Origin: Muriicola sp. Z0-33
Lineage (GTDB): Bacteria; Bacteroidota; Bacteroidia; Flavobacteriales; Flavobacteriaceae
Direction of reading: 5' to 3'
DNA length: 64,000 nucleotides
NCBI RefSeq assembly: GCF_026126425.1
Contig: NZ_JAFMPW010000012.1
Location: 1-64,000 of the forward strand
The notes beneath the pieces were generated by a model, which saw only the letters and a list, made by a program, of their open reading frames with translations, did no database searches and was not told the origin of the DNA. Of this stretch, positions 1 through 64,000 are shown one piece after another; position 1 is the first letter of the stretch, and every line of letters starts with the position of its first letter. A program made the position numbers and the translations under genes.

Positions 1-67
1 CTCCTGTAAAACCTAGAGTACCTAAAGATATTTGCGCAAGAGTATTTAGTAAATCAGAATATTCCAT
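1..67 (-). CDS. Start of a hypothetical protein (partial, runs off the left edge)
   Basis: An ATG at 65-67 on the minus strand opens a frame of 22 codons with no stop before the window edge. It begins MEYSDLLNTLAQISLG, an amphipathic to hydrophobic start like those of small flavobacterial membrane proteins. The start lies 26 bases after the proposed cassette boundary at 93/94, the same arrangement as for the lipoprotein gene at 160-708, and this supports it as a real gene. The function cannot be told from so few residues. Confidence 0.5.
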   Translation of the reverse strand, partial: MEYSDLLNTLAQISLGTLGFTG

Positions 68-88
68 TACATAATTTAGTTTATGACC

Positions 89-146
89 TACAACGTCTCG
101 TGTATGGTGCGTATCCCGAAGGGTATGCACTATACACATTGTTGTA
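89..146 (-). repeat. attC-like imperfect hairpin between two cassette genes
   Basis: Read on the minus strand, the outer boxes are TACAAC and GTTGTA (perfect complements). Next come unpaired spacers of 3 and 5 bases (AAT and GAGAC). Then inner arms of 17 bases, GTGTATAGTGCATACCC against GTGTATGGTGCGTATCC, match at 14 of 17 when one is reverse-complemented. A TTCG loop closes the hairpin. Short outer boxes ending in AAC and beginning with GTT, an asymmetric unpaired spacer and a longer inner stem are the anatomy of integron attC sites. The outer boxes depart from the RYYYAAC/GTTRRRY consensus apart from the AAC/GTT core. The hairpin could also end transcription, but there is no T-run after it. 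Confidence 0.55.
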
Positions 147-731
147 CCACGTATTTTTTTCAGTCATTTACTTGAACTAACTTTCCTTCTGGCATACTCA
201 TATCTCGATGTCCGCCAATTACAAGCCACTTGCCATTTTGCTTTACCATAAAATCACTCCATCTTAAAGTCCCTCTAAAGGTATTTCCCTTTGTTGGTCC
301 ATCAGGCATATCCTCACCATAATAAGTGAATGTTTCAGTATGTGTATAGTGTGCAATAGCTGATTTACCACCATCTAGTATTTCAATTTCTATGGGGGTA
401 ACCTCCATTTCTAAACACTCTTCTTCCGCCTTCATAATTTCCCAAAATTTGGCCATTCCTTCCTTTGTTGTCAATTCATTTTTTCTTGACTCCCATTTCT
501 TCCAATCGGGATGGTGATAAGCCATATAAGTTTCAAAATCATTGTCCTTCCACGATTTAAATCTACCTTCAATTGCATCCCATACCTCTTTTTCAAGCTG
601 TTCTTGACTTAACTCTTGGCTGTTGGTGGTATCTGATGTCTTTTCGGTTTCATTGCATGAATACAATAAAACAATCGGAATAATGATAAAGGAAAATAAA
701 TATCTCATGTTTCTATTTTTATGTGGTACAA
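94..731 (-). mobile_element. Putative single-gene integron-like cassette
   Basis: The segment begins after the G of GTTGTACCAC (complement of 723-732) and ends at the G of GTTGTA (complement of 89-94). If excised as a circle, its own head (TTGTACCAC) would join the G of its tail, making an R' box that pairs with the tail box GTGGTACAAC over 10 of 10 bases, and 12 of 13 when extended. In the linear array the neighbour's head (TTGTAGGTC) pairs over only 6. Such cassette-specific pairing is what integron cassettes show. The segment holds one gene, and its ATG is 23 bases from the proposed boundary. A small element with terminal inverted repeats is the alternative reading. Confidence 0.45.
160..708 (-). 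CDS. Lipoprotein with an NTF2-like (SnoaL/DUF4440) domain
   Basis: This 182-residue protein has a signal peptide of about 17 residues ending in a lipobox (LLYSC, Cys18), so it should be a lipid-anchored periplasmic or surface protein. A short Ser/Thr/Glu-rich linker follows. Residues of about 40-175 have the NTF2-like pattern: an N-terminal helix region with WDAIEGRFKSWKDND, an HYTHTETFTYYG strand and an ending strand KQNGKWLVIGGHRDMS. This fold is used by many small enzymes and binding proteins, so the substrate cannot be named. The gene lies alone between attC-like repeats, with no promoter of its own that I can see. It is probably cassette cargo. Confidence 0.8.
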   Translation of the reverse strand: MRYLFSFIIIPIVLLYSCNETEKTSDTTNSQELSQEQLEKEVWDAIEGRFKSWKDNDFETYMAYHHPDWKKWESRKNELTTKEGMAKFWEIMKAEEECLEMEVTPIEIEILDGGKSAIAHYTHTETFTYYGEDMPDGPTKGNTFRGTLRWSDFMVKQNGKWLVIGGHRDMSMPEGKLVQVND

Positions 732-799
732 CGGTATTGTATATAAAAAGTGCGTCTTTTTAACGCACAATATTTTCAGTCGTGACTGATTGTTAAAAA
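727..799 (-). repeat. Second attC-like or attI-like site, upstream of the cassette gene
   Basis: On the minus strand the site opens with TTTTTAAC then AAT (compare CAAC then AAT in the site at 89-146) and ends in GTTGTACC (compare GTTGTAGG). Inside are two small hairpins: CAGTC/GACTG at 777-788 and GTGCGT/ACGCAC at 750-768. The outer boxes do not pair well with each other, unlike the first site. It may be the end of a preceding cassette, or the recombination site nearest the recombinase, which need not be palindromic. Confidence 0.35.
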
Positions 800-840
800 T
801 AGGGGAGATCTCAAAGGTAGCGAAATTTGACGCATTTTTT

Positions 841-1110
841 ATATGCTTTGTTACCCAATGGGGCGTTGCGATACCCTCGGGTTGAGGTATTGCCAACCCA
901 GGCTGCCCCCACACAAACACGAGCCCCATCCCACCAGGTAAGGGAAGATGACCGCTGGCACCTGACAATAAGAACGGTTGACGAGCTCACAGCAATGACC
1001 AAACTCCCATAAACGGAATTTTCCGAGTAGTGATATTTTTCAGATAGCAATTATTGGATGGATTAGTTCGGAACAGAAAACGCCCTCGTGGGTAACTTGT
1101 TATATGCGCA
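841..1110. other. GC-rich block framed by imperfect inverted repeats, next to the recombinase
   Basis: This covers most of the gap 709-1129. The ends are ATATGCTTTGTTACCCAA (841) and the complement-matching GGGTAACTTGTTATAT (about 1089-1104): GTTACCCA pairs with TGGGTAAC, and the adjoining GGGGCG with CGCCCT in part. About 13 of 16 bases pair in the inner arms, and the ATAT ends pair across a 5-base mismatch. The interior is plainly richer in G+C than the neighbouring genes and holds a small hairpin around 870-886. Short frames of 61-87 codons cross it on both strands, but none has a recognisable start, domain or codon pattern. It may be the array's leader or primary attachment region, or a structured RNA. 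Confidence 0.35.
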
Positions 1111-1129
1111 CTAAAATAGCACTTATCCC

Positions 1130-2278
1130 TTAGAAGTTTTGGGATAAGCGGATGTTTTTATTCTCTTTTTGGTTTTGTGTTATATCTTTTAAAACAAGGT
1201 CTAATGGGCTTTCTATTTGCAAAAGGTCTTTCTTACACACATGCGTATAGATCATAGTGGTTTCTGGTTTGGCATGACCAAGCAATTCTTGTATATAGCG
1301 TAAATCTATCCCCCGTTCCATCAAATGCGTGGCATAAGAATGCCTCAAAGTATGAGGTGTTACTTTTTTAGTGATTTTAGCTTGTCTGCAACTGCGTTTT
1401 AAGAAGGCTCTGATGCTGCTTGCACTATAGTTCTGCCCCTTTGCACCCTCTACAAAATACTTCTGTGGCCTGTAGCTGATTAAATAATTTTGTAAAAGTG
1501 GTATAAAACTTTTGGCCATAACCACATTTCTATCTTTCCTCCCTTTTGCATTTCTTATCAACACCTGGCCCCTGTCTACATCTATATGTCCTAGTTCTAA
1601 TTGCAACAACTCCCCTATACGCAAACCACAGGAGTACATTAATGCAAGAACTGCACGGTGCTTTAGATTAGTAGTACTTCTTAGCAGGTCTATTATTTGT
1701 TGGGCACTAAGTACCTCGGGCAACTTTTTACTCTTTTTAGGGCGTGTTAGTTCATCGCCATTTATACTACACATAGGATAAAAAACCGCCAAATGTTTTA
1801 AGGAACTTATCAATTGCCGGTGTGTACTGATAGCAATTCTTTTGGTCTTTACAGTATATTGCACAAATAAACGTACCTCATAGTTTGTCACTACATCAAG
1901 GGGTTTCGGATGAATAAATTTTAAAAACTGCCAAACAAATCCCCCATAAACACTTATGGTGCTATGGCTATAACGTTTACCTCCCAGATAATCTCTGTAG
2001 GAAGTATTTAATAGAAGAGCGTCTTTTGAAGGGAATGCTAATTCTTGTTTTGACGTAAACTCCTCTTTAAAAGCCACATCATACCCCTCTTTTTTTAGAT
2101 AAGCACTTAAGGCGACCTCAGAATGGCTTGAAAATGCAATATAAAATGCCCGATGTGTTCGGCTCCACTTAACACCAGGATATTTTTTTATGTACTCCTT
2201 TAGCTTATATGAATAATCAAAAACAATTTTGAGCTGCTCGGTCTTCCTGTGCTGAAATCGTTCAAAAGAAATAGTCAT
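1130..2278 (-). CDS. Tyrosine recombinase / integrase, probably acting on the adjacent cassette array
   Basis: This is a 382-residue site-specific recombinase. Residues of about 1-70 are the small N-terminal domain often seen in flavobacterial integrases (GVKWSRTHRAFYI). A core-binding domain follows at about 85-175, and the catalytic domain at about 190-365. All catalytic residues are present: Arg220 in CGLRIGEL, Lys245 in NAKGRKDR, His309 and Arg312 in HTLRH, His335 in LLGHAK and the nucleophile Tyr344 in TMIYTHV. The tail IESPLD resembles the RSPLD tail of integron integrases, but the stretch before HTLRH is about 30 residues shorter than in IntI and lacks its extra helix region. The longer frame begins at a TTG at 2284; the ATG at 2278 is the better start. 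It is co-directional with the genes at 1-708. Confidence 0.9.
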   Translation of the reverse strand: MTISFERFQHRKTEQLKIVFDYSYKLKEYIKKYPGVKWSRTHRAFYIAFSSHSEVALSAYLKKEGYDVAFKEEFTSKQELAFPSKDALLLNTSYRDYLGGKRYSHSTISVYGGFVWQFLKFIHPKPLDVVTNYEVRLFVQYTVKTKRIAISTHRQLISSLKHLAVFYPMCSINGDELTRPKKSKKLPEVLSAQQIIDLLRSTTNLKHRAVLALMYSCGLRIGELLQLELGHIDVDRGQVLIRNAKGRKDRNVVMAKSFIPLLQNYLISYRPQKYFVEGAKGQNYSASSIRAFLKRSCRQAKITKKVTPHTLRHSYATHLMERGIDLRYIQELLGHAKPETTMIYTHVCKKDLLQIESPLDLVLKDITQNQKENKNIRLSQNF

Positions 2279-2334
2279 GGTCAAAAGAATTAACCAGACA
2301 AAATAGGGCGGTCCACTGCAATGAATCTGCAGTA

Positions 2335-2406
2335 TTGATACTGTTTACTGCTCACTGTTTACTGCTAACTGATTATTGTTTATTGCTAATTGCTTATTGA
2401 TTATTG
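2335..2406. repeat. Degenerate 7-bp tandem repeat array
   Basis: About ten imperfect copies of a 7-base unit (such as TGTTTAC, TGCTAAC, TGATTAT and TGTTTAT) fill the space between the recombinase and guaB. The array runs right up to the guaB stop codon, whose TAA belongs to the first unit on that strand. The same unit family recurs at 8234-8286, 8322-8487 and 28097-28277. Confidence 0.8.
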
Positions 2407-3879
2407 TTAGCGGCTATAATTCGGAGATTCCTTGGTAATGGTAACATCGTGAGGGTGGCTCTCATTAATGCCACTTGCAGTGATTTTTACAAAGCGTCCG
2501 CCCTCCTGAAGGCTTGCAATATCCTTGGCCCCACAATAGCCCATCCCGGCACGCAGGCCTCCAACAAATTGGTGGATGCTTTCATAGAGTTCGCCCTTAT
2601 AAGGTACCCGGCCCACTATCCCTTCAGGGACCAGTTTTTTAATGTCGTCTTCAACATCCTGAAAATAGCGGTCTTTACTCCCCTCTTTCATGGCCTCTAC
2701 AGAGCCCATTCCGCGGTACGACTTAAACTTTCTGCCTTCGTAAATAATGGTTTCACCCGGAGATTCTTTGGTCCCTGCAAGCAAAGACCCCAGCATTACT
2801 GTATCTGCCCCGGCAGCTATGGCTTTTGGGATATCACCTGTATAACGGATCCCGCCATCTGCAATTACCGGAACCCCACTGCCTTTAATGGCCGCAGCAA
2901 CTTCTAGCACGGCAGAAAACTGCGGAAACCCTACCCCGGCTACTACCCGGGTGGTACAGATAGAGCCTGGCCCTATACCTACTTTTACGGCATCAGCACC
3001 CGCATCTACAAGGTATTTGGCCGCTTCGCCAGTGGCAATATTACCTACTATTACCTCTAGCTCAGGAAACTTCTTTTTTACTTCTTTTAAAACAGCTACC
3101 ACACCCTTGGTGTGCCCATGAGCAGTATCTATTACTATGGCATCTACTCCTGCCGTAACCAATGCCGAGGCCCTGTCTATTGCATCTGGGGTAACCCCTA
3201 TTGCCGCTGCCACTCTAAGGCGGCCGTAGGTATCTTTACTAGCAATTGGTTTTTGGGTAAGCTTGGTAATATCTCTAAAAGTGATCAGGCCAACCAGCAC
3301 ATTGTCTTTGTTGACCACCGGTAATTTTTCGATTTTATTTTCCTGTAGAATGTCTTCGGCCTCCCCAAGTGAAGTGCCCTCTGCTACAGTTACCAGGTTA
3401 GCAGAGGTCATCACCTCCGCAATGGGCCGTTCATTATTCTTCTCGAACCTCAGGTCCCTGTTGGTTACTATGCCCAGTAATTTCTGCTGGTCATCAACAA
3501 TAGGAATTCCTCCTATGCTAAATTCCTTCATATTGGCCTTGGCATCCCTTACTACTGAATCTAATGGCAGGGTTACCGGATCTATGATCATCCCGCTTTC
3601 TGCCCTTTTTACCTTACGCACCTTCATAGCCTGGCCCTCTATGCTCATATTTTTATGCAAGACCCCTATACCCCCTTCCTGGGCCATGGCAATGGCCATC
3701 TGAGATTCTGTCACCGTATCCATAGCCGCTGAAACAATGGGTACATTGATGGTAATATTGCGTGTAAATTTTGTTGCTATTCGAACTTCTCTGGGTAGTA
3801 CTTCGGAGAAGGCCGGCACAAGGAGTACGTCATCATAAGTGAGACCTTCTCCCAGAATTTTGTTTAGGTGGGCTTCCAT
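2407..3879 (-). CDS. guaB: Inosine-5'-monophosphate dehydrogenase
   Basis: The enzyme oxidises IMP to XMP with NAD+, the first committed step of GTP synthesis in the cytoplasm. At 490 residues it has the usual bacterial length. The TIM barrel ([19 protein letters not shown] near the N-terminus) is interrupted by two CBS domains at about 98-155 and 158-212. The catalytic loop [10 protein letters not shown] carries the nucleophile Cys308. The NAD-site segment IDTAHGHT and the flap-side segment [10 protein letters not shown] are also present. It is a stand-alone gene. Its own promoter and a perfect palindrome lie just before the ATG (see 3880-3910). Confidence 0.98.
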
Positions 3880-3910
3880 GGCAATTAAGGATTAATTGCG
3901 TGCAAATATA
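3880..3910 (-). promoter_or_regulatory. guaB promoter -7 box and a palindrome in the leader
   Basis: On the minus strand TATATTTG (3903-3910) fits the Bacteroidota -7 consensus TAnnTTTG. Transcription would start about 5-8 bases later, so the leader is only about 20 bases. Most of that leader is a perfect inverted repeat, GCAATTAA-TCC-TTAATTGC (3881-3899), ending one base before the ATG. It could be an operator over the start point or an RNA hairpin that hides the start codon. Confidence 0.55.
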
Positions 3911-3943
3911 GTACTTTTTAAGGCAAGTACGGCACGTTATACA

Positions 3944-4447
3944 TTAAGGTGTTTTAAGCGCAGATTTCTTCATCAGCTCTAACACTACCAGTAGCGTGGC
4001 AACGGCAAATGTAATGGTCATCAAAAACCCTGAAAAAATCACTACATACTTCATCCACAACATCCCCGTCCAGAGCAAATAGATGCCCCCGAATGTAAAC
4101 ACCACAGAAAAAAATGGTTCCAGTGTCAGGAACAATTTTACTTTTTTGGGCAGCTTTGTGAGCCATACCAGTATGCCTAACAGGAAAAAGATAAAAGACA
4201 TAGACAAGATGTGGGTATGGATAATGGTGAGCATTTCCCTTTCACTCTTTTTAAATTTCATTACCGCGGCCTCTTCGTCTTCCTCGTTACCCAAATAATT
4301 CTCTTCTATGCCCTGGACGTCCGTAGAACTGGTCTGACTAACAAATAATAAGCCGGTATAAAAACCAATAGAAAGTACAATAACAAAGGCCCCAATAAAC
4401 AACTTAATCCCTTTGGGGAAAGTCTGAAGCAGGCCGTCGTATTCCAT
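3944..4447 (-). CDS. Four-helix membrane protein coupled to an FMN-binding protein
   Basis: This 167-residue protein has four likely membrane helices: about 14-36 (IKLFIGAFVIVLSIGFYTGL), 77-95, 103-125 and 130-155. An acidic loop (GNEEDEEAA) and the His-containing TIIHTHILSMSFIFF lie around the second helix. The paired His residues at the start of helix 2 could bind haem, but this is inference. Its ATG overlaps the stop of the upstream FMN-binding gene (TAATG), which suggests translational coupling and a joint role, perhaps as the membrane partner that passes electrons to the flavin protein. No firm family name. Confidence 0.75.
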   Translation of the reverse strand: MEYDGLLQTFPKGIKLFIGAFVIVLSIGFYTGLLFVSQTSSTDVQGIEENYLGNEEDEEAAVMKFKKSEREMLTIIHTHILSMSFIFFLLGILVWLTKLPKKVKLFLTLEPFFSVVFTFGGIYLLWTGMLWMKYVVIFSGFLMTITFAVATLLVVLELMKKSALKTP

Positions 4448-4983
4448 TAAATTACCTTGTTTTCGTGAAGTATGCCCACGGTCTGAAGCAGCTTATCCAT
4501 AGAAATGGTCATGGACCTGACAGAAATAGTAGCCCCGCTAATAGCATCTATATTGGTTTCGTGGTCTACCCGGTCTCCCCCGGTTTTTCCAAGGAATTGT
4601 TTTAACCATCTTTTGCTGCCAATTTCTCCTCCGTATTCCTCCCTGTAGATTAAAACTTTAGAATGAATTACTTTGAGTTCCGCATCAAATATCACCAGGT
4701 AATCAAACTGTGCAGTCTTACTGGGGGCTTTGTCTACAAAGGCATAGCCCAATAACCGATCCTCTTCGGATAATCTGAAGAAATTGTCTTCATTAATTTT
4801 TGAAGGGAGCTGATTATTTAGACTAACGGGTACTGTTACAGCTTCCATTGCCACAGTGGTAGTCTCAAATACCTTGGCTATCTCCTTATTTACTTTTTTC
4901 TGAATATTCTTAGGCAATCCAAACCCAAAAAAAAGCAAACTAAGCAGTACTAAAGCGATTGATATTTGGTTTCTCTGCCGCAT
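4447..4983 (-). CDS. FMN-binding domain protein with a covalent flavin site (RnfG/NqrC-like)
   Basis: The 178-residue protein has an N-terminal membrane anchor or signal (about 7-23) and an extracytoplasmic FMN-binding domain. The motif DAISGATISVRSMT (about 146-159) matches the flavinylation signature. FMN would be bound by a phosphoester bond to Thr152, a modification known to be made by ApbE enzymes. No apbE gene is in this window. The gene is co-transcribed with the membrane protein at 3944-4447 and lies downstream of a porin. A role in electron transfer across or outside the inner membrane is likely; donor and acceptor are unknown. Confidence 0.85.
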   Translation of the reverse strand: MRQRNQISIALVLLSLLFFGFGLPKNIQKKVNKEIAKVFETTTVAMEAVTVPVSLNNQLPSKINEDNFFRLSEEDRLLGYAFVDKAPSKTAQFDYLVIFDAELKVIHSKVLIYREEYGGEIGSKRWLKQFLGKTGGDRVDHETNIDAISGATISVRSMTISMDKLLQTVGILHENKVI

Positions 4984-5413
4984 GAAGCAAATGTATTAAT
5001 TTAGATTAAATCTTAATAAGGAAAAGTTACTTTTTTTGTCATTTCCATGTCCTCGTGTTCCGATAAAAGCCTTATGGCATCAATACAAGAAAAAAGTCAA
5101 ATACAAACTACCCATTTTTATTGACGCCAAGAGACTATACAATACTAGTTGGCTCATCGAGGTTTGTTTAAAATGCTACCAAAAATATGCCTGTTGTCAA
5201 AGACTTCAATTGCGGTAAAACCTTTTTCCGAAGGCAGGGAACAAGAGCGTTAAGAATTATTGAAGCCTTGGACGCCATTGATTTTAAAGGTACGGTGTAC
5301 CTTTAAAATTATGGGCGAGATGATGCGGCAGACTCCATTAACAAAGTGCTCAAAGAATTTATTCTTTTCTTTTTTGGTGGACATTGCAAAAAAAGAAGAA
5401 TCTCGGCAACTAC
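4984..5413. other. Gap with a perfect hairpin and possible decayed coding sequence
   Basis: No convincing intact gene lies here. A perfect 13-bp palindrome with a 3-base loop (5281-5309, arms ATTTTAAAGGTAC and its complement) sits next to the 15-mer GCCGCATCATCTCGC (minus strand, about 5313-5328), which also opens the repeat cores at 8387 and 28138. A 39-codon frame at 5187-5306 (+) and a frame after it (GRDDAADSINKVLKEF) read like protein broken by a shift, so this may be a gene remnant. A second weak inverted repeat (5367-5397, T-rich/A-rich) could end the porin transcript. Confidence 0.4.
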
Positions 5414-6592
5414 CTAAAACCATACCCCTATCCCAAAATTTAGTCGGTCCTGTACATCATCCCCATCAAGAGCATTACTTCTAAACTGGTAATCTCCCTT
5501 AATTACCACTCCAGGAGCAATATGATAGGTGAGGCCTGTAGTTACATCTGTTCTGTCATAGGCCTGGTTCTCTTGAAGGGCACCTGCAGTACTGGCATGT
5601 GTATCAAACTGCTCATACCGAACAAAGGCAAACAGCTTTTGTGCATTGCCGATAGGTAAAAGATTAAAGGCTCCTTCAGCATACCAGCCCTGTAAGGCGC
5701 TTCCCAGATCTCTCCCGGTTAGGGTGTTGTACGCCTCTGTGTCCGAAAGCGATGCATGAATAAATTGTCCCCGGGCAGTAAAGCGCTGGTACGCATATCT
5801 GGCGTCCAGGCCTAACATAGCTATACCAATATTGGCACCATCTATTTCCTCTACCTCGTCTGCAGCCTGGGTGCTGCCAAAATAGGTAGAGAAGCCCAAT
5901 CGCAATCCGGGGATACCGTAATAGTCTAACTTGGTAGAGAGGGTAGGGCTGTCTATAGTAGATTTGATGGCTTTTTGCCGCCCGCCTCTAAGGCCATTAG
6001 ATCCTTTTAAAAACCCGGAAATACCTCCTTCACCATCTGCCTCAGTAGATTTAAAACCATTAAAAACATAGGCCTGGTACCCCAGAGAAATATCATTAAA
6101 CCTTCCGTTAACCCCTATCCCGATTTCTCTCCAGGTAGTAGGTACAATGGCGTTATCCATTGCGGGGCGCTCTGTTCCGTTAAAGGTGGTGGGTTCGTGA
6201 AATTCGTTAACAATCCCCATGGGAACCAGCATTAACCCACCCCTAAGGCTTACATTAGCCCCTACATTGTAATTAACAAAGGCCTGCTCTACAAAAACCT
6301 CCTCCACATGTTCAAATTCTACTTCTGTAACAAACTGTGTTTTCTCATTAAACCGATATCCAAACAACAGCACCAGGCGTTGTACATCTAGCTCCCCATT
6401 ATCTCCTTCGGGCTGGTTATATAAGATTTCCCCATAGGCGCCCACTGTAACTGCCGAGGCATAGTTACCGGACAATAAACGCTGGGCAGCATTAATTTGC
6501 TTTTGTGGGTCTAACATTATAGAATCTGTCTGGGTCTGGCTGTAGGTAAAAACAGAAAAAAGAAAGGCGAATACTAGAAATGACTTGTTCAT
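5414..6592 (-). CDS. Porin-like outer-membrane beta-barrel protein
   Basis: This 392-residue protein has a signal peptide of about 18 residues (ending in VFTYSQ) and alternating beta strands through to a terminal aromatic strand (LNFGIGVWF), as expected of an outer-membrane barrel. The conserved beginning places a short helix (DPQKQINAAQRLLSG) before the first strands (ASAVTVGAYGEILYNQ). The segment TTFNGTERPAMDNAIVPTTWREIGIG resembles a family of flavobacterial porins found near redox proteins. It stands about 430 bases upstream of the FMN-binding pair on the same strand, so it may supply a substrate to that system; the gap makes a shared operon uncertain. Confidence 0.85.
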   Translation of the reverse strand: MNKSFLVFAFLFSVFTYSQTQTDSIMLDPQKQINAAQRLLSGNYASAVTVGAYGEILYNQPEGDNGELDVQRLVLLFGYRFNEKTQFVTEVEFEHVEEVFVEQAFVNYNVGANVSLRGGLMLVPMGIVNEFHEPTTFNGTERPAMDNAIVPTTWREIGIGVNGRFNDISLGYQAYVFNGFKSTEADGEGGISGFLKGSNGLRGGRQKAIKSTIDSPTLSTKLDYYGIPGLRLGFSTYFGSTQAADEVEEIDGANIGIAMLGLDARYAYQRFTARGQFIHASLSDTEAYNTLTGRDLGSALQGWYAEGAFNLLPIGNAQKLFAFVRYEQFDTHASTAGALQENQAYDRTDVTTGLTYHIAPGVVIKGDYQFRSNALDGDDVQDRLNFGIGVWF

Positions 6593-6770
6593 AAATTGGT
6601 TGTTATGCTTATTTAGACTTAATATAAATAAATGAAGATTGAGGAGGCAAATTTAAACGCAATTTTGAATTCTGCAAAGTTTATTTAAAATAATTCTAAA
6701 TAAATATTCAGATTTAACAATTGCCTTACTTATGACCCCTTAAGTATTGTGGTCATTGCTTCAATACCCC

Positions 6771-7637
6771 CTAATGATATTTAGAAAATAAGGCGGATGC
6801 CTTGTTATATGCCGCCTCAAAGACCATCCAGTTCACACCTGTATCTGCTTTTACAGAAGTAAAATAGGAAAGCATCTTCTCTGTAGGCATGTTCCCGGTG
6901 AGTTCGTCTTTGGCCATAGGGCAACCGCCAAAGCCCTGGACAGCGCCATCAAATCTCCGGCAACCGGCTGCATAAGCCGCAGCTATCTTTTCGTGCCATT
7001 TGGAAGGCGTGGTATGCAAATGTGCCCCGAATTCTATTTTCGGATAAGCCGGGATCAGGTTGTTAAACAGGTATTCTATAACATCGGGAGTAGAAGTACC
7101 TACAGTATCGGATAAGGATAAAATATTTACCCCCATCGCCGCGAGTTGCTCTGTCCACTCCCCCACTATTTCCACGTTCCAGGGATCTCCGTAAGGATTC
7201 CCAAACCCCATAGAAATGTATGTGACCACCTCTTTGTTGGAAGCAGCAGCTATATCCAAAATGGCCTTCAGTGTATCTACAGATTGGGCAATGGTCTTGT
7301 GCGTATTCCGCATCTGAAAATTTTCGGATATAGAAAACGGATAGCCTAAATAATTTATAGCTGCGTGCGTACTCGCCTCCTCTGCCCCTCTTACATTGGC
7401 CACAATAGCCAGTAATTTACTTTGTGTCTCTGACAGATCCAATTGCGCCAAAACCGATGCGGTATCAACCATTTGCGGGATGGCCCTGGGCGAAACAAAA
7501 CTTCCAAAGTCTATAGTATCAAAGCCACAATTAAGTAAAGACTGGAGGTAAACTACCTTCTCTTCGGTAGGAATAAATGCCTTTATGCCTTGCATGGCAT
7601 CTCTGGGGCACTCTATAATCTTCACCTTTTCTGACAT
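6771..7637 (-). CDS. mvaB: Hydroxymethylglutaryl-CoA lyase
   Basis: The enzyme cleaves HMG-CoA to acetyl-CoA and acetoacetate in the last step of leucine breakdown. At 288 residues it is full length. The start IECPRDAMQG carries the catalytic Arg-Asp pair of the family (usually written EVGPRDGLQ). SLSDTVGTSTP, GAHLHTTP (metal-binding His pair) and the loop GAVQGFGGCPMAKDELTGN, with the conserved loop Cys, are all present. It stands alone with no close upstream or downstream partner. With ilvE (45645) and icmF (55557) it points to branched-chain amino acid use. HMG-CoA lyase is preferred to 2-isopropylmalate synthase because of length and the C-loop. Confidence 0.93.
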   Translation of the reverse strand: MSEKVKIIECPRDAMQGIKAFIPTEEKVVYLQSLLNCGFDTIDFGSFVSPRAIPQMVDTASVLAQLDLSETQSKLLAIVANVRGAEEASTHAAINYLGYPFSISENFQMRNTHKTIAQSVDTLKAILDIAAASNKEVVTYISMGFGNPYGDPWNVEIVGEWTEQLAAMGVNILSLSDTVGTSTPDVIEYLFNNLIPAYPKIEFGAHLHTTPSKWHEKIAAAYAAGCRRFDGAVQGFGGCPMAKDELTGNMPTEKMLSYFTSVKADTGVNWMVFEAAYNKASALFSKYH

Positions 7638-7808
7638 AGCACGGTTTACTCTGGCACGATAAATTTACCACTATTTCTTCGATAATAACAGCTAAACCGC
7701 AACCCCAATTTGTACATTATTCCCCGTCTTTATTGCGGGCATATTCTCTCAATATCTGCAAAAATTTGACATTAATTCATTTTTCTTATCTTACGAAAAT
7801 TTTTAACC

Positions 7809-8231
7809 ATGAAAGCCACCAAATTTATCATCATGGCCATACTGGCCTTAGCCTCTCTGGGGTTTATATCGATGAACATAGAAGAAGAACCATTCCCATC
7901 AGTTCCTGAACCAAACATTATGGCAGACAGTGTTTTAAGACATGTGGTATTATTTAAATTTAAAGAAGGTACCGCTCCGGAAAAGATCACAGAAATTGAA
8001 AATGCCTTTGGGGCACTCCCTTCTAAAATCTCGGAAATCGCTGACTATGAATGGGGAATTAACAATAGTCCGGAAGGGCTCAATAAGGGGTTAACCCATT
8101 GCTTTTTTGTTACTTTTAAGTCCGAAGCCGACAGGGAAATTTACCTTCCTCATCCAGATCACCAGGCTTTTGTACAACTCTTAGGCCCCTCACTGGAAGA
8201 TGTCACCGTTGTAGATTACTGGACCAAATAA
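7809..8231 (+). CDS. Secreted Dabb (stress-responsive A/B barrel) domain protein
   Basis: The 140-residue protein starts with a hydrophobic segment (about 5-22) that looks like a signal peptide or anchor. Residues of about 43-138 form a Dabb ferredoxin-like domain: LRHVVLFKFKEGT, then a helix, WGINNSPEGLNKGLTHCFFVTF, then LPHPDHQAFVQLL and VTVVDYW. The His of HPDHQAF is typical of the family. Dabb proteins form dimeric barrels, and the role of most is unknown. The gene ends exactly at a 7-bp repeat array and is convergent with pyrD. Confidence 0.88.
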   Translation: MKATKFIIMAILALASLGFISMNIEEEPFPSVPEPNIMADSVLRHVVLFKFKEGTAPEKITEIENAFGALPSKISEIADYEWGINNSPEGLNKGLTHCFFVTFKSEADREIYLPHPDHQAFVQLLGPSLEDVTVVDYWTK

Positions 8232-8233
8232 AT

Positions 8234-8286
8234 GCAATTAGCAATTAGCAATTAGCAATTAGCAATTAGCAATTAGCAATTAGCAA
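8234..8286. repeat. Tandem repeat of CAATTAG (about seven copies)
   Basis: Seven nearly perfect copies of a 7-base unit follow the stop codon of the Dabb gene. The low divergence between copies suggests recent slippage. It belongs to the same unit family as the arrays at 2335 and 28097, and is separated from the next array (from 8322) by about 35 bases. Confidence 0.9.
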
Positions 8287-8321
8287 AATTACGTAATGTC
8301 CGTATTTACACGTTAATTCCA

Positions 8322-8487
8322 TTGCTCATTGTTTATTGTTTACTACTTACTGTTTACTGAATTCTGATTACTGATTACTGCAATCCGCCGCATCATCTCG
8401 CAGCCTTTTTTAATTATCCACAGGATAATCAAAAAAGATCTCGTGTTTATTGTTTATTGTTTATTGCTTATTGTTTATTGTTTATTG
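8322..8487. repeat. Composite repeat A: 7-bp arrays around a 63-bp core with a DnaA-box-like hairpin
   Basis: Heptad arrays (TGTTTAT/TGATTAC types) at 8322-8380 and 8441-8487 flank a core at 8387-8449. The core opens with GCCGCATCATCTCGC, then a hairpin with 15-base arms (14 pair) and an ACA loop. The sequence across the loop is TTATCCACA (8414-8422), a perfect match to the DnaA box. The core is 60 of 63 bases identical to the one at 28138-28200. The right array runs into the pyrD gene and supplies its last codons and stop. Confidence 0.85.
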
Positions 8488-9515
8488 GCTAAAATCGCCT
8501 TATTTATCCTCTTGATCAATCCCGGACCTTCATAAACAAATCCTGTCCATAGTTGCACAAGGTCTGCACCAGCCGCTAACTTCTCTAGCGCGTCCTCGGC
8601 AGAATGTATGCCACCCACCCCTATAATCGGGAAGGATTTATTGCTCCGCTCAGCTAAAAACCTAATCACTTCCGTGCTCTTCTTTGCTAAAGGTTGCCCG
8701 CTAAGCCCTCCTTTTTCCTCTGTAAGTAGTGCGTTCGACTTAAGATTATCCCTTTCGATGGTGGTATTGGTTGCAATAACACCATCTATAGCTGTCTGGT
8801 TTACAATCCATATGATATCCAGCAATTGGCTGTTGCTCAGGTCCGGAGCAATCTTCAGGAGAATGGGCTTTTCTTTGGTGTTGAGTTTTTGGGCCTGTTT
8901 GCGGTTCTCTACTTTAAGCTGACTCAATAATGCAGCTAAAGGTTCCTTATCCTGCAATTCTCTAAGTCCCGGGGTATTGGGAGAACTCACGTTGACCACA
9001 AAATAATCTACATGCTCAAAAAGTGCATCAAAACAAATGAGGTAATCTTTTGTAGCCCGTTCATTAGGGGTAAGTTTGTTTTTCCCAATATTGCCGCCAA
9101 TAAGTACCTTATGATCTTTCTTTAACCTTTCCACGGCATCATATACCCCTCCATTGTTAAACCCCATTCTATTTATGATAGCCTTATCAGGTTTAAGCCT
9201 GAAAAGCCTTTTTTTAGGATTCCCTGCCTGTGGTTTGGGAGTAACTGTGCCTATTTCAATAAAGCCGAAACCGAAATGGGATAATTCATTATACAATTTG
9301 GCATCCTTATCAAAACCGGCCGCAAGACCTACGGGGTTTTTAAATTTCAATCCAAAAACCTCGCGTTCCAGACGCTTGTCTTCAAGAGCGTACATGCTTC
9401 TGAATAAAGGCGCAAACCCAATTTTTGAAAAGAATTTAATCAGTTTAAACGAAAGATGGTGTACTATTTCCGGATCTATAAGAAAAAAGAGTGGTCTGAT
9501 GAGGGACTTGTACAT
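8475..9515 (-). CDS. pyrD: Dihydroorotate dehydrogenase (quinone), class 2
   Basis: It oxidises dihydroorotate to orotate at the inner membrane, passing electrons to quinone, in pyrimidine synthesis. At 346 residues, the N-terminal helical extension ([20 protein letters not shown]) marks the membrane-bound class 2. FMN and substrate motifs are clear: [47 protein letters not shown] with the catalytic Ser, and [15 protein letters not shown]. The longer frame to 9545 begins at TTG; the ATG at 9515 fits the family. The final residues NKQ and the stop codon are encoded by repeat units of the adjoining 7-bp array, so the repeat appears to have replaced the native 3' end. Confidence 0.97.
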
Positions 9516-9592
9516 TGCTAAGGAGAAATTTAGGCAAAAATACAAACTTCAAAAGAGTTATTCTTCTTTAAATGTCAATTTGTAAACCGGCC

Positions 9593-10048
9593 TTAATCAG
9601 GATTCTCCGGCTGGGGCTCGGCCTTAGCTGTAATAGATGGAGTAATAGGTTTGCGCAGCGCTTCATTGCAAAGCTCCGCATAACGCTGGTATTGCTTGGG
9701 GTTAAACAAGCCAAGCAATTTACTATCATAGCCTTTTGAAATTGCCAGCATCTTATCTTTTAAGACCTTGTATTTTTTTGCAAGTGTCTCAAGATCTTCC
9801 TGGGTACTCTGAGGGTGTTTCTCTAATAGCACCTTAATCTCATCTTCAATTAACTTGTTCTGTGTTTGAAGCTCCCCAATCCACATTTCCATGGTATTTT
9901 TTTGTTCTTCATTCAGTTGAAAAACCTGTATCAACACAGCTGTGTCTTTCCCCCCAATACTAAGTGTACAATCTGGTAATTGAGCACTGGCATTTATGCC
10001 GGTAAAAAGTGCAGCCATAATTAATCCGAATGCAAATGATTTCTTCAT
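9593..10048 (-). CDS. Secreted helical protein, Spy/LTXXQ-like
   Basis: The 151-residue protein has a signal peptide (about 1-22, ending INASA). The rest is nearly all alpha-helical and charged: a helix pair LNEEQKNTMEMWIGELQTQNK and EDEIKVLLEKH, then LETLAKKYKVLKDKM and FNPKQYQRYAELCNEALRK. The last resembles the LTxxQ-type segment of periplasmic Spy/CpxP proteins, where the equivalent reads LTPEQ. Two Cys residues (DCTLS, ELCNEA) could form a disulphide. A holdase role in the periplasm is possible but not shown. The tail is Pro/Glu-rich. Confidence 0.65.
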   Translation of the reverse strand: MKKSFAFGLIMAALFTGINASAQLPDCTLSIGGKDTAVLIQVFQLNEEQKNTMEMWIGELQTQNKLIEDEIKVLLEKHPQSTQEDLETLAKKYKVLKDKMLAISKGYDSKLLGLFNPKQYQRYAELCNEALRKPITPSITAKAEPQPENPD

Positions 10049-10131
10049 GTAATAGCCTTTATCGAAATATATCCTCTATATATAAACTGCATTAATCTTT
10101 AAAAATTATGTATTTCTCTTCCAATTTATTA

Positions 10132-11361
10132 CTATCCCAAACCGGAAAGCCAGCTACCTATTAATTGAATTCCGGTAACCGTATTTACCGCATCTCTTTC
10201 CAAATTAAATATACTATCCGCTGCCGGCACATTAAAATCTACATAAGCCAATCTGGCCACCAATTGGTCCTGTTCAAAACCAAAAGCTGTCCCGGGTAGC
10301 AATGCCACCCCGGTTTCTAGTAATAATCGGCTGCAAAGCTCAGTAGAAGTTGCAATTCCTGCCTTGTGCAATCTTTCTTTATGTCGGGAAAAGTCCGGGA
10401 ATAGATAAAAACCTCCTTCCGGAGGATGTAGAGCAATATCAACAGCTGTTAAACCATTATAACAATAATTACCCACCTCCTTATAGATCCGGATCTGCCT
10501 GTCTACATAATCCATAGATGCTTTAAACCTGCCATAAGCCACTTTGGCTGCCATTTGAACGGGTACCGGGGCACAGGAATAGGTTTCAGAGGCTATTCCG
10601 ATCAGCGCTTGTTTAAATTCCGGTTCGATGTTATCATATAACATGGCCACACCTAATCGCCATCCTCCTGCACCACACCATTTGGACAAACCTGTTGTAG
10701 TAATTGTTTTCTCCGGATAATAGGTTGCAAAAGATGCATGAGAACTACTATGGTCTAACAAACCATATATCTCATCAGAAATTACCAGGATATCCAGTTG
10801 CCTTGCGACAGCTGCAATTGCTTTGAGTTCCTCTTCGGTATAAGTAAGCCCGTCCGGATTGCCCGGGTAGTTCAGAATTAGAATTGAAGCCTTGTGCTTT
10901 TTGGACTGGGCGGCTTTTAGTAGAAGTTCTCCGTTAATTCTCCATTTTTCATCAAAAGATGTTGGAACTTTAATACTATTATGTCCGGCCAGTTCTGCCT
11001 GCGGTTCATAGGATACCCAGGCCGGGGCAGGAATAAAAACATCGGCTTTCTCGAAAGCCATTAGCACGGCATACAACAAGATTTTTGAACCCGGTGCCAC
11101 TAATATATTATCCGGGCTAGCCTTTAATCCGTTATGGGCAGCATGGAATTTTGAAATATGTGCCCTGAGCTCAGCATCACCCTGAACAGAGGAATATTCC
11201 TTGCGATCAACCGCATCTTTCAGTGCCTGCATAACCGGCTCCGGGGGCAAAAAGGGCGACTGTCCAAAACCAAATTTGATTACTTTTTTGTTCTGAGACG
11301 CCAACTTTTTGGATTGGGTATTAATCAGCAGGGTCTGTGATTCTAATATTTGCCTGAACAT
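10132..11361 (-). CDS. PLP-dependent class I/II aminotransferase
   Basis: This 409-residue fold-type I aminotransferase shows the AspC-like motifs: substrate-binding FGFGQSPFLPP near the N-terminus, YSSVQGDAELR, NYPGNPDGLTYTEEE, SDEIYGLLDH (Asp and Tyr that hold PLP), TTTGLSKWCGAGGWRLG with the Schiff-base Lys, and RLAYVDF with the carboxylate-binding Arg. The substrate cannot be chosen from sequence: an aspartate/aromatic type or a specialised enzyme are both possible. A terminator separates it from the TonB receptor upstream, so it is probably transcribed on its own. Confidence 0.88.
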   Translation of the reverse strand: MFRQILESQTLLINTQSKKLASQNKKVIKFGFGQSPFLPPEPVMQALKDAVDRKEYSSVQGDAELRAHISKFHAAHNGLKASPDNILVAPGSKILLYAVLMAFEKADVFIPAPAWVSYEPQAELAGHNSIKVPTSFDEKWRINGELLLKAAQSKKHKASILILNYPGNPDGLTYTEEELKAIAAVARQLDILVISDEIYGLLDHSSSHASFATYYPEKTITTTGLSKWCGAGGWRLGVAMLYDNIEPEFKQALIGIASETYSCAPVPVQMAAKVAYGRFKASMDYVDRQIRIYKEVGNYCYNGLTAVDIALHPPEGGFYLFPDFSRHKERLHKAGIATSTELCSRLLLETGVALLPGTAFGFEQDQLVARLAYVDFNVPAADSIFNLERDAVNTVTGIQLIGSWLSGLG

Positions 11362-11401
11362 CTACAATACTTATTATCGCTATTATCTAATCAAAGCTAA
11401 C

Positions 11402-11429
11402 AAAAAAAGCCGCCTTTTCAGGCGGCTTT
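11402..11429 (-). terminator. Rho-independent terminator of the TonB receptor gene
   Basis: The stem GCCGCC/GGCGGC (11409-11426) is followed on the minus strand by seven T residues (11402-11408). It stands 20 bases after the stop of the gene at 11450-14308. Confidence 0.9.
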
Positions 11430-11449
11430 GCAATAGGTAATTAGATTAT

Positions 11450-14308
11450 TTAGTTGAGTTTAAAGCTTAACCTTGCAAACAGGTGTCTACCATTGGTTCC
11501 AAATTGTACAGATCTTCTGGAATATACAAACCTTCCGCTAGATCTGAACGCCGGGTCGTTCTCATCCGGGTACACATCAAGCAAATTGTTTGCTCCTACC
11601 ACCAGTCTCAAATTATCAGAAACATTATATCCAATGGTCAGGTCGGTAATAACTTTCCCTCCAAAGGTAGTATCCACATTTGGATCATTATTGTTGGTAG
11701 CTTCCATTACCTCACCAAAATAACTGTTTCTTAAAAAGAAATTCCACTTGTCCCCTACAGTAAGGTTATTGGAAAAGGTACCCTTGGTAGTAGGCACGGC
11801 CGATTCCAGATAAATTCTACTGGTAGGATCAAAATAAGTATCTGATAGTCCGGCATTAGCCACAGCTGTTGGCACTTTTACACTCTCCACTGAAGTTTCA
11901 GAAAAGGTGAATGCCAGGATATTATCTATCCTAACATTATCCGATATATTGGCAGAATGATCAAGAACTATATCCAAACCTTTGGTCTGCGTATCTACAC
12001 TATTGGCAAAGAAAGCCGCCCTGCTTGCATTGGCCTGAGCAAATAAGATAGCAAGTTCAGGATCTCCCCCGTCATCGAACTGACCTGTCAGGATAACCCT
12101 GTCGTCTATATTAACCAGATACCCATCCAGGGTAATCTTAAGATTGGCAGAAGGAACATTTGCAGTAAATCCTGCAGTTAAACCAAATGAGGTTTCTTCT
12201 TTCAGGGACTCAATACCTAAAATTCTGGCTACCCTGGAAGTGTTTGGAAATATCCCAACCTCATTGGGAACACCATCAACAAACAAAGTAGAAGTAGAAT
12301 TAAAATGAATTTGGTGTAAAGAAGGCGCTCTAAAACCGGTTTGTAAACCACCTCGAATGTTAAAATTATCGGAAGCTTTAATTCTTGTCGCAAGTTTAAA
12401 ATTAGTAGTTCCACCAAAATCAGAATAGTTTTCGTAACGCACTGCACCACTCACTAAAATAGACTCGGTAAAATCTGCTTCAATGTCAAAATACCCTGCA
12501 ACCGAGTTTCTGAATGCATCTACCTCGTTTTCTGGTTTGAACCCCGGAAATACCTGTATCCCTCCTGGCCGGCTACTTCCAAAGAAATCTGTAGGAACTA
12601 CAGATGAAGGGTCGGTAGGATCGTGTACATTACCTTGTATATTATACTGTGCATAGGAAGATTCTTCCCCTGCTACGATGGCGTAATTCTCTACCCGGTA
12701 CTCTGCTCCAAAGGCAATGTTTAAGCCCGCCATTACATCGTCAAAAAACTTATTTACATCAAAGTTAGTGGTATTCTCGCTATAATTAAATCCACCTGAA
12801 TCGGCTTCAAAGGGCGTAGAATTGGCCAAAGATGCGTTGTTAGAATTGGTTATTCTATAAAGAAAAGAGTTCTGCCCGAATGTGTTACTAAAGTCAACAT
12901 TCCACCCGTCACCTACTTCTCCTTTAATGCCTATAGAGGCTGATTTATCTGTGATATTTGAGTTAATTTGTGGTAAAAAGCCATTTATATAGGCCGGGGT
13001 ATACGCCCTTGATTGATAGGGTAAACGATAAAATCCGGTTGCAAAACCATTTTTGTATCCAAGACCTCCAAAACCATATAGTTCAGATTTTTCGCCTAAT
13101 GGAATAGACATATTTGCAAAAAATTGTGCCCCTCTCAATTCAGACTGGCCAACATTCATATTGTAATCACTTCTCACCTGGCCCCGGGCTCCTAATTCTG
13201 CTTCTGTAACATCAGCACCCAATATGGTCCTTAAGTCGTCCTGTGTTTCTCCGCCGGTCAGGCTTACACCTGCTGCACCAGCATATTGAAAAATATCTGC
13301 AAAATCGTCGTCTAATAATAAGGAGGTGTCATAACCGTCTGCGGAGGCAACTCTTTCTATTGAGTTATAGGCATTAAAAATTTGCCCTTCCCATTCTTGC
13401 ATTCTGTTGGTCAGGCCGCGGTAATTGAAATTTCCGGTGAAATTAATATATCCGCCATCCTCTCCAATTGGCAGCCCATAATTGAGGCCCAAATTTATTT
13501 TTTCGCCGTCCACACTTTTAGACGGGCCGGCTTCACTTGTAAAGTTAGCCCCTGTGGTAACATCTACCTCTAGTTGATCTGTAGTGTTCTTTAAAACAAT
13601 ATTGATAACCCCGGCAATGGCATCAGACCCGTATTGGGCTGCCGCGCCATCGCGTAAAATTTCAATCCTCTTAATAGAATTGGCTGGGATAGCGGTCATA
13701 TCTGTCCCTACTGCTCCCCTTCCAAAGGTACCATTCACATTCACCAGTGCCGTTTTATGCCTGCGCTTACCATTTATAAGCACCAACACCTGATCAGGGC
13801 CCAAACCTCTCAGGGAAGCCGGGGCAATATGATCTGTCCCATCAGAAATAGATTGTGGATTAGATGAGAAAGAAGGTGCCGCATAATTAAGGATTTCAGT
13901 AACCGTTATCTGTGGTGATGTCTGTGCCAATTCGGAAACGTCCAGGACGTCTACTGGAACGGGGGTATCAGTTGCTACCCTGTTAGGGTTTCTTGATCCA
14001 ATTACCACCACATTGTCCAGGGACAATCCTGATGTCAGGACAATGTTCATCACAGAACTGTCTATGACAACAGTTTTAGTCTCGTAGCCAATGTAGGAAA
14101 CGACCAGGGTATCACCAACTGCCGCATCATCTATGGTAAAATTTCCATCAAAATCGGTAGTTGTACCCACATTTGTACCTTGCTTTACTATAGATGCTCC
14201 AACGAGAGGTTCCCCATCAGTATCCGTAATTGTACCCGTAACCTGGGCAAATAGGGCCCCGGAGGTAAGCAAAGCAAATACAATACTTAAAAAGTAGTTT
14301 TTGTTCAT
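11450..14308 (-). CDS. TonB-dependent outer-membrane receptor
   Basis: The 952-residue protein has a signal peptide (about 1-21), then a CarboxypepD_reg-like domain (VTGTITDTDGEPLVGASIV, about 22-95), a plug domain (about 115-245, with SLRGLGPDQVLVLINGKRR and RIEILRDGAAAQYGSDAIAGVIN) and a 22-strand barrel ending in HLFARLSFKLN with the terminal aromatic pattern. It imports a large or scarce ligand with energy from TonB-ExbBD. No SusD partner lies next to it, so it is more like a stand-alone receptor than a SusC pair. The ligand is unknown; the plug resembles receptors for siderophores or organic compounds. The upstream region before pepT carries divergent signals. Confidence 0.95.
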   Translation of the reverse strand: MNKNYFLSIVFALLTSGALFAQVTGTITDTDGEPLVGASIVKQGTNVGTTTDFDGNFTIDDAAVGDTLVVSYIGYETKTVVIDSSVMNIVLTSGLSLDNVVVIGSRNPNRVATDTPVPVDVLDVSELAQTSPQITVTEILNYAAPSFSSNPQSISDGTDHIAPASLRGLGPDQVLVLINGKRRHKTALVNVNGTFGRGAVGTDMTAIPANSIKRIEILRDGAAAQYGSDAIAGVINIVLKNTTDQLEVDVTTGANFTSEAGPSKSVDGEKINLGLNYGLPIGEDGGYINFTGNFNYRGLTNRMQEWEGQIFNAYNSIERVASADGYDTSLLLDDDFADIFQYAGAAGVSLTGGETQDDLRTILGADVTEAELGARGQVRSDYNMNVGQSELRGAQFFANMSIPLGEKSELYGFGGLGYKNGFATGFYRLPYQSRAYTPAYINGFLPQINSNITDKSASIGIKGEVGDGWNVDFSNTFGQNSFLYRITNSNNASLANSTPFEADSGGFNYSENTTNFDVNKFFDDVMAGLNIAFGAEYRVENYAIVAGEESSYAQYNIQGNVHDPTDPSSVVPTDFFGSSRPGGIQVFPGFKPENEVDAFRNSVAGYFDIEADFTESILVSGAVRYENYSDFGGTTNFKLATRIKASDNFNIRGGLQTGFRAPSLHQIHFNSTSTLFVDGVPNEVGIFPNTSRVARILGIESLKEETSFGLTAGFTANVPSANLKITLDGYLVNIDDRVILTGQFDDGGDPELAILFAQANASRAAFFANSVDTQTKGLDIVLDHSANISDNVRIDNILAFTFSETSVESVKVPTAVANAGLSDTYFDPTSRIYLESAVPTTKGTFSNNLTVGDKWNFFLRNSYFGEVMEATNNNDPNVDTTFGGKVITDLTIGYNVSDNLRLVVGANNLLDVYPDENDPAFRSSGRFVYSRRSVQFGTNGRHLFARLSFKLN

Positions 14309-14403
14309 AAGGTTTTGTTTTGAGTTAAATAATTCTAATAAGGTACATAAATATTTTTATAGCGAATTACTTATGTTAACACTCCGCGGCCTATTTACAG
14401 GCG

Positions 14404-14431
14404 TTTGCTTACTAACATTGTCGTAAATTTG
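14404..14431 (+). promoter_or_regulatory. Promoter of pepT
   Basis: TTTG at 14404-14407 and TAAATTTG at 14424-14431 match the Bacteroidota -33/-7 pattern (TTTG, then TAnnTTTG) with suitable spacing. The ATG of pepT follows 16 bases later, giving a very short leader. Confidence 0.65.
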
Positions 14432-14447
14432 AAATAAAACAACTTTA

Positions 14448-15683
14448 ATGAAAGGTATTATTGAGCGGTTTATTAGCTATGTCAAAATAGATACCCAAAG
14501 CGATCCAAATTCCAACACTACCCCCAGCACTGAAAAACAGTGGGATTTGGCAAACAAACTGGTAAAGGAACTAAAGGCGATGGGCCTGCAGGAAGTCAGC
14601 ATAGACGAAAATGCCTATGTCATGGCAACCTTAGCCGCTAATAGCACGGCAGACATCCCCACCATAGGGTTTATCTCTCACTTCGATACCACTCCTGATT
14701 TTTCGGGCACCAATGTAAAACCTCGAATTATTGAAAATTATGACGGGAGCGACATCGTATTAAATGCTGACAAGAACATAATTCTTTCCCCCGATTATTT
14801 TGAAGAACTACTTTTCTACAAAGGACAGACACTTATTGTTACTGATGGTACTACCCTCCTTGGTGCCGATGACAAGGCAGGGATAACCGAAATCATGGAG
14901 GCCATACAATTTTTAATTAACCATCCGGAGATAAAACATGGGAAGATCCGCATAGGGTTTACCCCCGATGAAGAAATTGGACGGGGAGCTCACAAATTTG
15001 ATGTGGATAAATTTGGGGCGGCCTGGGCCTATACCGTTGACGGGAGTAGAATTGGGGAATTGGAATATGAAAACTTTAATGCGGCGGTTGCAAAAGTAAA
15101 GGTCGTTGGTAAAAGCGTACATCCCGGACATGCAAAAGGCAAAATGGTAAATGCCACAACCATCCTGAACAAATTCATCTCCCTGTTGCCAGAAAATGAA
15201 GTCCCTGAACACACCTCGGACCGGGAAGGGTTTTATCATATTTATCATCTAAAGGGTGAAATTGAACATGCTGAATTGGAAATGATCATCCGGGATCACG
15301 ACAAGCAAAAATTTGAAGAGCGCAAGCAATTGTTAAACACCCTGGCTGGCCAGATAAACGAAGTTCATGGCCATAACCTTAACCTGGAAATTAAGGATCA
15401 GTACTACAACATGAAAGAAAAGGTAACCCCTGTCTTCCACATTGTAGAAATTGCAAAAGAAGCAATGGAGGCCTTGAATATCACACCAGTAATTCAGCCC
15501 ATAAGAGGGGGTACAGATGGCTCACAACTAAGTTATATGGGCCTTCCCTGCCCCAATATTTTTGCGGGGGGGCATAATTTTCATGGCAAATACGAATTTA
15601 TAGCGGTGGAGAGTATGCAAAAGGCCGTTGAAGTTATCGTAAAAATTTGCGAACTTACTGCTGCTAAATACAGTGAGTCATGA
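14448..15683 (+). CDS. pepT: Peptidase T (tripeptide aminopeptidase)
   Basis: This cytoplasmic M20 di-zinc enzyme removes the N-terminal residue from tripeptides. At 411 residues it is full length. Metal and catalytic residues are visible: His78 and Asp80 in SHFDTTPD, Asp141 in LGADDKAG, Glu175/Glu176 in TPDEEIGRGA, Asp198 in TVDGS, and the late His in GGHNFHGKYEF. The dimerisation/lid domain at about 210-320 includes GKSVHPGHAKGKMVNA. The stop overlaps the start of the next gene by 4 bases (ATGA), so the two are translationally coupled. Confidence 0.97.
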   Translation: MKGIIERFISYVKIDTQSDPNSNTTPSTEKQWDLANKLVKELKAMGLQEVSIDENAYVMATLAANSTADIPTIGFISHFDTTPDFSGTNVKPRIIENYDGSDIVLNADKNIILSPDYFEELLFYKGQTLIVTDGTTLLGADDKAGITEIMEAIQFLINHPEIKHGKIRIGFTPDEEIGRGAHKFDVDKFGAAWAYTVDGSRIGELEYENFNAAVAKVKVVGKSVHPGHAKGKMVNATTILNKFISLLPENEVPEHTSDREGFYHIYHLKGEIEHAELEMIIRDHDKQKFEERKQLLNTLAGQINEVHGHNLNLEIKDQYYNMKEKVTPVFHIVEIAKEAMEALNITPVIQPIRGGTDGSQLSYMGLPCPNIFAGGHNFHGKYEFIAVESMQKAVEVIVKICELTAAKYSES

Positions 15684-16276
15684 GTGCAGAAAAAATTGAG
15701 GCGTACTTTGCCAAAGAACATCCTTTTAAAGAAGGGATAGCCACTTTAAGAAAAATTGCCCTGAAAACCAATATGGGTGAAACACTAAAATGGGGATCTC
15801 CCGTGTACACTGTAGATGGCAAAAATGTACTTGGGATTCTTGCTTTTAAAAATCATTTTGGCATTTGGTTCTTTAACGGGGTGTTTTTAAGCGACCCTAA
15901 AAATGTACTCGAAAATGCCCAGGAAGGAAAAACCAAAGCCATGCGGCATTGGAAATTTACAGCCAATGATGCCATTGACCAGGCAGCAGTATTGGCCTAT
16001 ATAAATGAGGCTATTGAAAACCAGAAGAAGGGCCTGGTGGTAAAAGCTGAAAAAAATACGAAGAAGATTATAGTTCCGGTATTGTTAAAGGAAGCTTTTG
16101 CCAAAAACAAATCAATGCAGTCCAAATTTGAGACGCTCTCCCCAGGCAAACAAAGAGATTATTGCGAATTTATCAGCACGGCAAAACAGGAAAAGACCAA
16201 ATTAACTCGTCTTGAAAAGATTACGCCTATGATTCTTGATGGTGTTGGGCTTAATGACAAATATCGTAAATGCTAA
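15680..16276 (+). CDS. YdeI/DUF1801-family protein
   Basis: The 198-residue protein has an N-terminal DUF1801-type fold (about 3-115: AYFAKEHPFKEGIATLRKIA, ETLKWGSPVYTVDGKNVLGI, FGIWFFNGVFLSDP) and a C-terminal YdeI/OmpD-associated helical tail (about 135-198: VPVLLKEAFAKNKSMQSKFE, SPGKQRDYCEFISTAKQEKTK). The family is widespread but its biochemical role is unknown. It overlaps pepT by 4 bases, so it is made from the same message. There is no signal peptide, so it is cytoplasmic. The stretch 16277-16406 after it shows nothing. Confidence 0.85.
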   Translation: MSAEKIEAYFAKEHPFKEGIATLRKIALKTNMGETLKWGSPVYTVDGKNVLGILAFKNHFGIWFFNGVFLSDPKNVLENAQEGKTKAMRHWKFTANDAIDQAAVLAYINEAIENQKKGLVVKAEKNTKKIIVPVLLKEAFAKNKSMQSKFETLSPGKQRDYCEFISTAKQEKTKLTRLEKITPMILDGVGLNDKYRKC

Positions 16277-16406
16277 GGACCCTTTGCTGGTGCGGCTATA
16301 TATCGGTCAAGGCTATGATTTGGCCTTATGGGACTTATGTAGGAACTTTTTGAAGTTATCATTATGCTGGGGCTGAATTATCAATAGCAGGATGAAAATT
16401 CATTTT

Positions 16407-17027
16407 TTAAGTGTATAACGAAATTGCCCAGGCCGTATAGAACCAGGCCAATCCGGCCCAGCTTATTGGATGAATTCTTCTTAATGTTTGCCAATCATAG
16501 ATAAAGAATGAAGCAAAAAAAGTATGCCATACCAGAACATAGAAAAGCTCCCAATTGTCTACCAGAAACACCTCAGAAACCCTACCTATTATGGGTTCTA
16601 TAGGCAATACTATAGCCCAGAAAACAAACCTTTTATGTTTTGTGGCATTTTTTCTGTGTAAATATGCCAACAAGATAAAAGTAGCAAAACTTAGCATGAG
16701 CAGCCTGTTGGCCTTTACAAAGGGTTCCATAGCTTCCCATCCCTTGAATATTGCTATAAAAATATAGAGAGTGCTCACAAAGACAGCTATTGCCAGAATA
16801 AAACCAACCCTTCCCCATTTCATATGAGCATTAATCTTTTTTCTAAGAATGAAATAGGACTGGGCCAAAAATGTCCCAAACCACGCAAACATCAATAATC
16901 CATGGATAATAAACTTTGGGTCACTGTTGCTTTCCTGGCCGATATCGGTAATTAAATTATCTGAGAATGCGATGAAGGAAAGAATTAGAAGTAAGGAACT
17001 CACAACGGTGAAGTAATATTTCTTCAT
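16407..17027 (-). CDS. Integral membrane protein, possibly DUF2306-like
   Basis: The 206-residue protein has about six hydrophobic helices (about 5-22, 42-61, 74-95, 108-124, 135-150, 160-200). His43 in the second helix (FIIHGLLMFAWFGTF) and the HAHM-like NAHMKWGRVG segment between helices resemble the haem-binding pattern of DUF2306-type proteins. A function in cofactor binding is inference only. No signal peptide is cut. It lies just downstream of the oxidoreductase gene on the same strand (45-base gap), so the two may share a transcript. Confidence 0.7.
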   Translation of the reverse strand: MKKYYFTVVSSLLLILSFIAFSDNLITDIGQESNSDPKFIIHGLLMFAWFGTFLAQSYFILRKKINAHMKWGRVGFILAIAVFVSTLYIFIAIFKGWEAMEPFVKANRLLMLSFATFILLAYLHRKNATKHKRFVFWAIVLPIEPIIGRVSEVFLVDNWELFYVLVWHTFFASFFIYDWQTLRRIHPISWAGLAWFYTAWAISLYT

Positions 17028-17072
17028 TCCTTAAATTATTAATGTAGTCCAAAGTGGGTCCCCATAACAAGC

Positions 17073-18419
17073 CTATTTAGGTAATTCCCATCCATTGTGA
17101 TAGCTAGCTTCTGTAATTTTATTGGCCGCAGCATCTGTAAATTTGCCCTTTTCCTGATCCCAATAAACTCTGTTCCCGGTTTTGTAGGCTACATTGCCCA
17201 TATGAGAAACCAGGGCCGTTTCATAACCCACTTTTATCGGGGCATTTAGCTGGGAGGCATCCCGGCTTTTAACCGCTTCGATAAAATTAACCGTATGCAG
17301 ATCTAAACCGCTACCCTTGTTCTGCTGTATCGGCAACCTTTCCATCTTGGGTATCCCGTCTTTTCCCCAGCCCTGAAATTCCTTTTCCGGAATTACCTCC
17401 CATCCACCTCTGTCTAACACAAGGGTTCCGTTATTACCAATAAACGCAATCCCGTGATTACGTCCGTAATTACCTCCATCTATCCCGGTTGCGTGTTCCC
17501 ATAAAATGGAAAAGTCATCATATTCAAAAACCGTTTGTAGTGTATCAGGAGTTTCGGAGGCATCTTCGGGGTAGGCAAATTTGCCCCCAATAGCCATAAC
17601 AGATTTAGGAGTACCCGCTTTCATACCATAAAGGGCATAATCTATCAGGTGTACGCCCCAATCTGTCATTAGCCCGCCCGCATAGTCCCAAAACCATCGG
17701 AAATTAAAATGAAATCTATTTTGGTTAAAAGGCCGCATAGGTGCCGGACCAAGCCACATGGCATAGTCAACGCCCTCCGGACTGGCCGTATCTGCCAATA
17801 TAGGTACGGGTTTCATCCATCCCTGGTACGCCCATGCCTTAGCCAACCTGATTTCTCCCAACTGACCCGAATGCACAAAATTAATAGCATCTACAAAATG
17901 CGGCTGGCTCCTCTGCCATTGGCCAATCTGTACCATACGATCACTGGCATTAACAGCATTGAACATAAGATTACATTCCTGAATGGAATTGGCAATGGGT
18001 TTTTCGCAGTATACATCTTTCCCTGCTTTGATGGCGTCTGTCAGTTGTAAACAATGCCAGTGGTCCGGGGTACCAATTACCACCACATCAATATCCTTAT
18101 TCTCCAGTAATTTCCTGTAGTCATTATACCATTTAGGCTTTTTGATCCCCGCTTTTTCTAATTCAGCGGTACGGCGCTCCAATACTTTTTTATCTACATC
18201 ACACAAGGCTACTACACTAACTTCACTTATTTTAAGCAAGGAAACAAGATCGGAAAAGCCCATTCCATTGCATCCTATCAGGCCTACGTTTATACGGTCA
18301 TTAGGGCCTACCTTTTTTCGAAGTACAGCCAGCAGCTCTGTCGGGAATAAAAAGCTGGCTCCTGTACCCATAATAGCAAGGGAACTGTGTTTTAAAAATT
18401 TTCTTCTGGATCTGCTCAT
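17073..18419 (-). CDS. Gfo/Idh/MocA-family oxidoreductase with Tat signal
   Basis: The 448-residue protein starts with a twin-arginine signal (SRRKFLKHSS, then a hydrophobic stretch to about 32), so it is folded with its cofactor before export. The Rossmann domain (about 40-165) includes VGLIGCNGMG, ALCDVDKKVLERR, VVIGTPDHWHCLQLTDAI and GKDVYCEKPIANS with the family's EKP motif (catalytic Lys). The C-terminal domain (about 170-440) has WFWDYAGGLMTDWGVHLIDY, where the His is typical of the active site. Bacteroidota carry many such enzymes, some acting as NAD-dependent glycosidases. The sugar here is unknown. Confidence 0.9.
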   Translation of the reverse strand: MSRSRRKFLKHSSLAIMGTGASFLFPTELLAVLRKKVGPNDRINVGLIGCNGMGFSDLVSLLKISEVSVVALCDVDKKVLERRTAELEKAGIKKPKWYNDYRKLLENKDIDVVVIGTPDHWHCLQLTDAIKAGKDVYCEKPIANSIQECNLMFNAVNASDRMVQIGQWQRSQPHFVDAINFVHSGQLGEIRLAKAWAYQGWMKPVPILADTASPEGVDYAMWLGPAPMRPFNQNRFHFNFRWFWDYAGGLMTDWGVHLIDYALYGMKAGTPKSVMAIGGKFAYPEDASETPDTLQTVFEYDDFSILWEHATGIDGGNYGRNHGIAFIGNNGTLVLDRGGWEVIPEKEFQGWGKDGIPKMERLPIQQNKGSGLDLHTVNFIEAVKSRDASQLNAPIKVGYETALVSHMGNVAYKTGNRVYWDQEKGKFTDAAANKITEASYHNGWELPK

Positions 18420-18470
18420 AATTACGCCTTTTTATAGAGAGTTAATATACGTATTTATGACAATGGTATA

Positions 18471-18497
18471 AAAAAAAACACCGGTTAAACCGGCGTT
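18471..18497 (-). terminator. Terminator after yajC
   Basis: CCGGT-TAA-ACCGG stem at 18481-18493, followed on the minus strand by a run of eight or more T residues. It lies 24 bases after the yajC stop. Confidence 0.85.
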
Positions 18498-18520
18498 TTA
18501 TTATTTAGGTATAAGCTGTA

Positions 18521-18808
18521 CTATTTCTCCTTGGGAGCATTTAACTTCCTGCTCATTTCCATGGAGATCGCTGAACGGTCAAATTTAAGTCTGCCCGCCA
18601 TAGTCTCTATGATACAAGATAAGTCTTTGTCGTTCAGATCAATTATTTTCCCGTGTAAACCACTTTTGGTTATTACTTTATCTCCTTTTTTAAGTGCCGC
18701 AGCAAATTTCTTTTCATCTTTCTGACGTTTCATTTGAGGGCGTATCATAAAGAAGTACGCCACTGCAAATATCAAGATCATAGGAAGAAACTGTCCTATA
18801 TCGTTCAT
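18521..18808 (-). CDS. yajC: Preprotein translocase subunit YajC
   Basis: A 95-residue accessory subunit of the SecDF-YajC complex in the inner membrane. The single N-terminal helix (about 6-22, LPMILIFAVAYFFMIRPQ) ends in the IRPQMKRQK motif of the family. The soluble domain follows, with GDKVITKSGLHGKIIDL. It ends the group nusB-DUF1573-yajC (gaps of 47 and 21 bases), an order that is common in flavobacteria. Confidence 0.95.
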   Translation of the reverse strand: MNDIGQFLPMILIFAVAYFFMIRPQMKRQKDEKKFAAALKKGDKVITKSGLHGKIIDLNDKDLSCIIETMAGRLKFDRSAISMEMSRKLNAPKEK

Positions 18809-18829
18809 AGTGTTCTGTGTCTTTGGTTA

Positions 18830-19312
18830 TTACTTTACCGGCCCTATCGCAGCGGTACTTGCTCCAGTTTTTGGATTTACAAATGCCTTAATCCTGAGAA
18901 TCTCAGAACCTTTTTCAGTATTGGCGCTAACCGTTATACTTTTGGTCACCTGATTTTGACCGGAACCGTTAAATTTCACCAAAAGTTCTCCTGATTCTCC
19001 GGGAGCAATTGGCGTATTTTTGGGATATTCCGGCACCGTACAACCACAGCTACTGGTTGCATTTGTAATTATTAGTGGTGCATTACCTGTATTGGTAAAC
19101 TTAAATTTGGTTTCTTGAGCAGCACCTTGTTCTATAGTACCAAAATCGTGTTCGGCCTTATCAAAACTCATCACTGGCAGATTCTTGGCTGCAACATCTC
19201 TTTCGGCCGCCACCTCAACATTGGCAGCATTTATTTTGTTAGAAGCCTTCTCTTTACAGGAAACTAACGAAACGATAGCTACCAGACTTAAACCTAAAAC
19301 TATTCTTCTCAT
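18830..19312 (-). CDS. DUF1573 lipoprotein
   Basis: The 160-residue protein has a lipoprotein signal (LVSC, Cys19) and a DUF1573 Ig-like domain at about 48-145: MSFDKAEHDFGTIEQGA, KFKFTNTGNAPLIITNATSSCGCTVPEYP and GESGELLVKFNGSG. The CGC motif and FxFxNxG pattern define the family. It is periplasmic or surface-exposed and of unknown role. It lies between nusB and yajC on the same strand and probably shares their message. Confidence 0.93.
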   Translation of the reverse strand: MRRIVLGLSLVAIVSLVSCKEKASNKINAANVEVAAERDVAAKNLPVMSFDKAEHDFGTIEQGAAQETKFKFTNTGNAPLIITNATSSCGCTVPEYPKNTPIAPGESGELLVKFNGSGQNQVTKSITVSANTEKGSEILRIKAFVNPKTGASTAAIGPVK

Positions 19313-19359
19313 TTTTGATTGTTTTATCTATTTAAACGGCAAAATTAAGGAATAATTAT

Positions 19360-20307
19360 TTACAATAGGCCGCGACCTGATTTTTTAAGTTTTCCTTCAC
19401 TCTTGTATTCGCGTACTAATTTGTCCAGAATACCATTGATAAAAATACTGCTTTTGGGGGTAGAATATTCCTTGGCAATCTCTAAATATTCATTTATTGT
19501 TACCCTTTCCGGGATAGATGAAAAGTTAAGCAATTCACAAATTGCCATCTTCAATAATATGGCATCAATATCTGCAATACGGTCCTTATCCCAATTGGGG
19601 GTTTTACCCTCTATCTCCTTCACCAATTCAGCATTATTCAGCAAGGTTTTAGTAAGCAGTTTTTTAGCAAATTCCAGATCATCCTTATCCTTTAACAATC
19701 TGGGTACATAAAATGACGAAGATTGCTTTTCCCTGGCTTTTTTAAATTGCTTTAGGATAAAGGTATTTACCAGCGGTATATCATCTACCCAGGTAAGTTT
19801 ATCATCCTCAAAATACTCATAGATCTTGTCGTTAGGAGCAATGACTTCCTTAAAGAGGTCTTCCAGCAGCTCCCTGTCCTCCTCAAAGGAGCTTTGGGCA
19901 CTGGACATGTATTTGTCATAAAGGCTGCTTTCAACGATTTCCTTATATACAATTTTGACATACTCCTCGTTCAGGTACCAGTTGTTGAGTTTGCGCTTGT
20001 TTAACTCATTTTCCAAAAGTTCGTTCCGGACGATTTGCAGCAAAGCTTTGTTGTTCAAAAATTTCTCCTGATCGGGGTATTTGTCAGCCGCGGTAGACAT
20101 GTATTTTGTTGAAGCATGGGATACATGTTTCCCGGCCATTTTATGCAATTCTTTTAAAAGACTAAGAATCAGCAGATATAAAGTAAAAGTATTATCGATA
20201 CTCACCTTTAAAAATTTCTCCTGCTTTTCCAGTGAATTATCAGCAGACTGGGTCAGGGCATAAATGCATTGCATAACTTTTACCCTAATTTGTCTTCTTG
20301 TTAGCAT
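19360..20307 (-). CDS. nusB: Transcription antitermination factor NusB (long flavobacterial form)
   Basis: NusB binds the boxA element of rRNA leaders with NusE and prevents early termination. The C-terminal part (about 205-300) is the NusB domain: DKDRIADIDAILLKMAICE, IPERVTINEYLEIAKEYSTPKSSIFINGILDKL. The first MLTRRQIRVKVMQCIYAL also matches the NusB start. At 315 residues it is about twice the length of the E. coli protein; the extra middle helices (about 70-200) are usual in Bacteroidota. It heads the nusB-DUF1573-yajC group. Confidence 0.95.
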   Translation of the reverse strand: MLTRRQIRVKVMQCIYALTQSADNSLEKQEKFLKVSIDNTFTLYLLILSLLKELHKMAGKHVSHASTKYMSTAADKYPDQEKFLNNKALLQIVRNELLENELNKRKLNNWYLNEEYVKIVYKEIVESSLYDKYMSSAQSSFEEDRELLEDLFKEVIAPNDKIYEYFEDDKLTWVDDIPLVNTFILKQFKKAREKQSSSFYVPRLLKDKDDLEFAKKLLTKTLLNNAELVKEIEGKTPNWDKDRIADIDAILLKMAICELLNFSSIPERVTINEYLEIAKEYSTPKSSIFINGILDKLVREYKSEGKLKKSGRGLL

Positions 20308-20435
20308 TTAAAAGAACTTTATTTTTGATTGCATCTTAATGAGCTGCAAAAATAACAATCTATTTTTAAACCTCCAGCATTAATTAAATACGTTATCTTA
20401 TAAGTTTTATAACATTTCCTTTGTTACCAATCTGC

Positions 20436-20443
20436 TATCTTTG
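20436..20443 (+). promoter_or_regulatory. Likely -7 box of the ABC exporter gene
   Basis: TATCTTTG fits the Bacteroidota TAnnTTTG box and lies 43 bases before the ATG at 20487. A TTTG upstream (20420) is closer than usual, so the -33 element is unclear. Confidence 0.5.
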
Positions 20444-20486
20444 GCAAATTGTTTAATACACCATATCCGCTTAGCCAGCCAACTAC

Positions 20487-22241
20487 ATGAAGGAGCTTAA
20501 ACATCTCAATAAATATTTCAGGAAATATTGGTCTAAATTACTGGTGGGTATTGTAATTACCATCATTGCCCGCATTTTTCAGCTGGTTATGCCCTCTTAC
20601 GTTAAAAAGTCTATCGAGGTAGTAGAAAACTTTGTGGCGAATACCATTGACGAATCGGTTGCCAGATCGCTCCTCACAGAATATATTCTGATCATCGTAG
20701 GTGCAGCTTTGCTTTCCGGATTTTTTACATTTCTGATGAGGCAGACGATCATCAATGTATCCAGATATATAGAATACGACCTTAAAAATGAGGTATTTGA
20801 TCATTATCAATTCCTGAGTCTGAACTTTTACAAGAAAAACAGAACAGGGGATCTTATGAACCGTATTAGTGAAGATGTAAGTCAGGTACGCCTGTATGCC
20901 GGCCCGGCTATAATGTATGGGATTCAGACTTTAACCCTATTTATCTGTTTAATTCCCCTTATGTTTATAAAGGCCCCAACAATTGCCTTCTATTCATTAC
21001 TTCCATTGCCTATTCTCTCTGTGCTTATCTACCAGATCAGCAGGATTATCCATAAACGAAGTACAAGGGTCCAGGAATACCTTTCTACCCTGTCTACCTT
21101 TGCACAGGAATCTTTTTCGGGCGTTTCCGTGATAAAGGCTTATAGTCTGGAACCTCAATTAAATGAAGAAGTGAAGGTGCTGGCCATAGAAGGAAAAGAT
21201 AAAAGTATGGACCTGGCCAAGGTTAATGCCTGGTTTTTTCCTTTGATGATCTTGCTTATTGGTATCAGCAATATTTTTGTGATATATGTAGGGGGCAAAC
21301 AATATATAGATGGCGAAATAGCCTCAGTAGGGACCATAGCCGAGTTTATCCTTTATGTAAATATGCTGACATGGCCAGTGGCGATTGTAGGTTGGCTTAC
21401 CTCTATTGTACAACGGGCAGAAGCTTCTCAAAAAAGAATAAATGAATTTTTAAAAGAAGCACCTTCAATCCAGAATACGGTTGTCCGCCCTACCCCTATT
21501 AAAGGTGAAATTGAATTTAAAAATGTAACCTTTACCTATGAAGACACACTGATTACGGCATTAAAAGATATTTCCTTTACGATTAAAGAAGGGGAAACAA
21601 TAGCATTTATAGGGAAAACCGGATCTGGAAAATCTACTATCCTGGACCTGGTAGCAAGGCTCTATGATGTAAGTTCCGGTACTATTTTAATAGATGGCAC
21701 CCCTATTAACGAGTTAAACATAAACAGTTTACGCTCTTCCATCGGAGCAGTCCCCCAGGATGCCTTTTTATTCTCCGATACCATAAAGAACAATATCAAA
21801 TTTGGGAAAGAAGATGCCACAGATGAAGAGATTTTCACGGTTGCCAAGATGGCGGTGGTGCATGACAATATTCTTGGTTTTGCCAACCAATACAATACTA
21901 TTTTGGGAGAAAGGGGGATCACCCTAAGCGGGGGTCAGAAACAACGGGTATCTATTGCGAGAGCGCTGTTGAAAGACCCTGAGATTTACCTGTTTGATGA
22001 TTGTTTATCTGCCGTGGATACCGAAACGGAAGAGGCCATTTTGAACAATTTAAAAAAGGCCTCCAGAAACAGAACTACGCTGATTGTGAGCCATAGAGTT
22101 TCTTCAGCTAAAAACGCCGATAAGATCATAGTATTACAGGACGGAGCCATTTTACAAGAAGGCACTCATGATAGTTTACTAGCCAAGGGAGGCTACTACA
22201 AGGACCTCTACCAACACCAGCTGTCCGAGAAAGAAAACTAG
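20487..22241 (+). CDS. ABC exporter, fused membrane and ATPase domains (MsbA/LmrA type)
   Basis: The 584-residue half-transporter has six membrane helices in residues of about 15-320 and a nucleotide-binding domain at about 340-578. Visible motifs are Walker A GKTGSGKST, Q-loop VPQDAFLFSD, signature LSGGQKQR, Walker B EIYLFDDCLSAVD (an Asp stands where the catalytic Glu usually is) and the switch His in VSHRVSSA. The DD pair in place of DE would lower or alter ATP hydrolysis in a homodimer. Substrates of such exporters include lipids and drugs; none can be named here. The PUR-type gene follows at 78 bases. Confidence 0.92.
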   Translation: MKELKHLNKYFRKYWSKLLVGIVITIIARIFQLVMPSYVKKSIEVVENFVANTIDESVARSLLTEYILIIVGAALLSGFFTFLMRQTIINVSRYIEYDLKNEVFDHYQFLSLNFYKKNRTGDLMNRISEDVSQVRLYAGPAIMYGIQTLTLFICLIPLMFIKAPTIAFYSLLPLPILSVLIYQISRIIHKRSTRVQEYLSTLSTFAQESFSGVSVIKAYSLEPQLNEEVKVLAIEGKDKSMDLAKVNAWFFPLMILLIGISNIFVIYVGGKQYIDGEIASVGTIAEFILYVNMLTWPVAIVGWLTSIVQRAEASQKRINEFLKEAPSIQNTVVRPTPIKGEIEFKNVTFTYEDTLITALKDISFTIKEGETIAFIGKTGSGKSTILDLVARLYDVSSGTILIDGTPINELNINSLRSSIGAVPQDAFLFSDTIKNNIKFGKEDATDEEIFTVAKMAVVHDNILGFANQYNTILGERGITLSGGQKQRVSIARALLKDPEIYLFDDCLSAVDTETEEAILNNLKKASRNRTTLIVSHRVSSAKNADKIIVLQDGAILQEGTHDSLLAKGGYYKDLYQHQLSEKEN

Positions 22242-22318
22242 AAAAATGTTGCTTCCTTAGCTTTTTTTTTACACTTTTGATAAGAAGTTATACACTAATC
22301 TTAACTATTATTAATAAA

Positions 22319-22690
22319 ATGGCCGATAAAGATTTAATGGATCAGGAAGAGATATTCTCCAAGGTTTTAAGAGCCGGAAGGAGAACTTATTTTTTTGATG
22401 TCAGAAGCACAAAAGCCGGTGACTATTACCTTACGATTACGGAAAGTAAAAAGTTCACCCACGATGATGGCTCATTTCACTACAAGAAACACAAGATTTA
22501 CCTTTACAAAGAAGACTTCCAGTCTTTTAGGGAAATCATGTCTGAAATGATGGATTATATCATCGATGAAAAAGGTCTGGAAGTTATTTCGGAAAGACAT
22601 CAGTCCGATTTTAAAAAGGAGGAGCCAAGCTCAAACGGAGAAGCAAAATCTACCGATAGTTTTACCGATGTAGATTTCGACGATATTTAA
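22319..22690 (+). CDS. DUF3276 / PUR-family nucleic-acid-binding protein
   Basis: The 123-residue protein starts at MADKDLMDQEEIFSKVLRAG; the frame extends 14 codons upstream, but this start matches the family. The PUR-like domain (about 10-90) includes AGRRTYFFDVRSTKAGDYYLT, the strand ITESKK and the stretch KHKIYLYKEDFQSFREIM. A low-complexity acidic tail (DSFTDVDFDDI) follows. PUR proteins bind single-stranded purine-rich DNA or RNA. The protein is conserved across flavobacteria, its role unknown. It is followed by a clear terminator. Confidence 0.9.
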   Translation: MADKDLMDQEEIFSKVLRAGRRTYFFDVRSTKAGDYYLTITESKKFTHDDGSFHYKKHKIYLYKEDFQSFREIMSEMMDYIIDEKGLEVISERHQSDFKKEEPSSNGEAKSTDSFTDVDFDDI

Positions 22691-22714
22691 TTGTTGTTAC
22701 AATTGTTAATTGAC

Positions 22715-22743
22715 AGGCCTTTGATTTCGAAGGCCTTTTTTTA
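22715..22743 (+). terminator. Terminator of the DUF3276 gene
   Basis: AGGCCTT (22715-22721) pairs with AAGGCCT (22730-22736), followed by seven T residues. Confidence 0.92.
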
Positions 22744-22853
22744 TGCTTATATTTAGCCTTCTAAATGCTAAAATTAGCCTTCAGGTCTCTTGGTCTTAGT
22801 CCGGGGTTTAATTAACTTTAGCACCCTATTGAATTCAAAAAACATTTTATCCG

Positions 22854-25376
22854 ATGAGAAAAATACTCTTGCTATTACTGGGCTTGATGTCACAATTACT
22901 ACTTGCACAAGCAACGGTTGACCTCAACTATTATCTGCCGCAGCACATTACTTATAACCAGGATATTCCTAAACCCTCAGAGATCGTTGGCCATGAAGTA
23001 GGAGAATGGCATATTACCCATGATAAGCTTATGTTTTATATGCAAAGCCTGGCCAAAGCAAGCGACAGGATATCCATAGAAACCAGGGGTCATACTTTTG
23101 AGGGACGACCAATTTTACTACTTACCATCACTTCCCCAAAGAATCACAGCAATCTAGAACAGATACGAAAGGAGCATTTGTCTCTTTCAGAAAGCTCTGG
23201 CAGTTCGGCTAATATCCAATCCATGCCTATAGTAGTTTATCAGGGTTTTTCTATTCATGGCAATGAACCCAGTGGGGCCAATGCGGGTCTTGCTTATGCC
23301 TACTATCTGGCGGCAGCACAAGGTGCAGAAATTGAGGAGGTTTTGGAAAATGCTGTAATTCTGATGGACCCTTCATTTAATCCTGATGGCCTGCAACGAT
23401 TTGCGTATTGGGCAAATACAAACAGGAGCATTCATCTTAATTCTGACAATAATGAGAGAGAATATCACGAAGTATGGCCTGGTGGTCGAACTAATCATTA
23501 TTGGTTTGATATGAACCGCGACTGGCTGCCGGTTCAATTGCCTGAAAGCAGGGCACGTATTAAAACCTTCCACAAATGGCTTCCAAATATTCTGACAGAT
23601 CATCATGAAATGGGCACCAATTCTACTTTCTTTTTTCAACCAGGGGAACCCACCAGAGTGCATCCCCTGACTCCAAAAGTAAATCAGGAACTTACTACGG
23701 AGATTGGCACCTACCACGCGAAGGCCCTCAACAAAATTGGATCGCTCTACTATTCAGAGGAAAATTATGACGACTATTATTACGGCAAAGGTTCAACTTT
23801 TCCAGATGTAAATGGAAGCATAGGCATCCTTTTTGAACAGGGAAGTTCCAGAGGACATATACAGGAAAGCGAAAACGGGACACTTACATTTCCTTTTACC
23901 ATTCGTAATCAGTTCACTGCTGCCCTCTCTACTATTGAAGCTGCAAAAAACATGAGGACTAAGATTCTTGGCTATCAACGCGATTTTTATAGCAGTACAA
24001 GAAATGAAGCCGCTAAAAGCAAGACTAAGGCTATCGTTTTTGGCGACAGTAAGGATGCTGCCAGATCCTGGCATTTAGCTGAAATCTTAAAACGTCAGCA
24101 CATTAAAGTCCATGAACTTGCAGCAGACACCAGACTGGGTAAAAATTCTTATACCAGAGGAAACAGTTATGTCATCCCCATGGATCAGAAGAATCACAGG
24201 ATGATAAAAGCAATGTTCGAGAAACGAACCACGTTTACAGACAGTCTATTTTACGATATCTCTGCCTGGACATTTCCACTGGCATTTAATGTTGATTATT
24301 CAGAGACATCTTCTCTTGCAAATGCAGGTGCGGAAATAGATAATCTAAAGCCATTGGAAGGCAATGTGAGCCAAATGAGTAACTATGCCTACCTGTTCGA
24401 ATGGCATGAATATTATAGTCCTGCAGCACTTAATAAAATAGTGGAAAATGGTTTACGGGCTAAGGTGGCCAAAAGCCGGTTTTCATTAGATGGCATTTCT
24501 TATGATTATGGCACCATAATGATACCGGTGCAAAACCAGAAAATGGATGCTGCATCACTATACAATTTTTTGAAGGAAATTGCCAGGGAAAACAATCTTC
24601 AGATAAAAGGAGTAAATACCGGGCTAACCAAAGGCATAGATTTAGGGAGTAATGAATTTGATCCGATTAAAAAGCAAAAAGTGGCCCTGCTTGTTGGAAA
24701 GGGAGTACGTTCTTATGATGCGGGTGAAATTTGGCACCTGTTCGATACCCGTTACAATATGAAGATCACAAAAATAGATACGGATTACTTTAAAAACACG
24801 GATATAAGTCAGTATACAGACATCATATTACCCAGTACAGGGCAAGCCAGCCTGGATAAGAGGGCGGCTGGGAAACTCAAAGAATGGGTCAAAGAAGGAG
24901 GAACTTTAATTGGTTATCGGGCCATAGCCAATTGGTTTGAAAAAAACGAATTCATGAAATTGAAATTTAAAAAAGATACCCTGGTTGCCAGAGATATCAG
25001 TTTTGAAGAGCGGGGAGATTTCACAGGGGCGCAGGTCACCGGAGGAGCTATTTTTGAAGCGCGCCAGGACAGGTCTCACCCTATCAATTTTGGCTATAAG
25101 AATGATAGAATTGCGTTGTTCAGAAATACAAATATTTATATAGAACCGGATAAGAACAGCTACAATAACCCTATACAGTATACCGCAAATCCATTGCAAA
25201 GTGGATATATTTCGGAGGAGAACCTGGCGATGCTAAAGAACAGTGTTCCTTTCCGGGTTCGCCGAATGGGCAAAGGAAGGGTAATACTATTTACAGACAA
25301 CACCAATTTCAGGGCATTCTGGTACGGCACCAACAAATTACTTATGAATGCCATCTTCTTTGGGCAGATGATGTAA
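22854..25376 (+). CDS. Secreted M14-family zinc carboxypeptidase with a C-terminal amidotransferase-like domain
   Basis: The 840-residue protein has a signal peptide (about 1-18). The M14 domain at about 45-360 has the zinc ligands in GFSIHGNEPSG (His, Glu) and the later His in LTDHHEMGTNS, plus PSFNPDGLQRFAYW and FDMNRDWLP of the substrate site. Its glutamate base should be in GILFEQGSSRG. From about residue 600 a Rossmann-like segment (KVALLVGKGVRSYDAGEIWHL and later IILPSTGQASLD) resembles the class I glutamine amidotransferase/ThuA-like fold, and may bind cell-wall or sugar material. Targets may be peptides or peptidoglycan. It stands alone. Confidence 0.9.
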   Translation: MRKILLLLLGLMSQLLLAQATVDLNYYLPQHITYNQDIPKPSEIVGHEVGEWHITHDKLMFYMQSLAKASDRISIETRGHTFEGRPILLLTITSPKNHSNLEQIRKEHLSLSESSGSSANIQSMPIVVYQGFSIHGNEPSGANAGLAYAYYLAAAQGAEIEEVLENAVILMDPSFNPDGLQRFAYWANTNRSIHLNSDNNEREYHEVWPGGRTNHYWFDMNRDWLPVQLPESRARIKTFHKWLPNILTDHHEMGTNSTFFFQPGEPTRVHPLTPKVNQELTTEIGTYHAKALNKIGSLYYSEENYDDYYYGKGSTFPDVNGSIGILFEQGSSRGHIQESENGTLTFPFTIRNQFTAALSTIEAAKNMRTKILGYQRDFYSSTRNEAAKSKTKAIVFGDSKDAARSWHLAEILKRQHIKVHELAADTRLGKNSYTRGNSYVIPMDQKNHRMIKAMFEKRTTFTDSLFYDISAWTFPLAFNVDYSETSSLANAGAEIDNLKPLEGNVSQMSNYAYLFEWHEYYSPAALNKIVENGLRAKVAKSRFSLDGISYDYGTIMIPVQNQKMDAASLYNFLKEIARENNLQIKGVNTGLTKGIDLGSNEFDPIKKQKVALLVGKGVRSYDAGEIWHLFDTRYNMKITKIDTDYFKNTDISQYTDIILPSTGQASLDKRAAGKLKEWVKEGGTLIGYRAIANWFEKNEFMKLKFKKDTLVARDISFEERGDFTGAQVTGGAIFEARQDRSHPINFGYKNDRIALFRNTNIYIEPDKNSYNNPIQYTANPLQSGYISEENLAMLKNSVPFRVRRMGKGRVILFTDNTNFRAFWYGTNKLLMNAIFFGQMM

Positions 25377-25398
25377 GCGCCAAATGTTGCGATTGTAT

Positions 25399-26442
25399 TT
25401 ACCTCAGTTTTATATACATCAGGTTAAAGATGAACACCAACAGTGTAAGGCCTGCGGCAGTGAGAAAAGAAAACAGCAGCGTAGCAAAGAGTACTAACAG
25501 CAAGTAGTATATCGGATAAAACAGAAATGAAAAAAGAAAGCGATAGGTACTTACAAACTCTATTTCACTTATTTTTTTCCTGACGATCCCTCTCCAGATA
25601 AGAAGGGCAGGTAAATTAAAAAGTTGAAAAAGGCCATCCCATATTTTAAAAAAAAGATTTTCATTTGTTTTGATGGGTTTGGTGGATTGTTGTGTGTTTA
25701 ACCCCTCAATCAGTGCATTACAAGCTACAGGATCTAAATAATCTGGCTGTAAGCCGTCTAAAATTGATATTGTCTCTTCATAAGGGTATTGTTCCCCTAC
25801 ATGTGTTGTCAGTTGCGCTATGGCCGATGAAATACGGGCTCTTATTTCTTTAGAAGCAGTTCTTAAGTCCTTAGAATTGTATAACTCTTTTAAATTCAGG
25901 GCTGATCCGGCATAAAAAGCAGCGCTATCAGGGAACCCGGCGGCATTTTTGTAATTTACCCCTACGGGAAGCAATTGGATATCTATTTTGGGGTTTTTAT
26001 CAAGTGTGTGAAACAAAATCCTGGTAAATCCAGTACTCAGGGGTCTGACTCTTCGCTGTATATTATGATTGGCTTCCGGAAAAATTAAAATGGATTGATT
26101 GTTCTGGAGCAAGTGCGCACAAGTCTCAAAAATCTCCTGGTTTCTACTCAGGCTATCCCTGCCATCTCGCAATCTATAAATAGGTATCATCCGTAGCAAT
26201 CCAAAAAGTGCCTTGAGGAAACTATTATTAAATACGTCGGAGCGCGTTAAGAAGTATGGGGCCTTTTTGCTATATGCCGCAATAAGTAAGGCATCCATAA
26301 GTGCGTTCTGATGATTGGCCAGCAACATGGAAGCCTGATGCTCAGTGAGCACAGAAAAGCCATGCATTTTCACCTTTTTGTAGTAACAAAACAAGGCGAA
26401 TTTAATCAGCTGTTTTATGCACCAATAAAGGATCTTTTTCAA
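25399..26442 (-). CDS. 1-acyl-sn-glycerol-3-phosphate acyltransferase (PlsC family)
   Basis: The 347-residue membrane enzyme makes phosphatidic acid precursors. The acyltransferase motif is LLANHQNALMDALL (HxxxxD-like, His43 and Asp48), and the second motif is IFPEANHN. C-terminal helices lie at about 255-340. The start is TTG, in a TTGA overlap with the stop of the sodium symporter gene; the next ATG is 25 codons later and would remove part of the first helix. So the TTG start, with coupled translation, is likely. Confidence 0.88.
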   Translation of the reverse strand: MKKILYWCIKQLIKFALFCYYKKVKMHGFSVLTEHQASMLLANHQNALMDALLIAAYSKKAPYFLTRSDVFNNSFLKALFGLLRMIPIYRLRDGRDSLSRNQEIFETCAHLLQNNQSILIFPEANHNIQRRVRPLSTGFTRILFHTLDKNPKIDIQLLPVGVNYKNAAGFPDSAAFYAGSALNLKELYNSKDLRTASKEIRARISSAIAQLTTHVGEQYPYEETISILDGLQPDYLDPVACNALIEGLNTQQSTKPIKTNENLFFKIWDGLFQLFNLPALLIWRGIVRKKISEIEFVSTYRFLFSFLFYPIYYLLLVLFATLLFSFLTAAGLTLLVFIFNLMYIKLR

Positions 26443-27359
26443 ACCAGTTCTTCTTTTTTTATGGATTTAGCCCCCCAAAACATTCCTATCAGCAAACCAG
26501 ATACCAGGTGCCATATACCCCAAAATGCCGCTAACAGGGCCATGCCGCCGAGGCCTTCAAAAAAAGTAAATATAAGAAGAAGACCCAAGCCAGAATTCTG
26601 AATCCCGGTTTCTATGGTTATTGTCCTTGTATCCTTTCTGGAGAGGCCCAATAACCTTGAAAATGAATAACCGGTGGCAAAGGCAATGAAATTATGAATT
26701 ATTACAATCCAGAAGACATACAAGACGTACTCCGCAAATATGGTCTTGTTATTATACAAGGCTATAAATATGAGAGCAAAAAAGAACAGCAAGGAACCCT
26801 TTTTAAAGAATTTTGCCAACTTTTTTGCCAATACTGGTTTAATCTGATGCACCCACATGCCTAACAAAAGAGGTACACCTAATAGCAAGGCTACGAGTTT
26901 TACCATTTCAAGCGGTGAAATGGATATCTTCTCTAAAATCTGTGCGGTAGGCTCGTAAAGGCTTCCCCAAAACCCAAGGTTTAATGGGGTCATTATTACC
27001 GCTAGAAGGGTTGCAATTGCCGTCAGACTTACAGACAAGGCCGTATTTGCTTTGGCCAGGTGGGAAATAAAATTGGAGACATTGCCCCCCGGGCAAGCGG
27101 CTACCATAAACATTCCAATAGCAAAACTCGGTAGGGGGTTTATAACAGAAACTAAAATAAAAGTAACCAGGGGCAACAGAAGAAACTGACAAATTACTCC
27201 TGCAAGCACCGGTTTTGGGTTGCTGATCAATCGCTTAAAGTCCGAAACTGATATTTCCAAGGCTATCCCGAACATCACCATGGCAAGCGCTAAATTTAGC
27301 ACCCAAAGTGTTTGAGTATCAAAATTAATATGCACGCTATCTATGGCGGCATCAAGCAA
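26439..27359 (-). CDS. Bile acid:sodium symporter family (BASS/SBF) transporter
   Basis: This inner-membrane protein has about nine to ten helices. Helical segments such as LALAMVMFGIALEIS, MFMVAACPGGNVSNFISHLAKANTALSVSLTAI (the conserved crossing-helix region with the Pro-Gly-Gly and Asn-Ser residues) and ETGIQNSGLGLLLIF (second crossing helix, sodium-site type motif) are diagnostic. Substrates in bacteria include organic anions such as pantoate or bile-acid-like steroids, so the substrate is open. No ATG stands near the start; TTG codons at 27380 and 27359 are possible. The second follows a purine-rich GGAGAG, so I prefer it (306 residues). Confidence 0.85.
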   Translation of the reverse strand: MLDAAIDSVHINFDTQTLWVLNLALAMVMFGIALEISVSDFKRLISNPKPVLAGVICQFLLLPLVTFILVSVINPLPSFAIGMFMVAACPGGNVSNFISHLAKANTALSVSLTAIATLLAVIMTPLNLGFWGSLYEPTAQILEKISISPLEMVKLVALLLGVPLLLGMWVHQIKPVLAKKLAKFFKKGSLLFFFALIFIALYNNKTIFAEYVLYVFWIVIIHNFIAFATGYSFSRLLGLSRKDTRTITIETGIQNSGLGLLLIFTFFEGLGGMALLAAFWGIWHLVSGLLIGMFWGAKSIKKEELV

Positions 27360-27474
27360 TTGTCTCTCCTTTAAAATCAATATTTATCAGGCCATATGTT
27401 CAGCCATACTCCCAAGATAATGAATCAAATGATAAAGCAATTAGAAGGGTGGAAATAACTTCTCTATTTACTAT

Positions 27475-27482
27475 TATCTTTG
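27475..27482 (+). promoter_or_regulatory. Likely -7 box of the thioredoxin-like gene
   Basis: TATCTTTG fits TAnnTTTG, 16 bases before the ATG at 27499. Confidence 0.55.
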
Positions 27483-27498
27483 TATAAAATTCAATACC

Positions 27499-28056
27499 AT
27501 GGCAAGAACAGCAAGTAATATGCTTCCCCTGGGAACTTCGGCTCCAAACTTTAGTTTACCTGACACTGTTTCAGATCGGATCATGAACCTGGAAGACTCA
27601 AAAGGCAGTGCTGGCACCTTGATCATGTTTATTTGCAATCACTGTCCTTTTGTAAAACATGTCAATCAGGGTTTGGTGCAATTGGCAAAGGACTATGAGG
27701 AAAAAGGAATTGGTTTTATAGCAATTTCGAGCAATGATATAGAGAATTACCCACAAGATGGCCCGGCATTAATGAAGGTTAATGCAAAAGATGAAGGATT
27801 TACCTTCCCGTATCTCTATGATGCCACCCAGGAAGTTGCCAGGGACTACGACGCGGCTTGCACGCCAGATTTCTTTTTATTCAACAGCGAATTAAAATTG
27901 GTTTACCGTGGTCAGTTAGACGATTCCCGCCCTGGTAATGGTCTTCCCGTTACCGGCGCAGATCTAAGAAACGCTCTAGACCAAATGCTGGCGGGCATGC
28001 CCGTAGATGCTGATCAGAAGCCCAGTATAGGTTGCAATATCAAGTGGAAAATGTAA
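27499..28056 (+). CDS. Thioredoxin-fold protein (AhpC/TSA/redoxin family)
   Basis: The 185-residue protein has no signal peptide and is cytoplasmic. The domain begins PLGTSAPNFSLPDTVSD and holds the redox CxxC motif at Cys46-Cys49 in MFICNHCPFVKH. The later cis-Pro segment YDAACTPDFFLF (about 118-128) is typical of the fold; its extra Cys and the C-terminal Cys in GCNIKWKM may also react. The GxPVTGADL turn is common in this flavobacterial group. It probably reduces disulphides or peroxides. It is convergent with the DinB gene across a repeat element. Confidence 0.9.
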   Translation: MARTASNMLPLGTSAPNFSLPDTVSDRIMNLEDSKGSAGTLIMFICNHCPFVKHVNQGLVQLAKDYEEKGIGFIAISSNDIENYPQDGPALMKVNAKDEGFTFPYLYDATQEVARDYDAACTPDFFLFNSELKLVYRGQLDDSRPGNGLPVTGADLRNALDQMLAGMPVDADQKPSIGCNIKWKM

Positions 28057-28096
28057 AATGAAAATGAAGCGGTAATTTTTATCAGTAGTACTGCAA

Positions 28097-28277
28097 TAAT
28101 CTGATCACTGTTTATTGATAACTGTTTACTTTATCCAGCCGCATCATCGCGCAGCCTTTTTCAATCATCCACAGGATAATCAAAAAAGATCTCGTGTTTA
28201 CTGATTACTGATTACTGATTACTGATTATTGATTACTGATTATTGATTATTGATAACTGATTACTGTTTACTGTTTA
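28097..28277. repeat. Composite repeat B: 7-bp arrays around a 63-bp core
   Basis: Heptad units (TGATTAC, TGATTAT, TGTTTAC) flank a core at 28138-28200. It differs from core A (8387-8449) by three bases. The hairpin has an ACA loop and the DnaA-box-like TCATCCACA (28165-28173). Core A and core B lie in the same orientation in the window. Units on the right reach the stop codon of the DinB gene. Like the other composite repeat, it lies between convergent genes. Confidence 0.85.
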
Positions 28278-28820
28278 CCCCCAGCCTTCCCTATCCAAAA
28301 GGTTTTGAATGTGTGTATAGTGATGGTTTCCATGCCAGACATATCTTCCAATATTTTCTTCCAGTGTGCTTTCAGTATTCCCTTCGGGATGTAAAAAGGA
28401 CCTTTGGAGTTCTTCCTTAGAGAGCCCTCTAAGCAGGTACACCAGTTTAGCATGCACGGCAGACAGGTGTGCCAAAGAAAGTGCTATGGGTGCCGTCCTG
28501 GTATCAAAAAGACCAGCCCATCCTTTTTCGTCATATGCCTTGATCATGGGGGTATCTTCTGTTAATGCCCATTTAAAGCGCGTATAACTATTATGATGAC
28601 TGTCTGAAATATGGTGAATGGTTTGCCTGACCGTCCAGCCCCCTGGCCTGTATGGCGTATCTAACTGGTCCTCCTTTAAATCTTTGACCAAAGCTGTTAA
28701 TCTGCCAGGCAATTCCTCTAATTGCACTATCCATTCCTGTAGTTGCGAATTCGTAATTTCTTCAGGAATTTCAAAATGTCCGATTGGGTAGCGAAGTGCT
28801 TCTATATTATCTATATCCAT
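28275..28820 (-). CDS. DinB-superfamily protein (YfiT-like, putative metal-dependent hydrolase or thiol transferase)
   Basis: The 181-residue four-helix protein has the three His ligands of DinB/YfiT proteins: one in VRQTIHHISDSHHNSYTRF and the pair in WHGNHHYTHIQNLL. The start YPIGHFEIPEEIT is the YfiT-type lead-in. Family members bind a metal and several transfer thiols such as bacillithiol to substrates; the thiol here is unknown. The stop TAA is the first unit of the neighbouring heptad array. Confidence 0.88.
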   Translation of the reverse strand: MDIDNIEALRYPIGHFEIPEEITNSQLQEWIVQLEELPGRLTALVKDLKEDQLDTPYRPGGWTVRQTIHHISDSHHNSYTRFKWALTEDTPMIKAYDEKGWAGLFDTRTAPIALSLAHLSAVHAKLVYLLRGLSKEELQRSFLHPEGNTESTLEENIGRYVWHGNHHYTHIQNLLDREGWG

Positions 28821-28912
28821 AAAACAAAAATAACGAAGTTGCCAGGAATTACTAGAGTAAAAATTAATACACTTTTAACCTTATGATAGCTACTAACCAA
28901 AATACAATCTAC

Positions 28913-28920
28913 TACATTTG
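28913..28920 (+). promoter_or_regulatory. Likely -7 box of the peroxiredoxin gene
   Basis: TACATTTG fits TAnnTTTG and lies 36 bases before the ATG at 28956. Confidence 0.55.
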
Positions 28921-28955
28921 TAGGACAAGTAGATTAACTATAAAATAAGAAACGT

Positions 28956-29594
28956 ATGGCAACAATAAGACTGGGCGATATAGCCCCAAACTTTACGGCA
29001 GACAGTTCTGTTGGAACACTGAATCTTTACGAATACCTGGGGGACGGATGGGGAATTTTATTTTCTCACCCGGCAGATTTCACTCCGGTTTGTACTACAG
29101 AATTAGGCACTGCTTCTAAGTTTAAGGAAGATTTTGATAAGCGCAATGTAAAAATGCTGGCGCTGAGTGTAGACGGTGCGGCCTCGCATAATGAATGGAT
29201 CAAGGATATAAACGAAACTCAGAACACCCTGGTGAATTTCCCAATCATTGCAGATGAGGACAGAAAGGTTTCAGATCTTTATGATATGATACATCCCAAT
29301 GCAGACAGCACACTAACAGTGCGTTCTGTATTCATTATTGCCCCGGACAGGACTGTGAAATTAATCATTACCTACCCTGCATCAACGGGAAGGAATTTTC
29401 ATGAACTATTAAGAGTAATAGACTCTTTGCAGTTAACGGCCTATCACAAAGTTGCCACTCCAGCAAACTGGGAACATGGTCAGGATGTTGTTGTGAGTCC
29501 GTCCATACCAACGGCAGAAGCGAAAGAAATATTTGAAAAAGGCGTGGAAGAGATCAGGCCCTATCTCAGGATGACCCCTGATCCTACTGCATAA
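28956..29594 (+). CDS. 1-Cys type peroxiredoxin
   Basis: The 212-residue cytoplasmic enzyme reduces hydrogen peroxide and organic peroxides. The peroxidatic Cys46 lies in HPADFTPVCTTELG. The C-terminal domain (about 165-212), with TPANWEHGQDVVVSPSI, is the one found in Prx6-type enzymes. No second Cys is seen, so an outside reductant is needed. A strong hairpin terminator follows at once, so it is expressed alone. Confidence 0.95.
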   Translation: MATIRLGDIAPNFTADSSVGTLNLYEYLGDGWGILFSHPADFTPVCTTELGTASKFKEDFDKRNVKMLALSVDGAASHNEWIKDINETQNTLVNFPIIADEDRKVSDLYDMIHPNADSTLTVRSVFIIAPDRTVKLIITYPASTGRNFHELLRVIDSLQLTAYHKVATPANWEHGQDVVVSPSIPTAEAKEIFEKGVEEIRPYLRMTPDPTA

Positions 29595-29601
29595 ATAGCA
29601 T

Positions 29602-29632
29602 AAAAAAAAGAGCGCCGAATTGGCGCTCTTTT
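29602..29632. terminator. Bidirectional terminator
   Basis: A stem of at least 10 bp (AAAAGAGCGCC/GGCGCTCTTTT) with a short loop has a T-run on each strand. It serves the peroxiredoxin gene on one side and the gene at 29646 on the other. Confidence 0.93.
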
Positions 29633-29645
29633 ACTATCTGCACTT

Positions 29646-30473
29646 CTAATATTTCGCCAATTCAGGGACTCTGGTATAAATTGCTTCTCCGTGTAATCCG
29701 GTGAAATATTTATTCCTCATCTCCCCCATTTTCTTTTTGCCTTCATCTGTTGACCAGTGTGCATTAAAGAGTTCGTCGTTCTTGTCGTATAGATTGTCTA
29801 AGTCGGCCATGCTATTTACATAAAAGGCTTCTACAAATTCTGTCCCATCCGCTCCGTAGAAATGAGAGTTCGGATAGTACCCCTGTATGTATTCGTTTTT
29901 ATGAAGTACATTCTCTGCATACTCCTTAAAGGTGGCCATAAACTCTTCACCTGATCCATCTTGCGGGAATTTAAAATGGCTGGTTCGAAGTAAAAGTATT
30001 TCTGCATCACCTCCTCCATAGGGTTTGGCATGTTTCATGGTTGAATAAATTTCATCAGAGTGAAAGTCAGAATAATAGGCATTCCTTTTTTGAAAATATG
30101 CCTTTCTTTCCTCCTCATCGGGCCAACCTTCTTTTACCAACTCACCTGTTCTTTTTTTCGCCTCTTCAATCGCCTCCCAGGAGGCATAAGAATTTACTGC
30201 CAAAAGTTCTCTATTGTCCGGGGTAAATCTGTGCATGTATAGCCCGGAACTCATAATCAGATCATTCTTTGCTGTCACCTTATCATAATATTCCTTCTCC
30301 ACAGCTTTCCAGGTATCCATATTAAAATTTGGGTTATCCATGTTCCAGTGAATGGTAGTTACGGCCACATATTTTGGCCTTGATGGGGCCTCTTCATCCT
30401 GGGCAATAACACCCGAAGAACAGAGTAATAATAATGCAGTGAACCCTGTCAATACGTACTTGTTTTTTTTCAT
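29646..30473 (-). CDS. Secreted protein with two related alpha/beta-barrel-like halves
   Basis: The 275-residue protein has a signal peptide (about 1-25, GVIAQD). The residues after it fall into two similar halves, about 30-145 and 150-275. Each has a strand, a helix (WKAVEKEYYDKV; FMATFKEYAENV), a strand with GLYMHRFTPDNRELLAV or GYYPNSHFYGADGTEF, a helix (SYASWEAIEEAK; NSMADLDNLYDK) and an ending near DEIYSTM/GEAIYTRV. This fits duplicated dimeric-barrel (ABM/NIPSNAP-like) modules. The function is unknown. The frame runs on to 30527, but the ATG at 30473 gives a clean signal peptide. Confidence 0.8.
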   Translation of the reverse strand: MKKNKYVLTGFTALLLLCSSGVIAQDEEAPSRPKYVAVTTIHWNMDNPNFNMDTWKAVEKEYYDKVTAKNDLIMSSGLYMHRFTPDNRELLAVNSYASWEAIEEAKKRTGELVKEGWPDEEERKAYFQKRNAYYSDFHSDEIYSTMKHAKPYGGGDAEILLLRTSHFKFPQDGSGEEFMATFKEYAENVLHKNEYIQGYYPNSHFYGADGTEFVEAFYVNSMADLDNLYDKNDELFNAHWSTDEGKKKMGEMRNKYFTGLHGEAIYTRVPELAKY

Positions 30474-30812
30474 AATTGGTTGGTTTATATGATTAAATAA
30501 TAGAAAATTTAAACTCAAAATACCCATGGGCCGGGGGATTGGCTATTTATCCCATTAAATAGGTAAAGGGGGGAAGTGTATCAATTTACTTAATTTTTTT
30601 TAACAAAAAGCAAATTATTCCGATTGGTAAATTAATCTTTAAATCTTGTAAGTTTTCCCTTTCAAGAATGCCAATCCGATAGTTGAAAACATGATGAGTT
30701 GGCCTTAATGTCATACAAATTATTCCATAGAACTATTTATTCCAAACTTTCACACAACAGCTTCAAAATCAAATATTAATAGGAAAAACCATCATTTTAA
30801 ATTAATATATCG

Positions 30813-30820
30813 TACTTTTG
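30813..30820 (+). promoter_or_regulatory. Promoter -7 box of the cold-shock gene
   Basis: TACTTTTG fits TAnnTTTG and lies 27 bases before the ATG. The rest of the gap 30474-30847 is A+T-rich and shows no gene; one poor inverted repeat (CCGATTGG/CCAATCCG, about 30620-30680) is present. Confidence 0.6.
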
Positions 30821-30847
30821 CACTTTATTAATATTTTAATTTTTATT

Positions 30848-31042
30848 ATGAGTAAAGGAACAGTAAAATTCTTCAATGATTCAAAAGGTTATGGATTCAT
30901 TACTGAAGAAGGATCAGACGAAGATCACTTTGTACACATTTCTGGCTTAATTGACGAAGTACGAGAAGGTGATGTTGTAGAATTTGAACTACAACAAGGA
31001 AAAAAAGGATTGAACGCCGTAAATGTGAAAGTAGTAGACTAG
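30848..31042 (+). CDS. Cold-shock domain protein
   Basis: This 64-residue RNA chaperone is a single OB fold. The RNP1 motif is KGYGFITEEG and RNP2 HFVHIS, both with the usual aromatic residues. It starts at MSKGTVKFFNDS; the longer frame from 30818 overlaps the promoter. Csp proteins bind single-stranded RNA and DNA and melt structures in the cold or in growth shifts. The gene has its own promoter and terminator. Confidence 0.97.
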   Translation: MSKGTVKFFNDSKGYGFITEEGSDEDHFVHISGLIDEVREGDVVEFELQQGKKGLNAVNVKVVD

Positions 31043-31071
31043 GTACGCAACGATTTAATTTTTTTTAGATA

Positions 31072-31100
31072 AACCCTGATGAAATCATCAGGGTTTTTTA
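31072..31100 (+). terminator. Terminator of the cold-shock gene
   Basis: ACCCTGAT/ATCAGGGT hairpin followed by six T residues. Confidence 0.92.
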
Positions 31101-31107
31101 TTTTCCT

Positions 31108-31233
31108 CTACTTCGGCTTTCTCTCATTATACTTCCAATTTCGATCAATAATCTTTAACTTCGCGATGTCTGATTGGTTCATACGACAGAATTTTCCTCC
31201 TATTTTTGTAAGGCCCATCAGCTTTTCGAGCAT
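31108..31233 (-). CDS. Small ORF of 41 codons, possible gene remnant
   Basis: ATG at 31233 to TAG at 31108. The product (starts MLEKLMGLTKIGGKF, contains DIAKLKIIDRNWKYNER) is basic and helical. An AGGAGG-like stretch lies inside the frame before an internal Met. No family is recognised, and there is no promoter in view. It may be a decayed fragment rather than a working gene. Confidence 0.2.
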   Translation of the reverse strand: MLEKLMGLTKIGGKFCRMNQSDIAKLKIIDRNWKYNERKPK

Positions 31234-31387
31234 TAAATAGTAAGCAGAAATTTACCACCCCACGGTTAGACTGATTATTAAAATGTCCCTTATGGGGTAT
31301 TCTATCTTCATTATAACCAAAATACGGACGGGATGATCAGCTTTATAGGAGTTGGTGATTCTAGCGCAGTTGTTGAAATTTATGTTA

Positions 31388-31408
31388 TTAGGTAGGGTAA
31401 CTACCTAA
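31388..31408. promoter_or_regulatory. Perfect 8-bp palindrome upstream of a small membrane peptide gene
   Basis: TTAGGTAG-GGTAA-CTACCTAA, with a TGTTATAACA palindrome some 10 bases further on. Together they lie 60-80 bases before the small gene at 31468 and may be operator sites. The rest of 31234-31467 shows nothing definite. Confidence 0.3.
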
Positions 31409-31467
31409 GTAAATTGTTATAACAGTGAAGCGGTGTAATCCCCATACACGCTTTTAAATAAAATGCG

Positions 31468-31548
31468 ATGGTAATTTTTCTTTCAATTATGATCATATTG
31501 ATTGTAGCTAATTTAGTACTGTTTCTTTCTTTAGACGGTTCTAAATAA
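31468..31548 (+). CDS. Tiny single-helix membrane peptide (26 residues)
   Basis: ATG to TAA, 26 codons: one hydrophobic helix with FLSIMIILIVANLVLFLSL, ending in the polar DGSK. It ends three bases before a strong terminator, which suggests a real transcript end. Its pattern FLxIxxxLIxANxxL is shared with the 31-residue peptide at 47479. Function is unknown; small peptides of this sort often join larger membrane complexes. Confidence 0.5.
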   Translation: MVIFLSIMIILIVANLVLFLSLDGSK

Positions 31549-31580
31549 AAAACCCTTGCAAGAATACAAGGGCTTTTTGT
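31549..31580. terminator. Bidirectional terminator
   Basis: CCCTTG (31553-31558) pairs with CAAGGG (31567-31572), with A-run before and T-run after. It serves the small peptide gene and the cyclophilin-FKBP gene on the other strand. Confidence 0.85.
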
Positions 31581-31597
31581 TGTATGGTATATGCGTG

Positions 31598-32530
31598 TTA
31601 TTTTATGCCCATCAACTCTACATCAAAGACCAGCGTTGCATTTGGAGGTATAACTCCCCCCGCTCCGGCGGCGCCATATCCTAAATGAGAAGGAATAACA
31701 AAGCGTGCTTTATCTCCCACTTTCAACAGATTAATCCCTTCATCCCAACCAGGGATAACCTGGCCAACACCTAGTTGAAAATCTATGGGTTCATTACGCT
31801 TATATGAAGAATCAAAAACCTGCCCCTCGGCCAGGGAACCTTCATAATGTACAGATACGGTCTGTCCTGATTCTGCCTGGGGACCATTCCCATTTTGAAT
31901 GATCTTATATCTTAGGCCGCTTGCTGTCTTGTCAAAACCGGCTGCTATTTTATCTAATGCCGCTTCCGCCCTTTTGATCTCTTCTGCAATTCTTTTATCT
32001 CTGGAACTCTTAAATGTTTGAAATGCCTCCAGAGCATCCCAATTTTCTGCTTCGCTCCCAACCCTTACAATCTTTATGGAGGTAATTTCATCTCCCTGGG
32101 CCACAGCATCTACCACTTCCTGTCCTTGCTGTACATGTCCAAAAACAGTGTGTTTATTATCTAACCATGGCGTGGGAATATGGGTAATAAAAAATTGACT
32201 TCCATTGGTCCCCGGTCCGGCATTCGCCATAGATAATACCCCTGGTTCTGAATGAGTAAGATCCTGATGAAACTCGTCGTCGAACTTATATCCAGGATCC
32301 CCGGTTCCGGTGCCTTGTGGACAACCTCCCTGGATCATAAAATCTGGAATAACCCTGTGAAATTTTAGCCCGTCATAATAAGGTTCTCCAGCAGCACGGG
32401 ATGTATTATCTTGTTTTCCTTCTGCGAGTGCTACAAAATTCCCAACCGTACCGGGAGTTTTATCATAAGTTAATTTAAGTAGTATTTCTCCCTGAGTTGT
32501 AGTAAACTTAGCGTATAATCCGTCTTCCAT
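31598..32530 (-). CDS. Fused cyclophilin-FKBP peptidyl-prolyl isomerase
   Basis: The 310-residue protein joins two prolyl isomerases. Residues of about 5-155 are cyclophilin (FHRVIPDFMIQGG, PGVLSMANAGPGTNGSQFFI, WLDNKHTVFGHV, with the catalytic Arg in FHRV). A helical linker (about 158-195) precedes an FKBP domain at about 205-310 (VSVHYEGSLAEGQVFDSS, VGQVIPGWDEGI, YGAAGAGGVIPPNATLVFDVEL). No signal peptide is seen, so it is cytoplasmic unless exported another way. It should help fold proteins. Confidence 0.95.
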   Translation of the reverse strand: MEDGLYAKFTTTQGEILLKLTYDKTPGTVGNFVALAEGKQDNTSRAAGEPYYDGLKFHRVIPDFMIQGGCPQGTGTGDPGYKFDDEFHQDLTHSEPGVLSMANAGPGTNGSQFFITHIPTPWLDNKHTVFGHVQQGQEVVDAVAQGDEITSIKIVRVGSEAENWDALEAFQTFKSSRDKRIAEEIKRAEAALDKIAAGFDKTASGLRYKIIQNGNGPQAESGQTVSVHYEGSLAEGQVFDSSYKRNEPIDFQLGVGQVIPGWDEGINLLKVGDKARFVIPSHLGYGAAGAGGVIPPNATLVFDVELMGIK

Positions 32531-32684
32531 TTTTCTTTTTTTAATTGAGCGGCAAAGGTAGGGAAATTTAGAGAATCGCTGCCACTAAATTACCAGCCTA
32601 AAACGGCTTCAACAAAGGTCTAAGATCATCCTTGAATTCTCTTAAAGAAGTGGTTAATTAATATGAGTTCCTGCTGTGCTGCTA

Positions 32685-34079
32685 TTATTCTGTAACCCTG
32701 CCCTGAGCTAGAACTCCATACTTGTCTATCAGATACACCAGGCTGGTCATTGCCGCTGCTCCCAACTCCAATTCCCTTTTATTGACATGCTCGAAAGTGT
32801 CATTTTCCGCATGATGATGATCAAAATAACGCTGTGAATCCGGACGTAATCCTGATAAAACAATATTCCCATTTTTCAGGGGTCCAATATCCGCACCACT
32901 GCCCCCTTTAACGAATGAGTGAACCTGATAGGGTTCAAAAAGCGGTTTCCAGGAAAGTATCCTTTGAAAATTGGCATCTGAACAATCGAAGGAAAAGCCC
33001 CTGGGGGTGAATCCGCCGGCGTCACTTTCAAGTGCAAATACATGATTTTCCCCTTGGTACTTAACTGTTTCAGCGTATTTTGTCGCGCCACGCAATCCAT
33101 TTTCTTCATTCATAAAAAGCACCACCCGGATAGTGCGCTTGGGCCTATAGCCTGTACTTTTTAACAGCCGCAACACCTCCATACTTTGAACACATCCTGC
33201 ACCATCATCATGAGAACCATCACCCAGGTCCCAGGAATCTAAATGTCCGCCTACTACGATAACTTCATCCGGATAAGTGGTTCCTCTGATTTCTCCAAGG
33301 ACGTTATACGACCGGACTTCATCCAATTGCTTGCAATTTTGTTTAAAATAAAACTTAATTTCAGGATTTAACTGCAGGGTAGTGCTTAAAAATTCTGCTC
33401 CGTTGGTACTTATAGCTGCTGCTGGTATACGCTTATCCAATGCCGTATCACCATAGCTCATAGAACCGGTATGGGGGTAATCATCTAATCGTAAGGTCAT
33501 CGACCTGACTATTATGCCAACTGCGCCGTATTTGGCAGCTTCTTCCGCCCCGGAATACCGCTGGTCCACACAACCGGAATACGCCTGAAATGTATTGATA
33601 AGTGCTGCGTCCATTGGCCTGTTATAAAAAACGATCTTACCCTCTATTTTATCACGTCCCAGTTGTTGAAGCTCATCAATACCTTTTACCTCAACGATAT
33701 TTGCTTTTAGTCCTCCTAAAGGTGTAGCTACAGAACCACCCAATGCGGAAATAGGAAGATTGTTGGTTACCCCTGGGGCTGTTTCCAGATAAGCAAATTC
33801 CGGTGTTCCACGCACCCATTTTGGGACCATCACCGGCTGTAACCAAACCCGGTCTAAGCCCAGAGAATCTAATTGCTTTTTTGTATAATCAACTGCCTGC
33901 TCGGCCTGAACAGATCCTGATAATCTGCCTCCAATCTGATTGGAGAGATAATTTAACCAGTCGTAAGCCATTCCATTGGTAAGCGATGCGGTGTATATTT
34001 CTCTGATTTGTTCCTTATCATCGGTTTGTGAATATGCGGAAAATGATAAGAGTAATATTAATACGGTAATCTTCTTCAT
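32685..34079 (-). CDS. Secreted M28-family zinc peptidase
   Basis: The 464-residue protein has a signal peptide (about 1-17). The region at about 115-235 matches a PA insert domain. The di-zinc M28 core at about 265-455 shows VVGGHLDSWDLGDGSHDDGAG (His, Asp), FMNEENGLRGA (Glu pair, catalytic base and ligand), ESDAGG (Asp) and the last His in HHHAENDTFEHVN. These are aminopeptidases or carboxypeptidases of the periplasm or cell surface. The gene follows PPK2 by two bases and probably shares its message. Confidence 0.93.
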   Translation of the reverse strand: MKKITVLILLLSFSAYSQTDDKEQIREIYTASLTNGMAYDWLNYLSNQIGGRLSGSVQAEQAVDYTKKQLDSLGLDRVWLQPVMVPKWVRGTPEFAYLETAPGVTNNLPISALGGSVATPLGGLKANIVEVKGIDELQQLGRDKIEGKIVFYNRPMDAALINTFQAYSGCVDQRYSGAEEAAKYGAVGIIVRSMTLRLDDYPHTGSMSYGDTALDKRIPAAAISTNGAEFLSTTLQLNPEIKFYFKQNCKQLDEVRSYNVLGEIRGTTYPDEVIVVGGHLDSWDLGDGSHDDGAGCVQSMEVLRLLKSTGYRPKRTIRVVLFMNEENGLRGATKYAETVKYQGENHVFALESDAGGFTPRGFSFDCSDANFQRILSWKPLFEPYQVHSFVKGGSGADIGPLKNGNIVLSGLRPDSQRYFDHHHAENDTFEHVNKRELELGAAAMTSLVYLIDKYGVLAQGRVTE

Positions 34080-34081
34080 TA

Positions 34082-34960
34082 TTATTCTTTTTCCAATTGT
34101 GCCCTGTAAGTTTCCAGATTAGCCTTTATTTCATCATCCAGTTCAGGTTCTTTGATATCTGAGTATTTTTTTAGCTCTTCCAGCAAAATTGAGGCCACAA
34201 TTACACGGGCGGCCGGTTTGTTGTCTGCCGGAATTACATACCATGGAGCCCTGGCTTTTGTTGTTTTGCTGATTGCCTCTTCATAGCATTCCCGGTAGAT
34301 ATCCCAAAGTTTACGCTCCTTCAGGTCTCCGGGAGAAAATTTCCAATGTTTTTGTTCCAGGCGTAGCCTCCTTAACAACCGTTGCCTTTGTTCTTCCTTA
34401 GATAAATGCAAATAAAATTTGAAAATAATGGTCCCGTTCTCTACAATATGATCTTCAAAATTATTGATCTGATCATAACGTTTGTTCCAGAACTCTTTAT
34501 CTATATCCTCCACCTTGTGGATCCCCGGTATATTCTCTCCAAGGATATATTCCGGGTGTACTTTTGTTACCAAAACATTTTCATAATGCGTACGGTTAAA
34601 TGCACCAAATTTCCCTTTGGCCGGGAGAGCGATATAATGTCTCCAAATGTAGTCATGATCCCGTTCGAGCTCTGTGGGCACTTTAAAACTATGTACTTCC
34701 ACACCGTTGACGTTGCAATCTTTAAAAACTTCGCGGATAAGGCTGTCTTTCCCGGCAGTATCCATCCCCTGCAGACAAATTAGAACCGCATACTTGCCAT
34801 GAGCATAGAGTGTATTCTGGAAATCTCCAAGGTTCTTTCTAATCTCTCTTAATTCCTTTTTTAGTTCTTTCTGTGTGGACCCCAGGTCCTCAAAAGTGGC
34901 ATGCTTGGATAGTTTTAGTCCGGGTTGGGCCAGATAGGCCTTACTTCTTACTTGCTTCAT
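34082..34960 (-). CDS. Polyphosphate kinase 2 family protein
   Basis: The 292-residue cytoplasmic enzyme moves phosphate between polyphosphate and nucleotides. The Walker A-like CLQGMDTAGKDSLIREV (about 63-79, Lys71), lid residues FNRTHYENVLVTKVHPE and the Walker B-like NGTIIFKFYLHLSKEEQRQR are diagnostic. The short single-domain form is usual for class I or class III PPK2, acting on nucleoside di- or monophosphates; the subtype cannot be fixed by eye. It is co-transcribed with the M28 peptidase. Confidence 0.93.
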   Translation of the reverse strand: MKQVRSKAYLAQPGLKLSKHATFEDLGSTQKELKKELREIRKNLGDFQNTLYAHGKYAVLICLQGMDTAGKDSLIREVFKDCNVNGVEVHSFKVPTELERDHDYIWRHYIALPAKGKFGAFNRTHYENVLVTKVHPEYILGENIPGIHKVEDIDKEFWNKRYDQINNFEDHIVENGTIIFKFYLHLSKEEQRQRLLRRLRLEQKHWKFSPGDLKERKLWDIYRECYEEAISKTTKARAPWYVIPADNKPAARVIVASILLEELKKYSDIKEPELDDEIKANLETYRAQLEKE

Positions 34961-35151
34961 AGGTTGAATATAGAATAAATTGTCGGTGATTTCCTATCCA
35001 CAGTTCAAAAAAATATCCGTTTACCTTTTAAAAATTGCTGTTTGACGTATTTACGCCATTTTCACCTCCGTTAATCGAAAAAATAGGGTTTAGCCCACTT
35101 TGCTATGTATCTTTACCCTGCCTAAATTTTACATAATCAACACATTACGCT

Positions 35152-35847
35152 ATGAAAACACATCATCTACTTTTGTGTATTTCCATATTTTTCATCTTTT
35201 CCTCGTTTGATGACAACAAGGCATGTGAATATGCAGGCTCCAATATTGGCTATGTCAGGTCACAAACTCAGAAAGCTTTGGAGGCCGAAAATATTAATTC
35301 TTCCAGGTTCTATGCTTACAAGGCACTAAATGCCATTGTTAAGTCTAAAAAGCAATTTGAAGACTGTGGTTGCGACGCTGCTTTGAAAAGTATTTATAAA
35401 GGACTTGATAATCTAAAACTGGCTACCAGAGTGGCATCTCTTGACGGCACAAAGATCTTATTGAACCGGGCATTGGAAAATACTCTAATAAGCCTGGATG
35501 AGCTAGATGAGCACGAACTTATGCACAATAGCGAATATTCTAATGACCTCCTGGCTATAAATACCACAGACGCTGTGAAAGCCAAATTAAGTATGAAACA
35601 ACCTCGGGGTAAACTTCTTGAAGAAAAAATTGATAGGTCACTAATTAATTTTCAAAATTCCCTGGATGAAGTTGTTCGATCTGTAGAATGCAAAGAAGCA
35701 TATGCATTTGCAAACAGAATTTTCAATCATTGCGAGCAGCAGTTACTTAAGCCAGATCTTACAGAGGCCAAGAAATACTATAATCTCAGGACAAAAGAAA
35801 TTACGGCTGAAGCGCTAAAGAAATTACAGCACTGCGCACAAAAATAA
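35152..35847 (+). CDS. Secreted helical protein with paired cysteines, function unknown
   Basis: The 231-residue protein has a signal peptide (about 1-19, LLLCISIFFIFSSF), then nearly all helix. Six or so Cys occur in the mature part (ACEYAG, EDCGCDA, SVECKEA, NHCEQQ, LQHCAQK) and may form disulphides. Helices such as YVRSQTQKALEAENINSSRF and ALNAIVKSKKQF look like two repeats of a helical bundle. I do not recognise the family. It stands alone, with a promoter region showing TATCTTTA (35109-35116). Confidence 0.6.
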   Translation: MKTHHLLLCISIFFIFSSFDDNKACEYAGSNIGYVRSQTQKALEAENINSSRFYAYKALNAIVKSKKQFEDCGCDAALKSIYKGLDNLKLATRVASLDGTKILLNRALENTLISLDELDEHELMHNSEYSNDLLAINTTDAVKAKLSMKQPRGKLLEEKIDRSLINFQNSLDEVVRSVECKEAYAFANRIFNHCEQQLLKPDLTEAKKYYNLRTKEITAEALKKLQHCAQK

Positions 35848-35885
35848 ACGGCATTGTTTATGCATACTCGCCCTGTAAATCCAGT

Positions 35886-37049
35886 CTATTTACTGGCGAA
35901 TAGTTTTACATCATCTTCAGAGACTTCCGCATTACCAAGAATAATGAGTCTTTCAACTACATTGCGCAACTCCCTGATATTTCCTGTCCAGTCATAGCTT
36001 TTTAACAAAGTGATGGCCTTTTTCGAAAATTTCTTCTGAACCGTTCCTTGTTCGGCCGCTATTTTTTTGGCAAAGTGTTCTATAAGGATAGGGATATCGT
36101 CTCTTCTGTCATTTAATGCAGGAACTTTGATCAGTATTACAGCCAGACGGTGATACAAATCTTCTCTGAATCTTCCCTCGGCAATCTCCTTGCTTAAATC
36201 TTTATTGGTGGCAGCTACCACCCTGACATCCACTTTTATGTCTTTATCAGTACCTACACGCGAAATTTTATTTTCCTGAAGGGCTCTTAATACTTTGGCC
36301 TGGGCCGAAAGGCTCATATCTCCAATCTCATCCAGAAATATAGTCCCCTTATTAGCGGCTTCAAACTTACCAGCCCTGTCGCGAACCGCCGAAGTAAATG
36401 CCCCTTTAACATGTCCGAAAAGCTCACTTTCTATGAGTTCGGAAGGAATTGCAGCACAATTTACCTCTATAAACGGCCCACTGCTGCGTTCGCTTTTTTG
36501 ATGAATCCAATGCGCCACCAACTCTTTTCCAGTACCATTAGAACCAGTAATGAGTACTCTGGCATCAGTTGGCGCTACTTTGTCAATTATATCCTTAATA
36601 TCGCCAATGGCCTTGCTTTCACCTACCATTTCATAATTCTTACTCACCTTCTTCTTAAGAATGGTATTCTCAACAACCAGCTCCTTGCGGTCCAAAGCAT
36701 TACGTACGGTGGTAAGCAGCCTGTTCAGGTCTGGCGGTTTGGAAATATAGTCAAAAGCACCAAGCCTCATAGTGTTTACTGCGGTATCCAGATCTCCATG
36801 ACCGGAGATCATTATAAAAGGAATTTCCGGTTTTAATTTTCGAGCGGCCTGGAGCACTTCAACTCCATCCATTTTTGGCATCTTAATATCACAAAGCGCA
36901 AGATCATAGTCGTTCTTTTTAATCATGTCCAGTCCCCTACTCCCGTCTTCGGCTTCTTCTACTACATAGGTATCATTTTCTTCACTAAGGATCTTAACCA
37001 AAACCCTTCTGATAGCGGATTCATCTTCAATTACTAAAATTTTAGACAT
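35886..37049 (-). CDS. NtrC-family response regulator without a DNA-binding domain
   Basis: The 387-residue protein starts at [15 protein letters not shown]; the longer frame lacks support. Residues 1-115 are the receiver (phospho-acceptor Asp54 in [11 protein letters not shown]). Residues of about 140-370 are the sigma-54 AAA+ domain: Walker [15 protein letters not shown], the GAFTSA loop in [16 protein letters not shown], Walker [10 protein letters not shown] and R-finger REDLYHRL. It ends soon after [13 protein letters not shown] with DVKLFASK, so the usual Fis-type helix-turn-helix is missing. It would activate sigma-54 polymerase from solution. No histidine kinase lies in the window. It closes the operon 41097-35886. 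Confidence 0.9.
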
Positions 37050-37059
37050 ATGTTTCTCT

Positions 37060-37932
37060 TTAAAAAATTGCAATTTTAAAACCTGTTTTAAAGTACAGGC
37101 TACCTTCTTCGCTCAAGATAAAAACATTATTCCTTTTATCATCGCGTAATAATCCTTTTCGGCTCAGGGTAAATCCTGCAAGACCGTAAAACGACATGCT
37201 CTTAGTTATGTTATATTGGTAACCAAAAGCGCCCACCAGTGCCGAAAGTGATATGGACGAACCTATTTCATCATCCGGTAATAAAATATCATTTTGGGCA
37301 TTTACAAAATACCCATCCAATAATAGTGCCGTTTGTAAAGTGTGCCTTTTATTTATGTGATATTTAAAATTCATTCTGGGGATACCCAGGGTATAAGACC
37401 AGTTGGGGTGAAACCTTTTATAATAGCTAATTAATGGAAGCGGTACCGGCAGCCCTGTTGTACTGTTATAGGTTAGTCCTAAGATCAGTCTAAACGGCTT
37501 TTCTATATCCTTTCTTTCTTTCCAGAGGGTAGCTGTGAGGTTTAACCTTAAATCGTCTATAGTAATACTCTCCACAAGATTTGAGGCTATCCTTGGGCTT
37601 ACAATTCCGACAAATCGCCAATTATCATTCCATTTGGTAATGTAACCCAGATTAAGGTCTATAATATGCAAGGTGTTTAATTCCTCTAGATCAAATGGAA
37701 GTGCTGCAGAACTATCAAAATCTATTAGATTGTATTCCGCCCCTGTAACCAGATATTTATCTGTTTTTAGTTTAAATGGAATATTTACCAGAAAACGATA
37801 ACGGGCGACATCTATATCGGTTGTGGTTTTAGGCAGTACCGTATACTCTGCCCGAAGTATATCTGTACTTTGGGAGAAGCAGAAGAAACCAAACAGAAGA
37901 TTTATATAAAGAAAATGGGTCTTTTTCAACAT
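37060..37932 (-). CDS. Outer-membrane beta-barrel protein (DUF6268-like)
   Basis: The 290-residue protein has a signal peptide (about 1-20, GFFCFSQ) and repeated beta strands with aromatic ends. It ends with GSLYFKTGFKIAIF, fitting a barrel closing strand. The segment AEYTVLPKTTTDIDVARYRFLVNIPFKLK matches the lead-in of a Bacteroidota outer-membrane family of unknown role. It starts one base after the MscS gene in the same operon, so it may form the outer leaf of the same envelope path. Confidence 0.75.
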   Translation of the reverse strand: MLKKTHFLYINLLFGFFCFSQSTDILRAEYTVLPKTTTDIDVARYRFLVNIPFKLKTDKYLVTGAEYNLIDFDSSAALPFDLEELNTLHIIDLNLGYITKWNDNWRFVGIVSPRIASNLVESITIDDLRLNLTATLWKERKDIEKPFRLILGLTYNSTTGLPVPLPLISYYKRFHPNWSYTLGIPRMNFKYHINKRHTLQTALLLDGYFVNAQNDILLPDDEIGSSISLSALVGAFGYQYNITKSMSFYGLAGFTLSRKGLLRDDKRNNVFILSEEGSLYFKTGFKIAIF

Positions 37933-37933
37933 A

Positions 37934-38830
37934 TTACCCCTCCTGAACGTTTGGTGCAGTTATTATATTGCTATGTTTAATAGGTTGTGATGCATATAAA
38001 TGCACATCTCTCTGCGGAAAAGGAATAGTAACGTTGTTTTTACGGAATTCGGCATCTATCATATACCGAATATTGCTTTTTATTTTTGGGTCTAAAAAAC
38101 TATCCGTTATATAAAAATGAACGGAAAACTGCAGTGCTGAATCCCCGAAATCATCGAAGAGAACAAAAGGTTTCGGGCTTTTTAAAACACCATCATGACT
38201 GTCAACACATTGCATCAGAATATCTGTAACCAAATGTACATCACTGCCATAGGCCACTCCTACTCTAATGGCCTCTCTTGTGGTATTATGATTCTGTGTA
38301 TAGTTATAAATAGAATCTGTCAGGAATATGTGGTTTGGAATTACAATCACCTTGTCATCTCTAGTAATTGCCCTGGTGGTTCTTAATCTTATTTCAAATA
38401 CCCGTCCTACCTTATTATCTACTTCTATAATATCCCCTACATGCAACGACTGATCCATGATCATCATTATCCCCGAGATGATATCCTGGAATAAATACTG
38501 CAGGGCAAAACCGATACCAACAAACAAGGCTGCCGAGGCAGTGAGTAAAACGGTTAAATTTACTCCCGAGGAATGTAAAACTGTTATAACAATTAATATA
38601 TATAACAGGTATTTAAAAAAGCCAAAAATACTTACGAATTTATTCTTGTCTTCCACCGGTAATTTGGCAGTTACCAGTTTATGGATCAACTTTAACAGGT
38701 AAGTAGTTACAATTAATGCAACTATCACTGCTAACAGGGTGCCTACAGTAATATCTATATTTTCACTATCAAAAATGTTATAAGACAAAAACTTCTTAAT
38801 GGAGCTAAGGATATTCTGTAATTTTTCCAT
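37934..38830 (-). CDS. Mechanosensitive channel of small conductance (MscS family)
   Basis: The 298-residue channel has three membrane helices (about 30-50, 65-85, 90-115). The third, pore-lining one contains the Ala-rich LLTASAALFVGIGFALQYLFQDIISG. The beta domain (VGDIIEVDNKVGRVFEIRLRTT) and an alpha/beta C-terminal domain follow. It opens under membrane tension and releases solutes in osmotic down-shock. It is one base from its neighbours, part of the operon led by the ABC-2 transporter. Confidence 0.95.
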   Translation of the reverse strand: MEKLQNILSSIKKFLSYNIFDSENIDITVGTLLAVIVALIVTTYLLKLIHKLVTAKLPVEDKNKFVSIFGFFKYLLYILIVITVLHSSGVNLTVLLTASAALFVGIGFALQYLFQDIISGIMMIMDQSLHVGDIIEVDNKVGRVFEIRLRTTRAITRDDKVIVIPNHIFLTDSIYNYTQNHNTTREAIRVGVAYGSDVHLVTDILMQCVDSHDGVLKSPKPFVLFDDFGDSALQFSVHFYITDSFLDPKIKSNIRYMIDAEFRKNNVTIPFPQRDVHLYASQPIKHSNIITAPNVQEG

Positions 38831-38831
38831 A

Positions 38832-40169
38832 TTAATATTTTAGCCATTTAAACAATTCTCTGTAAGTGGGTTTTTTGCCGTACATCAATATCCCAACTCG
38901 GTATATTTTGGCAGCGAGCCAGACAATTCCTATAAAGGTAATGATCAAAACAGCAATGGAGGTAAGTAATTGCCAAATGGGAACCCCTCCCTCGCCTATT
39001 CCGCCGGGAAGACGCATCAACATCACAATGGGGGAGGTTAGCGGGAATAAAGAGAACCCAACCGCTATAGGGCCATGTGGATTGCTAAAAACAGAAAAGA
39101 AACCAACGTAAATGGCAAGCATTAAAGGTAGAATTATCGGAAAAATAAATTGCTGCGTATCTGTTTCATTATCAACAGCAGCACCAATGGCTGCGTAAAT
39201 CGAGCTATAGATCAAATAACCCAGAAGAAAGTACACCACAAAAAAACTAATGAGCATCAGCCACGGTATTTTATAGAGTTCTTCTGCATATAGCTGCATG
39301 GTATCCGTAGCAGCAGGAGTTGCCGTCATCTGTGCAACAGTATCAGAAGGTAGAGTAGCCGCCTCACTAAGCCCGGAGGGGTCTACCCCAAAACTGTATA
39401 CCACTACTAGCAGCAGCAGTGAGGCAGAAATAATCCAAATTCCAAATTGCGTTATGCCCGCCAGGGAAGTGCCTATGATCTTTCCCAGCATCAATTGAAA
39501 AGGCTTTACAGATGAAATAATTACTTCAATAATTCTGCTGGTCTTCTCTTCAATAACACTTCGCATTACAAAGCCGCCATATATAATTATGAACATCATA
39601 ATGAGGTAGCCAAAACTACCCCCGATGATTGCCTTTATTTCATTGAGTCCTTTGAGATTTTGCTCTCCTGCAAAGGTTGCGGTCTTAATTTCAAATTTAT
39701 TGTCAATGGCCGCGTACTCTTCTGCGGTGACCCCAAGATCTATAAGCTTGCGTTGACGAAGGCGCTCCTGAAATATATCTTCTAATTTATCTACAATCGC
39801 GGTACTGGGAGCTTCTTTAGTATAGAAAAAGGCGTTTCCGGCCACGCGTTCCAGCTCACTATTGTCAGGAATATGTAACAGCCCGTAAAAACCTGAACTA
39901 AGGGTAGAATCTCTAGCTTCCTCGATAGATATACCTTTAAAATTGATATAGGCAGTGCTTTCCGTAGTTGCGAAATCTGTACTGAAATAATCGCTTTGGT
40001 TCAATACGGCAATTATTCTTATTTCACTATCGTTGATCTTGGTCAGATAAGCTATGAGCACAATCATCCCTACCATAAGGATGGGACTCAAAAATGTCAT
40101 AATGACAAACGATTTATTCCTGACCTTGGCCAGGTATTCTCGTTTTATGATAAGTCCTAATTTATTCAT
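38832..40169 (-). CDS. ABC-2 type transporter permease (NatB-like)
   Basis: The 445-residue protein has one N-terminal helix (about 20-40, FVIMTFLSPILMVGMIVLI), a large periplasmic domain (about 45-180) and five C-terminal helices. The EEKTSRIIEVIISSVKPFQLMLGKIIG segment (about 208-234) is the ABC-2 signature of NatB-type permeases. Its start overlaps the ATPase gene by 8 bases, so the two form one transporter. Substrate unknown; NatAB types export sodium or peptides. Confidence 0.92.
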   Translation of the reverse strand: MNKLGLIIKREYLAKVRNKSFVIMTFLSPILMVGMIVLIAYLTKINDSEIRIIAVLNQSDYFSTDFATTESTAYINFKGISIEEARDSTLSSGFYGLLHIPDNSELERVAGNAFFYTKEAPSTAIVDKLEDIFQERLRQRKLIDLGVTAEEYAAIDNKFEIKTATFAGEQNLKGLNEIKAIIGGSFGYLIMMFIIIYGGFVMRSVIEEKTSRIIEVIISSVKPFQLMLGKIIGTSLAGITQFGIWIISASLLLLVVVYSFGVDPSGLSEAATLPSDTVAQMTATPAATDTMQLYAEELYKIPWLMLISFFVVYFLLGYLIYSSIYAAIGAAVDNETDTQQFIFPIILPLMLAIYVGFFSVFSNPHGPIAVGFSLFPLTSPIVMLMRLPGGIGEGGVPIWQLLTSIAVLIITFIGIVWLAAKIYRVGILMYGKKPTYRELFKWLKY

Positions 40170-41097
40170 CTGTACTTTTTGTTTGAACCGTTTGAATAAA
40201 AATATCGTTGGCCGATGGTATGGTCTCTATAAAACTGTGCACCTTGGCTTTCTCAGATACATAGGTCAGAAATTCCCTGGAATCCTCAGATGGAAGCTGT
40301 ACCAGAAAATCTATTTGTTGATCCATCCGATCCATAACCGCCTCCGTGACCAAAAACTTATCCGACAGCTCCGCGATAAAACGCTCCCTGCCCTCTACCT
40401 CTAACCCTACTTTATAAATATTGTTTTTGTATTGATTTTTAATGTCAGAAAGTTTCCCGTCAAGTATTTTCTCGGCATTGTGCAAAAGGGCAATATGCTC
40501 ACATAGCTCTTCAACACTTTCCATACGATGGGTAGAAAATATGATAGAGGCGCCATCATTTTTAAGGTTGATTATCTCGTCTTTAATAATATTGGCATTA
40601 ATAGGATCGAAACCGCTGAATGGCTCATCAAATATGAGCAGTTTTGGCTGATGTAATACAGTGACGATGAATTGGATCTTTTGGGCCATCCCCTTAGATA
40701 ATTCCTGTACTTTCTTATTCCACCAATCTCCAATTTCTAATTTTTCGAACCAATATTTAAGCCTTTTTTTGGCTTCCACCTTACTCAGCCCTTTTAGCTG
40801 CGCCAGATAAAGTGCCTGTTCCCCAACCTTCATGCTTTTATAAAGCCCTCTTTCTTCAGGTAAGTATCCAATCATGGCGATATGATGAGGCTGTAAAAGT
40901 TCCCCATCAAAAAATACCTGTCCGTTGTCCGGATATGTAATTTGATTGATGATCCTGATAAGTGTGGTCTTTCCGGCTCCATTCGGACCTAAGAGCCCAT
41001 AAATACTGTTTTTCGGGATTTCCAGGGATACCTTGTTAAGTGCAGTATGTTCCCCAAATTTTTTGGTTACCTCTTTTGCGACCAAAATAGTGTTCAT
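40162..41097 (-). CDS. ABC transporter ATPase (NatA-like), first gene of the operon
   Basis: The 311-residue ATPase starts at MNTILVAKEVTKKFGEHTAL; a longer frame to 41163 would cross the promoter. Motifs: Walker A GPNGAGKTT, Q-loop IGYLPEERGLYKSMKV, signature ELSKGMAQKIQ, Walker B LLIFDEPFSGFDP and switch His in FSTHRMES. The C-terminal 80 residues are the extra domain of the NatA/DUF4162 group. It pairs with the permease at 38832. Confidence 0.93.
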   Translation of the reverse strand: MNTILVAKEVTKKFGEHTALNKVSLEIPKNSIYGLLGPNGAGKTTLIRIINQITYPDNGQVFFDGELLQPHHIAMIGYLPEERGLYKSMKVGEQALYLAQLKGLSKVEAKKRLKYWFEKLEIGDWWNKKVQELSKGMAQKIQFIVTVLHQPKLLIFDEPFSGFDPINANIIKDEIINLKNDGASIIFSTHRMESVEELCEHIALLHNAEKILDGKLSDIKNQYKNNIYKVGLEVEGRERFIAELSDKFLVTEAVMDRMDQQIDFLVQLPSEDSREFLTYVSEKAKVHSFIETIPSANDIFIQTVQTKSTDE

Positions 41098-41100
41098 GCA

Positions 41101-41130
41101 GGCATTTTCGGCAAAGATATAGAAATGCCC
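41101..41130 (-). promoter_or_regulatory. Promoter of the ABC-MscS-regulator operon with a flanking inverted repeat
   Basis: On the minus strand TATCTTTG (41112-41119) is the -7 box, 15 bases before the ATG at 41097. An inverted repeat, GGCATTTTC and GAAATGCCC (41101-41109, 41122-41130), frames the box and could bind a repressor. The rest of 41131-41342 is empty. Confidence 0.5.
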
Positions 41131-41342
41131 CCATAAAATTTTGGGTATTTGTATTTTGTACACCAGAGAGGCATTTAATTCTTCTGCAGTAAATGAACAT
41201 TAGGGCAATTAGCCGGAAAAGAATATGCTGTCTACATCGTTAAATCCATTCTCAAAAATCCCTTTCCGTTCATCGGGAATTACAAAAAATACTTCTTTAA
41301 TTAAGGGTTGCACAAGCGTAGCATAACCCTATTAAAGCAAAA

Positions 41343-41370
41343 CCCATCCTTAAAAAAGATTAAGGATGGG
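41343..41370 (-). terminator. Hairpin downstream of dnaJ (second)
   Basis: CCCATCCTTAA pairs with TTAAGGATGGG across a 6-base loop, with TTTT after it on the minus strand. Confidence 0.6.
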
Positions 41371-41382
41371 AAAAAAATTGCT

Positions 41383-41419
41383 ATGAAAAAGAAAATTAAT
41401 ATTGGTTGCCCAATATTAA
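41383..41419 (-). terminator. Terminator of the grpE-dnaJ transcript
   Basis: TTAATATTGG (41396-41405) pairs with CCAATATTAA (41410-41419). A T-rich stretch follows on the minus strand. Confidence 0.65.
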
Positions 41420-41461
41420 ATCAAATATACGTTTTTTATTTAAAAGGCAAATTTTAATTCG

Positions 41462-42577
41462 TTAAGAGAACATATCCTTAACCTTTTCAAAGAAGGATTT
41501 GTCAGATTTTTCCGGTTTTGGCTCAAAATTCTCATTATTATGCATTTTTTCAAAGAATTCTCGCTGTTCCTTATTCAATTCCTTCGGGGTCCAGACATTT
41601 ACATGTACTAATAAATCGCCACTGCCATATCCATTAATACTGGAGATACCTTTGCCCCTTAAGCGTAATATTTTACCAGACTGTATTCCCGATTCCAATT
41701 TAATCCGGACTTTACCTGTTACCGCATCTATTTCTTTAGAGGTCCCCAGGACAGCTTCAGAAATACTGATATAGAGATCATAATGGAGGTTATCTCCTTC
41801 GCGTTTTAATGTAGGGTGTTCCAGCGTCTCAATAGCTACCAACAAATCACCGGAAACACCATTACCAGGAGCTTCATTTCCTTTTCCAGAAACTTTTAGC
41901 TGCATCCCTTCTTCTACGCCAGCCGGAATTTTTATTGCCACCGTCTCTTCGGCAACCTTTAATCCCTGCCCATCGGCATCTGAAGGACGTTTATCTATCA
42001 TCTGGCCACTACCTCCGCAACTACTACAGGTAGCTGCTGTCTGCATTCTGCCCAGAATAGTATTTGTGATTTTGGTGACCTGTCCCTGCCCATTACAGGT
42101 GCTACAGGTTTTGTATGTTACCCCGTCTGCCTGAACTTTCCTTTTAACCTTGACTTTCTTTTCAACTCCATGGGCTACCTCTTCTAAAGTGAGTTGTACC
42201 CGAATCCTGAGGTTACTCCCCTTAACTCTTCGTTGGCCGCCACCTCCAAAACCACCAAAGCCACTAAAACCACCTCCAAAAGCACTGCCAAAAATATCTC
42301 CGAACTGACTAAATATGTCTTCCATATTCATACTTCCACCACCAAAGCCGCCACCTTCAAAGGCCGCATGCCCAAATTGGTCATAACGCGCTTTTTTATC
42401 AGGGTCGCTTAGCACTTCATAGGCCTCTGCCGCTTTTTTGAAAAGCTCTTCTGACTTACTGTCGCCTGGATTTTTATCCGGGTGATGCTCAATGGCCTTT
42501 TTGCGGTATGCCTTTTTTATTTCCGCTGCGGAGGCATTCTTGTCAATTCCTAATATTTCATAATAATCCTGCTTCAT
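41462..42577 (-). CDS. dnaJ: Chaperone protein DnaJ
   Basis: The 371-residue co-chaperone of DnaK has all domains: J-domain (1-70, HPD at about 33-35), Gly/Phe-rich region (about 75-115), and the zinc region with CxxCxG repeats (about 155-200: CSTCNGQG, CSSCGGSG). Only two of the usual four CxxCxG repeats are visible, as in some flavobacteria, then the C-terminal substrate domains. The gene follows grpE by 9 bases. dnaK is not in this window. Confidence 0.97.
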   Translation of the reverse strand: MKQDYYEILGIDKNASAAEIKKAYRKKAIEHHPDKNPGDSKSEELFKKAAEAYEVLSDPDKKARYDQFGHAAFEGGGFGGGSMNMEDIFSQFGDIFGSAFGGGFSGFGGFGGGGQRRVKGSNLRIRVQLTLEEVAHGVEKKVKVKRKVQADGVTYKTCSTCNGQGQVTKITNTILGRMQTAATCSSCGGSGQMIDKRPSDADGQGLKVAEETVAIKIPAGVEEGMQLKVSGKGNEAPGNGVSGDLLVAIETLEHPTLKREGDNLHYDLYISISEAVLGTSKEIDAVTGKVRIKLESGIQSGKILRLRGKGISSINGYGSGDLLVHVNVWTPKELNKEQREFFEKMHNNENFEPKPEKSDKSFFEKVKDMFS

Positions 42578-42586
42578 CGCAATATT

Positions 42587-43156
42587 TTAATTTCCTACAA
42601 CCACCTTTGGGTGCCTGATGATCTTATCTCCCAGTTTAAAACCTTTCTCAACTACATCAATAATTTTCCCTTTGAGCTTTTTGTTAGGCGCGGGAATTTG
42701 GGTAATCGCATCGTGTACTTCGGCATCAAAAGTATCGCCAGCCTTAATTTTTATCTCTTCTAATCCTTTAGATTTCAGCGTCTCCTTTAACTTATTTCTA
42801 ATGAGTTCTACCCCCGTGTACATTTCCTTATCCTCTGATTTAGAAATCTCCAGCAGGGCACGGTCAAAATCGTCCATTACCGGTAAGAGAGAGACAATTA
42901 CTTCCTGGCCAGCTGTTTTAAAGAGTTCCATCCTCTCTTTTGAGGTCCGTTTTTTAAAATTTTCGAACTCCGCAAAAAGTCTTAGAAATCTGTCCTTTTC
43001 TTTGGCAAGATCTTCTTTTAATTGCTCTTCTTCTGTAATCGTATTCATTTCCTCTCCATTATCATCAACTTCTGCTTCTTCCTGACTCAAATCATTAGTA
43101 TCAACTTGCTGATCTAAAATTTCATCTGCAGTGGATGCTTTATCTTTTTTACTCAT
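42587..43156 (-). CDS. grpE: Nucleotide exchange factor GrpE
   Basis: The 189-residue protein has an acidic N-terminal part (about 1-45), a long helix (about 45-110, with DRFLRLFAEFENFKKRTSKE) and the beta domain (about 125-187: HDAITQIPAPNKKLKGKIIDVVEKGFKLGDKIIRHPKVVV). It releases ADP from DnaK. Co-transcribed with dnaJ. Confidence 0.96.
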   Translation of the reverse strand: MSKKDKASTADEILDQQVDTNDLSQEEAEVDDNGEEMNTITEEEQLKEDLAKEKDRFLRLFAEFENFKKRTSKERMELFKTAGQEVIVSLLPVMDDFDRALLEISKSEDKEMYTGVELIRNKLKETLKSKGLEEIKIKAGDTFDAEVHDAITQIPAPNKKLKGKIIDVVEKGFKLGDKIIRHPKVVVGN

Positions 43157-43189
43157 TTAGTATCACTTTTTAAAACCTGGAATTAGGAT

Positions 43190-43230
43190 GGCAAAAGTAC
43201 TGCCAATTCTTTAGAAATGTCAAAATGTCA
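43190..43230 (-). promoter_or_regulatory. grpE-dnaJ promoter with sigma-54-like spacing and TGACA repeats
   Basis: On the minus strand TTGGCAGTACTTTTGCC (43190-43206) has the GG-10-GC spacing of sigma-54 promoters. The same bases also offer TACTTTTG (43192-43199) as a housekeeping -7 box, with TTG 22 bases upstream. Two direct TGACA copies (complements of 43218-43222 and 43226-43230), 8 bases apart, lie upstream. Which reading is used cannot be told from sequence. Confidence 0.5.
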
Positions 43231-43306
43231 CAAAAAAAGATCCCATCGGGGTTCGTAGGATCAATAATTAGGAACAATGAAGTGCAATACCGCCTAAAAA
43301 AGGTTA

Positions 43307-44254
43307 TTAATTGATTAAAGGATCAATATTTTCCTGTTTCTCTTCTTTACCGTAGATATGCTGCAATGCACCATTTATGTTTTGGTAATCAAAGTCGAAT
43401 CCGGCTTTTTCAATTTTCTTGCTACTCACGCGTTGACTGGCAAAGAGGAGATAAGACATTTCACCAAGAACTATTTTCAACAAGAATTTTGGCACATTCG
43501 GGAAAATCAGGGGTTTTTCAAGTACGGTAGCAATTTCCTTTACCAGCTTGGCATTGGTTACCGGATTTGGTGCTACCCCATTAAATGTTCCCTCAAGATT
43601 GTGTTCTATTACAAAGAGAAACATTCTGGCCAAATCATCGATATGTATCCAGGATTGCCATTGCATTCCCGATCCAATTGGAGCTCCTATATAATTGCGA
43701 ATTGGTTTTGCCATTTGGGGCAATGCGCCTCCAAATTTGGAAAGTACTAACCCAACCCTGATTTGTGCCACATTAATGTTTAGTGCCTGGAACCTGCCTA
43801 TTTCATTTTCCCAGGCTTCCACTACTTCACCCAGAAAACTATTATCAACTTCCATTTCCTTTTCGGTAAAGTAGTTTATAAGCGAATCTGGGTAACGACC
43901 AATAGCAGAGGCAGATACAAAAGTTGTTATTGTGCTCCTGTCTGTACTCTCCAAACCTTTATACAATGTTCTCAGGCTATTAATTCGGCTATTTAGAATT
44001 ACTTTTTTATTTGCCCTGGACCATCTTTTAGAAATACTGGCACCCGCCAGGTTAACAATTGCGCTAACGCCATTAAAGCAATCCCCATTTATCTGACCTT
44101 CTTCAGGGTTCCAGTAAAACCCCTGCTGCCCTTTAATTGAGATAATTTTATTCTTGTTTGTAGTAAGGTAATTGACATCTATATTTCTGGATCGGCACAA
44201 CGCTGCTAATGCCGTACCCACCAATCCTGTTGCCCCGGTAATCAAGATCTTCAT
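43307..44254 (-). CDS. TIGR01777-family NAD-dependent epimerase/dehydratase-like protein
   Basis: The 315-residue protein has a Rossmann domain: ILITGATGLVGTALAAL with the GATGxxG motif at 7-12, then the SDR-like IVNLAGASISKRW and the family signature RVGLVLSKFGGALPQM. Its C-terminal DUF1731 segment (about 265-300, with LLFASQRVSSKKIEKAGF) is usual. It is cytoplasmic. The family includes E. coli YfcH, and the substrate is unknown. Confidence 0.9.
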   Translation of the reverse strand: MKILITGATGLVGTALAALCRSRNIDVNYLTTNKNKIISIKGQQGFYWNPEEGQINGDCFNGVSAIVNLAGASISKRWSRANKKVILNSRINSLRTLYKGLESTDRSTITTFVSASAIGRYPDSLINYFTEKEMEVDNSFLGEVVEAWENEIGRFQALNINVAQIRVGLVLSKFGGALPQMAKPIRNYIGAPIGSGMQWQSWIHIDDLARMFLFVIEHNLEGTFNGVAPNPVTNAKLVKEIATVLEKPLIFPNVPKFLLKIVLGEMSYLLFASQRVSSKKIEKAGFDFDYQNINGALQHIYGKEEKQENIDPLIN

Positions 44255-44369
44255 CGCTCATTTTTTGTAAAGATATTGGTTTTGAAGAGAGCCCGATACA
44301 GGTTTAATTTAGCTTTAACACTCTAAAGACCATTAAGCCCATCAGAGGTTTAAAGCACGCTTGTATAAA

Positions 44370-45032
44370 TCAGGGTTTAGTGGCCCTGAGCATCTCCCGT
44401 TTACCGGGAGGCCCCGGAAGTCTTTCTACTTCAAATCCTACTGCGAGCATAGCTCTGCGAACGCTACCCTTTGCCGCGTAGGTTACCAGTACTCCCTGGG
44501 GACATAGGGCATTATACATCTTCTGAAATATTAATTCTGTCCACAATTCTGGCTGTACCCTTGCCCCAAAAGCGTCAAAATAAATGAGATTAAACTTATC
44601 CTTGTCCTGTATCTCTCTAAAGTCTGTTTGCCTTTTTAAAAGACCAAAATAGTCTGAAATACTGCAGGGCTTCTCCCAGGGACAGCTGTGCATTTTATCA
44701 AATTGATGTTGTTGATCCTCAGCATGAAGTAACTTAGAATAATTCAGCTGCCCTAATTCCTCAGGCAATACGGGATAGGCTTCTATACCTACATAATCTA
44801 TATGAAGTTTTCTTTTCCGGGCTTCGAGCAAAGTAATAAAGGCATTTAAGCCGGTACCAAAACCCATTTCTAATATGGATAACTGCTTTTTATTAATTGC
44901 AGACAGTCCATGGTCTATAAAAACATGATAGGCTTCCTGAATAGCACCATGTTTAGAATGGTAATGCTCATCCCAATCTACTATATGAATGGTGGTTGAA
45001 CCGTCTTTTGTAGTAATGATTTCCCTTTTCAC
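44370..45032 (-). CDS. mnmD: tRNA 5-methylaminomethyl-2-thiouridine methyltransferase domain (MnmD-type)
   Basis: The 220-residue protein is the stand-alone methyltransferase half of MnmC (DUF752). It would methylate nm5U34 of some tRNAs to mnm5U34. Motifs: LSILEMGFGTGLNAFITL (SAM-binding), IEAYPVLPEELGQLN, FNLIYFDAFGARVQPELWT (catalytic Asp) and VTYAAKGSVRRAMLAVGFEVERLPGPPGKREML. The start is GTG, directly after the DUF4920 stop (TAGGTG), so the two are probably coupled. Confidence 0.88.
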   Translation of the reverse strand: MKREIITTKDGSTTIHIVDWDEHYHSKHGAIQEAYHVFIDHGLSAINKKQLSILEMGFGTGLNAFITLLEARKRKLHIDYVGIEAYPVLPEELGQLNYSKLLHAEDQQHQFDKMHSCPWEKPCSISDYFGLLKRQTDFREIQDKDKFNLIYFDAFGARVQPELWTELIFQKMYNALCPQGVLVTYAAKGSVRRAMLAVGFEVERLPGPPGKREMLRATKP

Positions 45033-45536
45033 CTAATTCAGGATCAACAGGCCGTCTGCTTCAAAACCAAAAGTTTTTTTCGGCGCGGTAATTTGGGCAA
45101 TTTCCTCATCAGATTTCCCTGCATCTTTGGCATAATGTCTTTGGTCCTCAACACTCATTTCCTCAACAAATGCGAGGCCATTTAATACTACTTCTTTCCC
45201 CGCAATATCTTTAGGGACAAAGAACCCATAGTCCTTAAATCTTACCATGGTTTCCTGCCCGTCCTCTAACTGCACTTTCATCCAACATCCTTTTGCCTGA
45301 CAAACCTCTATAACTTCGGCTTTAAACTTAGTTTTCAATGTATCCGATACCTGAAGCCCTTTGTACGTATCGGTCATTGCAACCGATAGTTGTGCTCCCG
45401 AATCATCAATCTGCTTTCCTACTGCAGTATATTTCACGGCAACAGGCTTATCTTCAATAGTCTTATCGGCTTTTACCTCTGGTTTACAGCTAACCAACAC
45501 TACTAAAAACACAAGGAATATGTTAAAACTCTTCAT
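45033..45536 (-). CDS. DUF4920 lipoprotein
   Basis: The 167-residue lipoprotein has a signal ending LVSC (Cys17 from the ATG at 45536). Residues of about 55-165 are the DUF4920 fold, an OB-like barrel: KFKAEVIEVCQAKGCWMKVQL and MVRFKDYGFFVPKDIAGKEVVLNG. The CQAKGCWM pair is conserved and may bind metal. Another ATG lies three codons upstream at 45545. It precedes mnmD directly. Confidence 0.88.
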   Translation of the reverse strand: MKSFNIFLVFLVVLVSCKPEVKADKTIEDKPVAVKYTAVGKQIDDSGAQLSVAMTDTYKGLQVSDTLKTKFKAEVIEVCQAKGCWMKVQLEDGQETMVRFKDYGFFVPKDIAGKEVVLNGLAFVEEMSVEDQRHYAKDAGKSDEEIAQITAPKKTFGFEADGLLILN

Positions 45537-45644
45537 AATTGACAATAATTTTTATTCTTATACAAAACTGGTGATTTTTGAAGAGAAAAAGAAGTCTACC
45601 CTAGTGATAATTGTTTAATTTTATTCCTGAAAATCGGATGATAA

Positions 45645-46709
45645 ATGAACACCACAGTTAATAATATTGTTGTACATAAGGCAAAATCCTCCAAAATAGA
45701 TAAGGTAGATTTTGAAAACCTGGCTTTTGGAAAAGTTTTTACAGACCATATGTTGGTTTGCAACTATAAAAACGGACAATGGGAAGCACCACAAATAATG
45801 CCCTATCAACCCATTACCCTGGATCCTTCAGCTAAGATATTTCATTATGGCCAATCTGTTTTTGAGGGTATGAAGGCATACAAGGATGAGGAAGATAACA
45901 TTTGGTTATTTCGCCCATTAGAAAATCAGAAACGTCTTAATATTTCTGCTAAAAGAATTGCAATTCCTGAACTTCCGGAAGAATACTTCATGGAGGGTTT
46001 AAAGACTTTGTTGCAGCTAGACGAGCAATGGATTCCGACCACTGCCGGGAGTTCCCTTTACATTAGACCTTTTATATTTGCATCTGGTGAGGGATTCCAC
46101 GCTTCTCCTGCTGACGAATATACATTTGTAATTGCCTGCGCTCCTTCAGGAGCTTACTTTTCAGGTAAGGTTAGGGTACTGATAGAAGAGCATTATTCCA
46201 GATCCGCCAATGGTGGTGTTGGCTATGCAAAGGCCGGTGGTAATTATGCTGGTCAGTTCTACCCTACACAGTTAGCTGCTGAAAAAGGGTATAATCAGGT
46301 AATTTGGACCGATGACAATAAGCATGAATATATAGAAGAGGCGGGGGCCATGAATATATTTATCCGAATAGATGACACCCTGATCACAGGACCTACCAGC
46401 GACAGAATTTTAGATGGGATAACCCGAAAGAGTATTCTGGAAATTGCCAGGGACGAAGGTATTAAAACAGAGGTGCGGAAAATAACGGTATCAGAATTGG
46501 TTGAGGCGGCGAAATCCGGAAGGCTAAAGGAAATGTTTGGGGCTGGTACGGCGGCTGTGGTATCACCAATAAGTGCCTTTGGTTACAGAGGCACAGATTA
46601 TGATCTGCCTGAATTGGGAAGCAGTTATGCCGAGCTGCTAAAAAAACGAATTACAGACATACAATACAACAGGGCTGAAGATCCGTTTGGATGGAGGTAT
46701 AAGGTGTGA
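45645..46709 (+). CDS. ilvE: Branched-chain amino acid aminotransferase
   Basis: The 354-residue fold-type IV PLP enzyme makes or breaks Val, Leu and Ile by exchange with glutamate. The PLP Lys lies in GGVGYAKAGGNYAGQF (about 200). HEYIEEAGAMNIFI and the phosphate-binding SDRILDGITRKSILEIARD are typical, as is the tail EMFGAGTAAVVSPISAF. The long, eukaryote-like form is usual in Bacteroidota. No biosynthetic ilv genes lie nearby, so catabolism is equally possible. Confidence 0.95.
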   Translation: MNTTVNNIVVHKAKSSKIDKVDFENLAFGKVFTDHMLVCNYKNGQWEAPQIMPYQPITLDPSAKIFHYGQSVFEGMKAYKDEEDNIWLFRPLENQKRLNISAKRIAIPELPEEYFMEGLKTLLQLDEQWIPTTAGSSLYIRPFIFASGEGFHASPADEYTFVIACAPSGAYFSGKVRVLIEEHYSRSANGGVGYAKAGGNYAGQFYPTQLAAEKGYNQVIWTDDNKHEYIEEAGAMNIFIRIDDTLITGPTSDRILDGITRKSILEIARDEGIKTEVRKITVSELVEAAKSGRLKEMFGAGTAAVVSPISAFGYRGTDYDLPELGSSYAELLKKRITDIQYNRAEDPFGWRYKV

Positions 46710-46747
46710 ATTTAAAAGTAGCGGCTAACCCTGCTGACATTTTTCTG

Positions 46748-47134
46748 TTACTTATCCAGAATGGCCTTAATATCGGGCTTAAAATAGGAGGGGCCTTTAA
46801 GGACCTTGCCATCATCTCTGTAGATGGGCATCCCGTCTATACCTAGTTTGCTCATATTACTGCGCTGAATTTCTTCAAAAACTTCTTCTATTTTATACTG
46901 CATTCCATGTTCAAGTATTGTTCCGCATAGGATATACAACATATCTCCAAGAGCATCTGCTACTTCAACAATATCATCGTTCTCTGCCGCCTCGAAGTAT
47001 TCCTTATTTTCCTCATCCATCAGATTAAAGCGCAATCTGTTTTTGGACATCCCTAGGTTCGCTTTAGGGCTATTTGATACGCCTAAGCCAAAAGCATTGT
47101 GAAATTCTTTTACCGCGTCAATTTTACTTTTCAT
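46748..47134 (-). CDS. MazG-like nucleoside triphosphate pyrophosphohydrolase
   Basis: The 128-residue all-alpha NTP pyrophosphatase has the Mg-binding acidic motifs: LMDEENKEYFEAAEND (EExxE type) and VEVADALGDMLYILCG (ExxD type). The C-terminal IDGMPIYRDDGKVLKGPSYFKPDI marks the phosphoribosyl-ATP-like group found in flavobacteria. It should clear non-standard or surplus nucleotides. It overlaps the 5' region of the small gene at 47174, which reads in the opposite direction. Confidence 0.85.
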   Translation of the reverse strand: MKSKIDAVKEFHNAFGLGVSNSPKANLGMSKNRLRFNLMDEENKEYFEAAENDDIVEVADALGDMLYILCGTILEHGMQYKIEEVFEEIQRSNMSKLGIDGMPIYRDDGKVLKGPSYFKPDIKAILDK

Positions 47135-47173
47135 TTCCTCCGTTTTAGATTAGCTTTGCGCAAAAGTAATAAT

Positions 47174-47362
47174 ATGTTTAGCACAGGACAACTTGTATTT
47201 GCGTCGCTTTTTGTTATCGTTTTTGCAATTATCATCTTCCTGACATACAAAAGGGACAAGAAACTTCACAACAAAAATTATAAAGGTGTAAAATGGATTG
47301 GACTATTCTTTATTACATTCGTAATTATTCTATTTATTATCAAATATCTACTCAAGAATTAG
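47174..47362 (+). CDS. Small membrane protein with two helices (62 residues)
   Basis: It starts at MFSTGQLVFASLFVIVF (47174); the longer frame to 47099 overlaps the MazG-like gene and lacks support. Two hydrophobic helices, about 7-25 and 41-58, are joined by a basic loop (YKRDKKLHNKNYKG). Similar proteins of about this size are common in flavobacteria, and no function is known. Followed by 420 bases without a long gene. Confidence 0.75.
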   Translation: MFSTGQLVFASLFVIVFAIIIFLTYKRDKKLHNKNYKGVKWIGLFFITFVIILFIIKYLLKN

Positions 47363-47443
47363 CCTGAAAAATTGCTTTAACCACAAAAGTTGAGGGGTTG
47401 ACAACATTATTCTGGTTTCTCACGTATAATATAAGAAAAGACG

Positions 47444-47451
47444 TAATTTTG
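47444..47451 (+). promoter_or_regulatory. Likely -7 box of the peptide gene at 47479
   Basis: TAATTTTG fits TAnnTTTG, 27 bases before the ATG. It supports expression of this very short frame. Confidence 0.5.
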
Positions 47452-47478
47452 CGTTGTAATGTTAAATAAATCCGGTCA

Positions 47479-47574
47479 ATGGCATCTTTTCTCGTTATAC
47501 TTTTAGCTTTAATTATTGCAAATGCAGCACTTTTAATTTTCAGCGCTGTAGATAAAAGTCGGAATATGAACTAG
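47479..47574 (+). CDS. Tiny single-helix membrane peptide (31 residues)
   Basis: ATG to TAG with a hydrophobic helix FLVILLALIIANAALLIF followed by a polar end (DKSRNMN). It has its own promoter-like box. It shares FLxIxxxLIxANxxL with the peptide at 31468-31548. Unknown function; a subunit or regulator of a membrane protein is a fair guess. Confidence 0.5.
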   Translation: MASFLVILLALIIANAALLIFSAVDKSRNMN

Positions 47575-47594
47575 GCTGCGACCAGTTCCCGGGG

Positions 47595-47743
47595 CAATAC
47601 ACATATTGGACATCTCCAATTCTATTTTACATTTTCACATTTTTATACTGCTTTATAGTTTGTACCTTTAAGTTTTAAGGGTAGAAGTATCTTGTTGTTA
47701 TTCTGATTAATGTTACAATTTGTCAATATACATATTGAGACAT
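47595..47743. promoter_or_regulatory. Two near-identical 20-bp boxes upstream of the fluoride channel gene
   Basis: CAATACACATATTGGACAT (47595-47613) and CAATATACATATTGAGACAT (47724-47743) are partly palindromic (CAATA-N-CATATTG). They lie 110 bases apart, the second 40 bases before crcB. They may be operator sites. No fluoride riboswitch is seen in this gap. Confidence 0.35.
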
Positions 47744-47782
47744 TTGAACAGGCCCTGCAAACTAAAATTTAGTAATTCATAA

Positions 47783-48154
47783 ATGAAACAACTTTTGCTT
47801 GTTTTCCTAGGAGGTGGCCTGGGCAGTTGTCTGCGATTTCTTATCAGCAAAACCTTCAATTCCTATTTTCAACATTTTTATTTAGGGACATTTCTTGTCA
47901 ATGTAATTGGTTGCCTTCTGATTGGGCTAGTGCTTGGCCTTTCCTTTAAATCCAATTACCTTACTCAAAGTCAGACGCTTCTCTTATCGACCGGATTTTG
48001 CGGTGGTTTTACCACCTTTTCTGCTTTCGCATTTGAAAAACATACCTTATTAAAAGCCGGCGAACTTTTTCACTTTTCACTTTATACACTTAGTAGTATC
48101 ATCCTGGGCCTGCTTGCCGTTGCATTGGGGCTGTGGATTGCGAGATTTTTTTAG
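47783..48154 (+). CDS. crcB: Fluoride ion channel CrcB/FluC
   Basis: The 123-residue inner-membrane protein has four helices (about 4-22, 33-52, 60-85, 98-120). The family signature LSTGFCGGFTTFSAFAFE (about 71-88) contains the central GGxTTFS break that binds sodium and passes fluoride. LGGGLGSCLRFLIS and FLVNVIGCLLIG (with the conserved pore-line Asn) complete the pattern. It exports fluoride as a dual-topology dimer. Confidence 0.95.
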   Translation: MKQLLLVFLGGGLGSCLRFLISKTFNSYFQHFYLGTFLVNVIGCLLIGLVLGLSFKSNYLTQSQTLLLSTGFCGGFTTFSAFAFEKHTLLKAGELFHFSLYTLSSIILGLLAVALGLWIARFF

Positions 48155-48310
48155 ATCAGGACTTTTAAGTCTGTATACATTATATATTAATGTATATAGT
48201 TTATGTATTAAATGCACTTCAACTTTCATTATTTCCTTTTAACGAGATTATGTATTTCAAATTCTAAACTCTTGAATTATTATTTCAATATTTTTTAGAT
48301 TCATTTAAGT

Positions 48311-48408
48311 ATTACCCACAAATTTATAGGGGTAATTTTGTAAAAATGATAAAAATTTAAAATCTACCCCTATTTTTTTAGGGGGGTAATTCTTTAAAAC
48401 TATATTTG
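48311..48408 (+). promoter_or_regulatory. glnK promoter region with repeated GGGTAAT boxes
   Basis: TATATTTG (48401-48408) fits the -7 box, 16 bases before the ATG at 48424. Upstream are ATTACCC (48311-48317) and GGGGTAAT (48329-48336) facing each other, then TACCCC (48365-48370) and GGGGGGTAAT (48381-48390). A second box, TAATTTTG, overlaps one of these (48333-48340). The pattern suggests binding sites for a regulator of nitrogen genes. The stretch 48155-48310 is A+T-rich without a gene. Confidence 0.5.
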
Positions 48409-48423
48409 CGCTTTAATCAACAA

Positions 48424-48771
48424 ATGAAACCTATGAAACAGATTGAAGCAATTATTCGGAAATCGAAATTTGATGATGTCAAAAAAGCACTCCATCAGAT
48501 TGAGGTCAATTTCTTTAGCTACTGGGATGTAACCGGAGTTGGGAACGAAAAACAAGGACATGTATACAGGGGAATATCATACAGTACATCTGATATTCAA
48601 CGCAGATACTTATCTATAGTAGTTTCCGATGAATTTTTGGAAAGAACAGTAGAAACCTTATTGGAATCGGCCTACACGGGTAACGTTGGAGACGGCAAGA
48701 TATTCGTATCCGAAGTCCTCCAGGCCTACCGAATAAGAACCAAGGAAAACGGCCAAGCCGGAATTAACTAA
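48424..48771 (+). CDS. glnK: P-II family nitrogen regulator (GlnK)
   Basis: The 115-residue trimeric signal protein senses ATP/ADP and 2-oxoglutarate and blocks or opens the ammonium channel next to it. KQIEAIIRKSKFDDVKKAL, the T-loop region KQGHVYRGISYSTSDIQRRYLS (shorter than in E. coli but with YRGxxY) and TGNVGDGKIFVSEVLQAYRIRT are PII signatures. The in-frame TTG at 48406 overlaps the promoter; an ATG at 48433 is also possible. It lies 27 bases before amt. Confidence 0.93.
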   Translation: MKPMKQIEAIIRKSKFDDVKKALHQIEVNFFSYWDVTGVGNEKQGHVYRGISYSTSDIQRRYLSIVVSDEFLERTVETLLESAYTGNVGDGKIFVSEVLQAYRIRTKENGQAGIN

Positions 48772-48798
48772 AATTTAAACTCACCAACACTTTATAAT

Positions 48799-50049
48799 AT
48801 GGAAGCAGGATTATTTACAGCAAACAACTTATGGATGATGGTTTGTACGGCCCTCGTATTCTTTATGCATATGGGATTCTCCTTTTTGGAAATCGGGCTA
48901 ACCAGACAAAAAAATACCATTAATATATTATTCAAAAATGTATTTATAATATGTGTCGGACTCCTCTTATACTATATCGGAGGATTCAACCTAATGTATC
49001 CCGGAGATTTTAACGGGTTTATCGGATTTGCAGGATTTGGCCTAGAAGCGCCATTAACCGCAGACGGGGCTCTTGATTTGAGCTATAATGAAGGCTATAC
49101 CTACTGGACAGACTTTTTATTCCAGGGGATGTTCGCAGCAACAGCGGCTACAATTGTGTCAGGAGCAGTTGCAGAACGGATTAAGATTGGCCCATTTATG
49201 ATTTTTACAATTGTATATGTAGGCCTTATCTACCCAATTGTCGGATCCTGGCAGTGGGGCGGTGGTTTCCTATCTACTTTAGGTGGCGATGACGGCGGAT
49301 TTTACGATTTCGCAGGTTCCACTTTAGTTCACTCCGTAGGAGGATGGGGCGCCTTAATAGCAGTTTACTTGTTAGGAGCAAGAATTGGCAAGTTTGGAGA
49401 AGACGGGAAGACCAGAGCTATCCCCGGACATAACCTACCCCTTGCAGCGGGTGGTGTATTGATTCTTTGGCTAGGCTGGTTTGGGTTTAACGGAGGTTCA
49501 GTACTATCGGCAGATCCGGCAGGAACTTCCCTGGTATTGGTTACAACATGCCTTGCGGCAGCCGCAGGTGGTGTTGGTTCCTTTATATTCTCAACGGTAC
49601 TTTACAAGAATTACGACTTAACAATGTTCTTAAACGGAATTCTTGGAGGCCTGGTAGGTATTACAGCAGGAGCAGATCTAATGTCTCCAATGGAATCCAT
49701 AGTAATTGGATTACTGGCAGGGGTTATAATTGTACTTGGTGTTGCGCTAATAGACAGATTAAAACTGGATGATCCGGTGGGTGCTATTTCTGTTCACTTA
49801 ATCTGTGGTATCTGGGGCACGCTAGCTGTTGGAATTTTTGGATCAATGGCAGGCTTTGATCAATTTTTATACCAGCTGGCCGGTGTAGGTGCAGCAGCCG
49901 CATTCTGTTGTATTACAGCCTTTATCATCTTGTATGCACTTAAGGCCACAGTAGGCATAAGAGTAAGTAAAGAAGAAGAACTGGAAGGACTGGATATCCA
50001 TGAACACGGTATGGATGCTTATGCAGACTTTAGAATGAATCAACATTAA
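48799..50049 (+). CDS. amt: Ammonium transporter
   Basis: The 416-residue membrane protein has 11 helices. Family motifs: FMHMGFSFLEIGLTRQKN, DFLFQGMFAATAATIVSGAVAERIK (Phe gate and substrate recruitment), DFAGSTLVHSVGGWGALIA (first pore His in STLVHSVGG) and LICGIWGTLAVGIF (second pore His in SVHLICG). It brings ammonium into the cell and is regulated by GlnK from the same operon. Confidence 0.97.
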   Translation: MEAGLFTANNLWMMVCTALVFFMHMGFSFLEIGLTRQKNTINILFKNVFIICVGLLLYYIGGFNLMYPGDFNGFIGFAGFGLEAPLTADGALDLSYNEGYTYWTDFLFQGMFAATAATIVSGAVAERIKIGPFMIFTIVYVGLIYPIVGSWQWGGGFLSTLGGDDGGFYDFAGSTLVHSVGGWGALIAVYLLGARIGKFGEDGKTRAIPGHNLPLAAGGVLILWLGWFGFNGGSVLSADPAGTSLVLVTTCLAAAAGGVGSFIFSTVLYKNYDLTMFLNGILGGLVGITAGADLMSPMESIVIGLLAGVIIVLGVALIDRLKLDDPVGAISVHLICGIWGTLAVGIFGSMAGFDQFLYQLAGVGAAAAFCCITAFIILYALKATVGIRVSKEEELEGLDIHEHGMDAYADFRMNQH

Positions 50050-50056
50050 TAAAACT

Positions 50057-50092
50057 AAAAAACGGAGCGTTTGGCGGAACGCTCCGTTTAAT
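50057..50092 (+). terminator. Terminator after amt
   Basis: AACGGAGCGTT pairs with AACGCTCCGTT (50061-50088), followed by a weak T-run. The barrel gene downstream would need read-through or its own promoter. Confidence 0.75.
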
Positions 50093-50160
50093 AACCATTT
50101 CAAGAAAATCAATTTTTACCATCTAACTACTTCCATTGGGAAGTCCTTAAATATTGAAAT

Positions 50161-51210
50161 ATGAAAACGATTACAAATACAAAATACGTAAAATTTCTAC
50201 TTTTTGCAGCATTATTAATCTCGAGTTTTACTTATGCTCAGGAAGAAGAAGAATCAGAAGAGCCAAAATTTTCACTAAGTGGCACAGTAGATGCCTACTA
50301 CAGGGCAAACTTAAATTCGGCGAATTCAGGGGATAATTATTCAGCCCCGGGTAGTTCATTTGCAAACCTACCAGGATTTGCCTTGGGTATGGCAAATGTT
50401 ATTGTAAGCTACGAAGGCGAGAAAGTTGGTTTTGTAGGGGATCTTGTTTTTGGTCCCAGGGGAACAGATGCAATTTTTGCCTCTCCCCTCTATTCGGCAA
50501 CAGGTGATATTGTAAACCAGTTATACGTTTACTGGAATGTGAGTGAAAATGTGACATTTACTTTTGGAAACTGGAATACCTTTTTAGGGTATGAGGTAAT
50601 TTCTCCGGCTGCTAATTTTAACTATAGCACTTCCTATTTGTTCTCCTACGGTCCTTTTAGCCATACTGGTTTGAAAGTAGATTTTGACCTGGGTAATGAC
50701 TGGTCTGCTATGTTAGCTGTGATGAACCCCACAGACCTTACAGAATTTAACCCTACCGGGACTTATGCCTACGGTGCCCAATTGGGATACAGTGGTCAGT
50801 TCCTGAATTTGTTAGCTGATGATGGGGCCTTCGAAATTGATTATACCGGAGGATTTGATATTACAGATAGCTTTTTCCTCGGTATCAATGCCGCCTATTT
50901 TGACGGATCGGACGACACAGGATTTGCCGGAGGCGCCCTCTATCCACAACTAAAAACTTCTGAAAACTTCACACTAGGTCTCAGAGGTGAGTACTTTGTA
51001 GAAACAGGTGATTTTGGAGCTATAGGAACAGGGTTGGAAGATTCTAGTGTATTTGCACTAACACTAACAGGAAGTGCAACCATTGGAGATCTGATTATCA
51101 AACCAGAATTGCGTTTGGACAATGCATCTGATGATGCATTCCTGGATGCGGATGGAGAACCAATCAAGAGTCTATCATCCTTTGTTCTAGCCGCTATTTA
51201 CGCCTTTTAA
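50161..51210 (+). CDS. Outer-membrane beta-barrel protein next to amt
   Basis: The 349-residue protein has a signal peptide (about 1-22, ISSFTYAQ), an acidic lead (EEEESEEP) and beta strands up to SSFVLAAIYAF. FSLSGTVDAYYRANLN and FTFGNWNTFLGYEVISPAANFNYSTSYLFSYGPFSHTG match the porin-like family with the SPAxNFNYSxSYxF signature. The position after glnK-amt suggests an outer-membrane path for ammonium or other nitrogen sources, which is inference. It ends at a strong terminator. Confidence 0.88.
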   Translation: MKTITNTKYVKFLLFAALLISSFTYAQEEEESEEPKFSLSGTVDAYYRANLNSANSGDNYSAPGSSFANLPGFALGMANVIVSYEGEKVGFVGDLVFGPRGTDAIFASPLYSATGDIVNQLYVYWNVSENVTFTFGNWNTFLGYEVISPAANFNYSTSYLFSYGPFSHTGLKVDFDLGNDWSAMLAVMNPTDLTEFNPTGTYAYGAQLGYSGQFLNLLADDGAFEIDYTGGFDITDSFFLGINAAYFDGSDDTGFAGGALYPQLKTSENFTLGLRGEYFVETGDFGAIGTGLEDSSVFALTLTGSATIGDLIIKPELRLDNASDDAFLDADGEPIKSLSSFVLAAIYAF

Positions 51211-51260
51211 AATAATGTTTATAGTTTAGTTAAGTTTGGTTATTTAGTAAGTTCAAGTCG

Positions 51261-51290
51261 ACCCCGATCTCACGATCGGGGTTTTTTTTA
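51261..51290 (+). terminator. Terminator of the barrel gene
   Basis: CCCCGATC pairs with GATCGGGG across a 4-base loop, followed by eight T residues. It overlaps the last bases of the DUF1684 gene on the other strand. Confidence 0.92.
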
Positions 51291-51941
51291 TTTCTTAAAT
51301 TCCTTCACTCCGGCAACAACAGCTGTATTTAATTCGTTTACTTTAGGCACGATCGGACAAGAATACTTTTTATTATAAGCGCAATAAGGATTATAGGCCT
51401 TATTGAAATCTATTACTATATCATCTCCGCCTGGAATAGCCAAATCTATATACCTTCCACCGCTATAGGTATCCTCCCCGTTAGTGGTATCTAAAAAAGG
51501 AAGAAAAAGATAATCTTCATAACCTTCTTCGGTCATAAGTTCCAGGTTCTGATAGATTTCCAATTCATATCTCTTGCCCTGTAACAAAAAACTGGCAATA
51601 CCGTAAAGAACTTCTTCAGATTTTCTATCCGTTGTCGTAGGCATCATAAATGGTATTGCTTCTGGTGTCCTCAGCAGATTAGCTTTCACCCTAAAATTGG
51701 TATCGGGAGGAAAAAAATCCAGCCCTTTAAAATTCTTTCGATATTTATCGGGTAAGGGTGACGTTTCCGGATTTCTGAATTCTTCATTCAGAGAATGCTG
51801 AAAAGCAAGTATGTCACTTACAATATCAGAAGAATGCTCCGGAACCGCAGTAATGGTGGTCTCGTGATATCTTTTACCGTCTTTGCAATTAAATATCAAC
51901 AAGCTTCCCAGAACAACAAAAACAACTAAAGATCTATTCAT
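51288..51941 (-). CDS. DUF1684 lipoprotein
   Basis: The 217-residue protein has a lipoprotein signal (LIFNC, Cys19). The DUF1684 domain (about 40-210) shows DILAFQHSLNEEFRNPETSPL, FKGLDFFPPDTNFRV, then the family end DDIVIDFNKAYNPYCAYNKKYSCPIVPKVN. Role unknown; the Cys and aromatic pattern recalls a cupin-like or lipocalin-like barrel. It stands alone and is convergent with the barrel gene upstream of it. Confidence 0.92.
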   Translation of the reverse strand: MNRSLVVFVVLGSLLIFNCKDGKRYHETTITAVPEHSSDIVSDILAFQHSLNEEFRNPETSPLPDKYRKNFKGLDFFPPDTNFRVKANLLRTPEAIPFMMPTTTDRKSEEVLYGIASFLLQGKRYELEIYQNLELMTEEGYEDYLFLPFLDTTNGEDTYSGGRYIDLAIPGGDDIVIDFNKAYNPYCAYNKKYSCPIVPKVNELNTAVVAGVKEFKK

Positions 51942-52104
51942 GTTTCATTTTTATAAATCAAAAATACAACATAGGTTTTTTTTTGGTTAGTTTTGATTAC
52001 AAACAACCGCGGTAAGATTACCTATTTCCACAATTACTACTGCATTTGCGTATTATTTTTTAGCGCATTGGGGTACCAATAATTAGAAATCAACTTAAGA
52101 AGAA

Positions 52105-52857
52105 ATGAACCCAGGTGCTTTAAAAATTCCTCACATTGTTGTTCTTGTGCTTTTCCTTGTACTGGGTTGTACCTCTAAAAGGCAAGAAAATCCTTCAGGA
52201 GATAAGGAGCAAAGATATTTCCCGGAGATTCATCCTGATAATTATAACGTGGCATTTCTGATTATGGATGGCACCTATAATACCGAATTTACTGCCCCCT
52301 ACGATATTTTTCAGCATACCAAATTCCGAAAAAATATCAAAGCTATGAATGTCTTTACCGTGGCCAATACACTAGAGCCTATTGTAACCTTTGAAGGGGT
52401 CCGGATATTGCCCGACTTTGATTATACCCGTGATAGTATTCCGCCAATTGATATTCTTGTGGTTCCCAGTGCGGAACATCATCTGGATTCGGATTTAGAG
52501 GACATTGAAATGCTGGCTTTTATCAGAAAAACTGACACGTCCGCCATGTTTATGACATCGCATTGTGATGGAGCGTTTGTACTGGCCAAGGCCGGACTTT
52601 TAGACAAAGTTACATCAACAACATTTCCTAGCGATATCCCAAAATACAAAGAAATGTTTCCACAACTCAGGGTAGCAGACAGTGTGCTTTTTGTTCATGA
52701 CGGCAAGTATATTACTTCGGCTGGTGGTGCAAAAAGTTTTGAAGCTGCCTTGTACTTATGTGAGTACCTTTACGGGAAGGACATTGCAGAATCATTGGCC
52801 AGGGGTCTAGTAATTAATTGGGAGCTCAATGGGTTTCCCCATCTTATTCTTCAATGA
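52105..52857 (+). CDS. DJ-1/PfpI-family lipoprotein
   Basis: The 250-residue protein has a signal ending VLGC (Cys22) and is lipid-anchored, which is less usual for this family. The DJ-1/PfpI domain (about 45-235) resembles the domain before AraC regulators: VAFLIMDGTYNTEFTAPYDIFQH, IDILVVPSAEHHLD and the nucleophile elbow FMTSHCDGAFVLAKAGLLD with Cys154-type residue. It may act as a glyoxalase, amidase or simply bind a ligand. Its last 14 bases overlap the convergent gene at 52844. Confidence 0.87.
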   Translation: MNPGALKIPHIVVLVLFLVLGCTSKRQENPSGDKEQRYFPEIHPDNYNVAFLIMDGTYNTEFTAPYDIFQHTKFRKNIKAMNVFTVANTLEPIVTFEGVRILPDFDYTRDSIPPIDILVVPSAEHHLDSDLEDIEMLAFIRKTDTSAMFMTSHCDGAFVLAKAGLLDKVTSTTFPSDIPKYKEMFPQLRVADSVLFVHDGKYITSAGGAKSFEAALYLCEYLYGKDIAESLARGLVINWELNGFPHLILQ

Positions 52858-54265
52858 TTTCATAGCGGGCATCTTTCAGGTATTCATCCACAATTTTATT
52901 GAACTCCGGAGTAATTCTCAAAAGGGCAGTGTGCTCAACTGCGTACAATTCAGTTTTATTTTTATAACCATTCTTAAGCAATTCTTCCAGGTAAAAAAGC
53001 GCTGTGCCGAAATCCTCATTCTTAGCACTAACAGAAATGATATTCAGGTAGTATTGATAATTTTGGGGATCCGTAATTGTTTTTAGCATCCATAAAAAAA
53101 GTACTGCTTCTTCATCAATTATGGACTCGGTCAGTTCAATATCAATATTGTCTTCTACCAATGCATTTAAATAGCCGATTAACCTTTTCCCCATCTGCTT
53201 TTCTACCAATTTCGCTTTGTTCTGGTATTCTCTCAGCTCTCCCATCTGATAGTTCCACCATCCCAAATTGTTGTAATTAAGGGTGGTTATATCTTCTGTC
53301 AGATTAAAATTATAGTCGTCTCTGATAAAAGATTCATTGAATAAAACTAGGTTTTCCGCCCGTCTTTGCGCCCTGTAAGTTTTATCTTTTTTCAATTCCT
53401 TTCGCCTATTAACCAGGGAGTCCACATTTATATGCGAACGATAAATCTTTATTATTTCCACCAGGCGTTCATAAGCATTGAGCATTTGCTTCTCAGAAAT
53501 GAGCGAGTTAACCTTTTGCAGGTTTTGTTTCAAGCTGGTGTTGATAAAGTTTTCGTCTTTTCCAATATTACCTTTGGCCATAGCTGAAAGTGAAAATATT
53601 TCCATGGCTTTTTCCAGATACAGCTGGTCTGGCCATTGATGCCCTCCATCAAAAACCAGCAGATTATTTGGAAACTTTATTTTATTTAACGCCTGTTTCC
53701 CTTCCAGCATATTAGTATAATTAAAATCCTCTTTCCCTACAATTCCTATAAAATGGAAAGAATTCCTAGTGGTTAGAATTTCGGTATTGGGTACAGCAGA
53801 TCCCAAAGAAATTACCCCATCTATCTGTTTTATAAATGTTGGGGCCAAAGCTGCTATTTTTGCACCCGAAGAAAATCCGGCCGTATACACCCTGTCATTG
53901 TTAATCGGAAGCATTGAAGCTACCTTATTAATCATTCTACTGGCTATTAAAATATTTTGAGCTATTGAAAGGCTATCCGAAACATTGTTAGAAGCAGCCA
54001 GCAAATAGTTATTTTTCTCAGCAGCTACCTTAAATAGCCTCAAGACCCTTTTGGTATTGCCTTCTAAATCAAAAACAAAAATGATTGGCCATTTACTGGA
54101 TCCATTAAAACTAGAGGGAAGATACAAAGCAAAACTCTCAGGAATAGAGTCGTTAATACTAAGTGAGTCTGTAATAATTCCTTTCTTTAACTTTAGATCC
54201 TGGGCATGCATACCATTAAAAGAAATACAACCCAATAGCATTAAAGAAAATAACAGTTGCTTCAT
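52844..54265 (-). CDS. Secreted alpha/beta-hydrolase-like protein with a helical C-terminal part
   Basis: The 473-residue protein starts at MKQLLFSLMLLGC with a signal peptide; the longer frame to 54325 has no support. The front half (about 40-235) looks like an alpha/beta hydrolase: ALYLPSSFNGSSKWPIIFVFD, the nucleophile elbow VYTAGFSSGAKIA and a late His in FDGGHQWPDQ. The back half (about 260-465) is helical with TPR-like spacing (FGTALFYLEELLKNGYKNK). It may be an esterase or phospholipase-like enzyme bound to partners; unknown substrate. Confidence 0.75.
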   Translation of the reverse strand: MKQLLFSLMLLGCISFNGMHAQDLKLKKGIITDSLSINDSIPESFALYLPSSFNGSSKWPIIFVFDLEGNTKRVLRLFKVAAEKNNYLLAASNNVSDSLSIAQNILIASRMINKVASMLPINNDRVYTAGFSSGAKIAALAPTFIKQIDGVISLGSAVPNTEILTTRNSFHFIGIVGKEDFNYTNMLEGKQALNKIKFPNNLLVFDGGHQWPDQLYLEKAMEIFSLSAMAKGNIGKDENFINTSLKQNLQKVNSLISEKQMLNAYERLVEIIKIYRSHINVDSLVNRRKELKKDKTYRAQRRAENLVLFNESFIRDDYNFNLTEDITTLNYNNLGWWNYQMGELREYQNKAKLVEKQMGKRLIGYLNALVEDNIDIELTESIIDEEAVLFLWMLKTITDPQNYQYYLNIISVSAKNEDFGTALFYLEELLKNGYKNKTELYAVEHTALLRITPEFNKIVDEYLKDARYEIIEE

Positions 54266-54408
54266 ATGGTGTGAAACTATCAAAAATCCGGCCAAAATTA
54301 AATTACTACCATGGTAATATGACAAATAAAAAAATCCAGCCCGAAAACATTATAAAAATTAACTTTTAAAGATAAAGATAAATGAAATCTTAAAGCTTTC
54401 AGTTGTAT

Positions 54409-54861
54409 TTATTCGACCCGTTTCTTTATCGGCGCATCTTTTACAACATCTGATAGAATAATATTTGTTCTGGTTTCACCGTACTGAATTAATTTATCTA
54501 TGAACTGCTCTAAGTGAAACTGATCTTTTAATACTACCTCCATGATAATATTTTCATTACCAGTGATGCGATAGCAATTGATCACTTCATCTAAAGTTTT
54601 AATAAGCGTCAGAAAGGGTCGTAATTTACCCATAAATGCTTTCAGGGTGATGATCGCTTTTAACTGATACCCGGCCATAGTATGAGTTACCCTGGCATGG
54701 TACCCTTCTATGATCCCAAGGTCCTCCATTTTCTTAACGCGTTCTGCAACAGCCGGAGGCGTCAGACCCACTTCCCTGCCTATACTTGCAAAGGAAGCTC
54801 TTGAATTTTTCTGAAGGGCGTTGAGAATGCTCCAATTAAGGGTATCTATCTTTACTTTCAA
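54409..54861 (-). CDS. Lrp/AsnC-family transcriptional regulator
   Basis: The 150-residue protein has a winged HTH (about 5-60: DTLNWSILNALQKNSRASFASIGREVGLTPPAVAERVKKM) and a RAM ligand-binding domain (about 70-148: MAGYQLKAIITLKAFMG, INCYRITGNENIIMEVVL). Such regulators form octamers and sense amino acids. The start is TTG (54861); no ATG is near. Divergent from the four-helix gene at 54979. Confidence 0.93.
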   Translation of the reverse strand: MKVKIDTLNWSILNALQKNSRASFASIGREVGLTPPAVAERVKKMEDLGIIEGYHARVTHTMAGYQLKAIITLKAFMGKLRPFLTLIKTLDEVINCYRITGNENIIMEVVLKDQFHLEQFIDKLIQYGETRTNIILSDVVKDAPIKKRVE

Positions 54862-54978
54862 AATTTATTTCTTATTATAATTTACTTTACAAAGCTAAAA
54901 TACAAAAACACCAATGAATTAAAAGATATTTTCCTGAAAATGGACGTAATTTTATTATATAATTGCTGAATCAGAAAA

Positions 54979-55416
54979 ATGTCCCACGATAGCTTAGGAA
55001 ATATACCGGTATATAAACAAGCATTAGATCTTTGCTCCATGAGCAGAGAGATTGCTTCATTTGTAAGTTGCAACAAAGATCTCTTAAAACTGTATCAATC
55101 TAATAGCCTTAGAGACCATATTGCTGACTCTTTACTCACAGATGCCATCCTGATACCTCAGCAAATTGCCCAGGCAGAATCTTCAGGATCGCTGGCGGTA
55201 AGAATTAAAAGTGCCTCCTTTGTAAATGTGATGATTAGAAATATCAATTCCTATTGCAATGGTCTGGAGAGAGATGGTGTGAAGGAAACGGAATATCTCA
55301 ATTTACTCCGAAGAGAAATAAGAAGTTTTCGCAAATCTTTCAAGGAATGGCGCAAATCTATTAGCAAAGGCCGCAGTGATTTAAGTTGGAATTTTAATGA
55401 TTATATGGGGTATTAA
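54979..55416 (+). CDS. Four-helix bundle protein (23S rRNA IVP-like)
   Basis: The 145-residue protein fits the four-helix bundle family named after the 23S rRNA intervening sequence protein: GNIPVYKQALDLCSMSREIA and SLRDHIADSLLTDAILIPQQIAQAESS (the usual consensus is QIRRAAVSIPSNIAEG). It carries its own basic tail (RREIRSFRKSFKEWRKSISKGRSD). Role unknown; it is not within an rRNA gene here. Nothing is seen in 55417-55556. Confidence 0.7.
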   Translation: MSHDSLGNIPVYKQALDLCSMSREIASFVSCNKDLLKLYQSNSLRDHIADSLLTDAILIPQQIAQAESSGSLAVRIKSASFVNVMIRNINSYCNGLERDGVKETEYLNLLRREIRSFRKSFKEWRKSISKGRSDLSWNFNDYMGY

Positions 55417-55556
55417 CCCTTCCAAATTCAAGGAACTTTTCAGATTAAGTACTCCCGGCAGACCAACTACGTCTTTACCTTTTCAGGGGTGTTTATAAAA
55501 ATACTTACTCAAAAAAAATGATCACGCTATCACAGATGTTCCACGGGATAAGCGAC

Positions 55557-58500
55557 TCACATGTTTCTTCTATATTGACCACCCACACTAAACAATGCAT
55601 TGGTTATTTGTCCTAGAGAGCAATGTTTGGAAGCTTCCATAAGCTGCTCAAAAATATTCTCATTATTCACTGCAGCTTGTTGTAAGTTTTTCAATTGGGC
55701 TACCCCCTCTTTGTCCTTGCGTTTATGCAATGCTTTTAAAGTATTTATTTGAGCCTGTTTTTCTTCCTCAGTTGCCCTGATTACTTCTGCCGGCAAAATT
55801 GTCGGTGATCCTTTGGAGCTTAAAAAGGTATTTACCCCGATAATCGGGAACTCCCCGGAATGTTTTAAAGTTTCATAATACAAGCTCTCTTCCTGTATTT
55901 TAGATCGTTGATACATGGTCTCCATTGCTCCCAATACCCCTCCTCGCTCAGTTATCCTGTCGAACTCTATCAATACCGCTTCTTCTACCAATGCCGTTAA
56001 TTCCTCAATAATAAAAGCACCCTGCAACGGATTTTCGTTTTTGGCCAGTCCTAATTCTTTGTTGATAATCAATTGAATTGCCATTGCCCTCCTGACAGAG
56101 TCTTCTGTCGGGGTAGTAATGGCCTCATCATAGGCGTTAGTATGTAAAGAATTACAATTGTCATAAATGGCATATAAAGCCTGCAATGTTGTTCTAATAT
56201 CATTGAAATCTATTTCCTGAGCATGCAAACTACGCCCGGAGGTCTGAATATGATACTTCAACATCTGAGCTCTTGGATTGGCGCCGTATTTTTCCTTCAT
56301 GGCCTTAGCCCAAATTCTCCTTGCTACCCTGCCAATAACTGCGTACTCAGGATCTATCCCATTAGAAAAGAAGAATGACAAATTTGGACCAAACTGATTA
56401 ATGTCCATCCCCCTGCTTAAATAGTACTCCACATAGGTAAAGCCGTTAGATAATGTAAAGGCCAGCTGTGAAATAGGATTAGCACCCGCTTCGGCTATAT
56501 GATAGCCCGAAATAGAAACCGAATAAAAGTTCCGTACCTGTTTTTGAATAAAGTATTCCTGAACATCGCCCATTAGTCTAAGGGCAAATTCTGTTGAAAA
56601 TATGCAGGTATTCTGTGCCTGATCTTCTTTTAGAATATCTGCCTGTACCGTTCCTCTGACCTGTTTAAGGGTGCTTTCTTTTATCTGGCTGTATACCTCT
56701 GCTGGTAATACATCATCCCCACTCACACCAAGAAGCAGTAATCCAAGACCATTGTTTCCTTCGGGAAGCGAACCGTTGTACTTTGGCTGAGGTACTCCCT
56801 GTTTTTTAAAAATTCCCTTTAACTTTTCCTGCACCTCTTTTAACAGTCCGTTTTCCCTGATGTACTTTTCACAATTTTGATCGATAGCGGCATTCATAAA
56901 AAATCCCAGGAGCATAGGAGCTGGACCGTTTATCGTCATACTCACCGAGGTCATGGGATCTGTCAGGTCAAAACCCGAATACAACTTTTTTGCGTCGTCA
57001 AGGCAGCAGATAGACACCCCTGCATTTCCTATTTTTCCATATATATCCGGCCGGTGACCAGGATCATTTCCATAAAGTGTTACAGAATCAAAAGCCGTAG
57101 AAAGGCGTTTCGCATCCATGTCCAGGCTCACATAATGAAATCTTCTGTTGGTGCGTTCCGGACCGCCCTCACCTGCAAACATTCTTGTCGGATCTTCCCC
57201 TGTTCTTTTAAAAGGATACAGGCCAGCAGTGTAAGGAAATTCTCCTGGCACATTTTCCTGTAAACTCCAGATCAAAAGGTCTCCCCAGGCCTTATATTTG
57301 GGTAAGGTCACTTTTGGTATTTGAAGATGGGAAAGTGAGGTGGTGTGCGTTTCAATTTGAAGGTCTTTTCCCCTTACATTGAAAGTGTATTGCGGAGCTT
57401 TGTATCGGCCTACCTTTTCCTCCCAATCTATGATCATTTGCCAATTATGAGGATCCAGATCCTTTTTGATCTTATCGAACTCCTCCAACAATAATTTGAT
57501 GAATTCAGTATTGGCATTAGATGAGGCCGCCTTTAATATTTCCGGCTCTTTTAACCCTTTGGTATCCACAAAAGCCTCTATTGAGGACGGATATTCCTTT
57601 TCTATTTGCGACATCAGGGTGAGAAATACACCATATAGTTTTTGGGCTACCTCGCCCTGTCCTTTTACCCAACCATCATATGAGCGATTATTTTCAGCTA
57701 TTTCGGAAAGGTATCTTGTCCGCGCCGGAGGGATAATAAATATCTTCTCAGATTCCGTACTTGTTGTAGCATAACCCGACTTAAGGTCTGCAGCTGTTTT
57801 TTCAACAATTTTATCAATCACCGCAGAATAAAGTCGGTTCATGCCCGGATCATTAAACTGGGAGGCAATTGTACCATATACTGGCAATTTATCCATGGCT
57901 GTCTCCCATAAGCCATGATTTCGCATGTACTGTTTCTTAACGTCTCTCAAAGCATCCAATGCCCCCCTTTTATCAAACTTATTTAGGGCAACCAGGTCTG
58001 CAAAATCCAGCATATCTATTTTTTCGAGCTGGGTGGCAGCCCCAAACTCGGGTGTCATCACATATAATGATATATCACTATGTTCAATAATCTCTGTATC
58101 CGATTGTCCTATCCCGGAAGTTTCGAGCACGATCAGATCAAACGAGGAGGCCTTTAAGACATCCACAGCCTCTTTTACATGTTTAGAGAGGGCAAGATTA
58201 GATTGCCTGGTGGCCAGGGACCTCATATACACCCGTTCATTATTAATGGCATTCATACGTATGCGATCCCCAAGTAAGGCACCTCCTGTTTTTCTTTTAG
58301 AAGGGTCAACAGACAGAATGCCGATATGTTTCTCCGGGAAATCAACCAAAAACCTGCGTACCAATTCGTCTACCAGACTAGACTTACCAGCACCTCCAGT
58401 TCCTGTAATCCCCAAGACCGGCACTGATGTAATATTGTTTTCCAAAGCCCCGAACAAGGCTGTAAATTCTTCATTCCTGTTCTCAGCAAGACTTATAAGA

Positions 58501-59015
58501 CGGGCGATAACATTTACATTATTTAGCTTTAATTCATCATCCAGGCTTTTTCCTTTACCCATCTTCAAAGCCGGCACCGGAAAATCACTCTGCTGTACCA
58601 GGTCGTTGATCATTCCTTGTAAACCCATCTTGCGCCCGTCATCAGGCGAATAAATCCGCGTAATTCCATAGTCCATCAGTGCCTTTATTTCCTTGGGAAG
58701 AATGACACCTCCTCCCCCACCAAAAATTTTGATATGTCCGGCACCCTTTTCATGAAGCAAGTCGTACATATACTTAAAATACTCATTATGCCCTCCCTGG
58801 TAAGAGGTCATGGCGATGGCATTTGCATCTTCCTGAATGGCGCATTCTACCACTTCTGCCACACTCCTGTCATGTCCTAAATGGATAACTTCCACACCGG
58901 TCGCCTGAATAATTCGCCTCATAATGTTAATGGCAGCATCATGGCCATCAAACAAAGAGGCAGCCGTAACAATACGAACTTTATTTTTTGGGGTATAAAT
59001 TGTTGTATTTTTCAT
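55557..59015 (-). CDS. icmF: Fused isobutyryl-CoA mutase with G-protein chaperone (IcmF)
   Basis: The 1152-residue protein joins all parts of a B12 mutase. Residues of about 12-145 are the cobalamin-binding domain (His25 in [14 protein letters not shown] as cobalt ligand, FGGGGGV). Residues of about 195-415 are the MeaB-like GTPase (P-loop [12 protein letters not shown] at about 202-213, [27 protein letters not shown]). Residues of about 570-1120 are the TIM-barrel mutase, with [18 protein letters not shown] and [16 protein letters not shown], the isobutyryl type rather than the methylmalonyl type. It interconverts isobutyryl-CoA and n-butyryl-CoA. Confidence 0.93.
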
Positions 59016-59158
59016 TGCTAATAAATAGGCAAATTTGCCATCGCAATTTACGGAAAATGCAAAAAAAATCCGATTACAATCAGAATTTTATAAAAATTGA
59101 TAAAAACACTCCCTCTGCATTACTAATATTCTAATTTTACAGCTCTAAAGGAAAAACT

Positions 59159-60010
59159 GTGCAAGCAACAATACTCATACTGTGCGAAGACCAAACCGGA
59201 ATTATTAGTGCTGTTACAGGCTTTATTCACCAGCGTGGCGGAAATATTATTTATCTGGACCAGCATGTCGACCAGCAAGTTGGGAAGTTTTTTATGCGTA
59301 TCGAAACCGATTTCAAAGATGAAAACACCCTGTCCGAAGATTTTAAAAAGAATTTTGAGCAGGAGCTGGCGGTACCCTATGAAATGAAATGGCGGATTTA
59401 CACCACTGATGACACCCCAAAAATGGCCATTTTTGTATCTAAATACAATCATTGTCTATACGATTTACTGAGCAGGGTTAAATCTGGTGAACTGGACGTT
59501 TCCATTCCTTTTATCTTAAGCAACCATAAAGATTTGGAGTATGTAGCCAGGCAGTTTGATGTACCATTTTACTGGATCCCGGTGCTAAAGGATAAGAAAG
59601 CTGAGGCCGAAGAACAACAGCTGGCCTTGTTACAACAATACCAGATAGATTTCATTGTCCTTGCCCGGTATATGCAAATAATAAGCCCGGGAATCATCAG
59701 TCATTTTCCTAATAAGATCATTAATATTCATCACTCTTTCCTTCCCGCCTTTGCAGGAGCTAAACCCTATCATGCAGCCTTTGAAAGGGGGGTTAAGATA
59801 ATTGGTGCTACAAGTCATTATGTAACAGAAGAACTGGATGAGGGCCCTATCATAGCCCAGGACGTTACTACGGTATCTCATGCACAAACTGTAAGCGACT
59901 TTATTGCGAAGGGAAGGGATCTCGAAAAAATTGTCCTGGCAAGGGCGGTACAATTGCATTGCAATAGAAAAACAATGGTATACAATAACAAGACCGTAAT
60001 TTTCTCCTAA
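59159..60010 (+). CDS. purU: Formyltetrahydrofolate deformylase
   Basis: The 283-residue enzyme releases formate from 10-formyl-THF. Residues 1-80 are an ACT domain (ILILCEDQTGIISAVTGFIHQRGG). The formyltransferase-like domain (about 85-283) has the catalytic set INIHHSFLPAFAGAKPYHAAFERGVKIIGATSHYV (Asn, His) and DEGPIIAQDV (Asp). The start is GTG at 59159. It supplies formate for purine synthesis and balances the one-carbon pool. Confidence 0.95.
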   Translation: MQATILILCEDQTGIISAVTGFIHQRGGNIIYLDQHVDQQVGKFFMRIETDFKDENTLSEDFKKNFEQELAVPYEMKWRIYTTDDTPKMAIFVSKYNHCLYDLLSRVKSGELDVSIPFILSNHKDLEYVARQFDVPFYWIPVLKDKKAEAEEQQLALLQQYQIDFIVLARYMQIISPGIISHFPNKIINIHHSFLPAFAGAKPYHAAFERGVKIIGATSHYVTEELDEGPIIAQDVTTVSHAQTVSDFIAKGRDLEKIVLARAVQLHCNRKTMVYNNKTVIFS

Positions 60011-60075
60011 TAGATCATATCGCCGCAAGTTTAACGTTATAATATAAATATTGCCCTCAATTTAAATCCTTATAT

Positions 60076-60783
60076 ATGCTTAAGAGAGTCTTATTGTTTA
60101 TCGTTGTATTCCAATTTTTGGGATGTGGTGAGTTGCAAAATGTTGTAAATCAAATCCCTGGTGGAGGAACCCCAATCAGTACAGCTGAAATTGCAAACGG
60201 ATTAAGAGAGGCCCTGAATATGGGAATAGACAAACAGGTCTCCAAACTTACAAGGGAAGATGGGTTTTTTAAAAATGAACTCGTAAAAATAGTACTCCCT
60301 CAGGAATTACAGAAAGTAGACAAAACGTTAAGAGATATTGGCCTTGGCAATCTGGCAGATGAAGGTTTAAAAGTACTCAACCGGGCCGCCGAAGATGCAG
60401 TAAAGGAAGCTACACCGATATTTGTGACTGCCGTTAAGGATATCACTTTTGCAGATGCCAGAAACATCTTGCTTGGCAATGAAGACGCTGCCACACAATA
60501 CCTCATAGGCACCACCAGTGAGCCGCTGTATAGCAAATTTAATCCGGTGATTAAAAAGTCATTCGAAAAAGTAGGAGCAGATCAAATCTGGCGTAATTTA
60601 ATTACCAAATACAACAACCTGCCGCTTACCAACAATGTTAATCCAGACTTGACAGATTACGTTACCAAGGAGGCGCTGTCCGGCGTATTTACAATGATTG
60701 CTGTCGAAGAAAAGGAGATAAGGAATTCACTTTCATCAAGAACAACAGTCCTGTTGAGAAAAGTATTTGCCCTACAGGATTAG
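60076..60783 (+). CDS. DUF4197 lipoprotein
   Basis: The 235-residue lipoprotein has a signal ending FLGC (Cys17). The DUF4197 part covers nearly all the rest: EIANGLREALNMGIDKQVSKLTREDGFFKN, IVLPQELQKVDKTLRDIGLG, FADARNILLGNEDAATQYLIGTTSEPLYSKF. Common in Bacteroidota and Proteobacteria with no known role. Follows purU by 65 bases, and may share its transcript. Confidence 0.92.
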   Translation: MLKRVLLFIVVFQFLGCGELQNVVNQIPGGGTPISTAEIANGLREALNMGIDKQVSKLTREDGFFKNELVKIVLPQELQKVDKTLRDIGLGNLADEGLKVLNRAAEDAVKEATPIFVTAVKDITFADARNILLGNEDAATQYLIGTTSEPLYSKFNPVIKKSFEKVGADQIWRNLITKYNNLPLTNNVNPDLTDYVTKEALSGVFTMIAVEEKEIRNSLSSRTTVLLRKVFALQD

Positions 60784-60844
60784 TGGTAAAATTTAATTCT
60801 TAAAGGGCCTATACAATATTCAAAAGGAATATTGCGTTATCTTT

Positions 60845-60986
60845 ACATAGCGAACGACTTCGCTTTTCTGCTAAGATGTTTAGCTGAAGAATGGAAGTAG
60901 TTCCAAAATCTTAGATAGAATTTTTTGAGTTAGTATTTTTTGAGTTAGTTAGTTTTAAACCCTGGTGCTCCCATCAGGGTTTTTTA
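60845..60986 (+). ncRNA. Possible structured small RNA or leader with terminator
   Basis: Three hairpins fold in order. The first is GCGAA-CGAC-TTCGC (60850-60863). The second is a stem CTAAGAT/ATCTTAG (60871-60877, 60908-60914) that encloses TGGAA-GTAG-TTCCA (60892-60905). The third is the terminator at 60958-60986. A direct repeat TTTTTTGAGTTAGT (60921-60934, 60936-60949) lies between the second and third. A promoter-like TTATCTTTAC stands at the start. No open frame runs through. The remaining 60987-61162 shows nothing. Confidence 0.4.
60958..60986 (+). terminator. Rho-independent terminator
   Basis: AACCCTGGTG pairs with CATCAGGGTT across loop CTCC, followed by six T residues. Confidence 0.9.
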
Positions 60987-61162
60987 ATACCTATAGGTGA
61001 TGCGGAATGATGACCTCGATAGATACATTTCTACAAAGTGTTGGTATTTTAATTATTACACGAGTAAGTTATTATCGGGGTTTACCTTTTTTAAGACAAT
61101 TTTAAGAATGTACAACTTGATATTTGGCTATTTTTCACTTGCTAATTCATCATCAATCAATC

Positions 61163-62680
61163 ATGGAGCGGACCAGTATCCTTTACTTTCTGTTGCTCTT
61201 ACATTTTTGTTGTTACCCTATAACATCTATAGGCTATACATCCAATACTGCGACGATAAATTTATTTTCCCCTCAGAATTCGGTGACATATGCCGATCAG
61301 CAATACCTGGAACAAAATTACAGCAATGCCCTGGAAGCCTACAAGACGGCACTTCAGGACCCCTCAGTAGAGCCAACATATGTCTATAAGAAGTTAGCGC
61401 TATGCGAGGCCCAACTTGGAAATGCCATTCCCGCTGCCGAATATGCTGAGTCTTATTTGGTGAACGATTATAAGCCAACCTTTTTATTCGATGAAGGCTT
61501 TGCCGAAATTCAGAATACCACTGAATTTCAAGAAGTTGTAAATTTGTATACCTCCAGAATGACGATTTGGTCTTTTGGCTATCTCTATGTAGCTCTAATT
61601 GGATTTTATATAGCTATTATAATAAATTTCAATCGGAAGATCGATAAAATTGCCAGGTTCCTGATCAGTGCTTTCGTGTTTATTCATTCCATTTTTATAT
61701 TGCATATTTTCCTTTCAGTCACCAATTACCAATTCCAATTTCCCCATTCCTATAGGATGTCCATTTGTTTCTCATTCCTATATGGACCCCTGCTATATTT
61801 CTATTTTAAAAGAATTACCAAACAGTACGAATTTAGAAAGGCAGACCTTTTGCATCTTCTGCCAACGGTGCTCATGCTCATCTATATGATACCGTATTAT
61901 ATGTTGTCTGGTAGTGAGAAATTGGAAATAATGCTCAACAGAGCAGGAGACGACTCCAATTCGGCAAATCTGACGCTTCTTGTGGTAGTGGTTGGCTTAA
62001 AGTTAGCATCTTTAATGATCTACGGATACTTTATCAGGAAACTTTATATAGAGAGTAAGAGAAATAAGGACCTTCGGACAAACAATAAGAAGTGGCAAAG
62101 AAATATTTATATTATCCATTTCTCCTACATTATAACTTATGCCATTTATGGGGCGCTGATTATTTACGATCTCGATTCGGGCTTCTTTTATCACCTGCAG
62201 GTTGTATGTATGTCACTACTTGTGGTATTTGTTGGTTATTCTGCGAACGTACAGCCCAATCTTTTCAGTGGCTTGTATTCCTTTGATAATCAGCTGCTGT
62301 TTAAATACAAAAAATCCGGATTAACCAGAAGCCTTTCCCAGGAATTAAAAGAGCAACTGATCAGATTATTCGACGAGGAAAAAATATATAAAGACAATGA
62401 TATCAATTTAGAAGTTATCGCTTCCAAATTGAACACCACCAGACACAATGCATCTCAGGTAATAAATGAACATTTTCAGGTCAGCTTTCACGAACTGATA
62501 AACACTTATCGGATTCAGGAAGCCAAGAAAATTCTTGATGATGACAAGAAAAATAACCTTAACATTATAGACATAGCCTATGAAGTTGGCTACAACAATA
62601 AGGTAACCTTTAATAAGGCGTTTAAGAAGGATACTCGCCTGACTCCCAGTCAGTACCAGAAAGTATTTGTGAAATCTTAA
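61163..62680 (+). CDS. Membrane-bound AraC-family transcriptional regulator with TPR-like sensor
   Basis: The 505-residue protein starts at MERTSILYFLLLLHFC (a signal peptide or anchor), better than the frame start at 61124. Residues of about 35-125 look like TPR-like helices outside the membrane (DQQYLEQNYSNALEAYKTAL). About seven membrane helices follow (about 140-375). A cytoplasmic AraC-type double HTH at about 400-500 shows IASKLNTTRHNASQVINE and IIDIAYEVGYNNKVTFNKAFKKDTRLTPSQY. It probably senses a signal in the periplasm and controls the SusC-type gene that begins 235 bases downstream. Confidence 0.88.
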   Translation: MERTSILYFLLLLHFCCYPITSIGYTSNTATINLFSPQNSVTYADQQYLEQNYSNALEAYKTALQDPSVEPTYVYKKLALCEAQLGNAIPAAEYAESYLVNDYKPTFLFDEGFAEIQNTTEFQEVVNLYTSRMTIWSFGYLYVALIGFYIAIIINFNRKIDKIARFLISAFVFIHSIFILHIFLSVTNYQFQFPHSYRMSICFSFLYGPLLYFYFKRITKQYEFRKADLLHLLPTVLMLIYMIPYYMLSGSEKLEIMLNRAGDDSNSANLTLLVVVVGLKLASLMIYGYFIRKLYIESKRNKDLRTNNKKWQRNIYIIHFSYIITYAIYGALIIYDLDSGFFYHLQVVCMSLLVVFVGYSANVQPNLFSGLYSFDNQLLFKYKKSGLTRSLSQELKEQLIRLFDEEKIYKDNDINLEVIASKLNTTRHNASQVINEHFQVSFHELINTYRIQEAKKILDDDKKNNLNIIDIAYEVGYNNKVTFNKAFKKDTRLTPSQYQKVFVKS

Positions 62681-62915
62681 GCGTAAATAAGGAGTAAACT
62701 TTCATCGGTAAAGTAAACGTTTATAAGCATTTCCCTCCTTTTGTAACAGAGCCATTTACTTTGCCGCCATAACTAGCTAATGTAAATAATGCAGCTCTGG
62801 AAAAGTACTCTTTTGAAAGACACTCTTTGGTCTCATTTTTTGGGTATTTATTTGAATTAGTCATCAATACACTTCAGGGCTGCCATTTACATTATAAATC
62901 AAACATAAAGTTAAT

Positions 62916-64000
62916 ATGAAAAAAAAATGTAATTGGCTATGCATGCTCTTCCTCCTGGGAATCAGCCTGGCATATGCACAACAGGAGAAAACGGTATCTG
63001 GTGCCGTTACCGACCAAAATGGTTTTCCCCTTCCGGGAGTAAATATTTTGGTAAAAGGGACAACTACCGGAACACAATCGGATTTTGATGGCAATTATTC
63101 TATTACCGCTAACGTAGGTAATACCCTTGTCTTTTCTTATTTAGGACAACTAACCACAGAAAGAACAGTAGGTGCTGATAATACCATTAACGTACAGATG
63201 CAAGAGGACGCTCAGGCGTTGGAAGAAGTAATTGTGATTGGATATGGTAATCAGGAAGAGAAGAAGATCATTCAAAACGTGGGTATTGTCAAAGAAGAGG
63301 CAATTGAAAATCTTCAGGTAAATTCCGCTGATCAGTTACTACAGGGACAATCTGCCGGTACACAAATTGTGAACGCTTCCGGGGTACTTGGATCCGCAGC
63401 AGTAATACGTGTACGGGGTGTTAATTCTATCAATGCAGGTAGTCAGCCTTTAATCGTAATTGATGGGGTACCTATTACCGATACCGCTACCAATACACTG
63501 AACCGGGGAGGTAATACTGGTATTAACCCATTGTCTTATGTAAACGCCAATGATATTGCATCACTTACGGTCTTAAAAGATGCGGGTGCAACTTCTATCT
63601 ACGGTTCAAGAGGAGCAAATGGTGTAATTCTTATTACCACTAAAAAGGGTAGAAGAAATTCCAAAACGACTTTAACCCTGGATGTGAATACGCAGTTTAC
63701 GAATTCAACAGACGTACCTGATATTTTAACTGCCGACGAATTCAGGAGATTTAAATCTGACGTGGCCACATTACAAAATGGCGCTACTGTCACTCCGGAA
63801 GACCTTGGCTTGGGAGCCATAGGATCGGGAGGTACAGACTGGCTAAGTGGCGTTCAACGTACAGGTATTTCTCAAAATTACAATCTTGGGATCAGAGGAG
63901 GTAGTGAAAAATCTTCCTTCTTCTTCGGAGCAGATTTCCAGGACACAGAAGGTTTTATTATTGGGAACGATCAGCAGAGAGCTGCTGCCAGGATAAATTT
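62916..64000 (+). CDS. SusC/RagA-type TonB-linked outer-membrane protein (partial, runs off the right edge)
   Basis: An ATG at 62916 opens a frame of 361 codons with no stop to the window end. A signal peptide (about 1-23, ISLAYAQQ) is followed by the carboxypeptidase-like domain (VSGAVTDQNGFPLPGVNILVKG, SDFDGNYSITANVGNTLVFSY, about 26-100), then the TonB box-like EVIVIGYG and the plug (IRVRGVNSINAGSQPLIVIDGVPI, SLTVLKDAGATSIYGSRGANGVILITTK), the SusC signature. A SusD partner would be expected to the right. It imports glycans or peptides. Confidence 0.95.
   Translation, partial: MKKKCNWLCMLFLLGISLAYAQQEKTVSGAVTDQNGFPLPGVNILVKGTTTGTQSDFDGNYSITANVGNTLVFSYLGQLTTERTVGADNTINVQMQEDAQALEEVIVIGYGNQEEKKIIQNVGIVKEEAIENLQVNSADQLLQGQSAGTQIVNASGVLGSAAVIRVRGVNSINAGSQPLIVIDGVPITDTATNTLNRGGNTGINPLSYVNANDIASLTVLKDAGATSIYGSRGANGVILITTKKGRRNSKTTLTLDVNTQFTNSTDVPDILTADEFRRFKSDVATLQNGATVTPEDLGLGAIGSGGTDWLSGVQRTGISQNYNLGIRGGSEKSSFFFGADFQDTEGFIIGNDQQRAAARIN

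Follow-up and report, generated by a model that had tools for sequence, protein, structure and literature searches.

The first 2278 bp of the window, by which we mean the whole 64,000-nucleotide stretch of Muriicola sp. Z0-33 DNA that was analysed, very probably hold a sedentary integron from a lineage of its own, with a recombinase that is sister to the known integron integrases (IntI) but lies outside them. The locus is situated at the start of contig C3, base 1 of the window being base 1 of the contig, and at the level of sequence it was confirmed as a real integron in reverse orientation. Support comes from the recombinase, an attI, arrays of attC-like sites on one strand, a footprint at the cassette boundaries, a folding bias towards the bottom strand and the kinship of the recombinase to IntI. 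Read from right to left on the minus strand, the order is recombinase, attI, cassette 1, site B, cassette 2, site A and cassette 3 (Table 1). The original prediction of an integron-like array beside a tyrosine recombinase thus stood, with an attI, attC-like sites, an intact recombinase and the boundary footprint. Its run of small genes stood in part: the cassettes are on the recombinase strand, but only one complete gene (160-708) lies in this stretch. Likewise, its 58-bp attC-like site is site A, whereas site B had been missed.

Table 1. Features of the integron locus in the window and of attC-like sites on two resistance plasmids.
Sequence	Feature	Position	Strand	Details
NZ_JAFMPW010000012.1	Recombinase gene	1130..2278	-	Tyrosine recombinase, 382 aa, intact; Pfam PF00589, residues and tree
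NZ_JAFMPW010000012.1	Extra N-terminal alpha/beta domain (residues ~1-70)	2071..2278	-	AlphaFold model and alignment; no Pfam match
NZ_JAFMPW010000012.1	attI core GCATATAACAAGTTACCC	1090..1107	-	Putative exchange point G(1096)^T(1095)
NZ_JAFMPW010000012.1	Cassette 1, 364 bp	732..1095	-	Limits set by attI and site B; no convincing ORF
NZ_JAFMPW010000012.1	attC-like site B, 131 nt	726..856	-	R'' GGGTAAC (856-850), R' GTTGTAC (732-726)
NZ_JAFMPW010000012.1	Cassette 2, 638 bp	94..731	-	Opens TTGTAC; R'' of its own attC is GTACAAC (boundary complementarity)
NZ_JAFMPW010000012.1	Cassette 2 gene, DUF4440/SnoaL-like	160..708	-	182 aa, probable lipoprotein; Pfam 7.6e-8
NZ_JAFMPW010000012.1	attC-like site A, 60 nt	88..147	-	R'' GTACAAC (147-141), R' GTTGTAG (94-88)
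NZ_JAFMPW010000012.1	Cassette 3, cut by contig end	1..93	-	ORF from ATG at 67 (MEYSDLLN...)
NZ_CP072192	attC-like site region	2296-2420, 11477-18611	one strand	Around tet(X), estT, erm(F), ere(D), blaOXA
NZ_CP013691	attC-like sites	12163-12293, 8808-8939, 641-773, others		Region with repeated recombinase/IS91 pairs

The recombinase matched the Pfam family Phage_integrase at E 1.6e-39, together with a SAM-like N domain, and its residues R220, K245, H309, R312, H335 and Y344 were invariant in an alignment of 22 relatives. Conceivably, the locus could be a divergent form of the canonical IntI integron: the attI/attC layout and the R boxes look alike, the IntI model TIGR02249 is the second-best NCBI family for the recombinase, and the likewise matched NF040815 is described as 'site-specific tyrosine recombinase/integron integrase'. 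However, TIGR02249 gave the recombinase 192.6 bits, which is below its cut-off of 265 bits, and the insert of ~42 aa that is specific to IntI was absent. Ahead of its HxLRH motif, the window recombinase is ~40 residues shorter than IntI4 (2A3V), and its KGxKxR and HxLRH motifs are 58 residues apart, versus 100 in IntI and 60-62 in XerA. The lack of the extra IntI region, a domain regarded as essential, had been predicted. We placed the recombinase in a tree of 68 rows that included IntI, XerA (5hxy), XerC/D and two other large integrases of the window genome. The window recombinase and its Bacteroidota relatives joined IntI with a support of 99/90, apart from XerA and XerC/D, while IntI itself was a single clade (100/100) and the Bacteroidota recombinases lay outside it as one group with moderate support (72/89). 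The two other large integrases, which belong to mobile elements, fell far outside, and separate XerC/XerD-like genes of the window genome grouped with E. coli XerD. This was in agreement with the proposed separate lineage next to attC-like sites, and it set the recombinase beside IntI rather than in a phage or ICE integrase clade. As the recombinase falls outside the IntI clade and reads towards the array, we consider a divergent canonical integron highly unlikely and favour the separate lineage.

The AlphaFold model of the recombinase had a pLDDT of 84.7 overall and of ~90 in the N-terminal domain, for which it predicts the layout E2-10, E13-19, H24-31, E37-39, E44-48, H51-63 and E67-70. XerA and IntI4 were the nearest solved structures, XerA (5hxy, 4a8e) being closest by sequence and the top match in Foldseek. 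Like the window recombinase, archaeal XerA has no IntI insert; however, in the tree it is IntI that the Bacteroidota rows join, and XerA is not known to run attC arrays. The guaB gene, which adjoins the recombinase gene in the window, was conserved at this place in 0 of 80 relatives, and between the two genes (2330-2410) there is a short degenerate tandem of CTGTTTACTGCTAA-like units.

Directly past the recombinase gene, an attI-type GTT was found at 1096-1094, which is position 36 counted from the recombinase stop codon. The ACCC following this GTT complements the GGGT before the AAC of the first attC, that of site B. Among the relatives, we assigned an attI in 75 loci, 45 by boundary complementarity and 30 more by motif. 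They share ATATAACnA followed by GTT, or a variant of it (consensus TATATTTGTnnnnATATAACnA followed by GTT), mostly 25-140 nt past the recombinase stop codon. The motif TAnnTTTG, the -7 element of Bacteroidota promoters, was present at most 45 nt from the exchange point in 24 of these 75 loci, while 1.4 were expected from shuffles, and 22 of the 24 carry it 21-23 nt before the GTT. The copy in the window, TATTTTAG, is imperfect. The motif before attI may serve as an array promoter.

In the mechanism that we propose, the recombinase would join cassettes into the attI past its own stop codon, between the G and the TT of ATATAACnAGTT, and would exchange cassettes at the attC-like site that follows each gene. 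It would act on the folded bottom strand of attC, as happens in classical integrons, and with this strand as substrate, inserted genes would run in the direction of the recombinase gene. Where TAnnTTTG stands at a fixed distance before attI, as in some relatives, this element may drive the first cassettes.

The bottom strand of site A, which is the plus strand of the window, was predicted to fold at -13.7 kcal/mol, as compared with -5.5 in shuffles, 0 of 200 of which folded as well; the gene strand folded more weakly, at -10.4 kcal/mol. The folded bottom strand has outer boxes TACAACG/TGTTGTA, an unpaired 4:2 spacer and an inner stem of 17 bp, and so the AAC/GTT outer boxes and the asymmetric unpaired spacer expected for this site were recovered when it was folded as a single strand. 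For site B, the values were -16.3 for the bottom and -15.4 for the top strand, and in its predicted fold the inner stem is paired and the R boxes are not. A covariance model of related sites, which was built from 40 sequences including site B but not site A, matched site A at 91-144 with 44.3 bits (E 1.5e-6) and site B at 729-853 with 41 bits (E 7.9e-6), both in a search of 442 kb.

A first collection of sites was made with a scanner tuned to AACA/CGTT boxes and ungapped arms, which demands arm pairing and penalises A.C. It comprised 344 sites, most of ~125 nt and some of 50-60 or 170-200 nt, with AACG and TGTT invariant on the modelled strand. Stem cells were paired to 95.4% and covariation was 0.535 versus 0.140 in shuffles, but these counts are partly circular because the scanner selects sites by the pairing of their arms. 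This does not apply to the non-Watson-Crick stem positions, where the gene strand had 452 A.C and 85 G.T against a background of 10 and 111, since A.C is penalised by the scanner. Mismatches that are A.C on the gene strand are G.T on the bottom strand, which therefore folds better. Indeed, the bottom strand folded better in 298 of the 344 sites and worse in 32, as compared with 31 and 38 in the background. One ungapped arm register was kept in 262 of the 344 sites, a number to be read with the fact that the scanner disallows bulges, so that bulged sites could be missed. In classical attC sites, the choice of strand is made mainly via extrahelical bases (PMC2727003). The folding bias suggests that the substrate of the present system is probably the folded bottom single strand.

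An integron cassette circle closes at G^TT, which requires the opening bases of a cassette to be complementary to those that precede the AAC of its own attC. In the related arrays, 114 of 156 neighbouring site pairs were complementary at all four boundary bases, whereas shuffles gave a mean of 8.3 and a maximum of 20. Per base, complementarity was 80-84% in the true pairing and 26-47% in controls that paired bases of a single site or reversed the order of the pairing. The window genome displayed full complementarity at 12 of 20 neighbouring boundaries, one of which is the attI pair, versus 1.3 in shuffles (maximum 6 in 2000 shuffles). To judge from these sequences, the four-base complementarity is the footprint of cassette circles that were closed at G^TT. 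Ordinary intergenic repeats or terminators with an unrelated recombinase as neighbour would also agree with the fact that the sites follow genes and form stems. However, terminators have no reason to complement, with the opening bases of a cassette, the far end of that same cassette, nor would such hairpins form one-strand arrays that begin at the recombinase, with an attI adjoining its stop codon. We regard this explanation as exceedingly improbable and retain the view that the sites delimit integron cassettes.

Several features are shared with canonical integrons, such as class 1 integrons and the Vibrio superintegrons: an attI ending in AACnAGTT beside the recombinase gene, attC sites with AAC/GTT R boxes, an asymmetric central spacer and a variable terminal part, attC lengths that are mostly near 125-135 nt, a G next to AAC on the bottom strand, an array of single-gene cassettes with G^TT boundaries (here known as a footprint), and an R-K-H-R-H-Y tyrosine recombinase at the array head. 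By contrast, the Bacteroidota recombinase lacks the IntI insert, possesses an extra N-terminal domain and reads towards the array, and most of the collected Bacteroidota sites keep an ungapped arm register, with a strand asymmetry that would arise via A.C/G.T and not via bulged bases. The recombinase facing the array, as had been foreseen, resembles the atypical integron of the Treponema denticola type, where intI is transcribed towards attI and the cassettes (PMC3607928). The orientation is the same, but the Treponema genes are described as intI (PMC3607928), while the window recombinase belongs to another clade.

The array, which had been predicted to go on past the left edge of the window, continues on other contigs of the window genome, the assembly offering no sequence to the left of base 1. 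In the 442 kb of the window genome that were read, the covariance model found 24 sites at E <= 0.5, namely the two of the window and others on contigs C14, C16-C20 and C23, with one on C33. Contigs C16-C20 and C23 are short (3-11 kb), as is expected where an array breaks an assembly. Contig C20, of 6.9 kb, has a near-copy of site A, and on one of its strands four sites are placed after genes. Rather than being widespread away from arrays, the sites in the parts of the genome that were read occur almost only on such short array contigs. The 357-kb contig C33, which is not one of the array contigs, has a lone attC-like site near its middle (160957-161003; L210 10957-11003).

A recombinase homologue was present at E <= 1e-60 in 33 of 119 related genomes, and at the same threshold the family profile matched 200 of 395 sampled Bacteroidia genomes, in part of which arrays were checked. 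Dozens of Flavobacteriaceae had both an attI and one-strand arrays. Our set of 80 named loci stems from Maribacter, Gillisia, Algibacter, Winogradskyella, Polaribacter, Leeuwenhoekiella, Psychroflexus, Flavobacterium, Chryseosolibacter and others. Downstream of the recombinase, these loci had 178 sites on the array strand versus 18 on the other strand (273 kb), and upstream there were 85 on both strands together (694 kb). On contigs of more than 25 kb, the 3' side of the recombinase was at most 10 kb from the contig end in 33 of 49 cases and the 5' side in 3 of 49. Within 60 kb of two complete genomes, the scanner found ~44 (G014) and ~50 (G068) matches on the recombinase strand and 4 on the other strand in each. 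The covariance model found none in these two genomes despite their dozens of long sites; its search across genomes detects short sites only, and its zero counts were not taken as negatives. A third complete genome, G084 (L052-L053), has a relative of the recombinase with at most one scanner match and no detectable array. In one G014 array, near-identical attC-like sites are repeated (L041 345-479, 13299-13433, 15411-15545 and 15968-16102; L043 3687-3821 and 4244-4378), some of them ~560 bp apart, as if one cassette had been duplicated. A metagenome-assembled genome labelled Rhodobacteraceae (L121, in a bin labelled Alphaproteobacteria) carries a recombinase relative with four downstream sites, reflecting either transfer or a binning error.

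The genomic distribution also bears on the question of which enzyme works the sites. This could be another recombinase, such as the cell's XerC/XerD, for which the window genome has genes of its own, and the neighbouring gene might then only regulate or be a relic. Nevertheless, in genome after genome the arrays start at a gene of the window type with an attI 30-160 nt from its stop codon, and the window gene is intact with conserved catalytic residues. Action by another recombinase therefore appears very unlikely to us, and we infer that the window recombinase is the enzyme acting on the attC-like sites.

The 208 cassettes between sites had a median length of 922 bp, and their longest ORF was on the array strand in 169, on the opposite strand in 7 and absent in 32. 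Among 111 cassette ORFs we found 63 Pfam families, the commonest of which occurred only four times. A cassette gene of another genome (L047:5280-5804) is 44% identical to the DUF4440 gene of the window. Different genera had few cassettes in common, with 8 pairs over 200 bp.

Canonical IntI exceeded its curated cut-off in 105 of 395 sampled genomes of the GTDB phylum, almost all of them outside the class of the window, where a single genome of the sample did so. At the canonical IntI loci of the phylum the scanner saw few canonical attC sites, being tuned to AACA/CGTT and ungapped arms, and only L236 gave a count, with 5 sites and 2 of 4 boundaries complementary; hence site numbers were not compared with those of canonical loci. 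The IntegronFinder 2.0 survey reported one complete integron in Bacteroidetes proper, in Salinibacter (PMC9024848). This near-absence is plausibly due to searches that rely on IntI models. In the literature searched, which did not extend to preprints and most subscription journals, we found no earlier description of the Bacteroidota lineage.

We think it reasonably likely that Bacteroidota hold a second lineage of integrons, sister to IntI, in which attC recombination proceeds without the IntI domain and the strand is chosen by G.T/A.C rather than by bulges, and that resistance cassettes such as those of tet(X), estT and blaOXA are native to this lineage, some having later passed into Acinetobacter and Enterobacteria. 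In the Flavobacteria, which are abundant in the sea and in association with animals, it is a different recombinase clade that stands at the head of large arrays. Three questions can now be put to the test: does attC recombination require the IntI domain, or was this domain added later; in what way is the folded strand selected when there are no bulged bases; and where were tet(X) and other resistance genes of Flavobacteria packaged prior to their spread? The system would also offer a mechanism for an unexplained uptake of genes without homology in Riemerella. According to passages of a 2026 paper on natural transformation in Riemerella anatipestifer, aph(3')-IVb enters without flanking homology, bringing along 27 bp at its 5' side and a 3' segment of 140 bp that folds like attC, and the mechanism was left open by the authors (PMC13148043). 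An entry that is independent of homology and involves an attC-like 3' segment is what the two systems have in common, and a Bacteroidota integron would explain it; the passages of PMC13148043 considered here name no recombinase, attI or array.

Traces of the system were found on resistance plasmids. The 'xerD' gene beside tet(X3) on the Acinetobacter schindleri plasmid NZ_CP044484 (L061 4974-5567) encodes a fragment of 197 residues, truncated at the N-terminus, that is 64% identical to the family member L133 and 38% to the nearest IntI. By its sequence, it is a fragment of a Bacteroidota integron recombinase. For attC or attI at this tet(X3), inspection by eye gave only a possible truncated half site, which we do not claim. 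On the Myroides odoratimimus plasmid NZ_CP013691 (L224), attC-like sites lie by tet(X2), aadS and blaMYO-1, with a model match of 46.9 bits. The Riemerella anatipestifer multidrug plasmid NZ_CP072192 (L223) has 8 distinct attC-like sites on one strand and 0 on the other at the same threshold, and its annotation lists no recombinase of the Bacteroidota integron kind on the plasmid. Between the sites lie segments that carry tet(X), estT, erm(F), ere(D), blaOXA and a MarR gene; two of these genes, erm(F) and ere(D), are oriented against the array. Of the 8 boundaries around the circle, 7 are complementary. The plasmid backbone itself lies between two sites with complementary boundaries.
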